DNA from: Bordetella genomosp. 2
GTDB taxonomy: Bacteria; Pseudomonadota; Gammaproteobacteria; Burkholderiales; Burkholderiaceae_B
Direction of reading: 5' to 3'
Length of the DNA stretch: 64,000 nucleotides
Assembly: GCF_002261345.1 (NCBI RefSeq)
Contig: NZ_NEVT01000003.1
Span: 620,001-684,000, forward strand
The stretch's first letter is position 1; each line of letters starts with the position of its first letter. This document shows positions 1 through 64,000 of the stretch, in pieces. The notes under the pieces were generated by a model. The model saw only the letters and a list, made by a program, of their open reading frames with translations, made no database searches and had not been told where the DNA came from. Made by a program: the position numbers and the translations under genes.

Positions 1-99
1 GCCCGGTTACTGGAACAGATGGAGCAATCGGGTATGGTGTCGGCAATGCAATCCAACGGCAACCGGGAGATCCTGGTGCCGTCCAAAGAGGAAGCCTGA
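1..99 (+). CDS. ftsK: DNA translocase FtsK, C-terminal end (partial)
   Basis: Only the last 32 codons are in the window. They end in a segment of the type [12 protein letters not shown], which is the usual end of the FtsK gamma (winged-helix, KOPS-reading) domain. FtsK is the septal DNA pump that clears chromosome termini during division. The stop codon overlaps the lolA start (TGATG), so the two are probably translationally coupled. The ftsK-lolA order is common in proteobacteria. Confidence 0.85.
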
Positions 100-725
100 T
101 GCCTGCTCTACGCCGGCTGGCCGCCGCGGCCGCCCTGCTGGTGCTGTGCCCGCTGGCCGCCATGGCGGCCGATGCCCGCACGCAGCTGAAATCCTTCGTG
201 GCCGAAATCAAGAGCGCCACGGGTTCGTTCACCCAGTCCACCGTGGGACCGCAGGGCGCCACCCAGCGCGCCCAGAGCGGCACGTTCGCATTCCAGCGGC
301 CCGGCAAGTTCAAGTGGGCGGTCAGCAAGCCCTACGAGCAATTGGTGGTGTCCGACGGCCAGCAACTGTTCCAGTACGATCCCGACCTGGTCCAGGTGAC
401 GGTGCGCAAGGTCGACCAGGCCATCGGCACGTCGCCGGCCGCCATCCTGTTCGGGTCGGGCGACCTGGAACAGGCCTTCCAGGTCGAGCCGTTGCCGGCG
501 CGCGACGGCCTCGAATGGCTGCGCGCCAAGCCGCGCAATGCCGACGCCGGGTTCGCCCAGGTCGATATCGGCATGAAGGACAACCTGCCGGTGCGCGTGG
601 AACTGCTGGACGCGTTCGGCCAGACGACCCGCGTCGAGCTGTCCGGCATCCAGGCCAATCCGTCGCTGCCGGCTGGCGAGTTCCGCTTCACGCCCCCCGC
701 TGGCGTGGACGTGGTCAGGATGTAG
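99..725 (+). CDS. lolA: Outer-membrane lipoprotein carrier protein LolA
   Basis: This 208-residue periplasmic chaperone takes lipoproteins from LolCDE and hands them to LolB. A signal peptide is visible (Arg-Arg, then an Ala/Leu core, with cleavage expected after AMA near residue 23). The mature protein has the LolA/LolB beta-barrel pattern: a GSFTQ segment near the start, a PGKFKW segment, and an RVEL-type strand near the end. Length matches the family. The start overlaps the ftsK stop. Fold, context and length agree, so this call is firm. Confidence 0.93.
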
Positions 726-737
726 CAAAGCCGCGTA

Positions 738-1601
738 ATGGCGACCAATCCCGGCGCGCCGCCCGCCCATCCCGAACTCGCCCGGCTCGACGCGCTGGCC
801 GGCCACCACGACATCCCCGGCCCGGACGGCACCGTGCGCTGGCGCACGCTCGGCAGCGGCGCGCCGCTGGTGCTGCTGCACGGCGGGCATGGCAGCTGGC
901 TGCACTGGGTGCGCAACATCGAGGCGCTGGCGCGCCGCTACACCGTCTGGGTGCCCGACATGCCGGGCTACCTGGATTCGGCCGCCGCGCCGCCGCCCAC
1001 CGGCGATGACGAACTGGAACCCCTGCTCGCCGCGCTACGGGCCACGCTCGACCGGGCGGTGGGCCCCGATACCGCCATCGGCCTGGCCGGCTTCTCGTTC
1101 GGCGGCCTGATGGCGGCGCGTCTGGCGGCCCGGCGGCCGCGCGTGGCGCGGCTGGCCCTGCTGGGCTCGGGCGGGCATGGCATGCCCCGGCCCCGCAAGC
1201 TGGACATGCGCAACTGGCGGCAGGCCGCCACGCCCGCGCAGCGGCGCGACATGCTGCGGCACAATCTCAACCAGCTCATGCTGCACCGGCACGCGCCCGA
1301 CGAGCTGGCCCTGGCTGTCCATGAAATCAGCTGCGTGGCCACCCGGTTCCGCAGCCGCACCGCCTCGCACGGCAACGGCATGGTGCAGGCGCTGCGCCAG
1401 TACGGCGGGCCGGTGCTGTTGGTGTGGGGCGAGCACGACGTCACCGCCACGGCCCGCGAGGTGGCGCCCGCCATCGCCGCCGGCGGCCCCGGGCGGTTGT
1501 GGCGCGTGCTGCCCGACGCCGGCCACTGGGTGCAATACGAGGCGGCGGACGAGATCAACGAACTGCTGGCACGCTGGTTCGCCGGCGAATTGCGCGCCTG
1601 A
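738..1601 (+). CDS. Alpha/beta hydrolase of unknown substrate
   Basis: This is a 287-residue cytosolic alpha/beta-hydrolase. Visible parts are an oxyanion-hole HGGHG at residues 48-52, a nucleophile elbow GFSFGG with Ser120, a likely acid in the segment VWGEHD, and a catalytic His in DAGHW near residue 270. It follows lolA after 12 bases on the same strand and is convergent with the D-amino-acid operon. The substrate cannot be read from the sequence. It may be an esterase, a lactonase or a C-C hydrolase. Confidence 0.85.
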   Translation: MATNPGAPPAHPELARLDALAGHHDIPGPDGTVRWRTLGSGAPLVLLHGGHGSWLHWVRNIEALARRYTVWVPDMPGYLDSAAAPPPTGDDELEPLLAALRATLDRAVGPDTAIGLAGFSFGGLMAARLAARRPRVARLALLGSGGHGMPRPRKLDMRNWRQAATPAQRRDMLRHNLNQLMLHRHAPDELALAVHEISCVATRFRSRTASHGNGMVQALRQYGGPVLLVWGEHDVTATAREVAPAIAAGGPGRLWRVLPDAGHWVQYEAADEINELLARWFAGELRA

Positions 1602-1612
1602 GGCCGGCCGCG

Positions 1613-2026
1613 CTACGGGCGCTTGTAGGCCACGCAGTCCACCTCCACCTTGGCGTCGATCACCAGCCGCGATTCCACGCAGGCGCGCGCCGGCGGATGG
1701 TCGCCGAAGTACTCCCTGAACACCATGTTGAAAGCGGCGAAATCCCGCGGATCGTCGAGCCAGACGCCGCAGCGCACCACGTGCTCCGGGCCATAGCCGG
1801 CCTCGCGCAGGATCTGCAGCACATTGCCGATGGCCGCGCGCGACTGGGCCGTGATGCCGCCGTCGACCACCTCGCCGTCCTGCATGGGCACCTGGCCCGA
1901 CACGTACAGCCAGCCGTCGGCCTGCACGGCGCGGGCGAACGGCATGTGCTGGCCGCCCTGGCCGGTGCCGCCGGCCACGCCGTAGCGGATGATGCCGTTG
2001 GCATCCGGGATCGGGGTATTGCTCAT
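1613..2026 (-). CDS. RidA family enamine/imine deaminase
   Basis: This is a 137-residue member of the YjgF/YER057c/UK114 (RidA) family. It has the ARAVQADGWLYVSGQ start strand, a central HVVRCGVWL strand, and a C-terminal ARACVESRLV segment with the conserved arginine position. RidA proteins hydrolyse the reactive 2-aminoacrylate released by PLP-dependent deaminases of serine-like amino acids. The start overlaps the stop of the D-aminoacylase gene (ATGA), and it is the last gene of the operon. A PLP deaminase heads the same operon, which supports that role. Confidence 0.88.
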   Translation of the reverse strand: MSNTPIPDANGIIRYGVAGGTGQGGQHMPFARAVQADGWLYVSGQVPMQDGEVVDGGITAQSRAAIGNVLQILREAGYGPEHVVRCGVWLDDPRDFAAFNMVFREYFGDHPPARACVESRLVIDAKVEVDCVAYKRP

Positions 2027-3507
2027 GATGTCTCCTGGGTGGAAGAGGAAAAGCGGCCGAAGCCGGCCCGCAGGTCGCCGCTGCGCGGCAGCCAGCGGCC
2101 CGCGCGCGCGCCGGTGAGGCGGCCGTCGCGATAGGACAGCCGGCCATTGACCCATACCGCCAGGATGCCTTGCGCGGGCCGCGCCGGGTCGGCGTAGGTG
2201 GCGCGGTCGGCCACGCTGGCCGGGTCGAACAGCACCAGGTCGGCATGATGGTCGACGCGCACCAGGCCGCGGCCGGCCAGGCCGAAGCGCGCCGCCGACA
2301 GACCGGTCATCTTGTGCACCGCCTGCGCCAGCGGAAACAGGCCGAGGTCGCGGCTGTAGTGGCCCAGCACGCGCGGAAAGGCGCCCCACAGGCGCGGATG
2401 CGGCAGCGGGTCGTTGGGCAGGCCGTCCGATCCGACCATGGTCAGGCGGTGCGCCAGGATGCGGCGCACGTCGTCTTCGTGCATGCCATGGTAGACCGCG
2501 CCGGCCGGCTGCAGCCGGCGCGCCGCCTCCACCAGCGGCACTTGCCACTGCGCGGCGATGTCCGCCAGCCTGCGGCCGGCCATGTCCGGATGCGGATCGG
2601 ACCAGGTGATATCGATGTCGAACTCGTCGGTGACCTGCCGGAGGTCGAGCGTGGACGAGCTGGCTGAATAGGGGTAGCAGTCGCAGCCCACCGGCAGGTA
2701 GCGGCCGGCGGTGTCCAGGCTCGCTAGCACTTCGCGGCTGCGGCCCCAGTTGCCGGCGCCGGCGCATTTCAGGTGCGAGACGACCACCGGCACGCGGGCC
2801 TGCCGGCCGATCTCGTAGGCTTCTTGCAGGGCCTCGAGGATGGCGGCGAACTCGGAGCGCAGGTGCGTGGTGTACAAGGCGCCGAAGGCGTCCAGTTCGG
2901 CCGCCAGCGCCTGCACTTCGGCCGTGTCGGCATGCTGGGCGGATGCATAGGCCAGCCCGGTGCTCAGGCCGATCGCGCCCGCCTCCAGCGCTTCGCGCAG
3001 CTGCGCCCGCATGGCCGCGATCTCGGCCGCCGTGGCGCGGCGGTCGAGCCGGTCCATGTGGTTGTTGCGCAAGGCGGTGTGGCCGACCAGCGCGGCCACG
3101 TTGACGGTCGGCCGGGCGGCATCGACGGCGCGCGCGTAACCGGCGAAAGTCGGGTAGGCGAACGCCTCGCGGCCGCCCAGCAGGTTCATCGGGTCCGGCG
3201 GCTCGCCGCGCAGGCGCACCGGCGCGGCGCTGATGCCGCAGTTGCCCACCACCACCGTGGTCACGCCCTGCGACAGCTTGGGCAGCATGTCGGGCGTGCG
3301 GATGACGTTGGTGTCGTCGTGCGTGTGCACGTCGATGAAGCCGGGCGCCAGCGCCAGGCCGGCGCCGTCCACATGCTCGCGCGCCGGGGCCGCGCCCAGC
3401 GGGCCGATCGCCGCGATGCGGCCCGCGGCCAGGGCCACGTCGGCCTGGAAGCCGGCGGCGCCGCTGCCGTCCAGCACCTGCACGCCGCCGATCAGGGTGT
3501 CGTACAT
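2023..3507 (-). CDS. N-acyl-D-amino-acid deacylase (D-aminoacylase)
   Basis: This 494-residue amidohydrolase removes acyl groups from N-acyl-D-amino acids. Metal-site elements are visible: H-T-H at residues 61-63 after GFIDV, the family-typical Cys90 in VVGNCGISAAP, a VVSHLKCAG segment, and a late VGSDGLPND segment. The C-terminal beta domain has the usual ADLVLFDPA pattern. Substrate preference (D-Glu, D-Asp or neutral) cannot be told. The gene lies between the RpiR regulator and ridA, with a 3' overlap to ridA. Only the D-aminoacylase assignment is firm. Confidence 0.9.
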   Translation of the reverse strand: MYDTLIGGVQVLDGSGAAGFQADVALAAGRIAAIGPLGAAPAREHVDGAGLALAPGFIDVHTHDDTNVIRTPDMLPKLSQGVTTVVVGNCGISAAPVRLRGEPPDPMNLLGGREAFAYPTFAGYARAVDAARPTVNVAALVGHTALRNNHMDRLDRRATAAEIAAMRAQLREALEAGAIGLSTGLAYASAQHADTAEVQALAAELDAFGALYTTHLRSEFAAILEALQEAYEIGRQARVPVVVSHLKCAGAGNWGRSREVLASLDTAGRYLPVGCDCYPYSASSSTLDLRQVTDEFDIDITWSDPHPDMAGRRLADIAAQWQVPLVEAARRLQPAGAVYHGMHEDDVRRILAHRLTMVGSDGLPNDPLPHPRLWGAFPRVLGHYSRDLGLFPLAQAVHKMTGLSAARFGLAGRGLVRVDHHADLVLFDPASVADRATYADPARPAQGILAVWVNGRLSYRDGRLTGARAGRWLPRSGDLRAGFGRFSSSTQETS

Positions 3508-3511
3508 CGAC

Positions 3512-4410
3512 TCAGTCTCCCAGCGGCAGCCGGTTGGGGCCGCCGCGGTACTCGTCCAGCGCCAGCTTGATGCGGCGCAGCCGTTCCTGGGTGGCTTCCT
3601 GGCGCGCCAGGGCCAGCTCCGTGGCCAGGATGTCGATGGCCAGCAGCATGGCGTAGCGCGACGACGACGGCTTGTAGATGAAATCGGTCTCGGCGGTCCG
3701 GATGGGCAGCACCACGTCGGCCAGCTCGGCCAACGGCGAGCCGGGATCGGTGAGCGCGACCATGCGGGCGCCGTACTGGCGCACGATACGGGCGCCGGCG
3801 AGGATCTCCGGGGTGAGGCCGGAGGTCGACAGCACCACCACCACGTCGCGTTCATCCAGCGTGGCCGCCACCATGCGCAGCAGCACCGCATCGCTGTAGG
3901 CCGCCACGGCGTAGCCCAGCCGCACCAGGCGCGACTGCAGTTCCTGCGACAGCACGGCCGAGGCGCCGCCCATGCCGAACACGTAAGTCATGCGCGCGTC
4001 GCGCACAATGCCGGCCGCCTGCTCGAACAGCGTTTCCGTGAACTGCGGCAGGTGCTCGCGCAAGGTGGCCTCGATATCGGCGTACAGCCGCGCGTAGAAC
4101 GTGCTTTCTTCCGGCGTGGCCGGGTCGAGGAAGCGTTCGCCGACGGCGCTGGCCTGCGCCAGCCGGACCTTCAGGTCGCGCGTGTCGTCGCAGCCCACCG
4201 AGCGGGCGAAGCGCGAAATGGCGGCGATGCTGACGCCCGCCTTGTGGGCCAGCTGGTCTACCGTCGCGCCGGCCGCCGCGGCGATATCGTCCAGGATGGC
4301 GTCGGCCACCTTGCGTTCGGTGGCGCTCAGGCCGTCGCGGCGGCTGCGGATCTGGTAGACGATGTCGCGCGGAGTGGGCATGCCGGGGGTTCCGAGGGAA
4401 GAGGATTGGT

Positions 4411-4414
<4 letters not shown>
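3512..4414 (-). CDS. RpiR/MurR family transcriptional regulator
   Basis: This 300-residue regulator has an N-terminal HTH_6 domain (about residues 12-90; LSATERKVADAIL, then the helix GVSIAAISRFARSVGC). A C-terminal SIS domain follows (about 130-265), with YVFGMGGASAVLSQEL and VVVLSTSGLTPEILAGA. SIS domains in this family usually bind sugar phosphates, but members sitting in amino-acid operons are also common. Its start overlaps the stop of the upstream ABC ATPase (ATGA). It probably controls this operon through the AT-rich boxes at 11131-11185. Confidence 0.88.
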
Positions 4415-5387
<973 letters not shown>

Positions 5388-5391
<4 letters not shown>

Positions 5392-6395
5392 TGCGGTGTC
5401 ACCTTGATGCAGCGGGCATGGTGCGCGGGCCGCACCGCCACCAGGTCGGGCACCGTCCGCGCGCAGGCCGTGTCCGCCAGCGCGCAGCGCGGCGCGAACG
5501 TGCAGCCGGGCGGCAGGTCCAGCACGCTGGGCACGTTGCCGGGGATGGGCCGCAGGCGCTCGCGGGCGGCCAGCAGCGCGGCCGTGGGAATGCACGACAG
5601 CAGGCCGCGCGTGTAGGGATGCGACGGACGTTCGAACAGGTCGTGCACCGTGGCGTCCTCCACGACCCGGCCGGCATACATGACGGCCACGCGATGGGCG
5701 ATTTCCGCCACTACGCCGAGGTTGTGGGTCACGAACAGGATGCTCATGCCGGACTCGGCCTGCAGGCGTCGCAGCAGGTCCAGGATCTGCGCCTGCACGG
5801 TGACATCGAGCGCGGTGGTGGGTTCGTCGGCGATCAGCACGGACGGATTGCACGCCAATGCCAGGGCGATCATCACGCGCTGCCGCATGCCGCCGGACAT
5901 CTGGTGCGGGTATTCGCCGATGCGCCGCGCCGCGGCCGGGATCTCGACCCGCTCCAGCATCTCGCGCGCGCGCCGCAGCGCCGCGGCGCGCGAGCCGCCT
6001 TCGTGCTGCAGCACGGCCTCGGCGATCTGGTCGCCCACCGTGTACAGCGGGTTCAGGCTGGTCATGGGCTCCTGGAAGATCATCGCGATTTCCGCGCCCC
6101 GGATCGCCTGCAGCGTGGCGGGCGTGGCGCGCGCCAGGTCGTGCTCGGCGCCGCGGCGGTCGCGGAAGCGGATGCTGCCCGCCTCGATGCGGCCGGCCGG
6201 TTTGGGCAACAGGCCCATGATGGACAGGCTGGTCACCGACTTGCCCGAGCCCGACTCGCCGACGATCGCCAGCGTTTCGCCGCGCGCCAGGTCGAAGGTG
6301 ACGCCGTCGACCGACTTGGCCACGCCGTCGCGGCTGTGGAACCAGGTTTTCAGCCCCTGCACGGCCAGGATGATGTCGCGTTGGCTCGCGGTCAT
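5388..6395 (-). CDS. Dipeptide/oligopeptide ABC transporter ATP-binding protein (DppD type)
   Basis: This 335-residue ATPase has Walker A (GESGSGKSVTSLS), the signature MSGGMRQRVMIALAL, Walker B LIADEPTTALD, and the switch FVTHNLGV. The oligo_HPY segment PSHPYTRGLLSCIP and a Cys-containing tail (CTFAPRCALADTAC) follow. It pairs with the DppF-type subunit and overlaps it by four bases. The pair would form a heterodimer powering the two permeases encoded upstream. Confidence 0.92.
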
Positions 6396-6397
6396 GT

Positions 6398-7267
6398 CTA
6401 CAGCTCCTTGCGCAGGCGCGGATCCAGCACGTCGCGCAGGCCGTCGCCCACCAGTTGCAGCGACATGACCGACAGCACGATGGCGATGCCGGGGAACACC
6501 ATGATCCAGTCCGCCGAGCCCATGTATTGCTGGCCGGCGTTGATCATGGTGCCCCAGGTGGGAATCTCGGGCGAGACGCCCACGCCCAGGAACGACAGGC
6601 CGGCCTCGGCCAGGATGGCATAGGCGAAGATGAAGGTGCCCTGCACCAGGATGGGCGAGACCAGGTTGCGCAGCACGTGCACGACTACGATGCGCCGCGT
6701 CGGCACGCCCAGCGCGCGGGCCGCTTCCACGAACGGCAGTTCGCGGATCACCAGCGTCGAGGCGCGCACGATGCGGGCCAGCCGCGGCGCATAGACAATG
6801 CCCAGCGCGATCACCACATTCAGCAGCGACGGCCCCAGCGCCGCCACCAGGGCGATCGCCAGCAGGATGTCGGGAAACGCCATCATGGCGTCGATCAGCC
6901 GCGACACGAACTTGTCGGCGCCGCGAAAGAAGCCGGCCACCAGTCCCAGCGCGATGCCCAGCACGCTGGACAGCAGCACCACCAGGAAGCCGACCAGCAG
7001 CGACAGCCGCCCGCCGTGGATGACCCGGCTGAAGACGTCGCGGCCGAAGTCGTCGGTGCCGAACCAGTGGGTCGCCCCGGGCGCCTGCAGGCGGTTCATG
7101 ATGGACAGCTTGTAGGGGTCGAACGGGCTGATCCACGGCGCCAGCGCGGCCGCCGCCACCAGCACGGCCAGCACGATCAGGCTGATCAGCACGGTCCGGC
7201 GCGCCACCAGCAGGCGCAGCGCCTGCCAGCGTTCGGCGCCGCCGCCGGAGAAAGTCGCGATAGTCAT
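6398..7267 (-). CDS. ABC transporter permease (DppC type)
   Basis: This is a 289-residue inner-membrane permease of the BPD_transp_1 family. A first membrane segment lies at about residues 28-50, followed by the DppC/OppC N-terminal motif (PFDPYKLSIMNRLQAPG...HWFGTDDFGRDVFSRV). The EAA loop is visible as FVEAARALGVPTRRIVVVHVL, and five further hydrophobic segments follow. It ends two bases before the DppD-type ATPase gene begins. Confidence 0.92.
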   Translation of the reverse strand: MTIATFSGGGAERWQALRLLVARRTVLISLIVLAVLVAAAALAPWISPFDPYKLSIMNRLQAPGATHWFGTDDFGRDVFSRVIHGGRLSLLVGFLVVLLSSVLGIALGLVAGFFRGADKFVSRLIDAMMAFPDILLAIALVAALGPSLLNVVIALGIVYAPRLARIVRASTLVIRELPFVEAARALGVPTRRIVVVHVLRNLVSPILVQGTFIFAYAILAEAGLSFLGVGVSPEIPTWGTMINAGQQYMGSADWIMVFPGIAIVLSVMSLQLVGDGLRDVLDPRLRKEL

Positions 7268-7268
7268 G

Positions 7269-8210
7269 TCAGTAGCGCACCCGCGGGTCGACCGCCAGAT
7301 AGAGCAGGTCGATGAACAGATTGATCAGCACGTAGATCGCCGCGATCACCAGCAGCGCGCCCTGGATCACCGGGTAGTCGCGCCGCAGCACCGCCGACAC
7401 CACCAGGCTGCCCACGCCGGGCAGGCCGAACACGGTCTCGGTGACCACCGCGCCGCTGACCAGCAGGGCGGTGGTCAGGCCCAACACCGTGAGGATCGGG
7501 ATCAGTGCGTTGCGCACCGCGTGCTTGAGGATCACCTTGCGTTCCGGCAGCCCCTTGGCGCGCGCCGTGCGCACATAGTCGTCGCGCAGCACGTCCAGCA
7601 TGCTGGCGCGGATGAAGCGCGTGATCAGGGCGGAATTCACCAACCCCAGCACGATGGCCGGCAATATCAGGTGCGACAGCCGGGTGGCGATGCCCGCGTC
7701 CGGCCCGCCGTAGCCCGCCACCGGCAGCCAGCCCAGCTTGACGGAGAAAATCTGCATCAGCAGCAGGCCCAGCCAGAAGCTGGGGATGCTGGAGGTGAAC
7801 ATCGAGAAGGTCACCACCGACTGGTCCAGTGCCGTGCCGCGCCGCACCGCCGACAGAATGCCGACCGGCAGCGCGATGGCGCTGGCGATTGCCAGCGACA
7901 TCAGCGTCAGCCAGAAGGTCGGCTCGGCGCGGTCGGCCAGCGCCGCCAGCACCGGCTTGTCCAGGAAGATGGACTGGCCCAGGTCGCCGCGCGCCAGTTG
8001 GCCCAGCCACGCGGCATATTGGGCCGGCAGGGACTGGTCCAGGCCCAGGCGCGCGCGCAGCGCGTCGATGTCCTGCTGGCTGGCTTGCGGGCCTAGCATC
8101 ACGGCGGCCGGATCGCCCGGCGTGATGCGCAGGATCACGAATACGATGGTGGCGACGATGAACATCACCGCCACCAGCCCCACCAGGCGATTCAACAGGT
8201 AGCGCAGCAC
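7269..8210 (-). CDS. ABC transporter permease (DppB type)
   Basis: This is a 313-residue inner-membrane permease. The GTG at 8210 is chosen because the protein then begins LRYLLNRLVGL, the usual DppB opening. It has the ITPGDPA motif, the loop ARLGLDQSLPAQYAAWL, and an EAA-like YVRTARAKGLPERKVILKHAVRNAL. It forms the translocation pore with the DppC-type subunit. The gene lies between the substrate-binding protein and DppC. Confidence 0.92.
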   Translation of the reverse strand: MLRYLLNRLVGLVAVMFIVATIVFVILRITPGDPAAVMLGPQASQQDIDALRARLGLDQSLPAQYAAWLGQLARGDLGQSIFLDKPVLAALADRAEPTFWLTLMSLAIASAIALPVGILSAVRRGTALDQSVVTFSMFTSSIPSFWLGLLLMQIFSVKLGWLPVAGYGGPDAGIATRLSHLILPAIVLGLVNSALITRFIRASMLDVLRDDYVRTARAKGLPERKVILKHAVRNALIPILTVLGLTTALLVSGAVVTETVFGLPGVGSLVVSAVLRRDYPVIQGALLVIAAIYVLINLFIDLLYLAVDPRVRY

Positions 8211-8241
8211 GGTCGCGTCCTCTCCGGTTGGCGGGTTGGCA

Positions 8242-9798
8242 CTACTTGGCCTTCCAGGCGTTCCAGAAGTACGGCCACGGCGTCGGCGCCACGCCTTGCA
8301 GCGCGGGCGAGCGGGCGGCCAGCGAATTGAAGTCGCCCACCTTGATGAACGGCACTTCGTCGAACACCGCCTGTTGCACCTCGGCCCAGCGCGCGCGGCG
8401 CTCTTCCGGGTTGCGTGCCTGGTTGAAGGCATCCAGCGCCTGGTTGCGGCGCGGCGTGTCCCACCAGCCCGGCGAATCCTTGGAGGGGAAATCGATCAGC
8501 GCCGGCTCCGGCAGGAACGGGCTGTGGGTAATGAAGATATCCCACAGGGCCGGGTCCTGGCGGCGTTGCGTCAGCGTGGCCCAGTCCACCACCTGCAGGT
8601 CGACCTTGAAGCCGGCCATCTTCAGGTACTCGGCCGCCACCAGCGCCATCTTGTAGTGGAACTCGTATTGCTGGCTGGTCAGGATGCGCAGCGCGCGGTC
8701 CGCCACCTTGGCTTCGTCCAGCAGCTTCTTGGCGCCCGCCACATCGCCCTGGTTGTAGACCTTGCCGCCCAGCTGCGTGGCCCACGGAAAGCCGGCCGGA
8801 TACAGGTCGCCGTTCAGGCTGTAGAAGTCCTTGCTGCCGAACGCGGCATACAGCATGTCCTCCTCGTTCAGGGCCCGCTGCACGGCCTGGCGGGCCGGCA
8901 GGCTGGCCATGATGCCCTGGCGGGTATTGAGCACCAGGCGCGGCCAGCCGAACGGCTTGAGCAGCATCGGCTCGGAGCGGCTGTCCTTGAGCTTGGCGGC
9001 CGATTCGACCGGCAGCGCATCCACATAGTCGTACTGGCCCGCCGCCGCGCTCTCGACCCGGGTGTTGGCGTTGCTGACCGGCGCGAAGCGGATCTCGTCC
9101 AGGTACTGCATGCGCGCGCCGCCATAGCCGTCGGGCTCGCCGGCGCGCCGCTGGTAGCCGTCATAGCGCACCAGCTGGATGTACTGGTCCGGCACCCGCG
9201 CCTTCAACTGGTACGGGCCGGTGCCGACCACCTCCTTCAGGGGCGTAGCCTGTTTCTCGGCCGGCATCACTACCGCGGCGCTGTTGTTCATGGCCAGCAA
9301 GGCGGTCAGCGGCGCATAGGGCTGCTTCAGGACGATGCGCACGGTGTGGGCATCGGGCGCCTCGATGGCGGCGATCAGCTTGGCGGCCTGCTTGCCGCGC
9401 GAGGCGGTTTCGGTCCAGCGCTTCAGCGACGCGACCACGTCGGCCGAGTCCATGGCCGAGCCGTCGTGGAAGGTAATGCCCTGGCGCAGCGCGATAGTGT
9501 AGGTCAGGCCGTCGTCGCTGACCTGGGGCATTTGCTCGGCCAGCAGCGGCGTGGTGTTCCACTTGGCGTCGAACGTGTACAGCGTTTCGAAGATGTGCTG
9601 GGTCAGGATGCCCACCAGGTCGGCGGTGCTGGCCATGGGGTCCAGGGTGGGCGGTTCGCCGATGGTGGCGATCACTGCCGTGCCGCCCTTGACCGGCGCC
9701 GCACAGAGCGCCGGGGCGGCCAGCGCGGTCAGGCCGATGGCGCCGGCGGCCAGCAGGCCCGGCAATGCGCCACGGCGCCGGAAGATACGCAATTTCAT
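8242..9798 (-). CDS. Periplasmic substrate-binding protein, peptide/nickel family 5 (DppA type)
   Basis: This 518-residue secreted binding protein belongs to the SBP_bac_5 family. A Tat-like or Sec signal peptide is visible (RRRGALPGLLAAGAIGLTAL, cleavage expected near ALCAA). Then come the typical GGTAVIATIGEPPTLDP start and a WNTTPLLAEQMPQVSDDGLTYTIALRQGITFHDG segment. The ATG at 9798 is chosen over an upstream one because it starts the signal peptide and is preceded by GGAG. The ligand is not readable. Operon partners suggest N-acyl-D-amino acids or D-amino-acid peptides. Confidence 0.9.
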   Translation of the reverse strand: MKLRIFRRRGALPGLLAAGAIGLTALAAPALCAAPVKGGTAVIATIGEPPTLDPMASTADLVGILTQHIFETLYTFDAKWNTTPLLAEQMPQVSDDGLTYTIALRQGITFHDGSAMDSADVVASLKRWTETASRGKQAAKLIAAIEAPDAHTVRIVLKQPYAPLTALLAMNNSAAVVMPAEKQATPLKEVVGTGPYQLKARVPDQYIQLVRYDGYQRRAGEPDGYGGARMQYLDEIRFAPVSNANTRVESAAAGQYDYVDALPVESAAKLKDSRSEPMLLKPFGWPRLVLNTRQGIMASLPARQAVQRALNEEDMLYAAFGSKDFYSLNGDLYPAGFPWATQLGGKVYNQGDVAGAKKLLDEAKVADRALRILTSQQYEFHYKMALVAAEYLKMAGFKVDLQVVDWATLTQRRQDPALWDIFITHSPFLPEPALIDFPSKDSPGWWDTPRRNQALDAFNQARNPEERRARWAEVQQAVFDEVPFIKVGDFNSLAARSPALQGVAPTPWPYFWNAWKAK

Positions 9799-9836
9799 GG
9801 TTCTGTCTCCAGGTGGGGCTACGACACGCGCGGCAT

Positions 9837-11120
9837 TCAGAAACAAGTGGGCGCCACGTCCGTGATCCGGTACTGCTCATCGACCAGCAAGACCTGCCGC
9901 CATTTGTCGAACGTCAGGCAGGGATGGGAAATATCGAAGGCGACCATGTCGCCGACCTGAATGTCGTCGTCCGCATCGATGTCCATGAAAGCGTGCTGGT
10001 CCATCATCGCGGTCAGTTTCCAGTGGGCGGGGGCCGGCAGCGGCGCCGGACGGCCGGGGCGATGCTGCACCGCCGGCACCGGCAGGCCGGCGTCGAACGC
10101 CGCGTCGCGCTTGCCCAGGCCGACGATGGCGCGCCCGGGCTCGGGCAGCGACTGCACGTAGGCCCACACTTGCAGGGCCGGCAGCAGGCCGGGCTCGAGC
10201 CGGCGCGCCACCGGGTTATGGGCGGCGATCCGTTCCGCCGCGCTGCGATAGATGCCGACGTCGTGCGACAGGTAGCAGCCCGGACGCAGCACGATTTCCA
10301 GCGGCATGCCGATGTCCAGGCCGGAGAACTCCTCCGCCACCACGTCGAACCAGGCCGAGCCCGCGCCCGACAGCAGCGCCGGGCCGTCGCCGCGCAGCCG
10401 CCCACCGGCCGCCAGGGCGCGCAGCGTGTCGACGGCGCGCCGCAGAAAGGCACGGATGCGCTGCTCGTCCTGCAGCACGCCTTCGTAGATCTCGATGCCG
10501 GCCAGCGCCAGCGCCTGCGGCCAGCGCGCCAGTTCGGCCAGCACCGCCTGCAGTTGCGCCTCGTCGCGCACACCGGTGCGCCCGCCGGGCACGCCCAGCT
10601 CGATCAGCACCGGCAGCCGCAGGCCGCGCGCCGAGAAATAGGCGCCCAGCTGGGCGGCGTTGGCCGCCGAATCGAGCAGGCACCAATAGTCGAAGCCCGG
10701 GTCGCGCAGCAGCCCGGCCACCAGCGCCATGTTGGCGCGGCCGACCAGCTGGTTGGCCATCAGCACGCGCCGCACGCCATGGCGGTAGGCGGCGTGGGCC
10801 TGCGGCGCGGTGGCCAGCGTGATGCCCCAGGCGCCGGCGGCGAGCTGGCGATGGAACAGCGCCGGGCTCATGGTCGTCTTGCCGTGCGGCGCCAGCTTGA
10901 CGCCATACGCTTCCATGAAGCGTTGCATCCACTGCAGGTTGTGCCGCACGCGTGCCTCGTAGAGCACCGCCACCGGCAGGCTGACGTCTTCTTCCAGCAG
11001 GTTCCAGCCCAGGGCCGGCGCCTGCGCCACCGTACAGCCGGGCGGGAATGCGCCCAGGCCCTTGCCGTCGGCGTCCAGCGGCGGGTCGGCGGGGGCAGGG
11101 GAAAGCGGGGAAGTGGCCAT
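9837..11120 (-). CDS. PLP-dependent amino acid deaminase (D-serine dehydratase / D-threonine aldolase-like, alanine racemase fold)
   Basis: This 427-residue fold-III PLP enzyme has the Schiff-base Lys81 in LAPHGKTTMSP and a C-terminal D-serine-dehydratase-like domain. Its metal pair, His399 and Cys401, lies in ISHPCLTFDKW. Family members remove ammonia from D-serine or D-threonine, or cleave D-threonine. The MATS start (11120) is preferred: GGAGAG lies upstream and the longer reading adds an unlikely leader. It is the first gene of the operon, and RidA downstream fits an enamine-producing deaminase. Confidence 0.87.
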   Translation of the reverse strand: MATSPLSPAPADPPLDADGKGLGAFPPGCTVAQAPALGWNLLEEDVSLPVAVLYEARVRHNLQWMQRFMEAYGVKLAPHGKTTMSPALFHRQLAAGAWGITLATAPQAHAAYRHGVRRVLMANQLVGRANMALVAGLLRDPGFDYWCLLDSAANAAQLGAYFSARGLRLPVLIELGVPGGRTGVRDEAQLQAVLAELARWPQALALAGIEIYEGVLQDEQRIRAFLRRAVDTLRALAAGGRLRGDGPALLSGAGSAWFDVVAEEFSGLDIGMPLEIVLRPGCYLSHDVGIYRSAAERIAAHNPVARRLEPGLLPALQVWAYVQSLPEPGRAIVGLGKRDAAFDAGLPVPAVQHRPGRPAPLPAPAHWKLTAMMDQHAFMDIDADDDIQVGDMVAFDISHPCLTFDKWRQVLLVDEQYRITDVAPTCF

Positions 11121-11130
11121 GCGCCTCTCC

Positions 11131-11185
11131 GTAAAAAAATTACTTAATAAGGCAAGTTTGGCGATTATCATGAAAATAATTTACA
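11131..11185 (-). promoter_or_regulatory. Pair of AT-rich inverted-repeat boxes, probable RpiR operators
   Basis: Two similar AT-rich boxes stand in G+C-rich surroundings, just before the operon's first start codon. Read on the minus strand they are TGTAAATTATTTTCA (11185-11171) and GTAATTTTTTTAC (11143-11131). Both have a GTAA...TTAC-type symmetry. RpiR-family sites such as the HexR site are of the form TGTAAT-N-ATTACA. Their placement close to the ribosome-binding site fits repression. The link to the operon's own RpiR protein is inference. Confidence 0.5.
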
Positions 11186-11302
11186 TGACGCACTTGGGAG
11201 TTACCCCTACGCCGCCCCGGGCCGCAGGCTGGGCGGCAGGGTCGCGCGCCCCATGGTGTAATGATTGTTTTGGCCGCTTTCGCGGCTTTTCGCCATTCCG
11301 TC

Positions 11303-12643
11303 ATGAGCAACGATCTGTTCGCCGCCGATCCGGCTCACCGGCCCTATGTGCCGCTGGCCGAACGCCTGCGGCCCCGCACGCTGTCCGAAGTGGTCGGGCA
11401 GTCGCACCTGCTGGGGCCCGACAAGCCGCTGCGCGTCGCTTTCGAGTCCGGCCGTCCGCATTCGATGATCTTCTGGGGCCCGCCCGGGGTGGGCAAGACC
11501 ACCCTGGCGCGCCTGATGGCGGACGGTTTCGATGCGCAGTTCATCGCCATCTCGGCCGTCCTGGGCGGCGTGAAGGACATCCGCGACGCCGTGACCACCG
11601 CCCAGGTGGCGCAGGGCCAGGGCCGCCGCACCATCCTGTTCGTCGACGAAGTGCACCGGTTCAACAAGGCCCAGCAAGACGCCTTCCTGCCCTACGTCGA
11701 AAGCGGCCTGTTCACCTTTATCGGCGCCACCACCGAGAACCCGTCGTTCGAGGTGAATTCGGCGCTGCTGTCGCGCGCCCGCGTATATGTGCTGCAGTCG
11801 CTCAGCGCCGAGGAGCTCGAGCAATTGATCGAGCGCGCCGTCCAGGCGCTCAACGAAGGCCGCGAGGCCGAAGCCGCGATACGCTTCCAGCCCGACGCGC
11901 GCGTGCAGCTCGCGGCCTGGGCCGACGGCGACGCCCGGCGCCTGATCAGCGCGGTCGAGGTGGTGGCCGAATCGGCGCAGGCCGCCGGCCGCGACGAAGT
12001 CGACGTCGCCTGGCTGGAGACTTCGCTGTCGCAGAACCTGCGCCGCTTCGACAAGGGCGGGGATGCCTTCTACGACCAGATCAGCGCGCTGCACAAGGCG
12101 GTGCGCGGCTCCGACCCGGACGCGGCGCTGTACTGGTTCGCGCGCATGCTCGATGGCGGCGCCGACCCGAAGTACATGGCGCGCCGCCTGGTGCGCATGG
12201 CGGTCGAGGACATCGGCCTGGCCGACCCGCGCGCCACCGAGCTGGCGCTCAACGGCGCCGACATCTACGAACGCCTGGGGTCGCCCGAAGGCGAACTGGC
12301 GCTGGCCCAGGCGCTGGTCTACATGGCCTGCGCCGCCAAGTCCAACGCCGTCTACAACGCCTACAATGCGGCCCGCAAGTTCGCCGCCGAGCACGGCAGC
12401 GCGCCGGTGCCGATGCACCTGCGCAACGCGCCCACCAAGCTGATGAAGCAGCTCGGCCACGGCCGGGCCTATCGCTACGCCCACGACGAGCCGCATGGCT
12501 ACGCGGCCGGCGAACAGTATTTTCCCGACGGCCTGAAGGCGTCGTTCTATCGGCCGACCGATCGCGGCCTGGAAGCTAAAATCCAGCAAAAGCTGGCGTT
12601 CCTGCGCGAACTCGATGCCCAGGAACGCGCCAAGAAGCGGTAG
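11303..12643 (+). CDS. rarA: Replication-associated recombination protein A (RarA/MgsA AAA+ ATPase)
   Basis: This 446-residue AAA+ protein acts at stalled replication forks and interacts with SSB. It has Walker A ([13 protein letters not shown]), Walker B ([20 protein letters not shown]), sensor 1 ([14 protein letters not shown]), and the C-terminal tetramerisation region with YLPDG-like [11 protein letters not shown] near the end. The start at 11303 gives the standard MSNDLF beginning. It lies directly upstream of serS, a conserved neighbour. Confidence 0.93.
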
Positions 12644-14032
<1,389 letters not shown>

Positions 14033-14054
14033 ACCGTCCCTTTCCCGCCCCGGC

Positions 14055-14082
14055 AAAGCCCTCGCAAGAGGGCTTTGTTCTT
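14055..14082 (+). terminator. Rho-independent terminator of serS
   Basis: A perfect 9-bp stem, AAAGCCCTC / GAGGGCTTT, surrounds a GCAA tetraloop and is followed by a T-rich stretch (GTTCTT). It lies 22 bases after the serS stop. Confidence 0.85.
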
Positions 14083-14248
14083 ATGCGTCGCCATATTCTT
14101 GTCTTATCGCGTCGTTATGCTGCCGTCATTTCCGCGTCATTGTCAGCAAATGTGTTCGCATAAAAAAGGGCCGCATCTTTAGGGCACAATATGCGCGGCA
14201 CGCCGCAGGCGGGTTTTTACGTCAATGAACGTGTGGAGAATGCCCAAC

Positions 14249-14497
14249 ATGGATTCCAGAATGATCGGTGATTTTCGTGTGCGTTGCGATGTCGTTGAAG
14301 ACGAGACGCAAGGCTATCGCGTGCGGATCTGGACCCGCCGCGTCGGAGCGACCGCTCCCGAAAAAAGCTGGCTCGTGCCCGGCCAGCAGCCGTTCGCAAC
14401 CCGTACCGAAGCCGAGCAGAGCAGCCGGCAGATATTCCACGGCATCAACGGAGTACGCTTCAATGGTGAACCCGAGTTCTCGCATGCGTCCGCATAA
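14249..14497 (+). CDS. Small hypothetical protein
   Basis: This reads as a soluble protein of 82 residues with alternating charged strands (GDFRVRCDVVEDE, YRVRIWTRRVG). No signal peptide or membrane segment is visible, and I do not recognise a family. The ATG at 14249 is chosen because GGAGA lies 9 bases upstream; an in-frame ATG at 14225 would add 8 residues. The gene stands alone between the serS terminator and a minus-strand secreted-protein gene. Confidence 0.65.
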   Translation: MDSRMIGDFRVRCDVVEDETQGYRVRIWTRRVGATAPEKSWLVPGQQPFATRTEAEQSSRQIFHGINGVRFNGEPEFSHASA

Positions 14498-14711
14498 CGG
14501 CTGGTGGCGTTCGGCCAGCGTGCCGCGCCGCTGGCCCAGCCCGCAGGTCCGTGTCGCGGCCGCGCCGCAGCCGTCCGCGCCGGCCGCGGAGCCGGTCGCC
14601 GCTGCGCGCCTGCGCCGCGAAGACTGACGCGCCGGCGCCTTATCGCGCCGGCATCCACGCTCTGCGGCGGCGGACCGCCCCGAGGGCATGTCCAGCCCGG
14701 ACCGCCGGGCA

Positions 14712-14737
14712 CAAAAAAAGGCTGCCTCGCGGCAGCC
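14712..14737 (-). terminator. Rho-independent terminator for the 14778-15086 gene
   Basis: On the minus strand, GGCTGCC / GGCAGCC forms a 7-bp stem with a 4-base loop, followed by seven T residues. It lies about 40 bases after the stop codon of the minus-strand secreted-protein gene. The stretch 14498-14711 has no other feature I can support. Confidence 0.85.
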
Positions 14738-14777
14738 TCGTGAAGCCGGGCGGATGGGCCGCCCGTGCACGTGTCGG

Positions 14778-15086
14778 TCAATCGTCGTGGCGGTGATGGC
14801 GGTGGCCATGCCGCTTCCAGTGCTTGTGGCCGTGGCGGTCCCAGTGGCGGCCACCGTAGTAGTACACGGGAGCCGGGCGGACGTAGCGCGGACGATACAC
14901 CGGGGCCGGGTGGTAATACACCGGGGGCGGCGGCGCGACATACACGGGTTGGGGCGCCACATACACGGGGGCAGGGTAGATCACGCCCGGGATGCCGATG
15001 GATACGCCGATGTCGACGCGCGCCATGGCGGCACTGGAAATCAGCAGCCCTGCGGCGCCAATTCCGGCAATGAACCATTTTTTCAT
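14778..15086 (-). CDS. Secreted Pro/Tyr/Val-rich protein with His/Arg-rich tail
   Basis: This is a 102-residue exported protein. The first 22 residues are a clear signal peptide (MKKWFIAGIGAAGLLISSAAMA). The mature part has repeated PVYVAP, PVYYHP and PVYR units, then a strongly basic tail rich in His, Arg, Lys and Trp. Such small YXXP-rich periplasmic proteins are common in Burkholderiales and have no defined function. The His-rich tail could bind metal, which is inference. It has its own terminator. Confidence 0.8.
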   Translation of the reverse strand: MKKWFIAGIGAAGLLISSAAMARVDIGVSIGIPGVIYPAPVYVAPQPVYVAPPPPVYYHPAPVYRPRYVRPAPVYYYGGRHWDRHGHKHWKRHGHRHHRHDD

Positions 15087-15418
15087 GTGAGCCTGCCTTG
15101 CTGCGCAAGCAGCCGAGTTGATGAGACGAGCCTATTGTCGAGGCTTTTAGGCGGCAGAACGTGAACGAAGCTGCTGCAATGGCGACAATCCGCAACACGG
15201 CCGGCCTGCGGCCGGGGTCGCCTGTTGCATCGCAATAAGAGCTTTCGCCAGGGGAAAGCCGCTGCCGAAATCATCTGAAATTTCTGGCGCCGCGGTGCGT
15301 GACGCACGCCTGGTTACATTCATATACCAAGGCGGGCCGGTTTGCGGCAAACCCGGCGCGCGCGCCAGACGCTGCAATATACTGGCCTGTCCGAGACAGC
15401 GTTTTTCATACCGAGTCG
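15087..15418. other. 332-base intergenic region
   Basis: This region separates two divergent genes and should hold both promoters. I see no convincing -35/-10 pair, no repeat and no long hairpin. No coding frame in it looks genuine. Confidence 0.4.
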
Positions 15419-15616
15419 ATGCAAACCAAAATCCACGATCTCAAGCCCGGCTATTACTGGTACACCATGGAGAACGACCCGCTGGCCATCATTCATATCC
15501 ATGACGACGGCGGGGCCACGCTCATGGGCACCGATTTCCGCATGGAAGCCCAGGGCGTGGCCGACATGATCCAGCAAGGAGAACGCTTCTTCTGGATCGA
15601 GCCGCCCACGCTTTAG
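15419..15616 (+). CDS. Small hypothetical protein
   Basis: This 65-residue acidic protein begins MQTKIHDLKPGYYWYT and carries the segment PLAIIHIHDDGGATLMGTDF. It looks like a compact beta-rich domain without signal peptide or membrane segment. I do not know the family. The frame is supported by balanced codon use and a sharp end, convergent with the glutathione transferase gene and overlapping its stop by four bases (15613-15616). The frame is open upstream to 15299, but nothing marks that as the start. Confidence 0.65.
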   Translation: MQTKIHDLKPGYYWYTMENDPLAIIHIHDDGGATLMGTDFRMEAQGVADMIQQGERFFWIEPPTL

Positions 15617-16332
15617 CCGCGCGCCCAGCCGGACAGTTCCGGATAATTCGACGGAAACAGCGCGCGCTTGGTTTCGTCGTCGTTCACGCGCTTGAAGTCA
15701 TGCTCCTTGCCGACTTCGCGCGCACGCGCCGCGGCCGGCCGGGCGTCGATGGCCGCGAACCAGCGCTTGATGTTCGGATATGGCGCCAAGGGGTCCGCTT
15801 CGTCCTTCATCACGCGCGAAGCCCGGTCCAGCCAGCCCCAGCCCGACATGTCGACGATGGAATACGCGTCGCCCACGATGTAATCGCGGCCCGCCAGGCG
15901 ATCGTCGAGCACGCGGTAATGGCGTTCGGCTTCGCGCCGGTAGCGGTTCACCGCATACTCGTTGCCCTGCGGCGCCGCATACTGGAAATGCACCGCCTGG
16001 CCCGAAAACGGGCCCAGGCCCGACGCAATGAAGAACAGCCACGACAGCAGTTCCGGGCGATCGGCCGGCGACCCGACGAAGCGGCCGGTCTTGTCGCCCA
16101 GGTAGAGCAGGATGGCGCTGGAGTCGAATACCCGGGTTTCGCGGCCTGCCGGCCCCTCGGTGTCGACGATGGCGGGCACCTTGCCGTTCGGGTTGACGGC
16201 GCGGAATTCCGCCGCATGCTGGGCGCCTTTGCTGGTGTCGACCGGCACCACCTCGTAGGGCAGCCCGGCCTCTTCCAGGAACAAGGCGACTTTCGCCGGG
16301 TTGGGGGTGGGATGGAAGTAAAAGCGGATCAT
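15613..16332 (-). CDS. Glutathione S-transferase family protein (YfcG/Nu-like)
   Basis: This is a 239-residue GST. The N-terminal thioredoxin fold begins IRFYFHPTPNPAKVALFLEEAGLPYE and contains the NPNGKVPAI cis-proline strand and a glutathione gamma-glutamyl contact in FDSSAILLYL. The C-terminal helical domain has GDAYSIVDMSGWGWLDRA. It likely binds glutathione in detoxification or disulfide reduction. It is divergent from a TetR regulator, with a palindrome between them. The ATG at 16332 gives the usual start; an upstream reading adds an unrelated leader. Confidence 0.88.
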   Translation of the reverse strand: MIRFYFHPTPNPAKVALFLEEAGLPYEVVPVDTSKGAQHAAEFRAVNPNGKVPAIVDTEGPAGRETRVFDSSAILLYLGDKTGRFVGSPADRPELLSWLFFIASGLGPFSGQAVHFQYAAPQGNEYAVNRYRREAERHYRVLDDRLAGRDYIVGDAYSIVDMSGWGWLDRASRVMKDEADPLAPYPNIKRWFAAIDARPAAARAREVGKEHDFKRVNDDETKRALFPSNYPELSGWARG

Positions 16333-16356
16333 GGGTTGTCTCCAGGCGCGAAAGGG

Positions 16357-16378
16357 TTCTAGATCGATTGATCTAGAA
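16357..16378. promoter_or_regulatory. Perfect 22-bp palindrome, probable TetR operator
   Basis: TTCTAGATC and GATCTAGAA form a perfect 9-bp inverted repeat around GATT. It lies 25 bases upstream of the GST start and 56 bases upstream of the TetR regulator start. Length and symmetry fit a TetR dimer site, so it probably controls both divergent genes. Confidence 0.7.
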
Positions 16379-16433
16379 TACGGCAAGCAGACCGCCCGGG
16401 CAACTCCGCCGGGACGACATACAAGGAGCCATC

Positions 16434-17024
16434 ATGGCCAGGCCGCGGGAATTCAATGAGCAGGCAGCGCTGGACGCCGCCGTGGGCTGCTTCTGGCGCC
16501 ATGGCTACGAGGCGACATCGGTGCGCGAGCTGGCCGACCACATGGGGATTACCGGCGCCAGCCTGTACAACGCCTTCGGCGACAAGCGGGCGTTGTACCG
16601 GCGCGCGCTCGATCACTACGTCGAGAACCGTTTCGCGGCCCGCGCGCGGCGGGTCGAGCATCTGCCGCCGCGCGAGGCCATTGCCGCTTTTTTCGCCGAG
16701 ATCGTCGAGCACTCGCTGGCCGACCAGCAGCGCAAGGGTTGCATGATCGTCAACTCGGCGCTCGAGGTGGCGCCGCATGATGCCGAGTTCCAGCAGGTCG
16801 TGGCCGAGGTGCTGGCGCGCATGGAAGCGTTCTTCCGCCGCTGCGTGGCGGCCGGCCAGCAGGCCGGCGCCATCGCGCAGGACCAATCGGCGGACGACCT
16901 GGCGCGGCTGCTGCTGGGGTTGCTGATGGGCGTGCGCGTCATGGCGCGCGCGCGGCCCGAACCCGAGCTGCTGCAAGGCATGGTGCGCGCGGCATTGGCC
17001 CTGCTCGGGCCGCCGCGCCGGTAG
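16434..17024 (+). CDS. TetR/AcrR family transcriptional regulator
   Basis: This is a 196-residue repressor. The N-terminal helix-turn-helix lies at about residues 8-55 (FNEQAALDAAVGCFWRHGYEATSVRELADHMGITGASLYNAFGDK, a standard TetR pattern). The C-terminal helical ligand domain has GCMIVNSALEV, seen in the AcrR-like TetR_C group. It is divergent from the GST gene and probably represses it through the palindrome at 16357-16378. The inducer is unknown. Confidence 0.9.
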   Translation: MARPREFNEQAALDAAVGCFWRHGYEATSVRELADHMGITGASLYNAFGDKRALYRRALDHYVENRFAARARRVEHLPPREAIAAFFAEIVEHSLADQQRKGCMIVNSALEVAPHDAEFQQVVAEVLARMEAFFRRCVAAGQQAGAIAQDQSADDLARLLLGLLMGVRVMARARPEPELLQGMVRAALALLGPPRR

Positions 17025-17037
17025 CCTGGGGGGCGCG

Positions 17038-17739
17038 TCAGGCGGGCAGCGCCTTGCCCAGCAATTCGAAGATGCCGTCGATGCAGAACTGCACGCCCAT
17101 GCAGATCAGCAAGAACCCCATGATGCGCGACATCGCGTCGACGCCGGATTCGCCCAGCACGCGCACGACCCGTTCGGCGCTGCGCAGGCAGATCCAGAAA
17201 ATCAGCGCCACCAGCGCCGTGACCGAGAGCACCACCAGGTGATGGATCGGCTGCAGGCCGTCATGGCCGTGCAAGGTCGAGGCGCCGCTGATGATCAGCG
17301 CGATGGTCCCCGGCCCGGCGGTGCCGGGCAGCGCCAGCGGAATGAAGGAAATGTCGCGCGGCGCACGGCGCAGGTTGCCATGCGCGGCGTCCACCTGCAC
17401 GCGCGGTTCGTCCGGCGCCATCTCCACCTGGGCCTGCGCCTCGGTCTGCGCGTCGGGGAACAGCATGGAAAAACCGATGTACGCCACGATCAGGCCGCCG
17501 GCGATGCGCAGCCCCGGGATCGAAATGCCGAACCCTGACATGATGGCGTTGCCGGCATAGAAGCACACCAGGATGATCGCGGCCACGTAGATCGTCGCCC
17601 GGTCGACCTGTCGATTGCGTTCGTCGCGTGTATAGCCCTTGCTCAGCGCCAGCAGCAGGGTGGCGCTCGTCAGCGGATTCGCCACGGGCAGCAGGGCCAC
17701 CAGGCCCAGGCCGACCAGCTTCAGATATTCAAGTATCAC
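17038..17739 (-). CDS. MarC family integral membrane protein
   Basis: This is a 233-residue inner-membrane protein with six predicted membrane segments and the MarC signatures LLPVANPLTSATLLLALS and PLALPGTAGPGTIALIIS. The GTG at 17739 is chosen because GGAG lies just upstream and the protein then opens VILEYLKLVGLGLVALLPVA. The family was once linked to multidrug resistance, but its function is unproven. It stands alone and is convergent with the TetR gene. Confidence 0.88.
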   Translation of the reverse strand: MILEYLKLVGLGLVALLPVANPLTSATLLLALSKGYTRDERNRQVDRATIYVAAIILVCFYAGNAIMSGFGISIPGLRIAGGLIVAYIGFSMLFPDAQTEAQAQVEMAPDEPRVQVDAAHGNLRRAPRDISFIPLALPGTAGPGTIALIISGASTLHGHDGLQPIHHLVVLSVTALVALIFWICLRSAERVVRVLGESGVDAMSRIMGFLLICMGVQFCIDGIFELLGKALPA

Positions 17740-17917
17740 GCGGGTGCTCCGGTAAGGCCTGGGCCGGCGGACAGGCCCGCCGGCGCACATGGCCGCATCG
17801 TAGCATCGGCTGCCGCGTGCCCGATACATCTGTGGCGGCGGGCCCACGGCGGGCCCAGCGGGGCGCCGGTTTCGGCTACCATCGCGCGGCGAGCCCGTCA
17901 TCGAAGGATACCCATTC

Positions 17918-19126
17918 ATGATCGATTCCCCCGCGCGCGACGCCCGTCCATGGGCCGTGTTCCTGGTGTTCCTGCGCCTCGGGCTCACCTCGTTCGGCGG
18001 CCCCGTGGCGCACCTGGGGTATTTCCATGCCGAGTTCGTGGCGCGCCGCCGCTGGCTCAGCGAGCGCGCCTACGCCGACCTGGTGGCGCTGTGCCAGTTT
18101 CTTCCCGGGCCCGCCAGCAGCCAGGTCGGCATGGCGCTGGGGCTGTCGCGCGCCGGCTACGCCGGGGCGCTGGCCGCCTGGGCCGGATTCACCTTGCCGT
18201 CCGCCATTGCATTGATCCTGCTTGCGCTCGGGGTGTCGCGTTATGGCCAGGCGCTCCCGCCCGGTTTGCTGCACGGCCTGAAGATCGTGGCGGTGGCCGT
18301 GGTGGCGCAGGCCGTCTGGAACATGGCGCGCAGCCTGTGCACCGACGGCCGGCGCATCGGCATCATGGCGGCCGCGGCCTGCTGCGTCCTGTTGTTGCCG
18401 GCGGCCTGGGCCCAGGTCGGTGTGCTGGTCGCGGCGGGGCTGGCGGGCCTGCTGTGGCTGCCGCAGGCGTCGCATCAGGCGCACGAGGCGTTGCCTATCG
18501 CCATGAGCCGGCGCGCCGGGGCGGTGTGGCTGCTGTTGTTCGTCATCCTGCTGGCCGGCCTGCCGCTGGCCGCCGGCGCGTTCTCCAGCCACGCGCTGCA
18601 GGTGGCCGATGCGTTCTACCGCGCCGGTTCGCTGGTGTTCGGCGGCGGCCACGTCGTCCTGCCGCTGTTGCAGAGCGAGGTCGTGCCGCCCGGCTGGGTC
18701 GACAACGACGTATTCCTGGCGGGCTACGGCGCCGCCCAGGCCGTGCCCGGGCCGCTGTTCACCTTCGCCGCCTTCCTGGGCGCGTCGCTGCAGGGCGCGC
18801 CCTCCGGCTGGCTGGGCGGCATGCTGTGCCTGGCCGCCATCTTCGCGCCATCGTTCCTGCTGGTCGCGGGCGCGCTGCCCTTCTGGGAGCCGTTGCGCCG
18901 CGACCGCCGCGCGCGCGCAGCCCTGGCGGGCATCAATGCGGCCGTAGTCGGTCTGCTGCTGGCGGCCTTGTATCAGCCGGTCTGGACCAGCGCCATCCTG
19001 GGGCCGGCGGACTTCGCGCTGGCCTTGCTGGCGCTGGCCGCCTTGACCGCGTGGAAACTGCCGCCCTGGCTGGTGGTGGCCGGCTGCGCGGCGCTCGGCG
19101 CGCTGCTGCCCGGTTTGGCGCCCTGA
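17918..19126 (+). CDS. chrA: Chromate transporter ChrA family (long chain)
   Basis: This is a 402-residue inner-membrane protein with two homologous halves. The N half has LRLGLTSFGGPVAHLGYF and CQFLPGPASSQVGMALG. The C half repeats the pattern as SLVFGGGHVVLPLLQ and AQAVPGPLFTFAAFLGA. The two-domain length (about 400) is that of the CHR long-chain proteins, which export chromate, though some members have other anion substrates. No ChrB regulator is adjacent. Confidence 0.9.
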   Translation: MIDSPARDARPWAVFLVFLRLGLTSFGGPVAHLGYFHAEFVARRRWLSERAYADLVALCQFLPGPASSQVGMALGLSRAGYAGALAAWAGFTLPSAIALILLALGVSRYGQALPPGLLHGLKIVAVAVVAQAVWNMARSLCTDGRRIGIMAAAACCVLLLPAAWAQVGVLVAAGLAGLLWLPQASHQAHEALPIAMSRRAGAVWLLLFVILLAGLPLAAGAFSSHALQVADAFYRAGSLVFGGGHVVLPLLQSEVVPPGWVDNDVFLAGYGAAQAVPGPLFTFAAFLGASLQGAPSGWLGGMLCLAAIFAPSFLLVAGALPFWEPLRRDRRARAALAGINAAVVGLLLAALYQPVWTSAILGPADFALALLALAALTAWKLPPWLVVAGCAALGALLPGLAP

Positions 19127-19165
19127 GCGCCGCCGCCGGGCCGTGCCGCCGGCGAACCCGGCGGC

Positions 19166-20560
19166 TCAGGAAGGGCCGGGCGCCGAGCCCCGCGGGAATC
19201 GCAGGCACGCGCGCAACCCCGGGTCGGCATTCGCCAGTTCCAGGCGCCCGCCGTGCAGGCGGGCGATCGCCATGACGGTCGCCAGGCCCAGGCCGTAACC
19301 GGGCACATGGCGGTGCGCGCGATAGAAGCGCTCGCCGATGCGGTGCAGCTTCTCCGGCGCGATGCCCGGCCCGTTGTCAGCCACCGTCAGCGAGATCTCG
19401 CGCGCTGTCTGCGCGGTCTCGATGCGGATGCGCGCGCCTTGCCCGGCATACTTCAGGGCATTCTCCACCAGCGTGGCGATGGCGCCGGCCAGCAGGTCGG
19501 GATCGCCGTGCAGCGGCGCGGTGCCGGCCGACTCGAACGTCAGCGCGGCCTGGTTGTCCTCGGCGACCGCCTCGTACAGGTCGGCCACATCGCGCGCGAT
19601 CACATCCAGGCGCACCGGTTCGAAGTGCTTGCGCCGCGCGCCGGACTCCAGCTCGGCGATCTGCAGCAGTTTCTCCGAGACCTTGACCAGGTCCTCCAGC
19701 TCGGCCGCCAGGCCGTCGACCGACTTGCGGATCTGCTCGCGCGATTCCGTTTCCCAGTCGATGGTGCGCAGGCGCGCCAGCATGCGCGTCAACGGCGTGC
19801 GCAAATGGTGCGCCACGGCGTCCGAGACATTGCGAACCCCGTTCATCAGCAGCTCGATGCGATCCAGCATGCGGTTGATGTCGCTGGACAGCAGCGCGAA
19901 CTCGCCCTGGCGCGGATGCGCGGGAATGCGCTGGCCCAGTTCGCCGGCGCCGATCTGCGCGGCGGTCTGGCGGATGATCTCGACACGGCGCTGCAGCACC
20001 CGGCGAAACAGCGCCGCGCCCAGCAACACCAGCAGGGCGATGACGCCGGTGGCCGCCAGGCTCACTTTCCGGATCAGGTCGGTCAGGTCGTACAGGTCGC
20101 GCAGGTCGTGGCCGATGATCAGCGTCGAGCCGTCGCGCAGCTTGCGGGCCACCAGGTAGCCGTGCACCGGCTGGCCGCGCAGCAGCACGGAGCGCATCAC
20201 GCCGCTGCCGTTGAGCGGCGCGTCGCCCGGATCCCAGGCGATGTTGCCCACCAGCATGCGGCCGACCGGATCCAGCAGCATGAACATCTCCGTGTCCGTA
20301 TTGACGTGGTCGGCCATTTCCAGCGAGATCTCGCGCGCCAGGCCGGCCAGGCCGCCTTGCTCGAAGTGCGCGTTCATGCGCTGCGCCGTGATCTGCACCT
20401 GCCGCGAGAACTGGGACTCCAGGATCTTGACGCTCTGGGTATACAGGAAGAACAGCGACACCAGCGAGGTCAGCAGGGCCAGGATGCTGTAGTTGAGCGT
20501 GAGCCGGAAGGCCACGGAGCTCCAGACACTGCGCAGCATGCCGCCGAGCCGCTTCATCAT
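19166..20560 (-). CDS. Two-component sensor histidine kinase
   Basis: This is a 464-residue membrane kinase. Membrane segments lie at about residues 21-40 and 168-187, flanking a periplasmic sensor of about 125 residues. HAMP follows, then an H-box with VAHHLRTPLTR (His251 the likely phospho-acceptor), an N-box LVENALKYA, and G boxes ADNGPGIA and GYGLGLA. The residue after His251 is His, where Asp or Glu is usual. It overlaps the response regulator stop (ATGA), so the pair is co-translated. The signal is unknown. Confidence 0.92.
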   Translation of the reverse strand: MMKRLGGMLRSVWSSVAFRLTLNYSILALLTSLVSLFFLYTQSVKILESQFSRQVQITAQRMNAHFEQGGLAGLAREISLEMADHVNTDTEMFMLLDPVGRMLVGNIAWDPGDAPLNGSGVMRSVLLRGQPVHGYLVARKLRDGSTLIIGHDLRDLYDLTDLIRKVSLAATGVIALLVLLGAALFRRVLQRRVEIIRQTAAQIGAGELGQRIPAHPRQGEFALLSSDINRMLDRIELLMNGVRNVSDAVAHHLRTPLTRMLARLRTIDWETESREQIRKSVDGLAAELEDLVKVSEKLLQIAELESGARRKHFEPVRLDVIARDVADLYEAVAEDNQAALTFESAGTAPLHGDPDLLAGAIATLVENALKYAGQGARIRIETAQTAREISLTVADNGPGIAPEKLHRIGERFYRAHRHVPGYGLGLATVMAIARLHGGRLELANADPGLRACLRFPRGSAPGPS

Positions 20561-21264
20561 GGGCGGGTCCGGCTGCCCGCGTCGGCCCGCGCCGACAGGC
20601 AATAGCCCACGCCGCGCACGGTGTGGATCAGCGGCACCTCGGCATCGCTGTCGATCTTCTGGCGCAGCCGGCTGATGTGCACATCGATGACGTTGGTCTG
20701 CGGGTCGTAGTGGTACCCCCACACCGTGGCCAACAGCATGGTGCGGGTCAGCACCTGGTCGGGGTTGTTCATCATGTAGGCCAGCAGCTTGTATTCGCGC
20801 GGCTGCAAGGCAATGCTGCGGCCGCCGCGCATGACCTGCCCGCTGACCAGGTCGAGCGTCAGGTCCGCCACGGTCAACTGGCGCTGGTCGTAGCCGGACG
20901 ACGACCGGCGGATCAGCGCCTCGACCCGTGCGGCGAGTTCCGGAAAGGCGAACGGCTTGGTCAGGTAGTCGTCGCCGCCGGCCTTCAGGCCGCGCACGCG
21001 CTCGTCCAGCGCGGTCAGGGCGCTGAGCACCAGCACTGGCGTCTTGCGGCCCAGGGCGCGCAGGGACCAGAGAATCGACAGCCCGTCGACGTCGTTCGGC
21101 AGCATGCGGTCCAGGATGATCGCGTCCCAGCGTTCGCTGGTGGCACGCTGCAGCGCGGTCGGTCCGTCGACGCAGATCACCGGGTCGTAGCCCAGTTCCT
21201 TCAGCCCGTTGGCGATGTAGTGGGCATTGTCGGCGTCGTCTTCGACGATCAGGCAGCGCCACAT
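20557..21264 (-). CDS. OmpR family response regulator
   Basis: This is a 235-residue regulator. The receiver domain has the acidic pocket VEDD (residues 7-10), phospho-acceptor Asp52 in IILDRMLPNDVDG, and Lys in TKPFAF. A winged-helix output domain follows, with LQPREYKLLAYMMNN and VDVHISRLRQKI-type motifs. A strong ribosome-binding site (GGGAGG) sets the start at 21264. It forms an operon with the kinase gene and is closely similar to the second regulator at 22667-23377. Confidence 0.93.
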   Translation of the reverse strand: MWRCLIVEDDADNAHYIANGLKELGYDPVICVDGPTALQRATSERWDAIILDRMLPNDVDGLSILWSLRALGRKTPVLVLSALTALDERVRGLKAGGDDYLTKPFAFPELAARVEALIRRSSSGYDQRQLTVADLTLDLVSGQVMRGGRSIALQPREYKLLAYMMNNPDQVLTRTMLLATVWGYHYDPQTNVIDVHISRLRQKIDSDAEVPLIHTVRGVGYCLSARADAGSRTRP

Positions 21265-21340
21265 GTTTACCTCCCGTATAGGCAAGGCCCGTAGCGGCGC
21301 ATTCTAACGTAGCGCGCCATGGCCCGCCCCGCGCGGCGGA

Positions 21341-21369
21341 ACATTGCCAATAATTAATGATTTCGTAAT
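21341..21369. promoter_or_regulatory. Shared upstream box, copy 1 (candidate response-regulator site)
   Basis: A 29-base segment begins ACATTGCCAA and ends TAATGATTTCGTAAT. It recurs with about 23 of 29 matches at 23455-23483, in front of the second response regulator gene. It sits between this regulator gene and the divergent marR-like gene. The TAAT...TAAT direct-repeat look fits an OmpR-type site. Confidence 0.5.
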
Positions 21370-21387
21370 GTCCGTTGCCGGGGGTGT

Positions 21388-21876
21388 ATGCGTACCATCG
21401 ACAGGGTAATGGATGCCCTGACGTTCCCCGACCCCGGTTCCCATGGCGCCGCCCCGGCGCTGCGGCCCGCCGATTTCGCCGCCCTGGCCGATTTCCGGCA
21501 TGAACTGCGCCGTTTCGCCCTGTACGGCGAGACCGAGGCCCAGGCCCATGGCCTGGCGCCCCAGCAGCACCAGGCCCTGCTGGCGATGAAAGCCAGCCGC
21601 GGCCCGCTGACCGTCACGGAACTGGCCCGGCGCCTGTGCATCAAGTCCCACACCGCGGCCGAACTGGTCAGCCGCCTGGTGCAGACGCACATGGTGGTCC
21701 GCCAGCCGGATCCGGACGACGGCCGCCGCGTACTGCTTCACTTGACGCCCCAGGCCGAACGCACGCTCGCGGCCCTGGCGACGGCGCATCTCGAGCAACT
21801 GCAGAATATCCGTCCGCTGCTGATCGGCCTGTTGCAGAAGTTCGGCGACGCGCCGGCGGCCGGCCACGGTCGCTGA
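21388..21876 (+). CDS. MarR family transcriptional regulator
   Basis: This is a 162-residue winged-helix regulator. The MarR core is visible: HQALLAMKASRGPLTVTELARRLCIKSHTAAELVSRLVQ, then the wing with RQPDPDDGRRVLLHLTPQAERTL. No ligand is predictable. It is divergent from the two-component operon, and the region between holds the box at 21341-21369. The start codon is ATG at 21388; a 23-residue region precedes the fold. Confidence 0.88.
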   Translation: MRTIDRVMDALTFPDPGSHGAAPALRPADFAALADFRHELRRFALYGETEAQAHGLAPQQHQALLAMKASRGPLTVTELARRLCIKSHTAAELVSRLVQTHMVVRQPDPDDGRRVLLHLTPQAERTLAALATAHLEQLQNIRPLLIGLLQKFGDAPAAGHGR

Positions 21877-21897
21877 CGGGCGCCGCCGCCGCTGCGC

Positions 21898-22551
21898 TTA
21901 CCTCGCCAGCGCCTCGCCCGGATCGAGGCAGCATTCGGTCAGCGCCGTGCGCGTCCAGGTGTCCACCGGAATCCACAGATGTTCCTGCACCACCGTGCGG
22001 ACCAGGGCCAGAAAGGAGGGCGGCGCATCGTCGGGCAGCACGATGCCGGTCATGAGCGCCCGGGTATCGACCAGCACGCGCCATTCCGGTTCGCCATGGC
22101 CCTGCGCCGGGCTGGCCAGCGGCGCGAATACGGCGACCTCTGGCGCGGCGCCGCCCGCGCGGCGCCCGCCTATCTCGCTGATGTACAGATCGTGGCCGCC
22201 CAGCGCCAGCGCATTGGCCAGCATGCCCACCGTCGAGACGATGCCCACCCTGGGCGCCCCGCGGTCGTGGCCGGGCGGCGCCGGCCAGCGGCGTCCGCGC
22301 GCCAGGCTCCACCATTGCAGTGCGATGCGGCGCGCGCCGCGCGTCCCGTCCTGGCTGCCCCCGGCGGGCGGCGCCTGTTCCTGGGAGCGCAGCCGGCGGG
22401 CCGCTCCCAGCAGGGTGCGGCGCAGGACGCCGTCGGCCTGCGCAAAGATGCATTGGCTGAACTTGAGCATCGCCACCAACTCGTGGAAGCCCACATGCTG
22501 CAGCAGCGTTTGTTCGGGGCCGAGGCGGTTGCTGATATAAGCATGGCCCAT
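21898..22551 (-). CDS. Hypothetical protein
   Basis: The product is 217 residues of unknown family. It starts MGHAYISNRLGPEQ, with AGGTG seven bases upstream, so 22551 is preferred over an in-frame ATG at 22605. A central stretch is very rich in Arg, Gly and Pro. The C-terminal 65 residues (RVLVDTRALMTGIVLPDD and beyond) look folded. No signal peptide or membrane segment is seen. It lies between the marR-like gene and the second response regulator on the same strand as the latter. Coding status is likely but not certain. Confidence 0.55.
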   Translation of the reverse strand: MGHAYISNRLGPEQTLLQHVGFHELVAMLKFSQCIFAQADGVLRRTLLGAARRLRSQEQAPPAGGSQDGTRGARRIALQWWSLARGRRWPAPPGHDRGAPRVGIVSTVGMLANALALGGHDLYISEIGGRRAGGAAPEVAVFAPLASPAQGHGEPEWRVLVDTRALMTGIVLPDDAPPSFLALVRTVVQEHLWIPVDTWTRTALTECCLDPGEALAR

Positions 22552-22666
22552 CGGTGAGCACCTCGTCTGCATGCGATTCCACCAAGCTGGAATCCTTTCG
22601 CGCATGCTAACCAGGGTGTCCCCGGCGCGGCATTACCACAGCATTATGGTTTGGCAAGGCGGCGCG

Positions 22667-23377
22667 TCAGCCGGGAGCCGCGCGGTCGTCGGGGTCGGCG
22701 GTGGCAGACATGCGGTAGCCCACGCCGCGCACGGTGTGGATCAGCGGCAGATCCGACTGGCCGTCGATTTTCTGGCGCAGCCGGCTGATGTGCACGTCGA
22801 TGACGTTGGTCTGCGGGTCGTAGTGATACCCCCATACCGTGGCCAACAGCATGGTGCGGGTCAGCACCTGGTCGGGGTTGTTCATCATGTAGGTCAGCAG
22901 CTTGTATTCGCGCGGCTGCAGCACCACGGTCCGGCCGCCGCGGGTGACCCGGCCGGTGACCAGGTCCAGCGACAGGTCCGCCATGTTCAACTGGCGCTGC
23001 TCGTAGCCCGCCGCGCTGCGGCGGATCAGCGCCTCGACCCGCGCGGCGAGCTCCGGAAAGGCGAACGGCTTGGTCAGGTAGTCGTCGCCGCCGGCCTTCA
23101 GGCCGCGTACGCGTTCGTCCATGGCGGTGAGCGCGCTCAGCACCAGGACCGGCGTCTTCTTGCCCAGGGCGCGCATCGACCAGAGGATGGAGAGGCCGTC
23201 GACATCGTTGGGCAGCATGCGGTCGAGGATGATGGCGTCCCAGTGCTCGGTGGTGGCGCGCTGCAGGGCGGTGGAGCCGTCCATGCTGACAAACGATGCG
23301 TAGCCCAGTTCTTCCAGGCCATTGGCGATGTAGCGGGCGTTGTCGGCGTCGTCTTCCACGATGAGGCAGCGTCGCAT
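22667..23377 (-). CDS. OmpR family response regulator, second copy (orphan)
   Basis: This 236-residue regulator is nearly identical in layout to the one at 20557-21264: VEDD at 7-10, Asp52 in IILDRMLPNDVDG, Lys in TKPFAF, and the same winged-helix sequence almost throughout. GGGAG before the ATG at 23377 fixes the start. No kinase gene is adjacent, so it may use the kinase at 19166-20560. It is divergent from tctB, like the TctD regulators of Tct transporters, and may control it. Confidence 0.92.
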   Translation of the reverse strand: MRRCLIVEDDADNARYIANGLEELGYASFVSMDGSTALQRATTEHWDAIILDRMLPNDVDGLSILWSMRALGKKTPVLVLSALTAMDERVRGLKAGGDDYLTKPFAFPELAARVEALIRRSAAGYEQRQLNMADLSLDLVTGRVTRGGRTVVLQPREYKLLTYMMNNPDQVLTRTMLLATVWGYHYDPQTNVIDVHISRLRQKIDGQSDLPLIHTVRGVGYRMSATADPDDRAAPG

Positions 23378-23454
23378 CTCGACTCCCGTGCCAGTCATTA
23401 TCACAGTGAAAAATTCTAGCCCAGCGGCGGCGCTGGAAGCGCGCGTTTTCCCGC

Positions 23455-23483
23455 ACATTGCCAAACCCTAATGATTCCGTAAT
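23455..23483. promoter_or_regulatory. Shared upstream box, copy 2 (candidate response-regulator site)
   Basis: This is the counterpart of 21341-21369: it begins ACATTGCCAA and ends TAATGATTCCGTAAT. It lies between the second response regulator gene and divergent tctB. Conservation of an intergenic box before both regulator copies suggests a binding site shared by the two proteins. Confidence 0.5.
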
Positions 23484-23588
23484 TTCTGGCGCGGCCGGCA
23501 CTCTTTATTCTCTTTCGCTTCTTCCGTATGCACGGCGGCATACATGCGCCGGCCTTCAAGAGCCCCGGGAGAACGAAGAGGAGCTTTC

Positions 23589-24053
23589 ATGAGAATCAGG
23601 TCAAGGCAGGACTTCTGGTCAGGGATCATGTTCCTGGCCATAGGCGTTTTCTTTGCTGTCGTGGCGGCCGGCTACCAGATGGGCACCGCGGCCCGCATGG
23701 GGCCGGGCTATTTCCCGTTCTGGCTGGGCGTGGTGCTGGCCCTGCTGGGGGTGGTGGTGGCGCTGACCGCGCTGTCGCCCGAGGCGGAGGAAAACCATGT
23801 CGACCGCTTTGACTGGCGCATCCTCGCGGTCATCATCGGCGCGGTCATTCTGTATGGATTGCTACTGCGGCCGCTGGGCGTGTACCTGGCGACATTCCTG
23901 CTGGTGGTGATCAGCAGCGTGGCGAGCCACGATTTCAGCTGGAAGGTCGCCGTCGCCAACGGCATCTTCCTGGTGGTGTTCTCGTACCTGGCATTCGTCA
24001 AGGGGCTGGGGCTGATCTTCCCGCTGTGGCCGTCGTTTCTGGGCATGAACTGA
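23589..24053 (+). CDS. tctB: Tripartite tricarboxylate transporter, small membrane subunit TctB
   Basis: This is a 154-residue protein with four membrane segments and the TctB opening pattern (DFWSGIMFLAIGVFFAVVAAGYQMGTAARMGPGYFPFWLG). It partners TctA in a periplasmic-binding-protein-dependent symporter for carboxylates. The ATG at 23589 follows an AAGAGGAG ribosome-binding site. tctA follows after 13 bases. No binding-protein gene is adjacent. Confidence 0.92.
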   Translation: MRIRSRQDFWSGIMFLAIGVFFAVVAAGYQMGTAARMGPGYFPFWLGVVLALLGVVVALTALSPEAEENHVDRFDWRILAVIIGAVILYGLLLRPLGVYLATFLLVVISSVASHDFSWKVAVANGIFLVVFSYLAFVKGLGLIFPLWPSFLGMN

Positions 24054-24066
24054 GGAGCAACGGACC

Positions 24067-25572
24067 ATGGAATTGTTCGATCACCTGATGCTGGGTTTTT
24101 CGGTGGCGTTCACGCCCGAGAACCTCGCCTATGCGCTCCTCGGAGCGCTGCTTGGAACCCTGATCGGCGTGTTGCCGGGCATCGGCCCCGTGCCGACCAT
24201 CGCCATGCTGCTGCCGATCACCTACGTGTTGCCGCCGACCGCCGGCTTGATCATGCTGGCGGGCATCTACTACGGCGCGCAGTATGGCGGCTCGACCACC
24301 GCCATCCTGGTGGCGCTGCCAGGCGAGACCTCCGCGGTGGTGACCGTGCTCGACGGCCACCAGATGGCGCGCAACGGGCGCGCCGGCGCCGCGCTGGCCA
24401 TCGCCGCGCTTGGCTCGTTCTTCGCCGGCTGCGTGGCCACGCTCATGCTGGCCGCCTTCGCGCCGCCGCTGGCCGAAGTGGCGTTCAAGTTCGGCCCCGC
24501 CGAGTACTTCTCGCTGATGACCCTGGGCCTGGTGGGCGCCGTGGTGCTGGCCTCGGGCTCGCTCATCAAGGCCATCGCCATGATCATCCTGGGCCTGCTG
24601 CTGGGCATGGTGGGCACCGACGTGAACTCCGGCGTGGCCCGCTTCGACTTCGGCATCCCCGAGCTGCAGGACGGCATCGACTTCGCCATCGTGGCCATGG
24701 GCGTGTTCGGCTTCGCCGAGATCATGAACAACCTGGAACAGCGCGAGAATCGTGTCGAGATCACTGACAAGGTGGGCACGCTATACCCCAACCGCGAGGA
24801 GTTCCGCGAATCCTATCCGGCCGTGCTGCGCGGCACCGCCATGGGATCGTTCCTCGGCATCCTGCCGGGCGGCGGGGCGGTGCTGTCGTCGTTCGCGTCC
24901 TACACCCTGGAAAAGAAGCTGTCCAAGAACCCCGAACGCTTCGGCAAGGGCCACCCGGCCGGCGTGGCCGGCCCGGAATCGGCCAACAACGCGGCCGCGC
25001 AGACCTCGTTCATCCCGCTGCTGACCCTGGGCATCCCGGGCAACGCCGTGATGGCGTTGATGGTCGGCGCGATGACCATCCACAACATCCAGCCCGGCCC
25101 GCAAGTCATGACCAGCCATCCGGAGCTGTTCTGGGGCCTGATCGCCTCGATGTGGATCGGCAACCTGATGCTGGTGGTGCTGAACCTGCCGCTGATCGGC
25201 ATCTGGATCAAGCTGCTGAAGGTGCCCTACCGCATTTTGTTCCCGGCCATCCTGGTGTTCTGCACCATCGGGGTCTATTCGCTGAACTACAACACCTTCG
25301 ACATCTTCATCACCGCCATCTTCGGCGTGGTGGGCTATGTCTGGTCCAAGCTGAAGTGCGAAGGCGCCCCGCTGCTGCTGGGCCTGGTGCTCGGCCCGAT
25401 GATGGAGGAGAACTTCCGGCGTGCCCTGCTGCTGTCGCGGGGCGATTTCCTCACCTTTGTCGACCGGCCGTTGTCGGCCTCGCTGCTGGCCGCCGCGCTA
25501 TTGCTGGTGCTGGTGGTTGCGCTGCCGTCGATCCGCAAGAAGCGTGAGGAGACCTTCGTCGAGGAAGACTAG
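24067..25572 (+). CDS. tctA: Tripartite tricarboxylate transporter, large membrane subunit TctA
   Basis: This 501-residue transporter has about 12 membrane segments. Family signatures are visible: LLGTLIGVLPGIGPVPTIAMLLP near residue 35, YYGAQYGGSTTAIL near 75, its second-half echo GSFLGILPGGGAVLSSFASY near 265, and GVAGPESANNAAAQTSFIPLLTLGIPGN. Length matches TctA. In Bordetella the periplasmic partners are often unlinked Bug-family proteins, which would explain the missing tctC. Confidence 0.95.
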   Translation: MELFDHLMLGFSVAFTPENLAYALLGALLGTLIGVLPGIGPVPTIAMLLPITYVLPPTAGLIMLAGIYYGAQYGGSTTAILVALPGETSAVVTVLDGHQMARNGRAGAALAIAALGSFFAGCVATLMLAAFAPPLAEVAFKFGPAEYFSLMTLGLVGAVVLASGSLIKAIAMIILGLLLGMVGTDVNSGVARFDFGIPELQDGIDFAIVAMGVFGFAEIMNNLEQRENRVEITDKVGTLYPNREEFRESYPAVLRGTAMGSFLGILPGGGAVLSSFASYTLEKKLSKNPERFGKGHPAGVAGPESANNAAAQTSFIPLLTLGIPGNAVMALMVGAMTIHNIQPGPQVMTSHPELFWGLIASMWIGNLMLVVLNLPLIGIWIKLLKVPYRILFPAILVFCTIGVYSLNYNTFDIFITAIFGVVGYVWSKLKCEGAPLLLGLVLGPMMEENFRRALLLSRGDFLTFVDRPLSASLLAAALLLVLVVALPSIRKKREETFVEED

Positions 25573-25587
25573 GCGGGATGGCACGAC

Positions 25588-25607
25588 GGCGCCTGGCGGC
25601 AGGCGCC
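25588..25607 (+). terminator. G+C-rich hairpin after tctA
   Basis: A perfect 8-bp inverted repeat, GGCGCCTG / CAGGCGCC, surrounds a GCGG loop 15 bases after the tctA stop. There is no T tract, so it is at best a weak or rho-dependent end signal. The rest of 25608-25872 holds no gene I can support beyond a possible 18-codon frame discussed in the findings. Confidence 0.35.
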
Positions 25608-25872
25608 TGCCCGGCCTGTCAGGGCGCCGCAAAAAGGCGTTCAGAACAGGTTGATGAGCCAGTCGAACAGTACGAGCGTGTCGTAGAGCAGTTGCATACG
25701 CCTGGGTGTCTAGAGTGCGCGGATACGCTTGCAAGGATTGTAAGCCCGCGCGACTGTCAGGAGCGGCCGGCCGGCGTTGGCAATCTTGCGAGCCATTATG
25801 TAACAAACGGACAGCGGCTTTGCGAGGCGGCAGCCTATGCTCCGCCGTGAGAAATCGCCACAAGAGGCTCGC

Positions 25873-26190
25873 ATGAAAAAGACAACGGTGCTGGGTATGT
25901 TCGCCGTCGCGGCGGCGCTGCTGGCGCCCGCCGCCATGGCCGACCCATGGAAAGACGAATCGGGGCATGGCGACCGCTATTACGGCGGCCATTACCACGG
26001 CGGCGACCACAAGGAAGAATACTGGGACGGCCACTGCAAGGTCGAGCGGAAATGGAAGGGCAACGGCGACTACAAGGAAGAGCGCAAGTGCAAGGCGCCC
26101 CGTTACCGCCAGCCCGTCATCGTGCCGGGCTATCCCGTTTATCCGGTCGAGCCGGGCATCGTCATCGAGGGCACGGCCGTGATCCGTTGA
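25873..26190 (+). CDS. Small exported protein, Tyr/His/Lys-rich
   Basis: This is a 105-residue secreted protein. A signal peptide is clear (MKKTTVLGMFAVAAALLAPAAMA, cut before DPW). The mature part is rich in Gly, Tyr, His, Asp, Lys and Glu (RYYGGHYHGGDHKEEYWDGH) and has two Cys that could form a disulfide. It ends with PVIVPGYPVYPVEPGIVIEG, similar in style to the protein at 14778-15086. Function is unknown. The start is set by GAGG upstream. Confidence 0.82.
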   Translation: MKKTTVLGMFAVAAALLAPAAMADPWKDESGHGDRYYGGHYHGGDHKEEYWDGHCKVERKWKGNGDYKEERKCKAPRYRQPVIVPGYPVYPVEPGIVIEGTAVIR

Positions 26191-26243
26191 GCTGTCGTGT
26201 GCGCCGCGTAAGCCGTGCGCCAGTGCCACGGCTGTACACCACG

Positions 26244-26264
26244 AGGCCCCGCAAGGGGCCTTGT
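26244..26264 (+). terminator. Probable terminator of the 25873-26190 gene
   Basis: AGGCCCC and GGGGCCT form a 7-bp stem on a GCAA loop, followed only by TGT. It is placed 53 bases after the stop codon. The short T tract makes this a moderate call. Confidence 0.55.
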
Positions 26265-26431
26265 CGTATCCAGGAACTGGTCATGAAAGGGGAAGGGCGC
26301 AAACCGGCAGGCGCTCCGTCGTGTCCAGAATGATCCTTTTGGGCATTTTATTGAGCAAATTCCGTCTCGAAATGCGCATTCAATGATCCTACAGTGGAGG
26401 CTCCTGATCACCTCCGCCCATAGGAACCACC

Positions 26432-27049
26432 GTGACCAATGCCGTCATTGAATGCATCTTGAGCCGCAGCGCCGCCAAGTACTACGACCCCGCCGCCGTT
26501 CTGAGCGATGACCAGATCCGCGAGCTGGTGCGCATCGGCACCACCGCGCCCACCTCTTTCCACATGCAGAACTGGCGTTTTATCGCCGTCCGCACGCCCG
26601 AAGCCAAGGCGCGGCTGCTGCCGATCGCCTGGAACCAGCCCGCTATCACCGATGCGGCCGTGACATTCATCGTCTGCGGCGTACTGGCCGATTCCAGCGT
26701 CATCCCCGAGCGCCTGGCGCCGCTGGTGCAAGCAGGCGTCATGCCGGCGGCGATGGTGCCGGAATGGGAAAACCCCGCGCGCGGCCTGTATGCCGAGGAC
26801 CCGCAGCTGCAGCGCGACGAGGCCGTGCGCACCGGCACCTTCGGTGCGGCGGCAATGATCTATGCGGCCCGCTCGCTGGGCCTGGGGTCGACGCCGATGA
26901 TCGGTTTCGACGCCGAGGCGGTAGCCGGCGAGTTCAGGCTGGCCGAGAACGAAGTGCCGGTCATGCTGTTGTCCATCGGGGCGGAACGTGCCGGCAACTG
27001 GGCGCAGAAGCCGCGCCGCCCCGTGGACGAAGTGCTGGACCTTGTTTAA
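26432..27049 (+). CDS. Nitroreductase family protein
   Basis: This is a 205-residue FMN-binding oxidoreductase. The N-terminal RSAAKYYDPAAVLSDDQIRELVRIGTTAPTSFHMQNWRFIAV matches the family, with the FMN phosphate-binding Arg-Ser segment. GTFGAAAMIYAARSLGLGSTPMIGFD lies in the C half. It starts at GTG 26432 with AGGA upstream. It leads a four-gene set with an AhpD-like protein, a GST and an AraC regulator, which suggests reduction of a nitro compound or quinone during electrophile stress. Confidence 0.88.
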   Translation: MTNAVIECILSRSAAKYYDPAAVLSDDQIRELVRIGTTAPTSFHMQNWRFIAVRTPEAKARLLPIAWNQPAITDAAVTFIVCGVLADSSVIPERLAPLVQAGVMPAAMVPEWENPARGLYAEDPQLQRDEAVRTGTFGAAAMIYAARSLGLGSTPMIGFDAEAVAGEFRLAENEVPVMLLSIGAERAGNWAQKPRRPVDEVLDLV

Positions 27050-27087
27050 CCCCCCCAACCCGACTCGACAGCCTAAGGAGAAACACC

Positions 27088-27633
27088 ATGACCAGAACCG
27101 CCGCTCTCAAGCCGGAACAAGTGCCCACCGCGTCGAAAGCGACTCTCGACGCATTCACGAGGAACCTCGGGTTCACTCCCAACATGATGGCGGCTTTCGC
27201 GCAAAGCCCGATTGCGTTCAACGCCTGGGCCACACTGCTCGGCTCGCTGAGCAAGGCGCTCGACGTGAAGACGCGCGACAGCATCGGCCTGGCCGTGTCC
27301 GAAGTGAACGGCTGCGATTACTGTCTGGCGGTCCACAGCTATACGGCCGAGCACATGGCCAGGCTGCCGGCCGACGAGGTGGTGCTTGCGCGCAAGGGCC
27401 ATGCCAATGATCCGAAGCGGGATGCCGCTATCCAGTTCGCCCGCAAGGTGATCCAGGTCCGTGGCAAGGTCAGCGACACCGATCTGGCTGCTGTCCGCGA
27501 TGCCGGCTACACGGATGCCAACATCATGGAGATTGTCGCGCTGGTGGCCATGTATTCCCTGACGAACTTCTTCAATAACGTGTTCGATCCCGAGAAGGAC
27601 TTTCCCGCCGTGGCGCCGGCTGGCGCGGTCTGA
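27088..27633 (+). CDS. Carboxymuconolactone decarboxylase family protein (AhpD-like peroxidase-related)
   Basis: This 181-residue protein carries the AhpD redox motif: Glu72, then Cys76 and Cys79 with His83, in EVNGCDYCLAVHSYT. This supports disulfide/peroxidase chemistry rather than decarboxylation. The helix FNNVFDPEKDFP near the C-terminus is typical of the uncharacterised peroxidase-related subgroup. A strong AAGGAG site lies upstream. It sits between the nitroreductase and GST genes, probably in one operon. Confidence 0.88.
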   Translation: MTRTAALKPEQVPTASKATLDAFTRNLGFTPNMMAAFAQSPIAFNAWATLLGSLSKALDVKTRDSIGLAVSEVNGCDYCLAVHSYTAEHMARLPADEVVLARKGHANDPKRDAAIQFARKVIQVRGKVSDTDLAAVRDAGYTDANIMEIVALVAMYSLTNFFNNVFDPEKDFPAVAPAGAV

Positions 27634-27687
27634 AAACTGTCCGGCCGCGCCGGGGCGCGGCGCGGCCGCTTATCCAGGAGTACGCAA

Positions 27688-28380
27688 GTGTTGCCCGATC
27701 ATCCGATTTTCGCGCGCTGGCCGGCGCGGCATCCCGACCGGCTCCAGCTATTTTCCCTGCCTACGCCCAACGGCGTGAAGGTCGGCATCATGCTGGAGGA
27801 AACAGGCCTGGCCTATGAGGCGCACCGCATCGACATTGCGGCGAACGAGAGCCATGAGCCGGCGTTTCTCGCGCTCAATCCCAACGGCAAGATTCCGGCG
27901 ATCTACGATCCCCACGGGCCGGGTGGCCGGCCGCTGGCCTTGTTCGAGTCCGGCGCGATCCTGATCTACCTCGCCGACAAGACGGGGCAGTTGCTCTCCA
28001 CCGATCCGGCCGCGCGCTACGAGACGATCCAGTGGCTGATGTGGCAAATGGGCGGCGTCGGGCCGATGTTCGGCCAGGTCGGATTCTTCAACAAGTTCGC
28101 CGGCAAGGAGTATGCAGACAAGCGGCCCCTGGAGCGATATGCGAAAGAATCGGCGCGGCTGCTCGGCGTGCTCGACGCCCGGCTGGCGGGCCGGGACTGG
28201 GTGATGGGCGACGGCTACAGCATCGCCGATATCTCGTTGCTGGGCTGGGTGCGCAACCTGATCGGCTTCTATGAAGCGCGGGAGATTGTCAGCTTCGACC
28301 GCTATGGGCATGTCCGGCGCTGGCTCGAGCAAGGCCTCGCGCGTCCGGGAGTGCAGCGTGGGCTGAAGGCGGCGGCTTAG
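27688..28380 (+). CDS. Glutathione S-transferase family protein (YghU/YfcG-like)
   Basis: This is a 230-residue GST. The thioredoxin domain begins RLQLFSLPTPNGVKVGIMLEETGLAYE and has the NPNGKIPAI cis-Pro strand and FESGAILIYLADKT. The helical domain contains MGDGYSIADISLLGWVRN. The TPNG start resembles the E. coli YfcG/YghU proteins, which bind two glutathiones or reduce disulfides. GTG 27688 follows CCAGGAG. Another GST of this type is at 15613-16332. Confidence 0.88.
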   Translation: MLPDHPIFARWPARHPDRLQLFSLPTPNGVKVGIMLEETGLAYEAHRIDIAANESHEPAFLALNPNGKIPAIYDPHGPGGRPLALFESGAILIYLADKTGQLLSTDPAARYETIQWLMWQMGGVGPMFGQVGFFNKFAGKEYADKRPLERYAKESARLLGVLDARLAGRDWVMGDGYSIADISLLGWVRNLIGFYEAREIVSFDRYGHVRRWLEQGLARPGVQRGLKAAA

Positions 28381-28440
28381 GGCCGGGCCGGCCGCTGCCC
28401 AACTGCGATACGATCTGGAAGCACTCGAGCGCGCGTTCAT

Positions 28441-29398
28441 ATGTCCGAAGTCGACTGGCTGAGCCATCTTCTGAAAATCATCACCGTCACGGGGCGGCTG
28501 GAAGTCCGCTGCGTCTACGGTGCGCCATGGCGCGTGGCCTGGCCCCGATCCGAGGCGCACGAGATCCCGTATCACATCGTGCTCAAGGGCCGGGCCATCA
28601 TCGAACACCCAGATACCAGGACAGCCCGGGAACTCACGGACGGCGACATTGTGCTGCTGCCCAGCGGCTCGGCGCACGTGCTGCACGATGGCAGCGGGCA
28701 ACCGCCGGGGCGGGTCCACGACCGCCAGGGCGCCTGGGGATGGATGCTCAAGGAAAATGACGGGCAGGGCGAGCGCCTGGACATGTTGTGCGGGCGCTTT
28801 TTCATCGAGCCGCCGCATGACCGGCTGATTCGCGACTATCTGCCCCCCAACCTGGTGGTGAAGGCGATGGACGGCGATGGCGGACAAGCCGCCGGGTCCG
28901 CCTCGAATCACCTCGCCAGCCTGGTAGGACTGATGCGGGCGGAATCGGCCAGCGGCCGGCTGGGGGGGATACGCCATGCTCAATGCGCTCACCTCGGCGT
29001 TATTCGCCCTGGTGCTCCGCGCGGCCAGCGAATCCGGGCAGGCCCCGGCGGGCTTATTGGCGCTGGCGGGCCATTCGCGCCTTGCCCCGGCTATTTCGGC
29101 CATGCTCGCCGATCCGGCGCGGCCCTGGAGCCTGCCCGAGCTGGCCGGCTTGTGCAGTATGTCGCGCGCCACCTTCATGCGGCACTTCCAGGACAAGCTG
29201 GGGCGCTCGGCCATCGAGCTGCTCACCGATATCCGGATGAGCCTGGCCGCCAACGCGCTGAAGCAGCCGGGGCGGACCACCGAGGCCGTGGCCGAGTCGG
29301 TCGGGTATCAATCCGTGGCGGCATTCCGCCGGGTGTTCGCCGACAGGATGGGCATGACGCCGGGGCAATGGCGCCGGCTGCCGGGCGACGCGCAATAA
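28441..29398 (+). pseudogene. AraC family regulator with cupin sensor, frameshifted at a 7-G tract
   Basis: Residues 1-170 (28441 to about 28962) give an intact AraC cupin-binding domain, with EIPYHIVLKGRAIIEHP and GDIVLLPSGSAHVLHDG. The reading frame then shifts at GGGGGGG (28962-28968). The second half continues in another frame from 28976 to 29398, with both AraC helix-turn-helix motifs (WSLPELAGLCSMSRATFMRHF and TTEAVAESVGYQSVAAFRRVF). Removing one G would restore LGGYAMLNAL across the joint. The family normally has about 320 residues, as the repaired product would. It probably regulates the upstream operon. Confidence 0.85.
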
Positions 29399-29415
29399 CA
29401 CGCCAGGCCCAGCAA

Positions 29416-29454
29416 GAAAAAGCCCCGTAATTCGGTGAATTTACGGGGCTTTCG
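29416..29454. terminator. Bidirectional terminator between the araC-like gene and tRNA-Ser
   Basis: AAAGCCCCGTAA and TTACGGGGCTTT form a long stem, extended inward by ATTC/GAAT. The minus strand continues into five T residues, so it ends the tRNA-Ser(CGA) transcript. It can also end the araC-like gene on the plus strand. Confidence 0.85.
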
Positions 29455-29482
29455 TATTGGTCAGGGCTTGCCTGGGCAAAAA

Positions 29483-29574
<92 letters not shown>

Positions 29575-29923
29575 GGTGTCCGCTTTCCTTGCCGGATGAA
29601 TGCAATCCGGCGGGTACGCTGCCCGCGGCGCAGGGCGCCGTGGTCGTCTGGCAAACGTACGGACCTTCGTCTCCGAAAAAACGAAGACCGCAACTATATC
29701 AGAAAAAATCCTGGCCTGTCTCGGCCACGGGCAGGGCAGCCGGCAGCGCATGCCGGCCCGCACGCCCAACCCCGGCCTGGACGCTCAGCGAACCTCCAAC
29801 CTCCGCCTCACAAGACGTCAAGCCACCCACTCCACCGCCCGCCCCTTGTAACGCGCGCGGCGGCTACACTTGAGCCCGGCCTTCGATCCCGGGCGCGGCC
29901 CGATTCCACACAGGAGAATTCGC
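29575..29923. other. 349-base intergenic region
   Basis: This separates tRNA-Ser (minus) from the 3-hydroxybutyrate dehydrogenase gene (plus), so both promoters should be here. An AT-rich patch at about 29676-29710 contains TATAGT on the minus strand, a possible tRNA -10 element without a clear -35. No gene is apparent. Confidence 0.35.
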
Positions 29924-30706
29924 ATGCTCAAAGGAAAAGTCGCAGTCGTCACTGGCTCCACCAGCGGTATCGGCCTGGGCATCGCCACCGCGTTCGCCCA
30001 GCAGGGCGCCGACATCGTCTTGAACGGCTTCGGCGATGCCGCCGAGATCGAGAAAGTGCGGGCCGGCCTGGCCGGCGAGCATGGCGTGCGGGTGCTATAC
30101 GACGGCGCCGATCTGTCGCGCGGCGAGGCCGTGCGGCAACTGGTCGCCAACACCGTGCAGTCGCTGGGCCGCATCGACATCCTGGTCAACAACGCCGGCA
30201 TCCAGCACACCGCGCTGATCGAGGACTTCCCGGTCGAGAAATGGGACGCCATCCTGGCGCTCAACCTCTCGGCGGTGTTCCACGGCTCGGCCGCCGCGCT
30301 GCCGCACATGAAAAAGCAGGGCTGGGGCCGCATCATCAACATCGCCTCGGCGCACGGCCTGGTGGGCTCGGCCAGCAAATCGGCCTACGTGGCGGCCAAG
30401 CATGGCGTGGTCGGGCTGACCAAGGTCACCGCGCTCGAAACCGCCGGCACCGGCGTCACCGCCAACGCCATCTGCCCGGGCTGGGTGCGCACCGCCCTGG
30501 TCGAAAAGCAGATCAGCGCCCTGGCCCAGCAACAGCAGGTCGACCAGGAAGCCGCTGCCCGCGAGCTGCTCAGCGAGAAGCAGCCGTCGCTGCAATTCGT
30601 GACCCCCGAACAACTGGGCGGCACGGCCGTGTTCCTGGCCTCGGACGCCGCGGCCCAGATCACCGGCACCACGATCTCCGTCGACGGCGGCTGGACGGCG
30701 CGCTGA
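29924..30706 (+). CDS. 3-hydroxybutyrate dehydrogenase (SDR family)
   Basis: This is a 260-residue short-chain dehydrogenase. It has the NAD-binding GSTSGIGLGIA at about residues 12-22, NNAGIQH, catalytic Ser in INIASAHGLVGS, and Tyr/Lys in SAYVAAKHG. The C-terminus FLASDAAAQITGTTISVDGGW is standard. The NNAGIQHTALIEDFP and ELLSEKQPSLQFVTPEQLG segments are typical of D-beta-hydroxybutyrate dehydrogenases, which oxidise the PHB breakdown product to acetoacetate. AGGAG precedes the ATG at 29924. Confidence 0.92.
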   Translation: MLKGKVAVVTGSTSGIGLGIATAFAQQGADIVLNGFGDAAEIEKVRAGLAGEHGVRVLYDGADLSRGEAVRQLVANTVQSLGRIDILVNNAGIQHTALIEDFPVEKWDAILALNLSAVFHGSAAALPHMKKQGWGRIINIASAHGLVGSASKSAYVAAKHGVVGLTKVTALETAGTGVTANAICPGWVRTALVEKQISALAQQQQVDQEAAARELLSEKQPSLQFVTPEQLGGTAVFLASDAAAQITGTTISVDGGWTAR

Positions 30707-30745
30707 TCCCGCACTGACGCACAGAAAACCAAGGAACCCCGCAAC

Positions 30746-31516
30746 ATGCTGTTTTTGCTTTCCCCCGCCAAGAAACTGGATTACGACACGCCGGTGCACA
30801 TCGAGCACCATACCCAGCCGCTCTTCGTGGACCAGGCCGCCGCCCTGATCAAGGTGCTCAAGACTTTGTCGGCGTCCGACGTGGCCGAGCTGATGAGCCT
30901 GAGCCCGGCCCTGGCCGAGCTCAACGTGGGGCGCTATGCCGCCTGGTCGCGCAAGTTCACCCAGCACAATGCCCGCCAGGCCGTGCTGGCGTTCAACGGC
31001 GACGTCTACGAAGGCCTGCAGGCCGGCACCCTGTCGGCCGCGCGGCTGGACTGGGCGCAGGAACACGTCGCCATCCTGAGCGGCCTGTACGGCGTGCTGC
31101 GGCCGCTCGATCTGATGCAGCCGTACCGCCTGGAAATGGGCACGCGCCTGGCCACCGCCAAGGGCAAGAACCTGTATGAATACTGGGGCAGCACCATTGC
31201 CGACCACCTCAACGAGCGGCTGGCCGGCAAGAAATCGCCCATCGTGGTCAACCTGGCCTCGGAAGAGTATTTCAAGGCGGTCGATCTCAAGGTGCTGAAG
31301 GCCCGCGTGGTGCAGTGCGTGTTCCAGGACTGGAAGAACGGCACCTGGAAGGTGATCAGCTTCCACGCCAAGCGCGCGCGCGGGCTGATGGCCCGCTATG
31401 CCATCGAGCACAAGGTTGCCAAGCCCGAGGGCTTGCAGGGCTTCGACAGCGAGGGCTACGCCTACGACGCCGCGGCATCGACGGCGGACAAGCTGGTGTT
31501 CCGCCGCAAGGCCTGA
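30746..31516 (+). CDS. yaaA: Peroxide stress protein YaaA
   Basis: This is a 256-residue member of the UPF0246/YaaA family, with the family opening MLFLLSPAKKLDYDTP, the central YGVLRPLDLMQPYRLEMGT and the end segment SFHAKRARGLMARY. In E. coli YaaA lowers free iron during peroxide stress and binds DNA through a helix-hairpin-helix. It follows the dehydrogenase after 39 bases and precedes an MFS gene, possibly in one transcript. Confidence 0.95.
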   Translation: MLFLLSPAKKLDYDTPVHIEHHTQPLFVDQAAALIKVLKTLSASDVAELMSLSPALAELNVGRYAAWSRKFTQHNARQAVLAFNGDVYEGLQAGTLSAARLDWAQEHVAILSGLYGVLRPLDLMQPYRLEMGTRLATAKGKNLYEYWGSTIADHLNERLAGKKSPIVVNLASEEYFKAVDLKVLKARVVQCVFQDWKNGTWKVISFHAKRARGLMARYAIEHKVAKPEGLQGFDSEGYAYDAAASTADKLVFRRKA

Positions 31517-31529
31517 CCATCCGCCAACC

Positions 31530-32765
31530 ATGTCCGCCGGCCTGCGCGTCTTCCTGTTCTTTTCGCTGGGATACCTGGTCTCGTACCTGTTCCGCGGTGT
31601 CAACATCGGCTTCGGTCCGTACCTGACCCAGGAGCTGAACCTGTCGGCCGCCGACCTGGGCACGCTGACCAGCCTGTACTTCCTGGGCTTTGCGCTGATG
31701 CAGATCCCGGCCGGGCTGTTCCTCGACACCTGGGGGCCGCGGCGCGTCAACGCGCTGATGCTGGTGGTCGCCGCGGCGGGCACGCTGGTGTATGGCCTGT
31801 CGGACTCGCTGGCGGGCCTGATGGCGGGACGCCTGCTGATCGGCGCCGGCGTCTGCGTGTGCCTGGGGGCGGCCTTCCAGGCCCTGGCGCAGACCTTCCC
31901 GCTGGCGCGCCTGCCCATGGTCAACGGGCTGGTCATGGCCGTCGGCGGGCTGGGCGGCGTGCTGGTCGGCTCGCCCCTGTCGTGGCTGCTGGGGCGCACG
32001 TCATGGCAGGCCGTCAGCATCGGCCTGGCGTTCTTCACGCTGGCTGTCTCGGCGCTGCTCTGGTTCGGCGCGCCGCGCGAGGCGGCCCGCCATCGCCATC
32101 CGCCCGGCCTGGGCGAGCAATGGCGCGGCACCTGCGCCTTGTTGCGCGACAGCCGCTATTGGCGGCTGGTCTCGCTGCCCGTCATGACCGGCGGGGCGTT
32201 CTACGGCGTGCAGTCGCTATGGGTGCGCCCCTACCTGATCGAGGTCAACGGCTTCGACGCCGCGCACGCCGCCGCGCTGGTGTCGCTGTTGGGCTTCGCC
32301 ATGATGGCCGGCAACGTGGGCCTGGGCGCCATGGCCCGCCGCATGGAGCGGCTCGGCCTGGGGCTGTACGGCTTCGGCGGCCTCTGCATGCTGCTGTTCC
32401 TGGCCACGCAGGCGCTGATCATGGCGCGCGCGCCCATCGCGCCGGAAGTGCTGTGGGCCTGCTACGGCGCGTTCGGCTCGGCCAACATCCTGGTGTACGC
32501 GCTGCTGGCCGGCGAGTTTCCCCCGGAACTGCTGGGGCGCGTCGCCTCCACCACCAACTTGCTGATGTTCCTGACCATCTTCCTGTGCCAGGTCGGCATC
32601 GGCTGGATCGTCGACCTCTGGCCCCGGCAGGGCGGGGCGTATCCGCCCGCGGCGCATCTTGCCGCCTGGGGCGTGGTGCTGGCCCTGCAAGTGGCGGCGG
32701 CGGCCTGGTACTTCTGGCCGAAGCGCCGGCGCAATACGATGGTGTCGGACACCGGGGGCGCCTGA
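31530..32765 (+). CDS. MFS transporter
   Basis: This 411-residue major facilitator protein has 12 predicted membrane segments. The loop motif between helices 2 and 3 is seen as GLFLDTWGPRRVNAL. Helix 1 carries SYLFRGVNIGFGPYL, a pattern of the NarK/UhpT-like uncharacterised group. It begins 13 bases after the yaaA stop. The substrate is unknown. The last codons run through a copy of a GGTGTC-type repeat (32741-32753), which encodes the VSDTG tail. Confidence 0.9.
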   Translation: MSAGLRVFLFFSLGYLVSYLFRGVNIGFGPYLTQELNLSAADLGTLTSLYFLGFALMQIPAGLFLDTWGPRRVNALMLVVAAAGTLVYGLSDSLAGLMAGRLLIGAGVCVCLGAAFQALAQTFPLARLPMVNGLVMAVGGLGGVLVGSPLSWLLGRTSWQAVSIGLAFFTLAVSALLWFGAPREAARHRHPPGLGEQWRGTCALLRDSRYWRLVSLPVMTGGAFYGVQSLWVRPYLIEVNGFDAAHAAALVSLLGFAMMAGNVGLGAMARRMERLGLGLYGFGGLCMLLFLATQALIMARAPIAPEVLWACYGAFGSANILVYALLAGEFPPELLGRVASTTNLLMFLTIFLCQVGIGWIVDLWPRQGGAYPPAAHLAAWGVVLALQVAAAAWYFWPKRRRNTMVSDTGGA

Positions 32766-32851
32766 AAAGGGTGCCAGACACCCCTGGGGGTATCTGGCAC
32801 CTGCGGCGAGCTCGACCGTTGGTGTCCCGCATCAAAAAGGTGTCCGACACC
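32741..32851. repeat. Cluster of GGTGTC-type palindromic repeat units
   Basis: This cluster includes GGTGTCGGACACC (32741-32753), a 32-base unit beginning GGTGCCAGACACC and ending TCTGGCACC (32770-32801), and GGTGTCCGACACC (32839-32851). Each can fold into a hairpin. The 32-base unit shares its plan with the units at 38881-38970. It fills the gap between convergent mfs and FUSC genes and could work as a transcription end or an RNA stability element. Confidence 0.75.
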
Positions 32852-32897
32852 TGCGATACCTGCGGGGCGGCCCCTGGTGTTCCGCAGCGGCCCCCGC

Positions 32898-35117
32898 TCA
32901 GGCCGCCGCCACGGCCGGGCGGCCGCGCGGCGGGTCGGCGACCGCCGTCATCTCCTGGCGGATCTGCGTCGCGGCGCGCAGCATCTGCTTCAACGGATAG
33001 GCCAGCGCGGCCAGTTCGCCGCCGGTGTCGAACTGGCTGGGCAGCTCGTCCGGCGCCGGCCGGCTCTCGTCCAGCAGGTCGGCCATGCCGGCGAATGCCT
33101 GCTGCATCGACTCGGGCGGCTGCTTCAGGCCGGCCAGCAAGGGGATCGCCGCGGTAATCTGCGAGGCCATGATGTGATTCTGGATCAGCAGGTTGTTGAA
33201 CTCCGGCACATTGGCCTGGTGCGAGCGCGGTTCGCTCATCATCCGGTAGAACGCCTCGGCGAAATTGCTGAAGGCGATATGCACGTTCTTGCGCGCCAGC
33301 CGCCAGGCGATGTCGGCGTCCGCCACCGACAGGGTATCGGCCGACGCCTGGGCCTCGAGCGACTGGGCCCGCACCGCCTCGGCGTAGCGCAGGCCGGTGC
33401 GCAGGTACTCGCGGTTGGCGTTGACGGCGGCGCGCGCCAGCGACTTCATGTAGCGGGCTTCCCACCATGGCAGCACATAGCTGCACACCAGCGCGATGGC
33501 GCAGCCCAGCGCGGTATCGAGGGCGCGCTCGCCGATCACTTCCATCGACACGGTGCCCGGCGCCACGAAGTGGAACACCATCACCACGAACAGCGTATTG
33601 AAGATCGCACTGGCCATGTAATTGAGCTGGACCAGGCTGTTGCCCATGATGCACGCCACCAGCAGCACGGTGAACAGCGCCGCCGGGCGCTGCGTGAAGT
33701 GGAACAGCAGCAGCGCCAGCAGGCAGCCGATCAGCGTGCCCGTCAGGCGCCAGCCGTTGCGCTGGCGGGTCAGGGCGAAACCGGGCTTCATGATGATGAT
33801 GATGGTCAGCAGCACCCAGTAGCTGTGCGCGGTGGCGAATTGCGCCCCCATGAACTGGCCGGTCACGCCCAGGGCGATGGCGGCGGCCAGCGCCACGCGC
33901 ATCGCGTAGCGGAAGTAGGGCGAGTCCAGCCGCAGGTTGCTGGTCAGCATGCCCAGGCGCAGTTCCTGGCGCGACATGAAGCGGGTCAGCGATTTGTCGA
34001 TGCGCAGTTCGCTGGTGGGCTGCGCATCCGGCCGGGCCGCGGTGTGGTCGGCCAGCTTGCCGACGATGCGCGCGGCGTTGCGCAGCCGCCGCAACACCTG
34101 CACGATCAGCGCGAGCATCTCCGGCTCGCGCTCGCCCATGCCGTCGCGCTTGAACTGCTCGATCTCGTACTCGATGGCGCGCAGCTCCGCCTTGGTGCTG
34201 CTGCGGTACTGCACGTGGCGCCCGCGCGAGACATCCAGCGCGATCCGGTTGAGCTCCAGCGCCATCTTGGTCAGCGCGTCGCGCATGAACATCAGACAGT
34301 CGTGGCCCGCCAGCGCCCGCCGCAGCGAGGCATAGTCGGTGTGGGTCGCCACCAGCGTGTCCAGCAGCTGCAGCATGTCCACGAACATGTTCCACAGCAT
34401 GACGCGTTCGCGGTCGCGGTAGCCGTGCCCGCGCGGCAGGGTGCGCAGCACGATATCGCGCGCGGCCTGGTGGCGTTCGGTCATGATCGATTGCGACTGG
34501 ATCAGCGCCCGGTAGGTGTCGTCCAGGTCGGTGGTCTCGTCGTAGAAGCGGCTGCGGGCCGCCATGTAGTCGGCGGTGGCGAACAGTGCCACCGACATCG
34601 CCTGGCGTTCCTCGCGCAGCCAGAAGATGCGGCTGAATCCCAGGCTGAAGGCCAGGTAGAACAATGCGCCGCCCAGCGTGGCGGCCGAGTGCGCCAGCAC
34701 CTGGCTGGGCGCCAGCGGCGAGTGCATGGTCAGGGTCATGATCAGCAGCCCGGCGAAGCCGATCAGGCCGCCGCGCTTGCCGAACACCGAGAACATCGGG
34801 AACAGGAAGCACTGGCCGATCACCGCCAGCCACAGCAGTACGGGGTAGGTGGACGCCGCGCCGGTGATGGTGACCGTGGTGGTGGCCAGGAGCGCCCCGC
34901 CCAGCATCTCGTTGGTGCGGTGCCGCTGCGGCCCGCCCGGCTGGTCGATGATGGCCAGGCATTGCGCCCCGAACGTGGCCACCAGGCCGAAGCCGTATTC
35001 GCCGAACAGCCCGCCCAGCACCAGCACTGGCAGCAGCATGCCCACGCCTTGCCGCACGCCGCCGAAGAAGTAGTGGCTATAGAGAAAACGCGGAATGCTG
35101 GCGATGCGCAAATCCAT
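32898..35117 (-). CDS. FUSC/YccS family inner-membrane protein
   Basis: This 739-residue protein has two membrane blocks (about residues 20-160 and 385-545), each followed by a soluble helical region. The second block has TAHSYWVLLTIIIIMKPGFALTRQRNGWRLTGTLIG, the FUSC-like signature of YccS/YhfK and aromatic-acid exporter (AaeB) proteins. Such proteins are thought to export aromatic acids or to work on the envelope. The function here is unproven. The start at 35117 is the first ATG before the membrane block; the upstream open frame is just lack of stops. Confidence 0.88.
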   Translation of the reverse strand: MDLRIASIPRFLYSHYFFGGVRQGVGMLLPVLVLGGLFGEYGFGLVATFGAQCLAIIDQPGGPQRHRTNEMLGGALLATTTVTITGAASTYPVLLWLAVIGQCFLFPMFSVFGKRGGLIGFAGLLIMTLTMHSPLAPSQVLAHSAATLGGALFYLAFSLGFSRIFWLREERQAMSVALFATADYMAARSRFYDETTDLDDTYRALIQSQSIMTERHQAARDIVLRTLPRGHGYRDRERVMLWNMFVDMLQLLDTLVATHTDYASLRRALAGHDCLMFMRDALTKMALELNRIALDVSRGRHVQYRSSTKAELRAIEYEIEQFKRDGMGEREPEMLALIVQVLRRLRNAARIVGKLADHTAARPDAQPTSELRIDKSLTRFMSRQELRLGMLTSNLRLDSPYFRYAMRVALAAAIALGVTGQFMGAQFATAHSYWVLLTIIIIMKPGFALTRQRNGWRLTGTLIGCLLALLLFHFTQRPAALFTVLLVACIMGNSLVQLNYMASAIFNTLFVVMVFHFVAPGTVSMEVIGERALDTALGCAIALVCSYVLPWWEARYMKSLARAAVNANREYLRTGLRYAEAVRAQSLEAQASADTLSVADADIAWRLARKNVHIAFSNFAEAFYRMMSEPRSHQANVPEFNNLLIQNHIMASQITAAIPLLAGLKQPPESMQQAFAGMADLLDESRPAPDELPSQFDTGGELAALAYPLKQMLRAATQIRQEMTAVADPPRGRPAVAAA

Positions 35118-35565
35118 GGAAGGGGCGGCTTTTGAAGGGCGACCGGCCAAGTATAGAAAGATGCGCGGGTTTTGGGGGCCGGATCGGCGGCGGCGAGCGA
35201 TTTGCTCCCGATGCCGCAACGCGGTAAATTTGCTGCCTTGCGCCGGCCTGCCTATCCGATGCCGGCGTCCAGGCAAGCGTGCCGCCCGGGCTACATTCCG
35301 GGTGCTGCGCCCCAGCAATACTGCCGTTGGCCGCGCCACAAGCGTGTGTTGCCAAGGCTTCCATTTCGACCTCCAGCGTCCCCCAGGGGCGTTTGCGCTG
35401 CGTTCCCGACGAACGCGTGCCGGGTCGGCAAGGTGTCCGGGTGGCGTGGCTCCGTGAGTCACAAAGCGCCGGGTCATGTTGTCGGTACCGGTCCGGGTTC
35501 AGTTGCCGTCGTATCCGGGCGAGCAACGGTCAGGAAAACAGGGCCGGTACTGAAAGGAATACAAC
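35118..35565. other. 448-base intergenic region upstream of ilvI
   Basis: This lies between divergent FUSC and ilvI genes and should carry the ilv promoter and leader. I looked for a leader peptide rich in Leu, Ile and Val codons followed by a terminator hairpin and did not find a convincing one. No gene is supported here. AAAGGA just before 35566 is the ilvI ribosome-binding site. Confidence 0.45.
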
Positions 35566-37281
35566 ATGGAAACCATAGGCGCCGATATCGTCGTGCGCTG
35601 CCTGGCCGATGAGGGCGTCGAGCACGTCTTCGGCTACCCTGGCGGCGCGGTGCTGTACATCTACGACGCGATTTTCAAGCAAGACAAGTTCCAGCACATC
35701 CTGGTGCGCCACGAGCAGGCTGCCGTGCACGCGGCCGACGCCTATTCGCGCGCGTCGCAGAAGGTGGGCGTGTGCATCGTCACCAGCGGTCCGGGCGTCA
35801 CCAATGCCGTCACCGGCATCGCCACCGCCTACATGGACTCGATCCCGCTGGTCATCATCAGCGGCCAGGTGCCGACCGCGGCCATCGGCGAAGACGCGTT
35901 CCAGGAATGCGACACGGTCGGCATCACCCGGCCGTGCGTCAAGCACAACTTCCTGGTGCGCGACGTCAAGGACCTGGCCGAGACCATGCGGCGGGCCTTC
36001 TACATCGCCCGCACCGGCCGTCCCGGCCCGGTGCTGGTCGACATCCCCAAGGATGTCAGCCTGGCGCCCTGCAAGTACGTGCCGCCCAAGGGCGAGATCG
36101 CCATGCGCTCGTACGCGCCGGTCAACAAAGGCCACCAGGGGCAGATCAAGAAAGCCGTGCAGATGCTGCTGGCCGCCGAGCGCCCGATGATCTACGCCGG
36201 CGGCGGGGTCATCCTGTCCGACGCCGCCGCCGAACTGCGCCGCGTGGTCGAGCAGCTCGGCGCGCCCTGCACCAACACCCTGATGGGGCTGGGCGGGCTG
36301 GCCGGCACCAGCCGCCAGTTCGTCGGCATGCCCGGCATGCACGGCACCTACGAGGCCAACATGGCCATGCAGCACTGCGACGTGCTGCTGGCGGTGGGCG
36401 CGCGCTTCGACGACCGCGTCATCGGCAACCCGCGCCACTTCGCGCAGAACGCGCGCAAGATCATCCACATCGACATCGACCCGTCGTCCATCTCCAAGCG
36501 CGTGCGGGTCGACGTGCCGATCGTCGGCAACGTCAAGGACGTCCTGGCCGATCTCAGCGCGCAATACGACATCGCCCGCGCCGACGCCAAGCCGGCGCCG
36601 CTGGACAAATGGTGGCAGCAGATCGACGCCTGGCGCGCCAAGGAATGCCTGAAGTACGCCAATTCCGACGAGGTCATCAAGCCGCAGTACGTGGTGGAAA
36701 AGCTCTGGGAAGTGACCGGCGGCGACGCCTTCGTCACCTCCGACGTGGGCCAGCACCAGATGTGGGCGGCGCAGTACTACAAGTTCGACAAGCCGCGCCG
36801 CTGGATCAACTCCGGCGGCCTGGGCACCATGGGCGTGGGCCTGCCGTACGCCATGGGCGTGCAGATGGCCAATCCGGGCGCGGACATCGCCGTCATCACC
36901 GGCGAGGCGTCGATCCAGATGAACATCCAGGAACTGTCCACCTGCCACCAGTACCACCTGACGCCCAAGATCGTCTGCCTGAACAACCGGTTCCTCGGCA
37001 TGGTCCGGCAGTGGCAGCAGATCGATTACGGCTCGCGCTATTCCGAGTCGTACATGGATTCGCTGCCGGACTTCGTCAAGGTGGCCGAGGCCTACGGCCA
37101 CGTGGGCCTGCGCATCGAGCGCCCGGCCGACGTCGAGCCGGCGCTGCGCGAAGCATTCAAGAAGCACAAGGATCGCCTGGTCTTCCTGGACTTCATCACC
37201 GACCGCACCGAGAACGTGTGGCCCATGGTGAAGGCCGGCCGCGGGCTGACCGAGATGCTGCTCGGCTCTGAAGACCTGTAA
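35566..37281 (+). CDS. ilvI: Acetolactate synthase large (catalytic) subunit
   Basis: This is a 571-residue ThDP- and FAD-dependent enzyme for the first common step of valine, leucine and isoleucine synthesis. The catalytic Glu lies in RHEQAAVHAADAYSRAS (near residue 48). The ThDP/Mg motif spans GEASIQMNIQELSTCHQYHLTPKIVCLNN in the last third, where GDG is replaced by GEA. It starts METIGADIVVRCLADEGVEHVFGYPGG. The small-subunit gene follows after 11 bases. Confidence 0.96.
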   Translation: METIGADIVVRCLADEGVEHVFGYPGGAVLYIYDAIFKQDKFQHILVRHEQAAVHAADAYSRASQKVGVCIVTSGPGVTNAVTGIATAYMDSIPLVIISGQVPTAAIGEDAFQECDTVGITRPCVKHNFLVRDVKDLAETMRRAFYIARTGRPGPVLVDIPKDVSLAPCKYVPPKGEIAMRSYAPVNKGHQGQIKKAVQMLLAAERPMIYAGGGVILSDAAAELRRVVEQLGAPCTNTLMGLGGLAGTSRQFVGMPGMHGTYEANMAMQHCDVLLAVGARFDDRVIGNPRHFAQNARKIIHIDIDPSSISKRVRVDVPIVGNVKDVLADLSAQYDIARADAKPAPLDKWWQQIDAWRAKECLKYANSDEVIKPQYVVEKLWEVTGGDAFVTSDVGQHQMWAAQYYKFDKPRRWINSGGLGTMGVGLPYAMGVQMANPGADIAVITGEASIQMNIQELSTCHQYHLTPKIVCLNNRFLGMVRQWQQIDYGSRYSESYMDSLPDFVKVAEAYGHVGLRIERPADVEPALREAFKKHKDRLVFLDFITDRTENVWPMVKAGRGLTEMLLGSEDL

Positions 37282-37292
37282 GGAGGGCGATC

Positions 37293-37784
37293 ATGAAACA
37301 CGTGATTTCCGTGCTCATGGAAAACGAACCCGGCGCGCTGTCGCGCGTGGTCGGGCTGTTCTCGGCGCGCGGCTACAACATCGAGACCCTGACCGTCGCG
37401 CCCACCGAGGACGCCACGCTGTCGCGCCTGACCGTGGTCACGGTCGGGTCGGACGAGATCATCGAGCAGATCACCAAGCACCTGAACCGCCTGGTGGACG
37501 TGGTCAAGGTGGTCGACCTCACCGAGGGCGCGCACATCGAGCGCGAGCTCATGCTCATCAAGGTGCGCGCGGTCGGCAAGGAGCGCGAGGAAATGAAGCG
37601 CATGGCCGACATCTTCCGCGGCCGCATCATCGACGTCACCGACAAGTCCTACACGATCGAGCTGACCGGCGTGCAGGAAAAGATCCAGGCGTTCATCGAC
37701 GCCCTGGACCGCAGCGCCATCCTGGAAACCGTGCGCACCGGCGTGTCCGGCATCGGGCGCGGCGAACGGATCCTGAAAATCTGA
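37293..37784 (+). CDS. ilvH: Acetolactate synthase small (regulatory) subunit
   Basis: This 163-residue subunit has an N-terminal ACT domain (MKHVISVLMENEPGALSRVVGLFSARGYNIETLTV) and the C-terminal ALS_ss_C domain (AHIERELMLIKVRA...ITDVTDKSYTIELTG-like). It activates IlvI and confers valine feedback inhibition. AGGAGGGCGATC precedes the ATG. It is the middle gene of ilvI-ilvH-ilvC. Confidence 0.97.
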   Translation: MKHVISVLMENEPGALSRVVGLFSARGYNIETLTVAPTEDATLSRLTVVTVGSDEIIEQITKHLNRLVDVVKVVDLTEGAHIERELMLIKVRAVGKEREEMKRMADIFRGRIIDVTDKSYTIELTGVQEKIQAFIDALDRSAILETVRTGVSGIGRGERILKI

Positions 37785-37833
37785 TCGACCTGTCCGGGCG
37801 TCACCCTACCAACATCAAACTGAAATCGAATAA

Positions 37834-38865
<1,032 letters not shown>

Positions 38866-38880
38866 CCGGCTTGCGCCATT

Positions 38881-38970
38881 GGTGTCAGGCACCCTGCGGG
38901 AGTCTGACACCCGATACGAAGCGATACGTTCCTCACGCCGGCGTCAGGCTCCCGCAGGGTGCCTGACGCC
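38881..38970. repeat. Inverted pair of 31-bp palindromic repeat units
   Basis: Unit 1 (38881-38911) begins GGTGTCAGGCACC and ends GTCTGACACC. Unit 2 (38940-38970) begins GGCGTCAGGCTCC and ends GCCTGACGCC. They are reverse complements with only a few mismatches, so the RNA could form a 31-bp stem. Each unit also has palindromic ends of its own. They match the units at 32741-32851 in design, which shows a dispersed family. Confidence 0.85.
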
Positions 38971-39057
38971 GGCGTGTTCCGCGCGATATGCCCGTGTCGG
39001 GCACCGATTGTCCTGACGCGGGCGCCGGCCCAGGCGGCGGGCGCCCGCAGTCCCTGC

Positions 39058-39085
39058 GGCATCCCTGGCGGGATGCCTTTTTTTT
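39058..39085 (+). terminator. Rho-independent terminator after ilvC
   Basis: GGCATCCC and GGGATGCC form an 8-bp stem on a 4-base loop, followed by eight T residues. It lies about 190 bases after the ilvC stop and before pssA, so the ilv transcript probably ends here. The rest of 38971-39211 has no other clear element. Confidence 0.9.
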
Positions 39086-39211
39086 GCCCCGGCCGGCACG
39101 CGCCCGGCCTTGCGCCGGACCGTCCCGGGAGCAAAAAATGGGTATTTCCGGGCCGGCAAGCGGCGCTGGATGGGTTAACCTTTCAGGTATACGCCGCAAT
39201 TGTCAGTGACT

Positions 39212-39985
39212 ATGCCCAATTTCTCCATGCGCGATTCCGAAAATCGCCACCGCAGCATCTACCTGCTGCCCAATGCCTTCACCACCGCGGCCTTGTTCGC
39301 GGGCTTCTATGCCGTGGTGCAGGCCATGAACGACCGCTTCGAGACCGCCGCGATCGCCATCTTCGTGGCGCTGGTGCTCGACGGCATGGACGGCCGGGTG
39401 GCGCGCCTGACCAACACGCAATCGGCGTTCGGCGAGCAATACGATTCGCTCTCCGACATGACCTCGTTCGGCGTGGCGCCGGCCCTGGTCATCTACGAGT
39501 GGATCCTCAACGACCTGGGGCGCTGGGGCTGGCTGGCCGCGTTCGTCTACGTGGCGGGGGCGGCGCTGCGGCTGGCGCGCTTCAATACCAATATCGGCGT
39601 GGTCGACAAGCGCTATTTCCAGGGCCTGCCCAGCCCGGCCGCGGCCGCGCTGGTGGCCGGCTTCGTCTGGCTGGCCATCGACAACAAGCTGCCCATCCAC
39701 GACAACGTGATGGCCTGGGTGGCTTTCTGCCTGACCATGTACGCGGGCGTGACCATGGTGTCGAACGCCTCGTTCTTCAGCGGCAAGAGCTTCGCCCTGG
39801 GGCGCAGCGTGCCGTTCTGGGGCATCTTGCTGGTGGTGGCGGTGTTCGTGTTCGTCTCCAGCGACCCGCCGGTGGTGCTGTTCGGCCTGTTCGTGCTGTA
39901 TGGCCTGTCTGGGTGGGTGATCATGGCATGGCGCTGGAATCGCGCCCGCCGCCTGCAGCAGGAGCGCCGCTCGCACTCCGAATAG
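39212..39985 (+). CDS. pssA: CDP-diacylglycerol-serine O-phosphatidyltransferase
   Basis: This 257-residue inner-membrane enzyme makes phosphatidylserine. The CDP-alcohol phosphatidyltransferase motif is intact as LDGMDGRVARLTNTQSAFGEQYDSLSDMTSFGVAPA (D-G-x2-D-G-x2-A-R-x8-G-x3-D-x3-D). About eight membrane segments follow the type II PssA pattern. The ATG at 39212 is preferred; a TTG at 39200 in frame is possible. It is a usual neighbour downstream of ilvC in Burkholderiales. Confidence 0.95.
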   Translation: MPNFSMRDSENRHRSIYLLPNAFTTAALFAGFYAVVQAMNDRFETAAIAIFVALVLDGMDGRVARLTNTQSAFGEQYDSLSDMTSFGVAPALVIYEWILNDLGRWGWLAAFVYVAGAALRLARFNTNIGVVDKRYFQGLPSPAAAALVAGFVWLAIDNKLPIHDNVMAWVAFCLTMYAGVTMVSNASFFSGKSFALGRSVPFWGILLVVAVFVFVSSDPPVVLFGLFVLYGLSGWVIMAWRWNRARRLQQERRSHSE

Positions 39986-40012
39986 CGCCGGCCGGCCAGG
40001 CCGGCGCCGGGG

Positions 40013-40531
40013 TCACCGCCAGCGCCAATCCTCGTCGTACATCGGGTCCGGGCCGGGGTGGAACCGCGTCACGCGGTCGCCGTCGCGGCCCATGTACACG
40101 TACATCAGCGAATTCCACACCCCCGACTGCTTGTAGCGGTAGGACCACACCACCTCGCGCACGCTGGGCAGCCCCACCTGCGAGATATCGGCCGGCGGGC
40201 CGAATTCGCAGCGCACCTGGTCGGCGGTCCAGGTGCCGCTGGCCAGGCGCCGGAAGTGGGCATCGGTCAGCACCGGCACCACCTGGTCGATGCGGCCGTC
40301 CGCGCCCACGTTGGCGCCCCAGGCGAACTGGCCGTAGGGCTGCTGGGTCCAGATGACGCGCTGCCCGCCGCCGGGCAGTTCGCAGCTGAAATTCGGCCGG
40401 CCGATCCGGGCCGCCACGTCGCCCAGCGGCGAACCGGGAGGCACCTGGGCCGGGTTGGCGCAGCCCGCCAGGACGGCCACGGCGGCGAGGGCGCCGGCGC
40501 GGGCGGCCAGGCGTGAAATGTTACAGAGCAT
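40013..40531 (-). CDS. Putative lipoprotein
   Basis: This is a 172-residue protein with a lipoprotein signal: an N-terminal Arg pair, a hydrophobic Ala/Val core and lipobox LAGC (Cys at about residue 24). It carries a segment GSPLGDVAARIGRPNFSC and later FGPPADISQVGLPSVREVVWSYRY, which resembles the BamE/SmpA-like repeat of G-P-P then V-W-Y. This suggests a BamE-type fold, by inference. It is convergent with pssA. Function is unknown. Confidence 0.85.
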   Translation of the reverse strand: MLCNISRLAARAGALAAVAVLAGCANPAQVPPGSPLGDVAARIGRPNFSCELPGGGQRVIWTQQPYGQFAWGANVGADGRIDQVVPVLTDAHFRRLASGTWTADQVRCEFGPPADISQVGLPSVREVVWSYRYKQSGVWNSLMYVYMGRDGDRVTRFHPGPDPMYDEDWRWR

Positions 40532-40626
40532 GCCGGCTCTCCTAGGGATGGCCGCCGTGCCGGCCTGCCCGGCGAGGCGCCAGGAGCAGGGTGGACGGCC
40601 CGATACGGCAATTCTAGCGAATCGGC

Positions 40627-40632
40627 TATAAT
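40627..40632 (+). promoter_or_regulatory. Consensus -10 element for rpsO
   Basis: A perfect TATAAT lies about 130 bases before the rpsO start. No good -35 is seen 16-18 bases upstream. The long leader that would result fits the known S15 translational autoregulation at the rpsO leader, which I infer here rather than see. Confidence 0.5.
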
Positions 40633-40760
40633 CTCGGTCTGATTTGCCCGGCTATCTTGCGTGGCCGGGCAAATTAGTATCATGCATGCACGGTTTTTGC
40701 CGTTTTTTGAACCCACGGCTGGGCGCCTCGGCCCTGCCGCAAGTCCGTAGAGGTCATTCC

Positions 40761-41030
40761 ATGTCCGTAGCTGACATCAATAAAGCCGACATCGTCGCGC
40801 AGTTCCAACGCGCCCAGGGCGATACCGGCTCCCCCGAAGTCCAGGTGGCTCTGCTCACCGCCCGCATCAACGAACTGACCGGTCACTTCAAGACCCACAT
40901 GAAGGACCACCACTCGCGCCGCGGTCTGCTGCGCATGGTCAGCCGTCGCCGCAAACTGCTCGACTATCTCAAGGGCCGCAATCCCGATTCGTACCGCGCA
41001 CTGATCGAAAAACTCGGTCTGCGCAAGTGA
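40761..41030 (+). CDS. rpsO: 30S ribosomal protein S15
   Basis: This 89-residue protein binds the 16S rRNA central domain early in 30S assembly. The family core is clear: [51 protein letters not shown]. It lies directly upstream of pnp, as in most proteobacteria. Confidence 0.98.
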
Positions 41031-41056
41031 TCGACGGGGCTGGCTCCCCATGATGC

Positions 41057-41099
41057 AACCGTGGCCGGTGCGACGCTCGTCGCGGCGGCCACGGTTTTT
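41057..41099 (+). terminator. rpsO-pnp intergenic hairpin (terminator/processing site)
   Basis: AACCGTGGCCG and CGGCCACGGTT form an 11-bp perfect stem followed by TTT. In E. coli the same place holds both a leaky terminator and an RNase III/RNase E site used by PNPase to repress its own mRNA. The structure here fits either role. Confidence 0.75.
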
Positions 41100-41120
41100 C
41101 ATTTGTAAGGAATCCTCGTC

Positions 41121-43286
41121 ATGTTCAATAAAGTGACCAAATCGTTCCAATACGGCCAGCATACGGTCGTGCTGGAAACGGGCGAGATCGCCCGCCAGGC
41201 ATCCGGCGCGGTGCTCGTCTCGGTGGACGACACCGTGGTGCTGGCCACCGTTGTGGCCGCCAAGAACGCCAAGCCCGGCCAGACCTTCTTCCCCCTGACC
41301 GTCGACTACATCGAGAAAACCTACGCCGCGGGCCGTATCCCCGGCGGGTTCTTCAAGCGTGAAGGCAAGCCGTCCGAAAAAGAAACCCTGACCTCGCGCC
41401 TGATCGACCGCCCGCTGCGCCCGCTGTTCCCCGAAGGCTTCTACAACGAGGTGCAGGTGGTCCTGCACACCGTCTCGGTCAATCCTGAAATCGATCCTGA
41501 CATTCCCGCCATGATCGGCGCCTCGGCCGCGCTGGCCATCTCGGGCATCCCGTTCAACGGCCCTATCGGCGCCGCCCGCGTGGGCTACATCGACGGCCAG
41601 TACGTGCTGAACCCGGTGGCCTCGCAACTGCAATCCTCGCAGATGAACCTGGTCGTCGCCGGCACCGAGAACGCCGTGCTGATGGTCGAATCCGAAGCCC
41701 AGCAGCTGTCCGAAGACGTCATGCTGGGCGGCGTGGTGTACGGCCATGAGCAAATGCAGGCCGCCATCAATGCCATCCATGAACTGGTGCGCGAGGCTGG
41801 CAAGCCCGAATGGGACTGGCAGCCCGCCCCCAAGAACGAAGCCCTGATCGCCGCCGTGACGGCCGCCGCCCAGGAAGGCCTGGGCGCTGCCTACCAGCTG
41901 CGCCAGAAGCAGGCCCGCACCGCCAAGCTGCGTGAAGTCTACGCCGAAGTCCATGCCAAGCTGGCCGAGCAGGCCGCCGCCGCGGGCCAGGATGCGCCCG
42001 ACGCGGTCGAGGTCGACAACATCCTGTTCGACCTCGAGGCCCGCATCGTGCGCGGCCAGATCCTCAACGGCGAGCCCCGCATCGACGGCCGCGACACCCG
42101 CACGGTGCGCCCCATCAGCATCCGCCTGGGCGTGCTGCCGCGCGCGCACGGTAGCGCGCTGTTCACCCGCGGTGAAACCCAGGCCCTGGTCGTGGCCACG
42201 CTGGGCACCAAGCAGGACGAGCAGATCATCGACGCGCTCATGGGCGAGTACCGCGACCGCTTCATGCTGCACTACAACATGCCGCCCTTCGCCACCGGCG
42301 AAACCGGCCGCATCGGCGTGCCCAAGCGCCGCGAGATCGGCCACGGCCGCCTGGCCAAGCGCGCCCTGGTGTCGCTGCTGCCCGACCACGACGAATTCCA
42401 GTACACCATCCGCCTGGTGTCCGAGATCACCGAATCCAACGGCTCCTCGTCGATGGCCTCGGTCTGCGGCGGCTCGCTGGCCATGATGGACGCCGGCGTG
42501 CCCATCAAGGATCACGTGGCCGGCGTGGCCATGGGCCTGATCCTCGACAGCGGCAAGTTCGCCGTGCTGACCGACATCCTGGGCGACGAAGACCACCTCG
42601 GCGACATGGACTTCAAGGTCGCGGGCACCGAGAACGGCATCACCGCGCTGCAGATGGACATCAAGATCCAGGGCATCACCAAGGAAATCATGCAGGTGGC
42701 GCTGGCCCAGGCCCGCGAAGGCCGCCTGCACATCCTCGGCAAGATGCGCGAAGCCCTGGACGGCTCGCGTAACGAGCTGTCGGCTTTCGCGCCGCGCATG
42801 CTGACCATCAAGATCAACCCCGAGAAGATCCGCGACGTGATCGGCAAGGGCGGCGCCACCATCCGCGCCCTGACCGAAGAAACCGGCACCCAGATCGACA
42901 TCTCCGACGACGGCACCATCGTCATCGCCAGCGTCGACGAGGCCCAGGCCAAGGAAGCCCAGCGCCGCATCGTCGAGCTCACCGCCGACGTCGAAGTGGG
43001 CCAGGTGTACGACGGCTCCGTGCTGCGCCTGCTGGATTTCGGCGCCATCGTGCAAGTGCTGCCGGGCCGCGACGGCCTGCTGCACATCTCGGAAATCGCC
43101 AACTACCGCATCGCCAACATCAACGATGTGCTGAAGGTCGGCCAGCAAGTCCGCGTCAAGGTCATCGAGGCCGACGACAAGGGCCGCCTGCGCCTGTCCA
43201 TCAAGGCCATCGGCGGCATCGAGCAGCAGCAGCAGCCGGGCGCCGGCGAGCAGCCCGCGCCGCAATCGGAACCGCAGGCCGAATAA
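41121..43286 (+). CDS. pnp: Polyribonucleotide nucleotidyltransferase (PNPase)
   Basis: This 721-residue trimeric 3'-5' exoribonuclease degrades mRNA with phosphate. Domains in order are RNase PH 1 (about 10-140), the alpha-helical domain (about 240-310), RNase PH 2 (about 325-520, with [18 protein letters not shown]), KH (about 555-610, [15 protein letters not shown]) and S1 (about 620-690, [13 protein letters not shown]). The tail is rich in Gln, Pro and Glu. Length and order are standard. Confidence 0.98.
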
Positions 43287-43306
43287 GGTTTGCTTTTCTT
43301 GAGCAG

Positions 43307-43333
43307 AAACGGCACCGCGAGGTGCCGTTTTTG
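43307..43333 (+). terminator. Rho-independent terminator of pnp
   Basis: AAACGGCACC and GGTGCCGTTT form a perfect 10-bp stem on a GCGA loop, followed by TTTTG. It lies 20 bases after the pnp stop. Confidence 0.92.
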
Positions 43334-43424
43334 TTGCGATCTACGGTAAATTCTGGGCACGCGCGAACGGGCCGGTGGCGGCCACGAAGGAGGACGCATT
43401 GACCGGCACAGGACTCGACACGGC

Positions 43425-44150
43425 ATGACGACCACGCGGCTGGCCGCCTGGCTGCTGGCGGGCTGCGGCCTGCTGGCGGCCGGCGGCTGCATTCCCAGCC
43501 AGCCGGCCGCGCACGGGCCGCAAAGCGAAGACATGTCGATGGACCAGTTCGCCCAGACGGACTTCAATCGCACGGTCACGCTCGAGATCCGCGACAACCT
43601 CGACAGCCTGTACGTGCTGCTGGACAAGCTCTACCGCCGCAATCCGCGCGAATGGCGCAAGATCGGCGTGCCCGACCAGCCGGCCGCGGTGGCGCGGGTG
43701 CGTCGCATGGTCGAGAACCGCACGCCGCCGCCGGGCCTGAACGGCCTGCGCGATATCCAGATCCTGGCCGTCTCGCTCGACCCGGCCTACCGGGGCGACC
43801 GCGTCGCGGCCTTCATCTACGGCTTGGCCGATACGATAATCGCGGCTCATAATGACAAGACGCGCATGTACCTGTCCGATGTCCTCGACGGCCAGCGAAT
43901 CTACAATGCCGCCCGCAATGTCGAGGCGGCCGCGTGGCTGCTGGCCTCGCGCCGCGATGCGCGCGGAGAGCCCCTGCTGCTGGCCAACGAGATGTCCGAC
44001 CTGGCCACCAACCTGAGCTTCGAACGCGAATTCGGCGCCATCATCGGCCGGCTGGACCTGATCGCCAACCTGCTGGGGGAAAATGCCCGGCGCGTCGGCA
44101 TCAATTATGCGCAAGGCCTGCTGTTCTTCAATTTCCTGCCGGTGCGGTAG
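43425..44150 (+). CDS. Putative lipoprotein
   Basis: This is a 241-residue protein with a lipoprotein signal (WLLAGCGLLAAGGC, lipid-Cys most likely at about residue 22). The mature part is mostly helical, with DFNRTVTLEIRDNLDSLYVLLDKLYRRNPREW and an end segment NYAQGLLFFNFLPVR. It is commonly annotated as hypothetical in Burkholderiales. The function is not known to me. Threonine dehydratase follows on the same strand. Confidence 0.82.
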   Translation: MTTTRLAAWLLAGCGLLAAGGCIPSQPAAHGPQSEDMSMDQFAQTDFNRTVTLEIRDNLDSLYVLLDKLYRRNPREWRKIGVPDQPAAVARVRRMVENRTPPPGLNGLRDIQILAVSLDPAYRGDRVAAFIYGLADTIIAAHNDKTRMYLSDVLDGQRIYNAARNVEAAAWLLASRRDARGEPLLLANEMSDLATNLSFEREFGAIIGRLDLIANLLGENARRVGINYAQGLLFFNFLPVR

Positions 44151-44185
44151 GGGACCGCGGCCGCCACGCTCTACAGGACCCGACA

Positions 44186-45403
44186 GTGATCGATCTCGCC
44201 GCCATCCAAGCCGCCCGCGCCCGCCTGCAGGGACAGGTGCTTAAAACCCCGTTCACGCATTCGCGCACGCTGTCCGACATCCTCGGCGCCGAGATCTGGC
44301 TCAAGTTCGAGAACCTGCAGTTCACCGCCTCCTTCAAGGAGCGCGGGGCGCTCAACCGCATGCTGGCGCTGGCGCCCCAGGAGCGCGCCCAGGGCGTCAT
44401 CGCCGTGTCGGCCGGCAACCATGCCCAGGGGGTGGCCTACCATGCGCAGCGCATGGGCGTTCCCGCGGTCATCGTCATGCCGCGCTTCACGCCCACCGTC
44501 AAGGTCGCCAACACGCGCCGTTTCGGCGCCCAGGTCGTGCTGCACGGCGACACCTTCGACGACGCCCAGGCCCACGGCTACGAACTGGCGCGCGAGCGCG
44601 GCCTGGTCATGATCCATCCCTATGACGACCCGGCGGTGATCGCCGGGCAGGGCACCGTGGCGCTGGAAATGCTGGAAGACCAGCCCGACCTCGACGCCAT
44701 GGTCATCGCCATCGGCGGCGGCGGCCTGATCAGCGGCATCGCCACGGCCGCGCGCGCCATCAAGCCTGGCATCGAGATCGTCGGCGTGCAGACCGAGCGC
44801 TTCCCGGCGATGTACGCCGCCATCCGCGGCGAGGCCATGGCCGCCGGGCACTACACCATCGCCGAGGGCATCGCGGTGAAGTCGCCCGGCGTCATCACCC
44901 AGGACATCGTGCGCCGCCAGGTCGATCGCATCGAACTGGTCAGCGAAAGCGACATCGAGCACGCCATCGTGGTGCTGCTGGAAATCGAGAAAACCGTGGT
45001 CGAAGGCGCCGGGGCCGCCGGCCTGGCGGCCTTGCTGCACGAACAGGCGGCGGGCGGCAGCCGCTTCCGGGGCAAGCGCGTCGCCCTGGTGCTCACCGGC
45101 GGCAACATCGACCCGCTGATGCTGGGAGAGCTGATCGAGCGCGGCATGGTGCGCGCGGGCCGCCTGGCACGCATCCGGGTCGACCTGCGCGACCTGCCGG
45201 GCGCGCTGGCCCATGCCACCAAGCTGATCGCCGACGCGCAGGCCAATATCACCGAAGTGCACCACCAGCGCGCCTTCACGGCCTTGCCGGTGCGCAACGT
45301 CGAGGTCGACTTCGTGCTGCAGACGCGCGGCCCGGAACACATCCAGGAAGTCATCGACGCGCTCAACGCGGCCGGCTTCGCGGCCAGCAACCACGATCAC
45401 TGA
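44186..45403 (+). CDS. Threonine dehydratase (threonine ammonia-lyase, medium form)
   Basis: This 405-residue PLP enzyme deaminates threonine (and serine) to 2-oxobutyrate. The Schiff-base Lys lies in FTASFKERGALN near residue 52, with a phosphate-binding loop GGGGLISG near 180. A single C-terminal ACT-like domain spans about residues 325-405 (GRLARIRVDLRDLPGALAHATKLI). GTG 44186 is chosen with AGGA upstream. It could be biosynthetic (feeding ilvIHC upstream) or catabolic; the single ACT domain favours the medium form. Confidence 0.9.
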   Translation: MIDLAAIQAARARLQGQVLKTPFTHSRTLSDILGAEIWLKFENLQFTASFKERGALNRMLALAPQERAQGVIAVSAGNHAQGVAYHAQRMGVPAVIVMPRFTPTVKVANTRRFGAQVVLHGDTFDDAQAHGYELARERGLVMIHPYDDPAVIAGQGTVALEMLEDQPDLDAMVIAIGGGGLISGIATAARAIKPGIEIVGVQTERFPAMYAAIRGEAMAAGHYTIAEGIAVKSPGVITQDIVRRQVDRIELVSESDIEHAIVVLLEIEKTVVEGAGAAGLAALLHEQAAGGSRFRGKRVALVLTGGNIDPLMLGELIERGMVRAGRLARIRVDLRDLPGALAHATKLIADAQANITEVHHQRAFTALPVRNVEVDFVLQTRGPEHIQEVIDALNAAGFAASNHDH

Positions 45404-46017
45404 GGCCGCGGCGGCTCCTGGTCGCGTGCCACCAGCGCCTTCAGGCGATAGAGCCGCTCGCGGCGCAGGATCGCCGCCAGCGGCTCAGGCGCCCGTCCCA
45501 GCGCCGCGTGGTCGTCCAGCACCGCGTCCACGGCCGCGCGCAGGCGCGTCGCGTCGGCCTCCCACCATGCCGCCAGCAGGCGGTCCGGCGTGCAGGCATC
45601 CAGGCCCTGGCGGCGCAGCTCCGAGCGGTTGAAATCCTTCAGGTTCCAGGTCGCCACGATGACCGTCGGCGGGTATTGCAGCCCGCACCGGGCGCGGCGC
45701 GCCAGGCCAGCGGCGATCACGTGGAAATCCTTGGGGTCGCTGTAGCGCAGCACCGCCTCGTAGGCGCCGGTGTCGGATTCGCCGGCCTGCGGAAAACACT
45801 GGTTCATTTCGGCCCACTGCGCCGCCAACACCTCTTCGGGAATCGCCCACAGGCGCGCCGCATTGCGACGCCATTCCTCGCCGATGCGTTCGCTCCAGAC
45901 CGGCGCATACAGGCCCGCGGCGGCCAGGCGCAGCATCAGGCGCCGCACGATGCCGGACATGAGGACACAGGCATCCAGGACGACAAACGGGGGAGTATCG
46001 GAGTTCAGGGCGGACAC
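45397..46017 (-). CDS. PIN-domain protein (VapC-like, no visible antitoxin)
   Basis: This is a 206-residue PIN-domain protein. It has the first catalytic Asp in FVVLDACVLMSG (Asp15), an acidic Glu pair in SERIGEEWRR, a middle Asp in RYSDPKDFHVIAAGLA, and VIVATWNLKDF near residue 135. PIN proteins are mostly RNases, often toxins. Start GTG 46017 is tentative, since no clear ribosome-binding site is seen. No antitoxin-like frame lies next to it. It overlaps the 3' end of threonine dehydratase by seven bases, convergently. Confidence 0.75.
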   Translation of the reverse strand: MSALNSDTPPFVVLDACVLMSGIVRRLMLRLAAAGLYAPVWSERIGEEWRRNAARLWAIPEEVLAAQWAEMNQCFPQAGESDTGAYEAVLRYSDPKDFHVIAAGLARRARCGLQYPPTVIVATWNLKDFNRSELRRQGLDACTPDRLLAAWWEADATRLRAAVDAVLDDHAALGRAPEPLAAILRRERLYRLKALVARDQEPPRPQ

Positions 46018-46371
46018 GGCAACGGCGCACAGCGCGCCGGCAGGGCTACGGACGGCCCACACTGTAGCAGGAAGCTGGCCCCGGTTTCTGGTAACAAGAG
46101 ATTGCCGCAGGCGGCGCGCCGGGCGGCCCGGCAAACTGGCGGATGTTATGCAGCAATAGGCGCCGAATCGCCGCGAGCTATCCGCTGTTATCGACAGTTA
46201 TAGATTTGTTGCATCTATTAGGGAAAACCGCCTTGAGGCCGTTTTTTTGTTGAAGTAGCTTGCTCGGGTAATCCCTAATCGGGGCAGTGTATCCAGGCCG
46301 TATGACAACCGCATGAAAAGCAGGTAGCGCCTCTGCAATCACCGTAAGAAGATCGTTTCGGGAGAGTATCC
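46018..46371. other. 354-base intergenic region before vgrG
   Basis: This region has noticeably more A+T than what precedes it. It contains an 8-bp inverted repeat, ATTAGGGA (46217-46224) and TCCCTAAT (46272-46279), and between them a short GCCT/AGGC hairpin followed by seven T residues (near 46230-46248), a possible weak terminator. The vgrG promoter should be here, but I could not place it. The minus-strand frame reads on to 46134 but looks non-coding beyond 46017. Confidence 0.45.
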
Positions 46372-48255
46372 GTGGATATTCCAAGCTTCATTCAGTCTCG
46401 TCCCATCATTGCGCATACTCCCCTGGGAAACAGCCTGACGTTCAAGCAGATGACCGGCCACGAAGGCTTGTCGCAACTGTTTGAATTCGAAGTCGAATTG
46501 CTGGCGGACAACTTCAACCTCGACTTGAAGCAACTGCTGGGCAAGCCGCTCACGCTGGAAATCGCCACCACCTCCGCCACGCGCTATCTCAGCGGGCTGA
46601 TCGTGCGCTGCGTCATGGTAGGCCGCGAAAGCGGCACGTCGCGCAACTATGTCTACAAGGCCACGGTAAAACCCTGGCTGTGGTACCTGACCCAGACCTC
46701 CGACAACAAGATCTTCCAGCAGAAGACCATCCCGGACATCATCAAAGAAGTGCTGGGCGAATATGGCTACCCCTTCGAGACGAAGCTCACCGGCAGCTAC
46801 CGCTCGTGGGAATACTGCGTCCAGTACCAGGAAACCGACTTCGCCTTCGTCAGCCGCCTGATGGAGCACGAGGGCATCTATTATTACTTCAAGCACGACA
46901 AGGGCCAGCACACGCTGGTCATGACCGACGACATCGCCTTGCATTCGCCGGTGCCGGGGTATGAATCCATTCCCTATTACGGGCCCGACCGCGTTTCCAC
47001 TCCGCAAGAAGAATACGTGTCGATGTGGGAGATCTCGGCGCAGATCACGCCCGACGGCTATGCCACGGTCGACTACGATTTCACCAAGCCGGGCGCCAGC
47101 CTGGATGCGGTTTCCAAGCGGCCCGGCGGATCCGAGCCGGGCAACCTGGAAATGTTCGAATGGCAGGGCGGCTTCCAGGAAGCCCAGCACGGCGAACACT
47201 ACGCGCGGGTGCGGCTGGAAGAGCTGCAGAGCATCCAGGAACAGGACCTGGGGCTGAGCAACGCCCGCGGCCTGGCGCCTGGCCACCTGTTCACGCTGCG
47301 CAACCATCCGCGCAAGGCCGAGAACCGCGAATACCTGGTCGTGTCGGTGAACTACCGCATGAGCGTGGGCGGCTATTCCACTGGCAGCGGCTCGGAGGAA
47401 TTCTACGAAGAATCCTTCTCGGCGCTGCCGTCGAGCATCCAGTACCGCGCCCCGCGCGTCACGCCGATTCCCCGCACGCACGGCCCGCAGACGGCCCGCG
47501 TGGTTGGCCCCGCCGGCAAGGAAATCTGGACCGACAAATACGGCCGCATCAAGATCCAGTTCCACTGGGACCGCTACGGCCAGAAGAACGAAAGCAGCTC
47601 ATGCTGGGTGCGCGTATCCAGCCCGTGGGCCGGCGGCGGCTTCGGCGGCCTGCAACTGCCGCGCATCAACGACGAAGTCGTGGTCGACTTCATCGGCGGC
47701 TGCCCGGACCGCCCCGTCGTGCTGGGCCGCGTCTACAACGCCAACAACATGCCGCCGGTGGAGTTGCCCGCCAGCGCCACCCAGAGCGGGTTCCGCAGCC
47801 AGTCGGTGTACGGCGATCCGTCGATGTGCAACAAGATGATCTTCGAGGACGCGCTGGGATGCGAACTGGTGCACATGCGCGCGCAGAAGGATATGTGCGA
47901 TGAAGTGGTGAATGACCACAGCCACTCGGTCGGCTGTAATTATGCCGTCGAAGTCGGCGAGCATTACAGCATCAAGGCGAAGACGCTGGGCGTGGAGATC
48001 GCCGATACGACCAGCATGGTGCTCAATGGCGCTACGACGGTGAACCGCAAATCCTATACCGAAGACACCAAGGGCGTAGTGATCGAAACTACCACCGGGG
48101 ATGTCACCAGGTCGACCACCGGCGTGCTTACCAACGTACAGACTGGTCTGCAGGCGCTGACAGAGGTCGGTGCCGTCGGACATTATCTGTTGGGCGGCTA
48201 CGGTTCCGTGCATGTCGGGAATGTCAAGAAAACCATCTTCGGCAACGTAGGCTGA
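46372..48255 (+). CDS. vgrG: Type VI secretion system tip protein VgrG
   Basis: This 627-residue trimeric spike protein resembles phage gp27 fused to gp5. The gp27-like part spans about residues 10-370 (FKQMTGHEGLSQLFEFEVELL, YRSWEYCVQYQETDFAFVSRLMEHEGIYYYF). The OB/gp5 part spans about 375-470 (GPAGKEIWTDKYGRIKIQFHWDRYG). The beta-helix tail runs to the end. There is no extra effector domain. GTG 46372 follows GGGAGAG. It heads a cargo-like cassette, and no T6SS core gene (tssB, tssC, clpV) is in the window. Confidence 0.95.
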   Translation: MDIPSFIQSRPIIAHTPLGNSLTFKQMTGHEGLSQLFEFEVELLADNFNLDLKQLLGKPLTLEIATTSATRYLSGLIVRCVMVGRESGTSRNYVYKATVKPWLWYLTQTSDNKIFQQKTIPDIIKEVLGEYGYPFETKLTGSYRSWEYCVQYQETDFAFVSRLMEHEGIYYYFKHDKGQHTLVMTDDIALHSPVPGYESIPYYGPDRVSTPQEEYVSMWEISAQITPDGYATVDYDFTKPGASLDAVSKRPGGSEPGNLEMFEWQGGFQEAQHGEHYARVRLEELQSIQEQDLGLSNARGLAPGHLFTLRNHPRKAENREYLVVSVNYRMSVGGYSTGSGSEEFYEESFSALPSSIQYRAPRVTPIPRTHGPQTARVVGPAGKEIWTDKYGRIKIQFHWDRYGQKNESSSCWVRVSSPWAGGGFGGLQLPRINDEVVVDFIGGCPDRPVVLGRVYNANNMPPVELPASATQSGFRSQSVYGDPSMCNKMIFEDALGCELVHMRAQKDMCDEVVNDHSHSVGCNYAVEVGEHYSIKAKTLGVEIADTTSMVLNGATTVNRKSYTEDTKGVVIETTTGDVTRSTTGVLTNVQTGLQALTEVGAVGHYLLGGYGSVHVGNVKKTIFGNVG

Positions 48256-48279
48256 TTTCCCATTTCACGAGAGATCCCG

Positions 48280-49239
48280 ATGGCGACAGGAAACATTCCG
48301 GATATTGACGACGACGTCAAGGCTGCCATCAATCAACTGGGGCAGGATGCCACTCCGCAGCAGATAGCCGACATCGTGGCGGCGCATGCGCGCGACGGCG
48401 TGCCGAACGGCTCCCCCGAACTGCGCCAACTGGCAGCGGAACAGGCCCTTGCTGCCTACCAGGATCAAGGCATGGCGCCTGGAAAGGCCGCGACCCTGGG
48501 CGCCGTCAAGGCTTATGAGGAAGGACAAAAATCCAAGCCCTCGCTGCAGGAGCAGGCCCAGAATTTTCTTGGCAACGGCACCGAAGTCCCCACGGCCGAC
48601 GCTGTCCGCGAGCTGCCTGGCGTATCGATGGGTGACCACGATGAGGCCCTGGACGAGGCCACCGATCGCATGGGCGCGGCGGATATTCCCCCCGGCCTGG
48701 CGGCGCAAGCGCAATTGGCCATTGCCAACGCGGCCAGCGGGGGCACCATGGTGGCATCGGGGTTGGAGATCCATGGCAAGCTGAAGGTCACTGTGCACGA
48801 CTACGTGTCATTGGACTATCAAGATTCCCAGATAAAGGCCACGGTCGGGCCCGTCCAGTACAACCACCACGGCAATGTCACCATTCGCGCCAACGCGGCC
48901 TACCTGACGGCGGACTCTATAGACATCCAGGCGCACGAGAGCGAAACCAATATCGTCCGTGGCGAGAAAATATCCAATGTGAACTCGTTCTCGCTCGGCT
49001 GGGGGCCGTGGTACCAGAGCAATTTCGGGTCCACGACCTCCAAGTTCGCTTTTTCCGTTACCGCGGCAGGGGTGAACATGCATGTCGCGCCAGTGAAGGC
49101 GGGCGTGGCGGTGCGGATGGTCACGCGCTACGCCGGGCGGACCGGAATCAAAGGAATCTCGTTCGACGATACGGAAGACCATGTCAGCAAGGCCAATCTC
49201 GCCTTGATGGGGGTTTCCGTTCTGATGATGTTCATTTGA
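48280..49239 (+). CDS. Unknown VgrG-linked protein, tandem paralogue 1
   Basis: This 319-residue protein is of unrecognised family. The N-terminal 140 residues are Ala/Gln/Glu-rich and helical. Then comes ASGLEIHGKLKVTVHDYVSLDY, and a beta-rich stretch follows (VTIRANAAYLTADSIDIQAHESETNIVRG) in the style of a VgrG beta-helix tail. It ends with a hydrophobic helix (KANLALMGVSVLMMFI). The next two genes share this layout. It lies 24 bases after vgrG, suggesting a cargo, chaperone or extra spike part. Confidence 0.8.
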   Translation: MATGNIPDIDDDVKAAINQLGQDATPQQIADIVAAHARDGVPNGSPELRQLAAEQALAAYQDQGMAPGKAATLGAVKAYEEGQKSKPSLQEQAQNFLGNGTEVPTADAVRELPGVSMGDHDEALDEATDRMGAADIPPGLAAQAQLAIANAASGGTMVASGLEIHGKLKVTVHDYVSLDYQDSQIKATVGPVQYNHHGNVTIRANAAYLTADSIDIQAHESETNIVRGEKISNVNSFSLGWGPWYQSNFGSTTSKFAFSVTAAGVNMHVAPVKAGVAVRMVTRYAGRTGIKGISFDDTEDHVSKANLALMGVSVLMMFI

Positions 49240-49275
49240 ACTCTTGTTCCAACTGAATTCGACTCAAGGTGTTCA

Positions 49276-50304
49276 ATGACGGATCCGTACAAGAACATTC
49301 CTTACGTGGCTCCCGGCTCCCCTGCAGCCGGCGCGGTAGACGAGGTGAGTGCTTTCTGGGCCGAGAACGGTGGCAATGTCAGCCCCGCGCAAGTCGAGCA
49401 GTTCGTCAAGCACACGCTTGAGAGCCACGGGACCGATCCCGTTACCGCGGCCGCATCGGCTCGCACGGCTAGCCTGCTGGCCGAGCAGAATCCTGGCGGT
49501 GCCCAGGCCGCGGCCGAAAATGTCGTGGGAGTGACGCTGGCTGATCCCGCGAGAGCGGCAGATAGCGCCCGGGACCAGGTCAATGCCGAATTGGCGCGGA
49601 CGGGGAAAACAGCCGACCAGCTCAGCCGAGAAGAAAAAATCGCATTGGCCGAAGGGCAGGCCAAGCAATCCCTGGCCACGGCAGGTATTCCGGAAAGCGA
49701 ATCGTCGGGGCCCGTGAGCGAGGCCGTATCCCGGTTGGTCGACCAGGGCGTGGCGCCCGATCTTGCTGCGGCAGCCGCCGTTTCAATCGTGCTCGGCCAG
49801 ATGATGCCGAGCGCCGATTCGTTTTCCATCTTCGGTTACCTGACCATGCTGGTGCACGGAGATGCCGAATACAACTTCCTGAATACCGAGTCGCTGAAAA
49901 TTGCCAATAGTGCCATTCACACCAATATGACTGGCACCACCTACGACATGAGCGGCCACGATATCAGCCTTTATACCCACACTATAAAAACCAAGGCTTC
50001 CAAGGAAGAGATGCGCTCTCGAAACTCGCTCGCCCGCGGCGAGTACCACGGTACCTATGAATCCTTCTCTCCCATTTCAATCTCGTTCTATTGGCTGAAC
50101 ATGGCCCGGCGCGGATGGCAGACTCGCGACCTGGGCCTCGCCTCGATGGGCATCTCGGGGTTGCGGGTCTATTTTGCGGGCTACGATTCCGACGTAGTGC
50201 TTTCAGCGAAAGCCGATAGCGAGCGGGACTACCGCGCTTCGCTGCTGGACCTGTACATGCTGGGACGCGACAAACGCAAGGCTCGCAAGACCCACATTAA
50301 GTAA
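49276..50304 (+). CDS. Unknown VgrG-linked protein, tandem paralogue 2
   Basis: This 342-residue protein is related to its two neighbours. The helical N half has DPVTAAASARTA, a VADPAR-like segment ADPARAADSARDQVNAEL, and QGVAPDLAAAAAVS. The joint reads SFSIFGYLTMLVHGDAEYNFLNTESLKIANS. The beta part includes HTNMTGTTYDMSGHDISLYTHTIKTKA. It ends in a strongly basic tail (GRDKRKARKTHIK), unlike paralogue 1, so the C-termini differ. It has no signal peptide. Confidence 0.8.
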   Translation: MTDPYKNIPYVAPGSPAAGAVDEVSAFWAENGGNVSPAQVEQFVKHTLESHGTDPVTAAASARTASLLAEQNPGGAQAAAENVVGVTLADPARAADSARDQVNAELARTGKTADQLSREEKIALAEGQAKQSLATAGIPESESSGPVSEAVSRLVDQGVAPDLAAAAAVSIVLGQMMPSADSFSIFGYLTMLVHGDAEYNFLNTESLKIANSAIHTNMTGTTYDMSGHDISLYTHTIKTKASKEEMRSRNSLARGEYHGTYESFSPISISFYWLNMARRGWQTRDLGLASMGISGLRVYFAGYDSDVVLSAKADSERDYRASLLDLYMLGRDKRKARKTHIK

Positions 50305-50313
50305 GGAGTTGTC

Positions 50314-51309
50314 GTGCCGCCATTTGATGTGCTTCCAGGCTCAAGCGCCGCCGCAGCGGCGGCGGAAGCGGGACGAAAAACCTATGAGCTCACCGGGTTC
50401 GGCTCCAGTCTGACGCCAATACTGGAGAAATACGGAGTCGACCCGGTGACTGCCGCGGCGGTCAGCGCCGCTGGCGACCAGTTGGCAATGCGCCAGGACC
50501 CCGCCCAATGCCGGATTCCGATGTCGTCCGAGGAAATGTCCGGGCTGGCGGAAAGCCTGGTAGGCTCCGCTGTGGCCGACCCGCGCGTTGCGGGAAACCA
50601 GGCTCGTAATGCCGTCCAGAATGCCGATCCGGGCCTGAGCAAGAGCGAACTCGAGGCCCTGGCTGCTACTGAGGCGGGCGATGCGGCCGAGGCTGCGGGG
50701 GGCGACCGCGCGTTGGCAGAGGCAAAGGCGCGCGACGCCATGGCTCAGGGCGTGGCGCCGGCCATGGCTGCTTATGCCGCCGCCGCATCCGCCGCGGCTA
50801 CCGCCGTGTCCGGCAACCCCGACAGTAGCCCGGGGATTGAAATATTCGGTTATCTGAAGGCCCTCGTCCAGGGGTTGGTCACCGAGACTTATTTGGCGAA
50901 AGAGACCAAGACCGTACAGAACGCCACCAACTGGACGATAGGCGCCACTTTCGTCCAGACCACCACCGGAACGCTGCGGATCAATTGCAATAAGTACCTG
51001 GCCGACGCCGAAACCGACCATGTCGACATCGATCACACCATGTCGCACTACAAGGCTGGCTATGAGGTGGAGGCCCCTAGCCCGGTCTTTCGCACCTCGA
51101 CGAGCGTCACCGCGGCGACGCAACTGAATGCGGTGTATTGGGCCAGGACGACTTCCGCCGCAGCCTACAAGCGCGTGATGTTCATCCTGGACATTTACGC
51201 GGCGGCCCTTGGCACGCAGAACAACTTCTTGCAGAAGAACGTGACGGACAAACTGGTTGCACGTTGTTTGCTGATGCTGATCCAGAAGAATATTACGTTT
51301 TTCCACTGA
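50314..51309 (+). CDS. Unknown VgrG-linked protein, tandem paralogue 3
   Basis: This 331-residue protein is of the same set. It has YGVDPVTAAAVSAAGDQ, VADPRVAGNQARNAVQNADPG, QGVAPAMAAYAAA and the joint GIEIFGYLKALVQGLVTETYLAKETKTVQNA. The region after the joint is beta-rich (TTTGTLRINCNKYLADAETDHVDIDH). The C-terminus is hydrophobic and helical (LVARCLLMLIQKNITFFH). GTG 50314 follows AAGGAG. It ends eight bases before the DUF2169 gene. Confidence 0.8.
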   Translation: MPPFDVLPGSSAAAAAAEAGRKTYELTGFGSSLTPILEKYGVDPVTAAAVSAAGDQLAMRQDPAQCRIPMSSEEMSGLAESLVGSAVADPRVAGNQARNAVQNADPGLSKSELEALAATEAGDAAEAAGGDRALAEAKARDAMAQGVAPAMAAYAAAASAAATAVSGNPDSSPGIEIFGYLKALVQGLVTETYLAKETKTVQNATNWTIGATFVQTTTGTLRINCNKYLADAETDHVDIDHTMSHYKAGYEVEAPSPVFRTSTSVTAATQLNAVYWARTTSAAAYKRVMFILDIYAAALGTQNNFLQKNVTDKLVARCLLMLIQKNITFFH

Positions 51310-51317
51310 GCTGACCC

Positions 51318-53942
51318 GTGAAAATCATCAAGCCGTTGAGGCTGCTCGTCATGCCGAGGCCATATCGTTGGCGTGGAGGAATCCATCTCGCCGTTACCAT
51401 CGGTGCCCTGTGCGAGCATCGTGAAAGCGGGCCGTTGCTCTTGCCGGAGCATGCGCTGATGAATGAAGCGCTGCCGGAGCTCGATGCCGATGAAATGCTT
51501 GACTTCGTAATGCCCAAACCTCATCCCGAGTTCCTGGTCAGCGGGCACGCCTGTACAGCCCACCAACGGGATAAAACGAGTTGCATGGTCAGCGTGCGGG
51601 TGGCGGACAAGTGCAAAGATGTCCTGGTGCTAGGCGATCGCTATTGGCTGGACAATCGGATTTCCGATCCCCAGCCGTTCGAGTCCATGCCCTTGACATG
51701 GAACCGCTCATTTGGCGGTAGCGGCGTGCCGGAAAATCCCCTCGGCGTAGGCCTGGAGGAGGTTGAAGTCAATGGCGTACGCGTGGTGCCGCTGCCCAAC
51801 CTCGAATCGCCTACCGAGCGTATTCATGCCAAGGGCCAGCGCGTACGCCCCTGCAATATGGGCATGATCAGGGTGGATTGGCCGGAGAGGCTGAAGCAGT
51901 TCGGGTCGTGGGATCAGCAATGGCTGGAAGAGGTGGGTACGGGATTTTTCGACGACATGCAGCCGTCGGTTTTCAACGCGGCGGCCGATGATCAGATCTG
52001 GCGCGATCGCGATGAGCTGCCGCTGGGCGAGCCGTTCGAGATCTGGAACATGCAGCAAGAGCAGCAATGCTGGTCCGGCGCGCTTCCGCAGCTGCGCGCA
52101 CGCTGTTTCGTGAGCCGCCGCTATGAGGGCGGACGTCTCGATGAGATGGCGATGCGTTGCACGACGGTCTGGTTCGTGCCGCACCAGAAGCGCTACATAT
52201 TGCTGTTTCACGGCTCGCTGCCGATACATGAGGACGACGGACATGATGTGCTGGCGATCATGGCTGCCATAGAGCAGGCCGGACAGCCAAGGACACGCGA
52301 GCACTACGAGCAGATTTACGCGTTGCGCAACGATCGTCAACAAGCAGTGCTGCACGCATTCAAGGATGATGAGCTCATGCCAGGCGATATGCTGGCGCCG
52401 TGGCTCGAACAAACCGACCTGGGCAGCAACGCCATCGTCTCGAAACTGGGGCGCCTGCTTGGCGAAAGCGGGTTTCCTGCCGGAACATTTGTGGGGCCAG
52501 TCAAGCCGCTTACTTTGGGCGACCTGCCCGAACTCATCGAGGCTGGCAATAAGCTGCGGGAGGATACGCTCGCCGAACACCAGGCGGCCAGAGCGGCTGC
52601 CCTCGATCCGGCATGGGACGATGTAAAAGACGAAAGGCAGGCGGCGTGGCGCAAGCTTGACCAGGATATCTATCGCAATCTCGATTTTTCGCCCGATAGA
52701 AAGGAGGATTTCGTGCTGCCGGTAAGCGGCCCTCCCGAACTCGGCGACATGCACGGGCCGCCCAAGTCGCTGGAGCGGCGTCGGGAATATCGCCAGGCGG
52801 CGAGGGAAATAGGCAAAACGCCCAATGAGATGGCGGATTTTGTTCGCTCGTCCATGAACAAGCTGTACCTGTACTCCGTCCATTACCAGAATGGCGTGCC
52901 ACGGGTCGGGGCGCATCGGGCCGTTGCGCTGCGTGAGAGGGTAATGAAAAGGTACCGCCTCGGCCGCGATCTCTCGCGCATGGACCTTACCGGAGCGGAT
53001 CTGTCCGGCATGGACCTGTCTGGCGCGGATTTCACGGAAACCTGGCTGGAGAATGCGGACTTCAGCGGCAGCAATCTGTCGGGGGCGATGTTCAAGAAGA
53101 CGGTGCTGGCTCGCGCCACGCTGCGCAATGCCAAGCTGGACGGGGCGACCTTGTCCGGCTGCAATATCAGCGAAGCGATATTCAGCGGCTGCGCGCTGCA
53201 TGGTGCGCTGTGGAAGAAAGTCATATCCGAAAAAGGCACGCATATCGAAGATTGCACTTTCGAGGACGCACGCCTGGAAAATTTCGACTTCGAACGGGCC
53301 TGGTTCACGCGCGTGGAGTTTGCGTCCAGCAAACTGGATTCAGTCGATTTCCGCGAGTGCCAATTTAACGAGTGCGCCATCACCGCTTCAATCCTGGACA
53401 AGACTGATTTCGACAAGTGCAAGATTGCGGGCATGAGAGTGCGTTCCTGCGCGTGGACGGGCGCTATGCTCGACGAAACACTGATCGGCAATCTGGATAT
53501 GGAGGGCTGCCAAGTGCAGAAAACGACCTTCACGTCCTCGGTAACGTTGCACCAGAGCCGCATGGTGGACTGCATGTTCCAGCAAACTATGTTCCGGAGC
53601 GTGTGCTTTTCGGACGCGGACCTGTCTCGCTGCGTGTTCGAGCGCTGCGATCTGTCGGAAGCGAATTTCCACGGCTGCACGTTGCGGCAGATTCGTACGC
53701 CGCAGGCCATGTTCGTAAGAGCGAATTTCGATCTGGCGGACCTGTCTGGCGGAAACTTCATGTATGGCGTATTTCAGAAGGCCAGCTTTATCGGCGCGAA
53801 GCTGGCCGGCTGCAATTTCTTTCGAGCCGATATGAGCGAGACCCTGCTGGATGCGTCGACCGATGTCGCTGGAGCATACGTCCATCGCACGCGGCTGGTT
53901 CCCCGGCGTTCACCCGCCCGGTTGGTGGATGGTTCACTATGA
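51318..53942 (+). CDS. DUF2169 domain fused to pentapeptide repeats
   Basis: This is an 874-residue protein. The N-terminal DUF2169 domain (about 1-330) opens MKIIKPLRLLVMPRPYRWRGGIHLAVTIG and has PLTWNRSFGGSGVPENPLGVG. DUF2169 proteins are recurrent accessory factors next to vgrG and PAAR genes and are thought to load cargo. A linker of about 200 residues follows. Then come about 300 residues of pentapeptide repeats, A(D/N)LxG-like, starting DLTGADLSGMDLSGADF. This would form a right-handed quadrilateral helix. The stop overlaps the next start. Confidence 0.88.
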   Translation: MKIIKPLRLLVMPRPYRWRGGIHLAVTIGALCEHRESGPLLLPEHALMNEALPELDADEMLDFVMPKPHPEFLVSGHACTAHQRDKTSCMVSVRVADKCKDVLVLGDRYWLDNRISDPQPFESMPLTWNRSFGGSGVPENPLGVGLEEVEVNGVRVVPLPNLESPTERIHAKGQRVRPCNMGMIRVDWPERLKQFGSWDQQWLEEVGTGFFDDMQPSVFNAAADDQIWRDRDELPLGEPFEIWNMQQEQQCWSGALPQLRARCFVSRRYEGGRLDEMAMRCTTVWFVPHQKRYILLFHGSLPIHEDDGHDVLAIMAAIEQAGQPRTREHYEQIYALRNDRQQAVLHAFKDDELMPGDMLAPWLEQTDLGSNAIVSKLGRLLGESGFPAGTFVGPVKPLTLGDLPELIEAGNKLREDTLAEHQAARAAALDPAWDDVKDERQAAWRKLDQDIYRNLDFSPDRKEDFVLPVSGPPELGDMHGPPKSLERRREYRQAAREIGKTPNEMADFVRSSMNKLYLYSVHYQNGVPRVGAHRAVALRERVMKRYRLGRDLSRMDLTGADLSGMDLSGADFTETWLENADFSGSNLSGAMFKKTVLARATLRNAKLDGATLSGCNISEAIFSGCALHGALWKKVISEKGTHIEDCTFEDARLENFDFERAWFTRVEFASSKLDSVDFRECQFNECAITASILDKTDFDKCKIAGMRVRSCAWTGAMLDETLIGNLDMEGCQVQKTTFTSSVTLHQSRMVDCMFQQTMFRSVCFSDADLSRCVFERCDLSEANFHGCTLRQIRTPQAMFVRANFDLADLSGGNFMYGVFQKASFIGAKLAGCNFFRADMSETLLDASTDVAGAYVHRTRLVPRRSPARLVDGSL

Positions 53943-54982
53943 GCAAGCAGGCAATACTGGAGAAAGCCCATACGCTGGAGCTCATCCAGGATATGAGTGT
54001 GGCGGGCGATGTTTTCGACGAAGATATGTTGGAGGGAATGACATTCCAGAATGTCGACTTTTCGCGAGCGCTCCTGAAGCAGGCCTCTTTCAAGGACTGC
54101 ATTTTTTCCAAATGCCGGTTTGTCGGCCTGGTGGCTGAAGGTGCAAACTTCTCGGGTACGCGATTCATCGATTGTGATCTTGCCGACGCATCATTCGACA
54201 GATGCAATTTCCATCAGGCGGGTATTCTCACGACCGATTTGTCCCGGGTAGTATTCCGGGACTGCGAATGCGAAAAGCTGGATATTACGGACAGCAAGGC
54301 GGTGCAAGCTTGCTTCCGCGGACAGCGGTTGTACGATGTCAATTTCCTGGACGTTGTGCTGGACGGGGCGGATTTCAGCGGCGCGGACTTATCCAAGGCG
54401 CTGCTTTATGAACTCGACCTGCGCACAGTAGTATTGCAGGACGCCGTGCTGCAGGATGTGGCGTTTTCGGGATGCGATGTCTCCGGCCAGGATTTTGCCG
54501 GCCAGAATCTCGCGGGCGCCCAGTTCAATGAGGCTCGGCTTCATGAGGTGAACTTCTCGCGTTGCGCCCTGGCAATGAGCAATTTCAGCGACAGCAAAGT
54601 CGAGCGCAGCGCGTTCCTGGAAGCGGATGTGCGGGAGTCGTTGTTTGTCAATGCCGATATCCAGCAATCCAGTTTCGCTGGTGCCTGCCTCGACAGGACT
54701 CTATGGAATGGCGCGGTGGTGGTGGGCAGCGATTTTGGTTCCGCCAGCATGAACATGGCGGGGTTCCAGCAGGCCAATGTGGAAGGCTCCCGCTTCGTGG
54801 GCGCCGATTTGCAGTATGCAGATTTTTCTTATGCGCGGCTGGAGCACTGCTCTTTTGCAGACGCGTCCATGAACGAGACCAAATTTCACCGGGCCTTGTG
54901 CGACGCTGATTTGAAGCGCCGGGCCGGCGCAGTGGAGCGGGATGCCGAGTTGTTCGAGGCAGAGTTGTGGAGCGCGCGTTGA
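53939..54982 (+). CDS. Pentapeptide-repeat protein
   Basis: This 347-residue protein is made almost wholly of pentapeptide-like repeats from about residue 30 to 325 (NVDFSRALLKQASFKDCIFSKCRF, VLDGADFSGADLSKALL). An acidic C-terminus follows. The start overlaps the preceding stop (ATGA), so the pair is co-translated. The N-terminal helix (AILEKAHTLELIQDM) may cap the repeat helix. It may be a partner or immunity-like part for the fusion protein, which is inference. No signal peptide is present. Confidence 0.88.
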   Translation: MSKQAILEKAHTLELIQDMSVAGDVFDEDMLEGMTFQNVDFSRALLKQASFKDCIFSKCRFVGLVAEGANFSGTRFIDCDLADASFDRCNFHQAGILTTDLSRVVFRDCECEKLDITDSKAVQACFRGQRLYDVNFLDVVLDGADFSGADLSKALLYELDLRTVVLQDAVLQDVAFSGCDVSGQDFAGQNLAGAQFNEARLHEVNFSRCALAMSNFSDSKVERSAFLEADVRESLFVNADIQQSSFAGACLDRTLWNGAVVVGSDFGSASMNMAGFQQANVEGSRFVGADLQYADFSYARLEHCSFADASMNETKFHRALCDADLKRRAGAVERDAELFEAELWSAR

Positions 54983-55004
54983 GCGCTGACTATAGGAGCT
55001 AGAT

Positions 55005-55373
55005 ATGCCATTCTGGGGATGCATGGGGACCGGTAAAAGCACCGGTATCGGCCCGTACATGACTGGAGTCTCGAAAAACGAGATGCTCAGTTGCATGAAG
55101 TTGCCGACCACCAATGTCTTTATCAAGAACAAGCCGGCGCACAATCTCTATTCGGTGGCGCCGCTTACGATCGACATGCCGTCATCCATATTGGGCGCGG
55201 CCAGCGGTACTCTGTTCATGCTTGGCATGACGATCGCGCTGTTTGCCACCACGGTCATCGCGTCGGGCGGGCCGATCATACGCTGGCTCTGCCTGGCCAT
55301 CCAGAACCTCTGGAACACCATCGCCGCTTATCTGAAGCGCGACCAAGGTCTGGTTCTGGTCTTGAGCGCCTGA
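55005..55373 (+). CDS. Small membrane protein with PAAR-like N-terminus
   Basis: This 122-residue protein starts at an ATG with AGGAG upstream. Residues 1-55 contain LPTTNVFIKNKPAHNLYSVAPL, which resembles the T-x-NVFI-N-x-KPA strand of PAAR/DUF4150-type spike tips. Two hydrophobic segments follow (about 63-85 and 90-108). A PAAR tip next to vgrG and DUF2169 would be expected, but the motif is short. It could also be a plain membrane protein. Confidence 0.65.
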   Translation: MPFWGCMGTGKSTGIGPYMTGVSKNEMLSCMKLPTTNVFIKNKPAHNLYSVAPLTIDMPSSILGAASGTLFMLGMTIALFATTVIASGGPIIRWLCLAIQNLWNTIAAYLKRDQGLVLVLSA

Positions 55374-55377
55374 TTCG

Positions 55378-55884
55378 ATGCGCTACGCCGGTGTATGGCG
55401 CGTCATTGTGTGCATCGCCGCGATCGGCCTGGTCGCGGCTGGCACAGTTGTGCTGATTGGCAGCGAAAGTGCCCGGATGCAGAACCCGTTCCAGGCTACC
55501 GGCGCCGATGGTATCGAGAACGCGCTGCGCTGCTATCTGATGGCTGGCGGGATGGTCCTGCTGTACCGGGGCATATCGATGTTCGAGGCACAGCACCTGC
55601 GCACCAAGGGCCTGCCGGGCACCGGCGAGATTGTCTCGGTCTTGCGGGTAGGCAGGCCGGAGAACAAGTCCGACCGGCATTGGTATCAACTGGTCGTGCG
55701 GGTCGAGCCCGAAGATGCCTCCCACGCCGGCTTTACCGCCAAGGTCATTCAACTGGTCAAGGACGGCGGCGAGCGCCGGCTGGTCGCCGGCACGCGGGTG
55801 CCGCTTAAATACCTGCCGGGCTCGAAGGCCGTGCTTTTGATGACGGATGGCGCGCTGGCCTCCATCAGGCATTCGCTGAGGTAG
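55378..55884 (+). CDS. Hypothetical membrane protein (DUF3592-like)
   Basis: This 168-residue protein has two hydrophobic segments (about 8-27 and 49-65) and a soluble C-terminal domain (TGEIVSVLRVGRPENKSDRHWYQLVVRVEPEDAS...PLKYLPGSKAVLLM), the pattern of DUF3592-type proteins. It begins five bases after the PAAR-like gene and ends the cassette. In T6SS cargo clusters the last gene is often an immunity protein, so it is a candidate. No function is established. Confidence 0.75.
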   Translation: MRYAGVWRVIVCIAAIGLVAAGTVVLIGSESARMQNPFQATGADGIENALRCYLMAGGMVLLYRGISMFEAQHLRTKGLPGTGEIVSVLRVGRPENKSDRHWYQLVVRVEPEDASHAGFTAKVIQLVKDGGERRLVAGTRVPLKYLPGSKAVLLMTDGALASIRHSLR

Positions 55885-55893
55885 CGTCCCGCC

Positions 55894-56259
55894 TTACTTG
55901 CGTGGCCGGCGCGCGTACGCCAGCGCATAAACCACTGCACTGCCAATGACCAAGGCTCCCGCCAGCATCACCTGCATCCCCCGCGTCAGCCCCTCCGGGT
56001 AAATCAGCCCGAACACATAATGGTCGATAAACCCGCCCGGGTAGCCTTCCTGCCCGGCCATCTGCCGCAAATCATTTTCCAGCGGCGTCAGCGGACAGAT
56101 CCAGCCCAGGCCCATCACCGTGGCGCCCCAGGCCAGGGCCGCCAGGTGCCACGGCATCAGCCAACGCTTCCACAGGACCAACAGGCCGCCCAGCGCCACG
56201 AACAGCACAAAGGCGGCATGCACCAGCAAGACGAAGTCGGCGAGGGCGCGGTAAAGCAT
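55894..56259 (-). CDS. DUF2784 family membrane protein
   Basis: This 121-residue inner-membrane protein has three or four membrane segments. It has the family pattern ADFVLLVHAAFVLFVALGGLLVLWKRW...GWICPLTPLENDLR and a late GGFIDHYVFGLIYP. It is widely conserved with no known role. It faces the accessory cassette end convergently and marks the return to conserved genes. Confidence 0.9.
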   Translation of the reverse strand: MLYRALADFVLLVHAAFVLFVALGGLLVLWKRWLMPWHLAALAWGATVMGLGWICPLTPLENDLRQMAGQEGYPGGFIDHYVFGLIYPEGLTRGMQVMLAGALVIGSAVVYALAYARRPRK

Positions 56260-56286
56260 TGCTGGCCCTTGCCGCGGCTTGCCGCG

Positions 56287-56931
56287 TCAGCGGCGGCGCT
56301 GGGGCCGGCCGGCTTCCGGCTGGCGCCGCTTGCGCATCAATGCCACCAGCAGCCAGCAGCCGATCAGCACCGAGGCGGCCGTGCCGGCCACCAGGCCGAT
56401 GTGCTGGCTACCCTGCATGGCGCCCAGGCCGCGCGCGGTCAGGTAGCCGGGCAGCAGCATGAGCGGCATCCAGGCCACCGCCGACAGCACATTGGCGAGC
56501 TGGAAGCGGGCGTGGTTCATGCCCATGATGCCGGCCACGGTGGGAATGGTGGACCGGATCGGCCCCAGGAACCGGCCGATCAGTACCGAGGCGAAGCCAT
56601 AGCGGTAGAAAAACAGCCGCGCCCGCGCCACGGCGGTGCGCTGGGTGTTGAACGGCCAGCGGCGCATCAGGCCGGGACCCAGCCAGCGGCCCAGGCCGTA
56701 CGAGATCGCGTCGCCCACGATGGCGCCGGCGATGCCCCAGGCCAGCACATTCCAGGGCGACAGCGTGCCCGCACCGATCAGGCCGCCGGTCAGCAGCATC
56801 AGCGCGGTGGCGGGGATGAACAGGCCGACCAGGATCAGCGATTCTCCCAGCGTCAGCAGGAAGGTGATCGGCCCGGCCCAGTCCTGGTTGGCCTGGATGA
56901 ACTGGCCGATCTTGTCGATATAAGCGTCCAT
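56287..56931 (-). CDS. DedA family membrane protein
   Basis: This 214-residue inner-membrane protein has the SNARE-assoc/VTT fold. The DedA signatures are PITFLLTLGESLILVGLFIPATALMLLTGGLIGAG and RFLGPIRSTIPTVAGIMGMNHARF (the G-x-FxGPxR motif). DedA proteins flip membrane lipids such as undecaprenyl phosphate. The MDAYIDKIGQF start (56931) is chosen; an ATG at 56961 would add ten residues. A tRNA pair follows on the same strand upstream. Confidence 0.9.
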   Translation of the reverse strand: MDAYIDKIGQFIQANQDWAGPITFLLTLGESLILVGLFIPATALMLLTGGLIGAGTLSPWNVLAWGIAGAIVGDAISYGLGRWLGPGLMRRWPFNTQRTAVARARLFFYRYGFASVLIGRFLGPIRSTIPTVAGIMGMNHARFQLANVLSAVAWMPLMLLPGYLTARGLGAMQGSQHIGLVAGTAASVLIGCWLLVALMRKRRQPEAGRPQRRR

Positions 56932-57124
56932 GCGAAAAATAGGGACTTGAATGCTGGACATGTTACCGCAGGGCGTATGTCGGGAATCCTGCCGAAGGCA
57001 CCGGCGCCGCTGAAAAGTAACGGGATTTATACGCGCCAGCGGGGCGAGGCGGGGGCCCTGGCCGCACGGGCGGCGTCGGCGCCCGATATTGTAAATATTG
57101 GCAATTGCGCGCCTGCGCGCCGAA

Positions 57125-57209
57125 TGGTGCACCCACCCGGAATCGAACCGGGACGCCTTGCGGCGAGAGATTTTAAGTCTCTTGCGTCTACCAATTTCGC
57201 CATGGGTGC
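57125..57209 (-). tRNA. tRNA-Leu (anticodon TAA)
   Basis: The minus strand gives an 85-nt type II tRNA with an encoded CCA. The acceptor stem GCACCCA pairs with TGGGTGC, the anticodon loop is CTTAAAA (anticodon TAA, reading UUA), and the T loop is TTCGATT. It lies 12 bases from a tRNA-Ser gene on the same strand, probably in one transcript. Confidence 0.96.
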
Positions 57210-57221
57210 GCGCGGCGGCAA

Positions 57222-57311
57222 TGGCGGAAGCGGTGGGATTCGAACCCACGAAGGGCGCAAACCCTTGCCGGTTTTCAAGACCGGTGCCTTCAACCACTCG
57301 GCCACGCTTCC
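57222..57311 (-). tRNA. tRNA-Ser (anticodon TGA)
   Basis: The minus strand gives a 90-nt type II tRNA with a long variable arm and an encoded CCA. The acceptor GGAAGCG pairs with CGCTTCC, the anticodon loop CTTGAAA gives TGA (reading UCA), and the T loop is TTCGAAT. It is transcribed first in the Ser-Leu pair. Confidence 0.96.
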
Positions 57312-57433
57312 GTTCGCGCCCCGGTATGGTACCGCGGCGGGAAAGTCCGGGCCGTGGACGCAAGCGCCGCATGGCCGGTTTGGATCTTCCGTAAAGGGCA
57401 GCATAATAATCCATTTGATTGAGGAGGCGCGCG

Positions 57434-58411
57434 ATGCGAGCAATAGAGATTTCCCAACCCGGCGGTCCGGACGTGCTGGTGCCGACCGAGCGCTCCATGC
57501 CTGAACCAGGCGCCGGCGAAGTGCTGATCAAGGTCGCCGCGGCCGGCATCAACCGTCCGGACGTATTCCAGCGCAAGGGCAACTACGCGCCGCCGCCGGG
57601 CGCCTCCGACCTGCCGGGCCTGGAAGTGGCCGGCGAGATCGTCGGCGGCGATGCCGCGGCGGGCGGTTTCGCGGTGGGCGACAAGGTGTGCGCGCTGGTG
57701 GCGGGCGGCGGCTATGCCGAATATTGCGTCGCGCCGGCCGCGCAGTGCCTGCCCATTCCCAAAGGCCTGTCCGACATCGAGGCCGCCGGCTTGCCCGAAA
57801 CCTACTTCACCGTCTGGAGCAATGTGTTCGACCGCGGCGCCTTGCAGGCCGGCGAGGCCCTGCTGGTGCATGGCGGGGCCAGCGGCATCGGCACCACGGC
57901 CATCCAGCTGGCGCGCGCCATGGGCAACCCGGTGTACGCCACGGTGGGCAGCGACGAGCGCGTGCGCGCGGTCGAGCAGCTCGGCGCCGCCAAGGGCATC
58001 AACTACAAGACGCAGGATTTCGTCAAAGAGGTCCTCGACGCCACCGGCGGCGCCGGCGTCAATGTGATCCTGGACATGGTGGCTGGCGACTACATCAACC
58101 GCAACATGAAATGCCTGGCCGATGACGGCCGCATCGTGGTCATCGCCCTGCTAGGCGGGGCGCGCGCCGAAGTCGACTGCAACCAGATCCTGCGCCGCCG
58201 CCTGACGCTCACCGGCTCGACCCTGCGGCCCCGCCCGGTGGCCTTCAAGGGCGCCATCGCCCAGGCGCTGCGCCAGCGCGTCTGGCCGCTGCTGGAGCAG
58301 GGCGCCATCAAGCCCATCGTGCACGCCACCTTCCCGCTCGAGCAGGCGGCGGCGGCGCACGCCATGATGGAGGCCGGCGAGAACATCGGCAAGATCATCC
58401 TGACCGTGTAA
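57434..58411 (+). CDS. NAD(P)H-quinone oxidoreductase (zinc-free MDR family)
   Basis: This is a 325-residue member of the quinone reductase/PIG3 (Qor-like) group. It lacks the structural zinc cysteines. The N domain has AAGINRPDVFQRKGNYAPPPGASDLPGLEVAGEI. The Rossmann domain has VHGGASGIGTTAIQLARA at about residues 145-162. The ATG at 57434 follows GAGGAGG. It probably uses NADPH to reduce quinones or enones. It precedes tpiA-secG on the same strand. Confidence 0.92.
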   Translation: MRAIEISQPGGPDVLVPTERSMPEPGAGEVLIKVAAAGINRPDVFQRKGNYAPPPGASDLPGLEVAGEIVGGDAAAGGFAVGDKVCALVAGGGYAEYCVAPAAQCLPIPKGLSDIEAAGLPETYFTVWSNVFDRGALQAGEALLVHGGASGIGTTAIQLARAMGNPVYATVGSDERVRAVEQLGAAKGINYKTQDFVKEVLDATGGAGVNVILDMVAGDYINRNMKCLADDGRIVVIALLGGARAEVDCNQILRRRLTLTGSTLRPRPVAFKGAIAQALRQRVWPLLEQGAIKPIVHATFPLEQAAAAHAMMEAGENIGKIILTV

Positions 58412-58507
58412 CGCCTGCCCGGGCCACGGCGTATTTTGCGGTAAACAGGATACAATCTTGGGTTTGACCCGGATTTCGTCCGGGCCCACCCCATACCGTT
58501 TTGCGCC

Positions 58508-59254
58508 ATGACCTCTCATGAGAACCGCGCCCGGCTCGTCCTGGGCAACTGGAAGATGCACGGCAGCCTGGCCGAGAACACCGCGCTCCTCGAGGCGCTG
58601 CGGGCGGCCGACCCGGCCTCCCACTGCGAAATCGGGGTGTGCGTGCCGTTCCCGTACCTGGCCCAGGCCGCGTCCGTCCTGGAGGGCAGCGCCGTGTCCT
58701 GGGGCGCGCAGGACGTCAGCGCGCACGCCAAGGGCGCCTATACGGGCGAAGTGTCGGGCGCCATGCTGAAGGAATTCGGCTGCCGCTGGGCGCTGGCCGG
58801 CCACTCCGAGCGCCGCACCCTGCACGGTGAAGCCGACCAGGCCGTGGCCGACAAGGCGCGCGCCGCGCTCGACGCCGGCCTGACCCCGGTAGTGTGCGTG
58901 GGCGAGTCGCTGGCCGATCGCGAGGGCGGCAACACCCTCGGCGTGATCGAGCGCCAGCTCGAGCCGGTCCTGGCCCTGGGCGCCGACGCGCTGTCGCGCA
59001 TGGTGCTGGCATACGAACCCGTGTGGGCCATCGGCACCGGCCGCACCGCCACCCCCGAGCAGGCCCAGGAAGTCCACGGCGCCATCCGCGTGGCGCTGCG
59101 TGGCCTGGGCGCCGGGCAGGTGCGCGTCCTCTACGGCGGCAGCGTCAAGGCGGCCAATGCCGCCAGCCTGTTCGCCATGCCCGATATCGATGGTGCCCTG
59201 GTGGGCGGCGCGTCGCTCGTGGCCGAAGAATTCCTGCGCATCGCCGCAGCCTAA
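58508..59254 (+). CDS. tpiA: Triosephosphate isomerase
   Basis: This 248-residue TIM barrel interconverts DHAP and G3P. Catalytic residues are Lys16 in VLGNWKMHGS, His99 in ALAGHSERR, and Glu in AYEPVWAIGTG. The phosphate loop YGGSVKAANA lies near residue 210. secG follows after 20 bases, as in many proteobacteria. Confidence 0.98.
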   Translation: MTSHENRARLVLGNWKMHGSLAENTALLEALRAADPASHCEIGVCVPFPYLAQAASVLEGSAVSWGAQDVSAHAKGAYTGEVSGAMLKEFGCRWALAGHSERRTLHGEADQAVADKARAALDAGLTPVVCVGESLADREGGNTLGVIERQLEPVLALGADALSRMVLAYEPVWAIGTGRTATPEQAQEVHGAIRVALRGLGAGQVRVLYGGSVKAANAASLFAMPDIDGALVGGASLVAEEFLRIAAA

Positions 59255-59274
59255 GTTTCCGTCCGGAGTCTTCA

Positions 59275-59832
59275 ATGTCTTTGACACTCACCATTTTGCT
59301 GGTCGTCCAGGTCCTGTCGGCCCTGGCGATCATCGTCCTGGTCCTGCTGCAGCAGGGCAAGGGCGCCGATATGGGCTCGGCATTCGGCAGCGGTTCTGCC
59401 GGCAGCCTGTTCGGCGCCTCCGGGGCGGCCAACTTCCTGTCGCGTTCCACCAAGTGGGCCGCCGTGATCTTCTTCGTCAGCACCCTGGGCCTGGCCTACC
59501 TGAGCCACGGTGGCTCGTCCTCGGGCGGCGCCATGGAATCCGGCGTCATGCAGGATTTCCCGGCCGATCGCTCCGTGCCGCAGGTGCCCGGCGCCGCCGG
59601 CAACGGCAACAGTTCCGTGCCGCAAACGGCCCCGGCCCAGCCGGACGCCTCGGTGCCGCAGGCTCCGGCCCCGGCCGCGCCGCAATCGGAATCCAAGCCG
59701 GCCGACGTGCCCGCCGCCCCCGCGCCGGCCGACAAGCCGGCCGAGCAGCCGTCCGCCGAAAAACCCGTTGAACAGCCGGTCCAGCCGGCCGCGCCCGCCC
59801 AGCCCGAAAACACCCCTAAGCCGGCCCAGTAG
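59275..59832 (+). CDS. secG: Preprotein translocase subunit SecG
   Basis: This is a 185-residue inner-membrane subunit of SecYEG. Two membrane segments (about 3-23 and 58-75) flank the conserved QQGKGADMGSAFGSGSAGSLFGASGAANFLSRST. A Pro/Ala/Gln-rich tail of about 100 residues extends beyond the ~110-residue E. coli protein; such tails are common in Burkholderiales. The ATG at 59275 follows GGAG. Confidence 0.95.
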   Translation: MSLTLTILLVVQVLSALAIIVLVLLQQGKGADMGSAFGSGSAGSLFGASGAANFLSRSTKWAAVIFFVSTLGLAYLSHGGSSSGGAMESGVMQDFPADRSVPQVPGAAGNGNSSVPQTAPAQPDASVPQAPAPAAPQSESKPADVPAAPAPADKPAEQPSAEKPVEQPVQPAAPAQPENTPKPAQ

Positions 59833-59855
59833 CAGCGCCTGGTCGGCGTTCGGCG

Positions 59856-59885
59856 TTGGCCGGGCGCCGATTTCCATGCTAGAAT
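59856..59885 (+). promoter_or_regulatory. Promoter of tRNA-Leu(GAG)
   Basis: TTGGCC and TAGAAT are separated by 18 bases and lie about 40 bases before the tRNA-Leu 5' end. This fits a sigma-70 promoter with one mismatch in the -10 element. Confidence 0.55.
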
Positions 59886-59926
59886 GCCCGACTTTCCAGC
59901 GGCAATAGCCGTACACGGGAAGCCAA

Positions 59927-60011
59927 GCCGACGTGGTGGAATTGGTAGACACGCTATCTTGAGGGGGTAGTGGCGAAAGCTGTGCGAGTTCGAGTCTCGC
60001 CGTCGGCACCA
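59927..60011 (+). tRNA. tRNA-Leu (anticodon GAG)
   Basis: This is an 85-nt type II tRNA with an encoded CCA. The acceptor GCCGACG pairs with CGTCGGC, the anticodon loop TTGAGGG gives GAG (reading CUC/CUU), and the T loop is TTCGAGT. It stands in the usual place after secG. Confidence 0.96.
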
Positions 60012-60048
60012 AGAATTCCCTCCCTGCAAACGCCGGGAAGCCCGCAAG

Positions 60049-60078
60049 ACCCGCAACTCGCAAGAGTGCGGGTTTTTT
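60049..60078 (+). terminator. Rho-independent terminator after tRNA-Leu
   Basis: ACCCGCA and TGCGGGT pair, with an inner CTC/GAG around GCAA, followed by six T residues. It ends the tRNA-Leu transcript. Confidence 0.9.
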
Positions 60079-60207
60079 GTTGCCCGGGCATCGCGCGATT
60101 CGCGCCTCGCGCCAGTTCCTTCCAGCTTTTCCTCGCCTTTTCGCGCCGGCATTGCCCTGCAGGGGCGCTTGCCGTCACAATGGCGGCAGCAATCAGGAAA
60201 GGGAAAT

Positions 60208-60438
60208 ATGTCGATTCAAACGTTGGGCCGCTGCGCGGCGGTGGTGTTTCTGGCCGGGCTGGTTTCCGGATGTTCCTCGACCGGCTCCGGAACGGTAAGT
60301 CGATTGTTCAACGAGTGCACCTGGAATCGCAGCGAATGCCTCTATGAAGGGTCGTACGAGCCCGACGAGGAAGCGTATGCGGAAGAAGAGGCGAAGCGCC
60401 TGAACCAGGAGCAGTCCGGGCGGTTGCGCTTCTGGTAG
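60208..60438 (+). CDS. Small putative lipoprotein
   Basis: This is a 76-residue protein with a lipoprotein signal ([14 protein letters not shown], lipobox LVSGC with Cys at about residue 22). The mature part is short and acidic ([15 protein letters not shown]) with a Cys pair in [27 protein letters not shown] before ATG 60208 fixes the start. Many Burkholderiales have similar small lipoproteins of unknown role. Confidence 0.8.
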
Positions 60439-60515
60439 CGCTGGCCGGCCGGCCCTCGCCGAGGGCCGGCCGGCCTGTCACGGGTTCCAGTGAAACCAGC
60501 CAGCAGAGGCAACTT

Positions 60516-60968
60516 ATGGACCTGGACGTCAAGTCGATCATGGAGCGTTTGCCGCATCGCTACCCGATGCTCCTGATAGACCATGTGGCCGATATGGTGC
60601 CGCAGCAGAAGATCACGGCGATCAAGAACGTTTCCGCCAGCGACCCTTTCCTGGCGGTGGGCCAGACCATGCCCGCGGCGCTCATCGTCGAGGCGATGGC
60701 GCAGTCGGCGGCGCTGTTCTCCTTTGCCGACGAAGGCAGCCAGCGCCGGCCGGACCAGGGCCAGGCTGTCTATTATTTCCTGGGGATCGACGGCGCGGCG
60801 TTCCTGAAGCCGGTTGTCGTGGGCGACCAATTGCGCCTGGAAGTGCGGGCGGTGCGGCTCAGTCGCGCCATTTGCAAGTACCGCGGCCAGGCCTTCGTGC
60901 AGGATGACCTGGTGGCCGAGGCGACCATCCTGTGCGCGATACGCAGCTCGCCCGAATCACCCGCATAG
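60516..60968 (+). CDS. FabZ-like hotdog-fold protein lacking the catalytic His motif
   Basis: This 150-residue hotdog protein opens [21 protein letters not shown], as in 3-hydroxyacyl-ACP dehydratase FabZ. It keeps Glu59 in ALIVEAMAQ. The usual GHFPGxPxMPG with the catalytic His is missing; the sequence runs [16 protein letters not shown]. So the protein may not dehydrate as FabZ does. It may bind acyl groups, or work in polyketide/fatty acid pathways as ApeP-like proteins do. A leader of 77 bases separates it from the lipoprotein gene. Confidence 0.75.
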
Positions 60969-61018
60969 CGGCGTGGTACTGTAGAAGGCCTACATCCACC
61001 TATCTGAGGCGTCGAATC

Positions 61019-61267
61019 ATGGGCAAATCAAAGATCGACGCCCAGAGCGTCGTCAACGTGCAGGTTGGTGCGCTTACCGGCCCGAGCGATGCGCTGATGC
61101 TGCGCATTTCATATGCCAGCCGCGAAATGGCCGCCGGGCAGGAAGGCGCCGCGACGTCGCAGGTAAAGGTATACGCGCTGACCAACGACCAGGCGGAAGA
61201 CCTCGCGACCCAGCTCAACAGCGCGTTGCGCTGGATCGAGGGCAAGCCTCGCGACCGGTTTCACTGA
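61019..61267 (+). CDS. Small hypothetical protein
   Basis: This 82-residue soluble protein starts at ATG 61019 with GAGG upstream. It contains VVNVQVGALTGPSDALMLRISYA and VKVYALTNDQAEDLATQLNSALRWIEG, which suggests a strand pair and a helix. No signal peptide or membrane segment is seen, and I do not know the family. A longer frame from 60932 overlaps the FabZ-like gene and looks wrong. Confidence 0.6.
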   Translation: MGKSKIDAQSVVNVQVGALTGPSDALMLRISYASREMAAGQEGAATSQVKVYALTNDQAEDLATQLNSALRWIEGKPRDRFH

Positions 61268-61308
61268 GCGGGCCGCCGCCGCGGCCGGCGACTCATTTGA
61301 AACTTGGG

Positions 61309-61337
61309 TTGACTTCCGGGCGGGGTACGTCCATAGT
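61309..61337 (+). promoter_or_regulatory. Probable promoter of the cold-shock gene
   Basis: TTGACT and CATAGT are separated by 17 bases about 130 bases before the cold-shock ATG. The long leader contains a GTTCGA/TCGAAC hairpin (61424-61443). Long structured leaders are typical of cspA-type genes, whose mRNA changes shape with temperature. Confidence 0.5.
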
Positions 61338-61466
61338 GGGCGTGATCTTCAAGTGTCGTGATCGTTGTGCGGTCATGCACGATTAACGTGCCATCATTGT
61401 CCTCAGTCCTTCCTTGATCGTCTGTTCGAGCAATCGTTCGAACGTTATTTTTATTAGGGAAGTACT

Positions 61467-61670
61467 ATGGAAACCGGCATCGTCAAATGGTTCAACGCTG
61501 AAAAGGGCTTTGGCTTCATCATGCCCGAGAACGGCGGCAAGGATCTCTTCGCGCACTTTTCGGAAATCGAAAGCGAAGGCTTCAAGTCGCTGGAAGAGAA
61601 CCAGCGCGTGAGCTACGTGTCCTCGCAAGGGGCCAAGGGCCCGCAGGCCACCAAGATCCGCGTGCTCTGA
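61467..61670 (+). CDS. Cold-shock protein (CspA family)
   Basis: This is a 67-residue OB-fold single-stranded nucleic-acid-binding protein. RNP1 is KGFGFI at residues 13-18 and RNP2 is LFAHF at 27-31. It starts [18 protein letters not shown]. It may act as an RNA chaperone in cold or stationary phase; the sequence does not show which member it is. Confidence 0.96.
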
Positions 61671-61683
61671 CGCACCAGCGTTG

Positions 61684-61715
61684 AAAAAAAGCCCTCTGTA
61701 TAGAGGGCTTTTTTG
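61684..61715. terminator. Bidirectional terminator between csp and ferritin-like genes
   Basis: AAAGCCCTCT and AGAGGGCTTT form a 10-bp stem around GTAT, with T runs on both strands. It can end the plus-strand csp gene and the minus-strand ferritin-like gene. Confidence 0.9.
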
Positions 61716-61731
61716 TTGGGGCAACGGCGTG

Positions 61732-62355
61732 CTAGTGCTTCTTGCCCAGCATGCTGTCGCGCGCCTGTTCGGCCCGCGACGCGCCGATCGCGGTTTCCAC
61801 CTTCTTCACTTCCTCGGGCGGCGGCAGCACGGCTGGCATGCCCAGCGCTTCTATCCAGAGTTCGCGGGTCCAGCCTTTGGTGTGGTAGAGGTGGTGGTCC
61901 TCGTCCTTCTCGACGGCGTCGAATGCCTGCTTGAGCACCTTCGCGGTCGTGCCGTTCATTTTCTCGGCCAGCAGCCCGATCAGTTCCCAATTCAGGTGGT
62001 CCTTGGTTTCGGCCAGCACCACGCATTCCGCGGCGACGATCTGCGCGGCGGCCGGGTCGCCTTGCGTCTTCGCCAGCTCGATGGCCTTGACCAGCGATTT
62101 GCCGTGGTGCGCGACGACGGCGCGCGATGGCACGTCGGCGTCGGGGTCCAGCCCCAATTGTTCAAAGACGGTCAACAGGACCTGGCGGTGCGTGGTGGTT
62201 TCCTCCAGGTAGCCTTGCCACTCTTCCTTCAGGTCGTCGTTGATCGCGCAGCCGATCGCGGCCTGGTATACCTGCACGCCGCCCATTTCTGTTTCCAGGG
62301 CCTGGTAGAGCAGGTCTTCGACTTGGTTGGGTTTGATGCTTGCTGTCTTGGCCAT
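61732..62355 (-). CDS. Ferritin-like diiron protein
   Basis: This 207-residue protein has four-helix spacing of metal ligands: Glu in ALETEMGG, then EETTTHRQ (Glu-x3-His), Glu in AAECVVLAETKDHLNWE (Glu-x3-His), and a last helix with EKDEDHHLYH. The fold is close to the DUF892/YciE-type ferritin-like stress proteins, but I cannot name a subfamily. ATG 62355 follows CCGGAGAT. It may store or oxidise iron, or act in stress defence. Confidence 0.78.
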   Translation of the reverse strand: MAKTASIKPNQVEDLLYQALETEMGGVQVYQAAIGCAINDDLKEEWQGYLEETTTHRQVLLTVFEQLGLDPDADVPSRAVVAHHGKSLVKAIELAKTQGDPAAAQIVAAECVVLAETKDHLNWELIGLLAEKMNGTTAKVLKQAFDAVEKDEDHHLYHTKGWTRELWIEALGMPAVLPPPEEVKKVETAIGASRAEQARDSMLGKKH

Positions 62356-62441
62356 TGTGATCTCCGGATGTGGGAATATCCCTCGTGAGCCCGTGAGGGA
62401 ATTCCAGTCATCCGCAAATAGCGTGCCTGGCCCGCGCGGAG

Positions 62442-62945
62442 TCAGCCCTTGCTCGAGGCGTCCAGCCGCTTGACCTGTTCAGCGTGCTCTTTGCGGTCTT
62501 GCTCGAGCACGCGCAGTTTGTCGGCGAAGGCCGACAGTTCGTTGATCCAGCTCACCAGCATGCAGGCGTTGCAGATGGCCAGCGACACCAGGAAACCGGC
62601 CACGAACGGCACCCATGGCCCGCCGCCGGAGCCGTCCGCCAGGATGCCCAGCGCGTACAGCAGGACGCCCACGGCGGCATTGAAGGCAAAAGCCCGCCAG
62701 AACCGGGCGCGCATCTCGGTGCGCTTGATGGCATAGCGGTCGAGTTCGCGTGCGCGCAGCACGCCCGCGCCGGTGATGTTGTGGAACTGGCGAAAGAACC
62801 AGCCCAGCAGCCCCGTGACCAGTACGTTGATGCCCGACAGGCTCTTGATGGTGCTGGAAGCGCCGACGACGGGCAACAGCATGGCTGCCCCGCCATATGC
62901 CAGGGTAATGATTGCTATCACAGACCATCTGGCGAGTCGGGTCAT
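62442..62945 (-). CDS. RexB-like four-helix membrane protein
   Basis: This 167-residue protein has about four membrane segments (about 6-28, 37-52, 85-103 and 111-133) and a basic/acidic coiled tail. Its last membrane segment and exit (SLAICNACMLVSWINEL) and overall topology recall lambda RexB, a four-helix membrane channel in the Rex phage-exclusion system, from memory of that protein. It lies seven bases after the RexA-like gene, like the rexA-rexB order. The similarity is distant. Confidence 0.6.
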   Translation of the reverse strand: MTRLARWSVIAIITLAYGGAAMLLPVVGASSTIKSLSGINVLVTGLLGWFFRQFHNITGAGVLRARELDRYAIKRTEMRARFWRAFAFNAAVGVLLYALGILADGSGGGPWVPFVAGFLVSLAICNACMLVSWINELSAFADKLRVLEQDRKEHAEQVKRLDASSKG

Positions 62946-62952
62946 GGAGTAA

Positions 62953-63966
62953 TCAGGCTGAAATCACCTTGTTGCGGATGAGTTCACCGAGCCAGGTCGT
63001 CATGTCGGCATAGAAGGCGTCGATGTTCGGCACGCCGTCCACCGACCTGAGCGGTATCGTACTACTGATCTTCAAGTCGTTGCCCGAGACGGTGGTGCCG
63101 TCGGCGAGCTGCAGCGCCACGGTGTTCTCTTCCTGGTCGCGCAGCGCGATGCCCAGGTTGTCCATCAGCCGGACCGTGTCGCCCGGCTGGGCGCGGCTGC
63201 GTTTCGGGTAGCGGATCTCCAGCCATACTTCCAGGTTGCCGTCGAAGACCGCGTCTTCGATATCCAGCTTGGCGTAGCTGTCGTCGCCCATGAAGCCCTT
63301 GATCAGGGACAGCACGGTCGGGTCGGGCGCCAGCTTGGCGACGTTGCGCGCCTGCCCGGCGGCAAGCTGGACGGTCGAGCCGTCCGGCGCCGTGTGGGGC
63401 GCCTGGTTCATGAAAGGGCGGCCGATCGACACGGCTTTTACATGGGACTTGCGGATCCGTTCCTTGGTGGCTTTTTTCGGTTCGTCGACCAGGGCGATGC
63501 CGGCGTCCGGCCCGATGGCCCAGCACTGGTCGCGCAGCAGCCATGCCAGGTGCTGTTCCAGCCCGCTGGCGCGCAGGCTGGCCGATTGCACCAGGGCGAC
63601 ATGGTTGTCGATCAGGGCGAAGAACAGCACGCCGGGCACGAATTGCTGCTGCGTGCCGTTCATCTTGGGCGGCTGCAGCGCCGCCATGACCAGCGACGCG
63701 GCGTCCGGGTTGTCCTCGACCACCAGTTGGTGGCTGCCGCGCTCGAATGTCAGCAGCGTGCCGCACAAGGCAGCCCCCATCTGCCGCGGCTGGTTGATCA
63801 CGCGGCAGGCGTCGGCGGCCGCGTCGATGGTTTCGAGCCGGTCCTTGATGCGTTTCCGGTCGCCGAGCGCCGCGGCCAGCAACTGTTGCAGAGTCTGGGT
63901 ATTGGCCGGCTGCAACTGGCTGCGCCGGTAATAGACCTTTCTGGTGCTCGTCTTGCTCGTCGCCAC
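62953..63966 (-). CDS. RexA-like protein (possible phage-exclusion sensor)
   Basis: This 337-residue soluble protein starts at GTG 63966 with GGGAGG upstream. Its N-terminal basic stretch reads KVYYRRSQLQP. A middle block has FVPGVLFFALIDNHVALVQSASLRASGLEQHLAWLL, then a SHVKAVSIGRP block, then FDGNLEVWLEIRYPKRSR. These blocks come in the same order and spacing as those of lambda RexA as I remember it. RexA senses phage DNA complexes and triggers RexB. The membrane gene follows directly. Its own upstream region lies beyond the window. Confidence 0.55.
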   Translation of the reverse strand: MATSKTSTRKVYYRRSQLQPANTQTLQQLLAAALGDRKRIKDRLETIDAAADACRVINQPRQMGAALCGTLLTFERGSHQLVVEDNPDAASLVMAALQPPKMNGTQQQFVPGVLFFALIDNHVALVQSASLRASGLEQHLAWLLRDQCWAIGPDAGIALVDEPKKATKERIRKSHVKAVSIGRPFMNQAPHTAPDGSTVQLAAGQARNVAKLAPDPTVLSLIKGFMGDDSYAKLDIEDAVFDGNLEVWLEIRYPKRSRAQPGDTVRLMDNLGIALRDQEENTVALQLADGTTVSGNDLKISSTIPLRSVDGVPNIDAFYADMTTWLGELIRNKVISA

Positions 63967-64000
63967 TTCACCCTCCCTTGGATTGGTCCAGCGGCCACCG

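Follow-up and report, generated by a model that had tools for sequence, protein, structure and literature searches.

A chromosomal gene pair with RexAB-like architecture in Bordetella genomosp. 2 and its relatives in temperate phages

Introduction

By a count made in 2026, only five RexAB-like systems have been described (PMC12894663); in lambda, CarolAnn, Sbash and Pseudomonas putida, according to the same account, it is the membrane protein that acts as the effector. RexABpp, found in P. putida prophage P1 (PP_5643/PP_5644), combines a DNA-binding protein with a four-transmembrane (four-TM) effector, both of which are needed for defence; the two genes form an operon downstream of a CI-like repressor and the soluble protein, of ~37 kDa, has no useful BLAST annotation (PMC12894663). 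As reported there, growth arrest on overexpression of RexA depends on the membrane partner, a two-hybrid assay showed no contact between RexA and RexB, and re-adding rexA failed to restore defence (PMC12894663).

Comparable pairs are described for the actinobacterial phages CarolAnn (gp44/gp43) and Sbash (gp30/gp31), each a soluble protein of 370–372 amino acids (aa) with a four-TM protein of 165–178 aa, both again needed for defence (PMC6426606, PMC6426596); that of CarolAnn adjoins the repressor (PMC6426606). In mycobacteriophage Butters (gp30/gp31) the roles are described as reversed, the soluble protein being a toxin held at the membrane by its partner until infection (PMC12894663). The exclusion genes of Fc02, as presented in their published description, are unrelated to the pair reported here (PMC9936078). 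Judged by title, none of the literature found on RexAB and Bordetella concerned RexAB in Bordetella.

Results

Architecture of the gene pair

Within the window—the whole stretch of 64,000 nucleotides of Bordetella genomosp. 2 DNA that was analysed—two intact reading frames, here called A and B, follow one another in that order:

62953..63966, minus strand: gene A, a 337-aa soluble protein with a GTG start (ORF and match to phrog_3482)
62946..62952, minus strand: A–B spacer, 7 nt from the stop of A to the start of B, operon-like
62442..62945, minus strand: gene B, a 167-aa membrane protein with an ATG start (ORF and four hydrophobic segments)

Just 5′ of the GTG start of A we find AAGGGAGGGTGAA, a plausible ribosome-binding site. 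A Kyte–Doolittle window places the hydrophobic segments of B at residues 9–27, 33–51, 85–103 and 114–132, the second (33–51) being the weakest with a mean of 1.39; outside the segments lie a basic loop (55–80) and a charged C-terminus (130–167). The earlier note's description of a two-gene module, with a soluble protein preceding a four-segment membrane protein in the order and with the partner topology of rexA–rexB, is borne out by these ORFs. A SLATT-domain match to B (E 0.027) fell below cut-off and was treated as chance.

Compared by published description, the pair has the same soluble plus four-TM, two-gene architecture as RexABpp, and A is likewise without useful annotation; RexABpp, however, lies in a prophage and has been functionally tested, whereas the window pair lies outside one. 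At three of the seven published PP_5644 residue positions there is a match in five of the seven members of one B subfamily; the best scores among 49 other B proteins, taken as background, are four matches in one and three in two.

The family of gene A

A matches the PHROG family phrog_3482 with an E-value of 3.5e-50, its residues 1–335 aligning to positions 1–342 of the 344-position profile; the family has no assigned function, and its entry does not include the partner B. Pfam, PADLOC and NCBIfam gave no significant match to A, and its two weak Pfam matches at E ≤10 include neither KilA-N, the domain that serves as a label of BstA, nor DUF4868, the label of Kiwa.

Relatives are rare and divergent. 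By tblastn they occur in 9 of 50,697 phage records (25–28% identity over 82–85% of the query) and in 7 of 72,556 records of a plasmid collection, several of these being chromosome-sized. Single-protein queries of genomic and viral contigs retrieved no relatives whereas alignment queries did retrieve some, and alignment-based scans of viral contigs, genomic contigs and whole genomes gave at least 253 ORF hits, 134 of them distinct and 121 of at least 300 aa; two of the contig scans contributed the best 80 of 86 and the best 80 of 93 loci. These 121 comprise 83 from viral contigs, 16 from genome contigs, 18 from searched genomes and 4 from phage or plasmid records, so that the phage share partly reflects the choice of collection and the spread is not an unbiased sample.

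After reduction to 80% redundancy, all 69 diverse relatives match phrog_3482. The best-conserved residues amongst them are Y13, R43 (present in 69/69), N58, N121, H122, E137 and R276, every one of which is kept in the window protein, and the most conserved part of the molecule is L114–L144, a hydrophobic hairpin followed by a helix. The closest relative found (G141) is 39% identical in the alignment and has a symporter gene on one side and a phage-type integrase on the other; another relative carries the depositors' annotation ‘DefenseFinder protein’. A member-by-member Pfam scan of the 69 relatives found, among the matches listed (25 of 38 families), no family in more than two members; the LapA domain PF20579, matched at E 0.00075 by a single Acinetobacter relative (1/69), was treated as chance. 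In one subgroup (L303, L304, L311, L312, L030 and L031) the B proteins share the motif ‘FSILAGFL’, and A can be linked to the core family only through profile comparison (99.4%); these B proteins appear slightly RexB-like by eye (hhalign E 0.29).

Comparison with RexA and RexB

Profile similarity to RexA and RexB, a check proposed with the earlier note, did not emerge by any of the routes taken. The reference models perform as they should on lambda RexA (PF15969, 1e-97; PADLOC RexA, 9e-110; phrog_12654, 6.4e-163), and lambda RexB is likewise recognised by its own; A gives no match to the three RexA models at E ≤10, and B none to PF15968 or phrog_14878. Our own nine-sequence RexA profile, run over 7476 ORFs, returned 33 hits, none of them in the A family at E ≤10, whilst an eight-sequence RexB profile reached its best B-family member at E 0.12; hhalign gave a weak E of 0.061 for B, at a probability of 0.9%. 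Scanning the 69 relatives one by one in Pfam, PHROGs and PADLOC brought up no RexA or RexB link, and a profile search of PDB sequences with the A family gave no hits at E ≤10; the RexA/RdgC two-domain fold is that of 8TWQ. A RexA Pfam search across 200 genomes was silent in its controls as well, and carries no information on absence.

Aligned to RexA by hhalign without secondary structure (43 versus 9 sequences), the A family scored a P-value of 0.87; the accepted homologue CarolAnn gp44 was also missed (P 0.26), so that the comparison has little power and leaves room for a distant kinship between A and RexA. The CarolAnn and Sbash pairs themselves gave no significant hhalign match to the A family. 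Of the ordered RexA-like blocks listed in the earlier note, two (IGR and FD) show no conservation across the A family; the hydrophobic hairpin and helix of L114–L144, the most conserved part of A, resemble a stretch of RexA by eye, which we treat as a lead only. A forced, low-confidence hhalign path follows the order of the proposed blocks; its score is null and it was not counted as evidence.

Set against lambda RexA/RexB (PF15969/PF15968), then, the gene order, the topology of the partner and—in phage relatives—the CI-adjacent place are alike, whereas A is longer (337 versus 279 aa), as is B (167 versus 144 aa), the window pair is not in a prophage, and sequence similarity is not detectable. 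Since the defining model tests failed, we do not class the pair as members of RexA/RexB.

Pairing with a downstream membrane protein

Pairing was scored where the next ORF encoded 90–260 aa with at least two hydrophobic segments, at a gap of −60 to 200 nt. By this rule, a membrane-protein ORF lies directly downstream of A in 118 of the 121 distinct full-length relatives (66 of 69 in the 80% redundancy set), and in both sets the same remaining three pair by inspection: in L210 the partner starts 79 nt inside A, in L154 it is 294 aa long, and in L165 it has one segment at the strict cut-off, a situation resembling that of the partner in L163. The gaps themselves range from −57 to +64 nt, with a median of 2.5. 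Amongst other ORFs of at least 250 aa in the first 53 loci, only 2 of 165 satisfied the rule; this control takes in spurious reading frames, and the contrast with A is thus somewhat flattered. Taken with the match to phrog_3482, the recurrence of the downstream membrane-protein ORF means that the pairing of A with B is not due to chance. The B proteins, for their part, diverge far more than A. Deposited names may hide such effectors: one B partner is entered as ‘holin-x’ and a RexB as ‘biopolymer transporter ExbB’ (L279:4881-5384, L133:3356-3784).

Relatives in temperate phages

The place of rexAB beside a repressor, which the earlier note had compared with lambda, is indeed held by relatives in temperate phages. 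The genes of Escherichia phage Perceval run CI-A-B-kil-gam-bet, with A–B in the position of rexAB in lambda; in the Acinetobacter phages phi1_092021 and Ab1656-2 one small ORF intervenes between repressor and A–B, and an S24-type repressor precedes A–B in L011 and (by eye) in L309. Other settings differ: in SfIV and a Klebsiella phage-plasmid the pair belongs to the late region, close to holin and Q, and in L010 it lies near tail genes. The neighbourhoods inspected vary, many with phage genes, and the constant link to an unrelated housekeeping pathway that would have counted against the comparison is not what they show. In Shigella phage SfIV (L006:3501-4324), B is only 108 aa long and abuts an IS1 transposase gene, its close relatives being 170 aa; in a Dechloromonas MAG (L112:6992-8675), a HipB/HipA-like pair stands beside A–B, with an integrase-like gene upstream (by eye).

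We scored repressor linkage with an iterated repressor profile, as a CI-like ORF upstream of A on the same strand. Amongst non-redundant viral A loci, such an ORF lies within 500 bp in 9 of 37 (other genes, 2/133); with the limit set at 3 kb, the count is 16 of 37 (other genes, 29/133). Over all sources the corresponding figures are 10/57 and 17/57, leaving 47/57 loci at 500 bp and 40/57 at 3 kb without a CI-like neighbour. The excess near A, in what remains a minority of loci, indicates that the immunity region is a favoured, rather than the usual, place for the pair.

The chromosomal site in Bordetella

The distribution of A–B is patchy. A is present in one of nine genomes of the genus, its own, and absent from all eight other congeners (8/8); wider samples contain it in 4/268 genomes of the family, 10/398 of a phylum sample and 8/398 for Pseudomonadaceae. 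Searches aimed at PP_5643 brought up relatives of A, among which that gene itself was not recognised. Two further features frame the pair in the window:

61732..62355, minus strand: ferritin-like gene, 207 aa, co-directional and 86 nt downstream of B (DUF892 match at E 0.013, below cut-off)
59927..60011, plus strand: tRNA-Leu (GAG), identified by ARAGORN, at the border of the variable stretch that holds A–B

The neighbours of A–B comprise this ferritin-like gene, cytochrome b561, an RcnB-like protein, Mn catalase, DUF892 and DUF763 proteins and a permease. Amongst the ORFs within ~12 kb upstream we see no phage gene or integrase (by eye, with ten proteins examined by Pfam), and there is no CI-like repressor within the 1497 bp tested or among the Pfam-named neighbours. 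On this reading of the neighbourhood, by Pfam and by eye, the earlier note was right to place the copy outside any recognisable lambdoid prophage. Elsewhere in the window (51318-54982), two adjacent long proteins, the first of 874 aa, appear by eye to be rich in pentapeptide-like repeats.

Four congeners have no A–B in this region, and carry copies of the ferritin-like gene (83–86% identical) on the other side of the tpiA–secG block; there the gene is flanked by a DedA-like gene and tRNA-Leu(TAA), whereas in the window it is found past secG and tRNA-Leu(GAG). Because congeners carry it elsewhere and without A–B, the ferritin-like gene is probably not part of the module; its position beyond tpiA–secG, together with the absence of A–B, also indicates that the stretch has been rearranged. 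In one of these four congeners (G003), a tyrosine integrase directly follows the same tRNA-Leu, and further along come genes for MobA/MobL, YqaJ, C5 methylase, Vsr and helicases; in appearance the island is an integrative element that carries a block of defence genes at this site. It also holds (L295:4826-L296:13778) NERD/UvrD and DEAD helicases and a 1013-aa protein with no Pfam match. Rearrangement in the congeners and the integrase island of G003 together define the stretch from tRNA-Leu to Mn catalase as a variable site; att-like repeats of the tRNA end were found neither near A–B nor in G003.

Discussion

Two adjacent ORFs, one with four hydrophobic segments, strict pairing across divergent relatives, occurrence in temperate phages, an excess next to CI-type repressors and a patchy distribution form the observed basis for what follows. 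The reading we favour, and consider probable by analogy with described systems, is that A–B is a mobile two-gene abortive-infection (phage-exclusion) module that works like lambda RexAB. On these precedents, from which we infer DNA binding, a dimeric state, the trigger, A–B contact, membrane opening and defence itself, A would act in the cytosol as a sensor of phage replication complexes or phage proteins, probably binding DNA as a dimer, and once triggered would activate B; B, a predicted four-helix protein of the inner membrane, would then oligomerise and open the membrane, leading to a growth stop and an aborted infection. The pair is probably prophage-derived: it would be carried chiefly by temperate phages, in many cases next to the repressor, and the copy in the window may be one transferred to, or left over in, a plastic chromosomal site. 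Against the RexAB-like reading weigh the failure to detect a sequence link to RexA or RexB, the majority of loci lacking a CI-like neighbour (the window copy among them), the strong divergence of B, and the P. putida results on RexA–RexB contact and on re-adding rexA.

A reversal of roles, as in Butters gp30/gp31, with A as the antiviral toxin and B holding it at the membrane until infection, would suit the same architecture and also the conservation of A beside a much further diverged B; in the functional precedents that lie nearest (lambda, CarolAnn, Sbash and P. putida), however, the effector is the membrane protein, and we regard the reversal as unlikely. Somewhat less likely still is prophage housekeeping, in which A would tune the lysogeny switch with B as an accessory, the pair being idle outside a prophage. 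Adjacency to CI in some phages fits this idea, as does a described bias of the CI/Cro switch by lambda RexA (PMC11077077), but many loci lack a CI neighbour and the pair also occurs between holin and Q, near tail genes and outside prophages; with positions as varied as these, controlling a single switch cannot be what the pair does in general. P. putida RexA, moreover, is reported to leave repressor expression unchanged (PMC12894663).

That the copy is a degenerate relic, functionless in this genome, might be read from its solitary position outside a prophage and its absence from 8/8 other congeners; intact frames, a ribosome-binding site, the 7-nt spacing and retention of the residues conserved in the family make this very improbable. 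Scarcely credible is a stress-response pair acting with the ferritin-like, Mn-catalase and cytochrome b561 genes: these three do flank A–B in the window, but congeners keep them without A–B between, relatives of A–B elsewhere have other neighbours, and the distribution thus largely refutes the idea.

Beyond the phage-exclusion reading of this one locus, and more tentatively—we would give it somewhat less than an even hearing—phrog_3482 and its fast-evolving four-TM partners may constitute a RexAB-type immunity lineage in its own right, large and spread over proteobacterial temperate phages, unnamed in the defence catalogues used, with numerous different membrane effectors joined to a conserved sensor; in the present genome the pair would have parted from its phage and become a chromosomal host defence.

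For decades it has been an open question how RexA detects infection and how it opens RexB. If the family works as proposed, the five known RexAB-like systems would be joined by others to give more than a hundred distinct pairs, one of them located precisely where rexAB would sit, in an Escherichia phage, and testable in K-12, with the invariant residues R43, Y13, N121–H122, E137 and R276 available for probing; and the Bordetella locus would provide an example of a RexAB-like pair that persists, both partners intact, without a surrounding prophage.
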